6,014 bases of DNA, taken from the NCBI GenBank assembly GCA_003023245.1, contig PXTR01000058.1:1-6014 (forward strand), given 5' to 3'. This document shows, one piece after another, positions 1-6,014 of the stretch. The position numbers and the translations under genes were made by a program. The notes beneath the pieces were generated by a model, which was not told where the DNA came from, ran no database searches, and saw only the letters and a program-made list of their open reading frames with translations. The number at the start of each line of letters is the position of its first letter. Within the stretch, counting starts at the first letter, position 1. The stretch comes from Bacteroidetes bacterium QS_8_68_15. GTDB lineage: Bacteria > Bacteroidota > Rhodothermia > Rhodothermales > Salinibacteraceae.

Positions 1-345
1 GAGCAGCTGGAGGAAGACATCTACGCGGTGCTCGAAGACATCAAGGAGAACGGCGTCTCTCCCGAGGAGGTCGAGCGCGCCAAGACACGCGCCCGCGCCC
101 AACTCGTCAACAGCCTCGACTCCAACGACGGCCTCGCCCAGAGCTTCTCGCGCATGCAGGAGCTGACGGGCGACTGGCGCGAAGTCTTCCAGGACCTCGA
201 CGCCATCCAGCGCGTCACCGCCGCGGACGTGCAGCGCGTGGCGAAGGAGACGCTCCAGCGCTCCAATCGCACCGTCGCCATGATTAAAACCGCCGACGAC
301 GAAGACAGCGCCGCGGAATCCGAAGCGACCGCCGCAGCGGAATAA
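1..345 (+). CDS. M16 family zinc metallopeptidase, C-terminal end (5' truncated)
   Basis: The reading frame is open from base 1 and ends at TAA 343-345, giving the last 114 residues of a protein whose start lies outside the window. The visible part matches the last helices of M16 (insulinase/pitrilysin-like) C-terminal domains: GVSPEEVERAK, then a Gln-Leu-Val-Asn-Ser-Leu-(Asp)-Ser-Asn-x-Gly-Leu-Ala stretch, then LTGDWREVF, then VTAADVQRVAKE and SNRTV. It ends in an acidic, Ala/Glu-rich tail. M16 peptidases degrade peptides or process proteins using an HXXEH zinc site in their N-terminal half, which is not visible here. The next gene downstream is a second M16 protein that has lost that site, so I infer that this gene encodes the catalytic partner of an envelope-located M16B heterodimer. 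Family assignment is fairly sure; catalytic status is untested. Confidence 0.85.
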   Translation, partial: EQLEEDIYAVLEDIKENGVSPEEVERAKTRARAQLVNSLDSNDGLAQSFSRMQELTGDWREVFQDLDAIQRVTAADVQRVAKETLQRSNRTVAMIKTADDEDSAAESEATAAAE

Positions 346-387
346 GGCGCTTCGTGCTGCACCGGTACACCTGGCGTTCCCACGTTT

Positions 388-415
388 GTACGGGCACGAT
401 ATATCGTGCCCCTAC
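388..415. repeat. 28-bp near-perfect palindrome between the two M16 genes
   Basis: Bases 392-411 are a perfect 20-bp palindrome (arm GGGCACGATA). Beyond one C:C mismatch (391/412) the symmetry resumes for GTA/TAC, giving 388-415. It lies in the 100-base gap between the two M16 genes. It has no T-tract, so it is not a classic intrinsic terminator. The outline GTAGGGGCACG...CGTGCCCCTAC resembles short interspersed palindromes that I recall from many GC-rich bacterial genomes. Possible roles are an interspersed repeat, an mRNA-stabilising or attenuating hairpin, or a dimeric protein site. Only one copy is present in this window. Confidence 0.75.
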
Positions 416-445
416 TCGCCTTTCCAATCCTTGATTCTAAACCTC

Positions 446-2680
446 ATGCAACGCCTACGCTACCTGAACGCCCTTCTGCTCGCCGCTCTGTTCGTCGCCG
501 CCGGGTGTGCCGGCTCGCAGCCGTCTACTCCCCCCGCTTCCGGCGGGGAAGACGGGGGCATGACCGCCGGCACCTCTATGGTCGGCGACATCCGGGTTTC
601 CGAGTTCGACGTGTCGGAGATCACCTACCCGGCGGTCGAGGACTTCCAGATGCCCGACATCGAAAAGCTCGAGCTCGACAACGGGATGACGGTCTACCTC
701 ATCGAAGACCACGAGCTGCCGACCGTCAGCGCCACGGCGCGGGTAGGCGCCGGGGAGGTGTGGGCGCCGGCCGACCACGCCGGGCTCGCCTCCGTCACCG
801 GCACGGTGATGCGCACCGGCGGCACGCAGTCGATGTCTTCCGACGAGGTCAACCAGCTGCTGGAGAACCTGGGCGCCACCGTCGAGACGAGCATCGGCCA
901 GACCAGCGGCACGGCCTACATGAATACCCTGGCGGAGAACGTCGACCGGGTGCTGCCGGTCTTCGCAGACGTGTTGATGAACCCGGCCTTCGCCGAAGAC
1001 AAGATCGAGCAGGCCAAGAGCCAGCAGAAGACGTCCATCTCGCGTCGCAACGAGAACCCGCAGCAGATCGGGTTCCGCGAGCTCAACAAGCTCGTCTACG
1101 GCGCCGACAGTCCGTACGCGAAGGTGCCGCAGTACTACACCATCGACGAGATCACGCGCGAAGATGTGACCCGTTTTCACGGGAAGTACTTCACCCCCAA
1201 CAACACGCTGCTGAGCGTGTGGGGCGACTTCGACCCCGCCGAGATGAAGCGCAAGCTGCGCGAGGCGTTCGGCGACTGGGCGCGCGCGGAAGGCTTTCAG
1301 AAACCCGAGCCGCCGGCCGTCGAAGGAGAGCGCGACTACTCAGTCAACGTCGTGCCCAAAAGCGACGTGACGCAGAGCACCATCCTCATCGGGCACCTCG
1401 GCGAGATCAAGCGCAACAACCCGGACTACTTCCCGGTCATCGTGATGAATCAGGTGCTCTCCGGCGGCTTCAGCGGGCGGCTCTTTCAGAACGTGCGCAA
1501 AGATCAGGGCCTCGCCTACTCGGTCTTCGGCAACTACGGGGCCGGCTACGATCGCGAGGGCCGGTTCTTCTCCGGCGTCTTCACCAAAAGCAGCTCGACG
1601 GTGGAGGGCGCCCGCGCGGTCATCGAGGAGATCGAGCGCATGCGGCAGGAAGCCCCTTCCGAAGAGGAGCTGGAGCTGGCGAAGCAGTCCTACCTCAATT
1701 CGTTCGTCTTCAACTTCGACTCGCGCCGGGAAATCCTCGACCGGCTGATGACCTACGAGTACTACGGCTACCCGCAGAACTTCCTCGACCAGATCAAGCA
1801 GGGCGTCGAAGACGTCACCGCCGAGGACGTGCTGCGCGTCTCGAAAAAGTACCTCCACCCCGACCAGGTCGACATTCTCGTCGTCGGCAACCGCGAGAAC
1901 TTCGACCAGGACCTCGCGACCTTGACCAAGGACGGCACGGTCAACGAAATCGACATTTCGATTCCGACCGAGCCGCCGGGCGGCCCGGCTGACGGGGAGA
2001 AGGAAGCGCCCACCGCCACCGACGAGCAGGTGGCCGCCGGGCAAGACCTGCTCGCGGAGGTGCGCGAGGCGATGGGCGGGGATGCGTACGACGACATCGA
2101 CAACGTGCGCCGCTCGGTCGAAACCAACGCCGGCGGGCAGACCATCGAGCAGACGATTGCGACAAACCTGGCCGGGCAGGTGCGCGCCGAGGTCAGCACC
2201 CCGCGCGGCACGGTCACCATCATCGACGACGGCGAGCAGGCGTTCATCAAGACGCCGCGCGGCACGCAGCCGGCCCCGCCGCAGGTGCGCAAGCAGTTCT
2301 TGGGCGGCCTCCAGCGCAACTTCTCCTACCTGATGACCCAGCCGGGCGAGCTGGAGGTCAGCGACCAGGGCACGCAGACCGTCGAGGGCACCGAGCTGCG
2401 CGCGCTCCGCGTCACGCCCCCCGGCGGCAACGCCTTCACGCTGATGGTCGACCCGGAGACGATGATGCCCGCGCGCATGAGCTTCCAGGGCCAGAATCCG
2501 CAAACCGGCCAGTCGTTCGAGGCGACGAACGTCTTCAGCGACTACCGCGAGAAAAGCGGCGTCATGGTGCCCTACACGACCACGACCTACCGCGGCGGCG
2601 AAGAGGCGGCCACCACCACCGTCACCGGGTTCGAGACGAACGTGGACTTTCCCGACGGCTACTTTTCGGTGGAGCAGTAG
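446..2680 (+). CDS. M16 family pseudopeptidase lipoprotein with C-terminal LolA-like domain
   Basis: This is a 744-residue protein. I chose ATG 446 over an in-frame TTG at 386 because it places a lipoprotein signal directly at the N-terminus: Arg residues, the hydrophobic run LNALLLAALFVAAG, then Cys21. The TTG would lie at the edge of the palindrome. Residues about 72-215 form the N-terminal M16 domain, but the HXXEH zinc motif reads S116-V-T-G-T120 and the distal Glu position is near S197, so zinc catalysis is not expected. Residues about 232-480 form the M16 C-terminal domain with GGFSGRLFQNV and a retained Arg351/Tyr358 pair (RKDQGLAYSV), used for substrate binding in the family. After a Pro/Gly/Glu linker (about 505-526), residues 527-744 look like a LolA/outer-membrane-lipoprotein-sorting fold (FSDYREKSGVMVPY and PDGYF near the end). 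The likely role is the non-catalytic subunit of an envelope M16B heterodimer with the upstream gene. The role of the extra domain is unknown. Confidence 0.88.
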   Translation: MQRLRYLNALLLAALFVAAGCAGSQPSTPPASGGEDGGMTAGTSMVGDIRVSEFDVSEITYPAVEDFQMPDIEKLELDNGMTVYLIEDHELPTVSATARVGAGEVWAPADHAGLASVTGTVMRTGGTQSMSSDEVNQLLENLGATVETSIGQTSGTAYMNTLAENVDRVLPVFADVLMNPAFAEDKIEQAKSQQKTSISRRNENPQQIGFRELNKLVYGADSPYAKVPQYYTIDEITREDVTRFHGKYFTPNNTLLSVWGDFDPAEMKRKLREAFGDWARAEGFQKPEPPAVEGERDYSVNVVPKSDVTQSTILIGHLGEIKRNNPDYFPVIVMNQVLSGGFSGRLFQNVRKDQGLAYSVFGNYGAGYDREGRFFSGVFTKSSSTVEGARAVIEEIERMRQEAPSEEELELAKQSYLNSFVFNFDSRREILDRLMTYEYYGYPQNFLDQIKQGVEDVTAEDVLRVSKKYLHPDQVDILVVGNRENFDQDLATLTKDGTVNEIDISIPTEPPGGPADGEKEAPTATDEQVAAGQDLLAEVREAMGGDAYDDIDNVRRSVETNAGGQTIEQTIATNLAGQVRAEVSTPRGTVTIIDDGEQAFIKTPRGTQPAPPQVRKQFLGGLQRNFSYLMTQPGELEVSDQGTQTVEGTELRALRVTPPGGNAFTLMVDPETMMPARMSFQGQNPQTGQSFEATNVFSDYREKSGVMVPYTTTTYRGGEEAATTTVTGFETNVDFPDGYFSVEQ

Positions 2681-2696
2681 GCGTGTAGATGCATGG

Positions 2697-2711
2697 GTTG
2701 GTAGGTTTGTA
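2697..2711. repeat. G/T-rich degenerate repeat, left member of an inverted pair
   Basis: Just after the M16 stop codon, GTTGGTA (2697-2703) and GTTTGTA (2705-2711) form two related heptads. Bases 2701-2711 (GTAGGTTTGTA) are exactly complementary to 2868-2878. This looks like a low-complexity intergenic repeat rather than coding sequence. Function is unknown. Confidence 0.5.
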
Positions 2712-2741
2712 AGTGCTTCCCCTCGCACGCTTCGAACGTAG

Positions 2742-2778
2742 GAAACCCGCCGTTCCCTGCTCGGGGCGGCGGGGTTTC
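2742..2778. terminator. Hairpin, probable bidirectional terminator between convergent genes
   Basis: Bases 2742-2752 (GAAACCCGCCG) pair with 2767-2778 (CGGCGGGGTTTC) with one bulged G, leaving a 14-base loop. The stem is GC-rich with an A/T end on both strands, so either strand ends in GGGTTTC or similar. There is only a three-base T run, so the U-tract is weak. The site lies midway between the plus-strand M16 gene (stop at 2680) and the minus-strand cupin remnant (stop at 2875), where a shared terminator is expected. The remaining bases of this roughly 194-base gap show only the G/T- and A/C-rich repeats. Confidence 0.6.
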
Positions 2779-2844
2779 TGCTTGAACGCCAGCGCGGGAT
2801 GAGGGCGTGCGTTCTGCGGGCCTACCGACTTCTCCCAAAACCCT

Positions 2845-2878
2845 ACACACTCACAAACTCACGCGCCTACAAACCTAC
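2845..2878. repeat. A/C-rich degenerate repeat, right member of the inverted pair
   Basis: Two related units, CTCACAAACTCAC and CCTACAAACCTAC, lie next to each other. The second contains 2868-2878, the exact complement of 2701-2711. The final bases overlap the stop codon (2875-2877, minus strand) of the cupin remnant, so the repeat reaches into the end of that reading frame. Confidence 0.45.
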
Positions 2879-3104
2879 TCGTCACGGGCATGGGCGCGAG
2901 CCGGCGGCGAGGTCGCCTCGATGGCCTTGAAGCGCTCGCTGACTTCGTAGGCGTGCTCCGCGCCCGCGGGGACGACCCAGGAGTCGCCCTCTTCGAGCGT
3001 GATCTGCTGGCCTTCGAGGTGCACAGCGTAGCGCGGCCTTCGATGACGAAGCCGACCGTCTGACGTCTTTCGTCCACCGTCCCGATCCGGGCATCAGCGA
3101 GGAT
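2875..3104 (-). pseudogene. Truncated and frameshifted cupin-domain protein
   Basis: Two minus-strand frames together spell one cupin. The first frame (3104 down to about 3033) reads ILADARIGTVDERRQTVGFV then IEGR. After a shift near 3028-3035 the second frame reads YAVHLEGQQITLEEGDSWVV, then PAGAEHAYEVSERFKAIEAT and SPPARAHARDE, ending at TAG 2875-2877. GDSWVVPAGAEH fits the second cupin motif (G-x5-P-x-G-x2-H). The pattern VIEGR-YAVHLEG is the usual strand joining the two motifs, so two extra bases or one missing base would explain the break. The N-terminal part and the histidines of motif 1 are absent, and no good start codon is present: only GTG 3077 lies in the first frame, and the phasin stop codon is directly upstream. 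I read this as a decayed fragment. A sequencing error would explain the shift but not the missing N-terminus. Confidence 0.7.
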
Positions 3105-3108
3105 CGGC

Positions 3109-3888
3109 TTACGCTTCGGCCTCGTCTTCGTAGGCGAAGGTTTCCTGCACGGAGCGGTCCTGCTTGTGGACGACCAGCTCGCTGGGAAGATGGCGCCTGG
3201 CCAGCTCGCGCCCGCCCTCGACGGCTTCCTTTTTGGTGCCGTAGACGCTGGTGGCGCGCTCGGCGCCTTCTTTCGTCACGGCCCAGCCCTCCTCGTGCGG
3301 GCTGACGTGATAGGCCGCCCGTTCCGTCGCCGGGGCGCTGGAGCGCGCCGCGAGGCCGCTCTGCTGCTTTTCGAGCGTGGCGGCTACGCCGTCGAGCTTT
3401 TCGGCGAGGCGCTCGACCTTTTCGGCCAGGCTCTGCACTTCTCCACGCGTGGGCACGTCCAGGCGCCCGAAGACGCTGCGAAACGCGCCGTTGACGGCCT
3501 GCTCGATGGTCGAGACGGTGCCCGCAGCGGTGTCGCCGGCGGCTTTCACAGCGTGACGCTGTTGCTCGCCCAGCTCGCGCGCCGTCTCGTCAATCTGCTC
3601 GCGCCCGCGCTGCTCGAAGTCCTTTCCCCGGTCGACGAGGTCTTCGTAGAACTCCGCGCCCTGCTCCTCGGCCGCCGCGAGCGCGCCGAGGCCCGCCAGC
3701 CATACGTCGCGCCCGGTCCGCGCCGCCTCCCCCGGCAGCGCCAGCACGCGCGAGAGGCCGCGCCGCGTCTCGTTGTAGACGCCGGCGGCGATGCTCTCAG
3801 CACCGGCTTCCGCCTGTCCGGTTCCCTCTTTTACCTGGTCGGCGCCTTCCTTGATTTCTTGCTTGTCTTGTCCATTCGTCGTCGCCAT
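3109..3888 (-). CDS. Phasin-like (PHA granule-associated) protein with C-terminal DUF2188 domain
   Basis: This is a 259-residue protein starting at ATG 3886-3888 and ending at TAA 3109-3111. Residues 1-40 are polar and Gly/Glu/Gln-rich. Residues about 43-95 carry a phasin signature (DVWLAGLGALAAAEEQGAEF followed by YEDLVDRGKDFEQRG). Residues about 125-176 carry the second hallmark of the PhaF/PhaI-type family: a VFGRLDVPTRGEVQSLAEKV stretch followed by a heptad-like Leu pattern suited to a coiled coil. Phasins coat polyhydroxyalkanoate granules. Residues about 191-250 match DUF2188 (YHVSPHEEGWAVTKEGAERA, then SVYGTKKEAVEGGRELA and ELVVHKQD), a small domain of unknown function usually found alone. 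There is no signal peptide or membrane segment, so it is probably cytoplasmic. The coiled-coil part could equally serve a stress or membrane-surface role: no PHA synthase gene is visible here. Family calls are good; function is inferred. Confidence 0.82.
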   Translation of the reverse strand: MATTNGQDKQEIKEGADQVKEGTGQAEAGAESIAAGVYNETRRGLSRVLALPGEAARTGRDVWLAGLGALAAAEEQGAEFYEDLVDRGKDFEQRGREQIDETARELGEQQRHAVKAAGDTAAGTVSTIEQAVNGAFRSVFGRLDVPTRGEVQSLAEKVERLAEKLDGVAATLEKQQSGLAARSSAPATERAAYHVSPHEEGWAVTKEGAERATSVYGTKKEAVEGGRELARRHLPSELVVHKQDRSVQETFAYEDEAEA

Positions 3889-3955
3889 CGTGCGTCACCG
3901 CGGGATTGGGAGAAGAGAATCGTGCGTGATGCTCTGCGCGCTTCTATAACGCAGC

Positions 3956-3989
3956 GCGTCATAAGATCCTGCTCTGACGCACCGCGTCA
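3956..3989. promoter_or_regulatory. Cluster of TGACGC/GCGTCA half-sites upstream of the phasin-like gene
   Basis: GCGTCA (3956-3961), TGACGC (3975-3980) and GCGTCA (3984-3989) lie within 34 bases. The last two form a perfect dyad with a three-base spacer (TGACGC-ACC-GCGTCA). A further GCGTCA is at 3892-3897, next to the phasin start, and a one-mismatch copy (GCGTGA) is at 3924-3929. This spacing is typical of an operator for a dimeric regulator. The sites lie 68-101 bases upstream of the phasin ATG. The regulator is not identifiable from sequence, and I saw no convincing -35/-10 pair. Confidence 0.4.
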
Positions 3990-4022
3990 TCTTTTCGCAG
4001 CGACTTCACGTGCGCCCCGCGC

Positions 4023-4101
4023 GGTTGAAGGTTGCAGGTTGGAAAGTTGAAGGTTCCTCAGGCCGCATCGGTCGCGCACGGAGAACCCCGAACCTTCAAC
4101 C
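4023..4101. repeat. Degenerate GTTGAAG heptad repeats with an inverted copy
   Basis: Heptads run in tandem: GTTGAAG (4024-4030), GTTGCAG (4031-4037), GTTGGAA plus an extra A (4038-4045), GTTGAAG (4046-4052). The complement AACCTTCAAC occurs at 4091-4100. It can pair with either flanking GTTGAAGGTT copy: 11 bp for 4023-4033 with 4091-4101, or 11 bp for 4046-4056 with 4090-4100. This is a short tandem repeat in a non-coding gap, with a possible alternative hairpin. Related A/C-rich sequence (AACCCGAAAC) occurs at 4098-4107 and again at 4212-4221, just before the clpB start. Confidence 0.6.
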
Positions 4102-4226
4102 CGAAACGGCTACCCCCCCTCCTGCCAAAACGTCACCCCCCGATCGCCCGGCACACTTTTCGAGAGGCACGACTGACAGGACCGATTTGCAAAGAGAACC
4201 TCGCAACCCCAAACCCGAAACCGCAC

Positions 4227-6014
4227 ATGAACCTGCAAAAGTTCACCGTCAAGGCGCAGGAGACCGTCCAGGACGCCCTTGAACGCGCCGCCTCGAACAA
4301 CCACCAGGGCGTCGAACCGGCGCACCTGCTTACCGCGCTCTTGGCCGACGCGGACGGCGTGGCCACCACGGTTCTGCGCCGCATCGGCGCGCGTCCCGAC
4401 CGCCTGCGCCGGCGCGCCGAGCAAGCGATTAGCAAACTGCCGACCGTCACCGGCGCGTCCGTCAGCGGGCAGTATCTTTCCGAGGCGACCAAGAACGTCT
4501 TCGACCGCGCTCGCGCCGAGGCCGACCTGCTGGACGACGACTACGTGTCGAGCGAGCACCTGCTCGTGGCGCTGGCCGAAAGCGACGACGCCGTCGGGGA
4601 GGCGTTGCGCGAAGAGGGCGCCACGAAGGACACCGTCGAGGAGACCATGCAGGAAGTGCGCGGTTCCCAGAAGGCCGACGACCCGCACGCCGAGGACCGC
4701 TACCAGGCGCTCGACAAGTACGCCCGCGACCTCAACGAGCTGGCGCGGGAAGGCAAGATCGACCCGGTGATTGGGCGCGACGAGGAGATCCGCCGCGTCT
4801 TGCAGATCCTCTCGCGGCGGCGCAAGAACAACCCCGTCCTCACCGGCGAGCCGGGCACCGGCAAGACCGCCATCGCCGAGGGGCTGGCCATTCGCATCGT
4901 GCAGGGCGACGTGCCGGAGGGGCTGCAGTCGAAGCGCATCGTGGCGCTGGACATGGGCGCGCTGATCGCCGGCGCGAAGTACCGGGGCGAGTTCGAAGAC
5001 CGCCTCAAGGCCGTCGTCAAAGAAGTCAGCGAATCGGACGGCGAGATTATTCTCTTTATCGACGAACTGCATACGCTCGTCGGCGCGGGCGCGTCGGAGG
5101 GCGCGATGGACGCGGCCAACATCCTCAAGCCGGCGCTCGCGCGCGGCGAACTGCGCGCCATCGGGGCGACCACGCTCGAGGAGTACCGCAAGCACTTCGA
5201 GAAGGACAAGGCGCTGGAGCGGCGCTTCCAGATGGTGCTCGTCGAGGAGCCGAGCATCGAAGAAACCGTCTCGATCCTGCGCGGCATCAACGAGCGCTAC
5301 GAGGTGCACCACGGCGTCAAGATCACCGACGCGGCGCTCGTGGCCGCCGCCGAGCTGTCCGAGCGCTACATCACCGACCGCTTTCTGCCGGACAAGGCCA
5401 TCGACCTGATTGACGAGTCGGCCTCGAAGCTGCGGCTGGAGATCGACTCGCTGCCGGAAGAGCTCGACAAATTGGAACGCGACATTCGCCAGCTCGAAAT
5501 CGAGCGTGAGGGCGTCAAGCGCGACGGCAATGAGGCCAAGCTCGAGTCGATCAACGGGGAAATCGCCGACCTCGAAGAGGAGCGCGACGAACTGCGCGCG
5601 CGCTGGCAGGAAGAGAAAGAGCACATCCAGACCGTCCGCGGCGCGAAGGAAAAGCTCGACCGGCTTCGGGTGGAGGCGGAGAACCTCGAGCGCGAGGGGG
5701 CCTACGACAAGGTCGCCGAGATCGTGAGCCGCTGGACGGGCATCCCCGCCGGGCGCATGATGGAGAGCGAGCGCCAGAAGCTCCTGCGCATGGAGAGCGT
5801 CCTGGAGGAGCGCGTCGTGGGTCAGCCGGAGGCCATCGAGGCCGTCAGCAACGCCGTGCGTCGCGGGCGCGCGGGCCTGCAAGAGGAAGGGCGGCCCATC
5901 GGCTCGTTCATCTTCCTGGGCACCACCGGTGTGGGCAAGACCGAGCTCTCGAAAGCGCTGGCGCAGTTCCTCTTCAACGACGAGAGCGCCATGGTGCGCA
6001 TCGACATGAGCGAG
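4227..6014 (+). CDS. clpB: ATP-dependent disaggregase ClpB (3' truncated by window)
   Basis: 596 residues are visible and the frame is still open at base 6014. The start at ATG 4227 gives [12 protein letters not shown], the standard ClpB N-terminus; no clear ribosome binding site precedes it. Residues 1-145 are the Clp N domain. AAA+ domain 1 has Walker A GEPGTGKT (207-214), pore loop KYRGEFEDR (251-259), Walker B ILFIDE (275-280) and arginine fingers Arg332/Arg333. The middle coiled-coil domain starts near 405. Domain 2 begins with RWTGIP (502-507) and has Walker A GTTGVGKT (565-572); the frame ends at IDMSE. ClpB threads aggregated proteins through a hexameric ring in the cytoplasm, working with DnaK/DnaJ/GrpE. 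The middle domain is oddly short: KVAEI (495-499) runs straight into VSRWTGIP, omitting about 38 residues that include the tyrosine-containing motif 2 helix. Identity as ClpB rather than ClpC rests on the long first motif ([17 protein letters not shown]). Confidence 0.96.

Follow-up and report, generated by a model that had tools for sequence, protein, structure and literature searches.

A clpB gene with a 123-bp in-frame gap in its middle domain, found on one Bacteroidota contig, and its possible origins

The clpB locus and its neighbours

The window analysed here, that is, the whole stretch of 6,014 nucleotides from contig PXTR01000058.1 of Bacteroidetes bacterium QS_8_68_15, contains clpB, genes for an M16 peptidase and a phasin, the remnant of a cupin gene and an unassigned end piece (Table 1). 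The 3' end of clpB is absent because the contig, 6,014 bases long like the window, stops inside the gene, and the encoded protein comprises the N domain, the first nucleotide-binding domain (NBD1), the middle domain and only the first part of NBD2.

Table 1. Features of the window and of its clpB gene
Feature	Positions	Strand	Remarks
End piece	1-345	+	114 codons, no Pfam match
M16 peptidase	446-2680	+	744 aa
Cupin remnant	2875-3061	-	C-terminal half only; Cupin_2 and Cupin_3 matches
Phasin with DUF2188 tail	3109-3888	-	259 aa
clpB	4227..6014	+	596 codons without stop, open at contig end
Middle-domain helix 1, present	5457..5525	+	Residues 411-433; AlphaFold2, window and full-length relative
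Middle-domain helix 2, present	5532..5693	+	Residues 436-489; AlphaFold2, window and full-length relative
Hybrid helix, predicted	5703..5738	+	Residues 493-504; window model compared with P0002 model
Join	5713..5723	+	Sole surviving copy of TCGCCGAGATC; two copies 123 bp apart in L001

Pfam matches in the window ClpB were Clp_N, AAA, AAA_lid_9 and AAA_2. The Clp N domain is present (PF02861, 68.2 bits against a cut-off of 20.7), and so is the first AAA+ module, with PF00004 and PF17871 both above their cut-offs; for the second module, the PF07724 match spans 41 of 166 positions, since the contig carries its first part only. The top NCBIfam family is TIGR03346 (ClpB), with 865.7 bits against a cut-off of 1232.1 for a protein that is here truncated by the contig end. 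Over the window protein, identity reaches 95-96% with five close ClpB clusters, and it ranges from 54 to 96% across all ClpB rows compared. The nearest genome encodes a further Clp protein (L086), 53% identical over residues 157-596, which we take for a ClpC from its first residues and from its match to the window protein. On the strength of these family and identity values, we rejected the reading of the window protein as a misread ClpC.

The same order of M16 peptidase, phasin and clpB is found in two related loci, that is, L001, from the metagenome-assembled genome Bacteroidetes bacterium QS_8_68_28, and L087, from genome G060. Their DNA identity to the window clpB is about 88% before the join described below and 91-93% after it, G060 appearing as close to the window as L001. 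Both differ from the window in keeping a segment of 41 residues and in carrying a repeat of 11 bp (L001) or 9 bp (L087) at its ends.

The cupin remnant adjoins the phasin gene and has an intact counterpart of 113 residues in G060. Compared with that counterpart, the remnant has two extra bases, a repeated CA at 3022-3025, that shift the frame, and roughly the first half of the gene is gone from it; before the phasin gene, the window is about 315 bases shorter than G060. Lesions thus affect two genes within 3 kb, as could be expected both of a lineage whose genes are decaying and of a contig with flaws.

The missing segment and the search for other carriers

In the window ClpB, KVAEI (residues 495-499) abuts VSRWTGIP without intervening residues, as an earlier note on this DNA had described. 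The note counted 38 residues missing at this place and three elsewhere relative to E. coli ClpB. Against the PDB structure 6oax, which we take to be E. coli ClpB, this count is correct: window residue 499 aligns with 501 and, in the second piece, residue 494 with 534, leaving 38 residues absent at the join and a separate gap of three further upstream. Alignment with close relatives, which the note had called for, showed these to keep the segment and gave a loss of 41 residues, or 123 bp, in frame and at a single site at the join in both protein and DNA. Apart from this gap, the window ClpB is collinear with its close kin in an alignment of 12 proteins and L001, in which the more distant P0008 has an extra repeat of its own.

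In 6oax numbering, the counterpart of E. coli Y503 is the second residue deleted, a tyrosine that falls in the class of at least 90% conservation in an alignment of 39 rows. By the same numbering, Tyr494 of T. thermophilus ClpB maps to this position, and passages of PMC5561102 name Tyr494 as a mutated residue. The window ClpB lacks the two-wing middle domain made of motif 1 and motif 2, since helix 3 from the conserved tyrosine onwards and the link that follows it are gone. Most of one wing of the coiled coil at which DnaK docks on this heat-shock chaperone is thereby lost. A complete motif 2 placed elsewhere in the protein, an outcome that the earlier note had thought of, was looked for by alignment and is absent from the 596-codon part on the contig.

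Other carriers of the gap were searched for in proteins, loci, genomes and viral contigs. The first of two protein searches scored 7,999 candidates, of which 120 were listed. The second was built on the 51 residues that surround the join, in favour of other carriers, and listed 120 of 192; its reach is that of relatives sharing words with the lineage, ClpBs without motif 2 in distant phyla lying beyond it, and among the matches listed the segment was absent from the window's own protein only. Taking both searches together, 172 of the 173 proteins listed, all spanning both flanks, keep the segment (41 of 41 positions in 170, 38 in one and 36 in another); the exception is the window's own, in whose row the aligner left three positions by chance. 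Likewise, each of 80 loci (the best 80 of 588) keeps 36 to 41 positions.

We also surveyed 114 genomes of the order to which the nearest genome belongs; 113 gave a match and 102 a best match with E <=1e-42; the remaining 11, with weaker matches only, were left out. From a relative that shares the gap, a match over query residues 1 to 196 would be expected. Among the matches listed, all 102 best ones start at query residue 60-86 and end at 196, a pattern that we take to mean that all 102 genomes retain the segment, and the sequence itself was viewed in G001, G060 and G059. In these three genomes the right flank occurs once each (at most three mismatches), with no second clpB bearing it. The exact join had no match in viral contigs. 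The join is known from one contig only, with no second carrier among the 173 proteins, the 80 loci, the 102 genomes and the viral contigs, and the suggestion that it might be a lineage trait found no support. A literature search aimed at natural ClpBs with an in-frame deletion showed none among the 15 of 18 papers listed, judging by titles and the beginnings of abstracts.

Predicted effects on the middle domain

In the AlphaFold2 model of a full-length relative (P0002), the middle domain shows helices at 411-433, 436-489 and 493-522; next come a short strand and a helix at 534-545 that opens NBD2. The window model has the first two and then a predicted hybrid helix, in which seven residues of helix 3 run straight into the last part of the helix that opens NBD2. 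This helix pattern, together with the alignment, backs the earlier claim that the helix bearing the Y503 equivalent was lost, and it suggests that the second half of helix 2 has lost its packing helix. Model confidence is lower in the window (mean pLDDT 79.8, pTM 0.52) than in the full-length relative (83.8 and 0.57), chiefly at residues 351-410 and 461-510; this drop is not attributable to the deletion alone because the window model also lacks most of NBD2. Comparison of the window model with PDB structures returned chains of ClpB, Hsp104, ClpC and ClpA, with large rmsd for whole-model rows and small rmsd from N-domain or NBD1 pieces only, so that it has no bearing on the deletion.

According to parts of PMC4436881, it is to the ATPase domain of DnaK that motif 2, comprising helices 2, 3 and 4, binds. 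Passages of PMC4023160 and PMC8024975 describe a deregulated ATPase in ClpB variants without motif 2, and hyperactivity together with reduced DnaK-system-dependent disaggregation in ClpB-Y503D; deregulated forms are described as toxic in portions of PMC3900729 and PMC4023160. The engineered E. coli proteins of these excerpts resemble the window ClpB in that motif 2 or its key tyrosine was removed. They were made and tested in the laboratory; in the window ClpB, the link to NBD2 is shortened as well. Another likeness is with ClpC and ClpG, whose single-wing middle domain, as sections of PMC8024975 present it, is also without a complete second wing; unlike them, the window protein is a ClpB by sequence and retains the long helix 2, half of it without a partner.

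All functional consequences of the deletion are ones we infer, largely by analogy with these variants. The mutant would keep helices 1 and 2, while both the NBD2 link and helix 3, starting at the conserved tyrosine, would be missing; both DnaK docking via motif 2 and the normal resting state would be lost. The far end of helix 2 would then be tied almost directly to NBD2, and because of this tie, we rate impaired assembly or loss of function no less likely than hyperactivity, that is, the product may as well be a misassembled, inactive or crippled protein as a deregulated one.

Direct repeats at the join and the origin of the gap

The locus L001 carries TCGCCGAGATC at each end of precisely the 123 bp absent from the window. 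The earlier note placed a 9-base copy, GCCGAGATC, at 5715-5723, where it is indeed present, and proposed recombination between two such copies. A deletion between short direct repeats is well supported, but the repeat measures 11 bases in L001, the nearest kin, and 9 in L087. Among the best 80 of 588 loci, L001 alone has at least 10 matching bases at both sites, the others having 1 to 9. In the clpB of L001, the 11-bp repeat is the second-longest direct repeat (at least 9 bases, spacing 15-150) after one of 12 bp with a spacing of 57.

The reading frame was preserved because the two repeats encode Ala-Glu-Ile in an identical frame, which makes it a by-product. In fact, an in-frame deletion is expected from 11 of the 12 longest L001 clpB repeats at spacing up to 400 (the best 12), and the nine with a spacing of no more than 150 would all delete in frame. 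Since most of these repeats behave in this way, the preserved frame is no evidence of selection.

Short direct repeats are a classic setting for slippage deletion. An ordinary clpB may have lost 123 bp once, between two 11-bp direct repeats, and the event would have retained a single repeat copy and the reading frame. Slippage is the probable route if the loss took place in the cell, and the presence of the join in living cells is itself presumed; the same repeat setting fits equally a template switch in the library or a false join in the assembly.

The segment is missing from the window clpB, its absence is unique among the sequences examined, and the repeat is present in kin. The best explanation is, in our view, a real, recent and private allele of this strain, to which we give about an even chance. 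It is favoured by the exactness of the event, 123 bp being gone relative to L001 with 11-bp identical ends and one copy left in the window, and by a similar divergence from L001 on both flanks of the join (87.8% identity before and 91.1% after). The base quality of the contig is apparently good, the cupin remnant aside, because the phasin and M16 peptidase frames are open. Usual assembly k-mers are longer than 11 bases, so that an overlap of this length would be short for a false join. Nevertheless, the join is carried by one contig that ends only 291 bp beyond it, there is no second carrier, and the cupin gene beside the phasin is also damaged. These last points would also fit a join made between the same two repeats, either by a template switch in library amplification or by an assembly that wrongly joined a short overlap or wrongly closed a gap, the clpB of the cell being full length, which we hold to be somewhat short of an even chance. 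Every relative fetched keeps the segment, including the five clusters that are 95-96% identical. Three contigs stop within clpB, namely those of the window, L001 and L087 (at 637, 747 and 833 in full-length codons), and that of L088 (G059) starts within it, suggesting that clpB tends to break assemblies, and an exact tandem duplication of 82 residues in another ClpB (P0008) reveals that odd copies of this region exist in such data. On the other side, the neighbouring frames are clean, the cupin lesions are as compatible with real mutation as with error, and P0002, P0003, P0005, P0006 and P0007 (888-890 aa) are apparently complete ClpBs. The longest L001-identical run in clpB (72 bp, 5688-5759) lies across the join, with a probability under shuffled codons of 0.0014 at that place and 0.033 for any place, while third positions around the join are, on average over 79 loci, no more conserved than elsewhere. 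The run may be due to chance or may hint at a bridging or recombined piece from another strain, a weak hint because window and L087 are also identical over stretches of 68 and 65 bp elsewhere in clpB. A chimera of two organisms was also considered and found unsupported, the identity to L001 being similar on either side of the join.

We give hardly any credence to a selected loss of motif 2 that left the lineage with a functional ClpB free of DnaK control. The intact frame and the mostly synonymous differences on the flanks (of the codon differences to L001, 144 are synonymous and 31 non-synonymous) would agree with it, as would the deregulated or hyperactive state that passages of PMC4023160 and PMC8024975 ascribe to ClpB without motif 2 and to ClpB-Y503D. 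However, the purifying signal may wholly predate the loss, no relative examined shares it, and HSP70-family genes are present in all three near genomes checked. Moreover, the M domain is called essential to disaggregation in a part of PMC8024975, and excerpts of PMC4023160 and PMC3900729 report toxicity for deregulated ClpB and Hsp104. Nothing was found in support of a conserved or adaptive variant. It likewise seems very improbable to us that a natural ClpB without motif 2 arose in one step between repeats, is expressed, folds, escapes control by DnaK and is tolerated in the environment, as a natural counterpart of the engineered hyperactive ClpBs.

The window ClpB does not look like a new kind of chaperone; it looks like the product of a private deletion between short repeats, either real or made in assembly. 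If real and kept, it would offer a natural test of the life of a disaggregase without the wing that links it to DnaK; in laboratory studies, ClpB in this state is described as deregulated and toxic. At least as likely, the gap is a private lesion or an assembly join, and in that case it calls for caution with single, repeat-bounded, in-frame losses near contig ends, and the lesson is that such losses should not be taken for biology without reads.

The ClpB with the tandem duplication mentioned above (P0008) has 944 residues, is encoded on a contig of 10,032 bases and is 59% identical to the window ClpB. Its duplication occupies residues 521-684, across the boundary between middle domain and NBD2, and covers the end of the former and the start of the latter.
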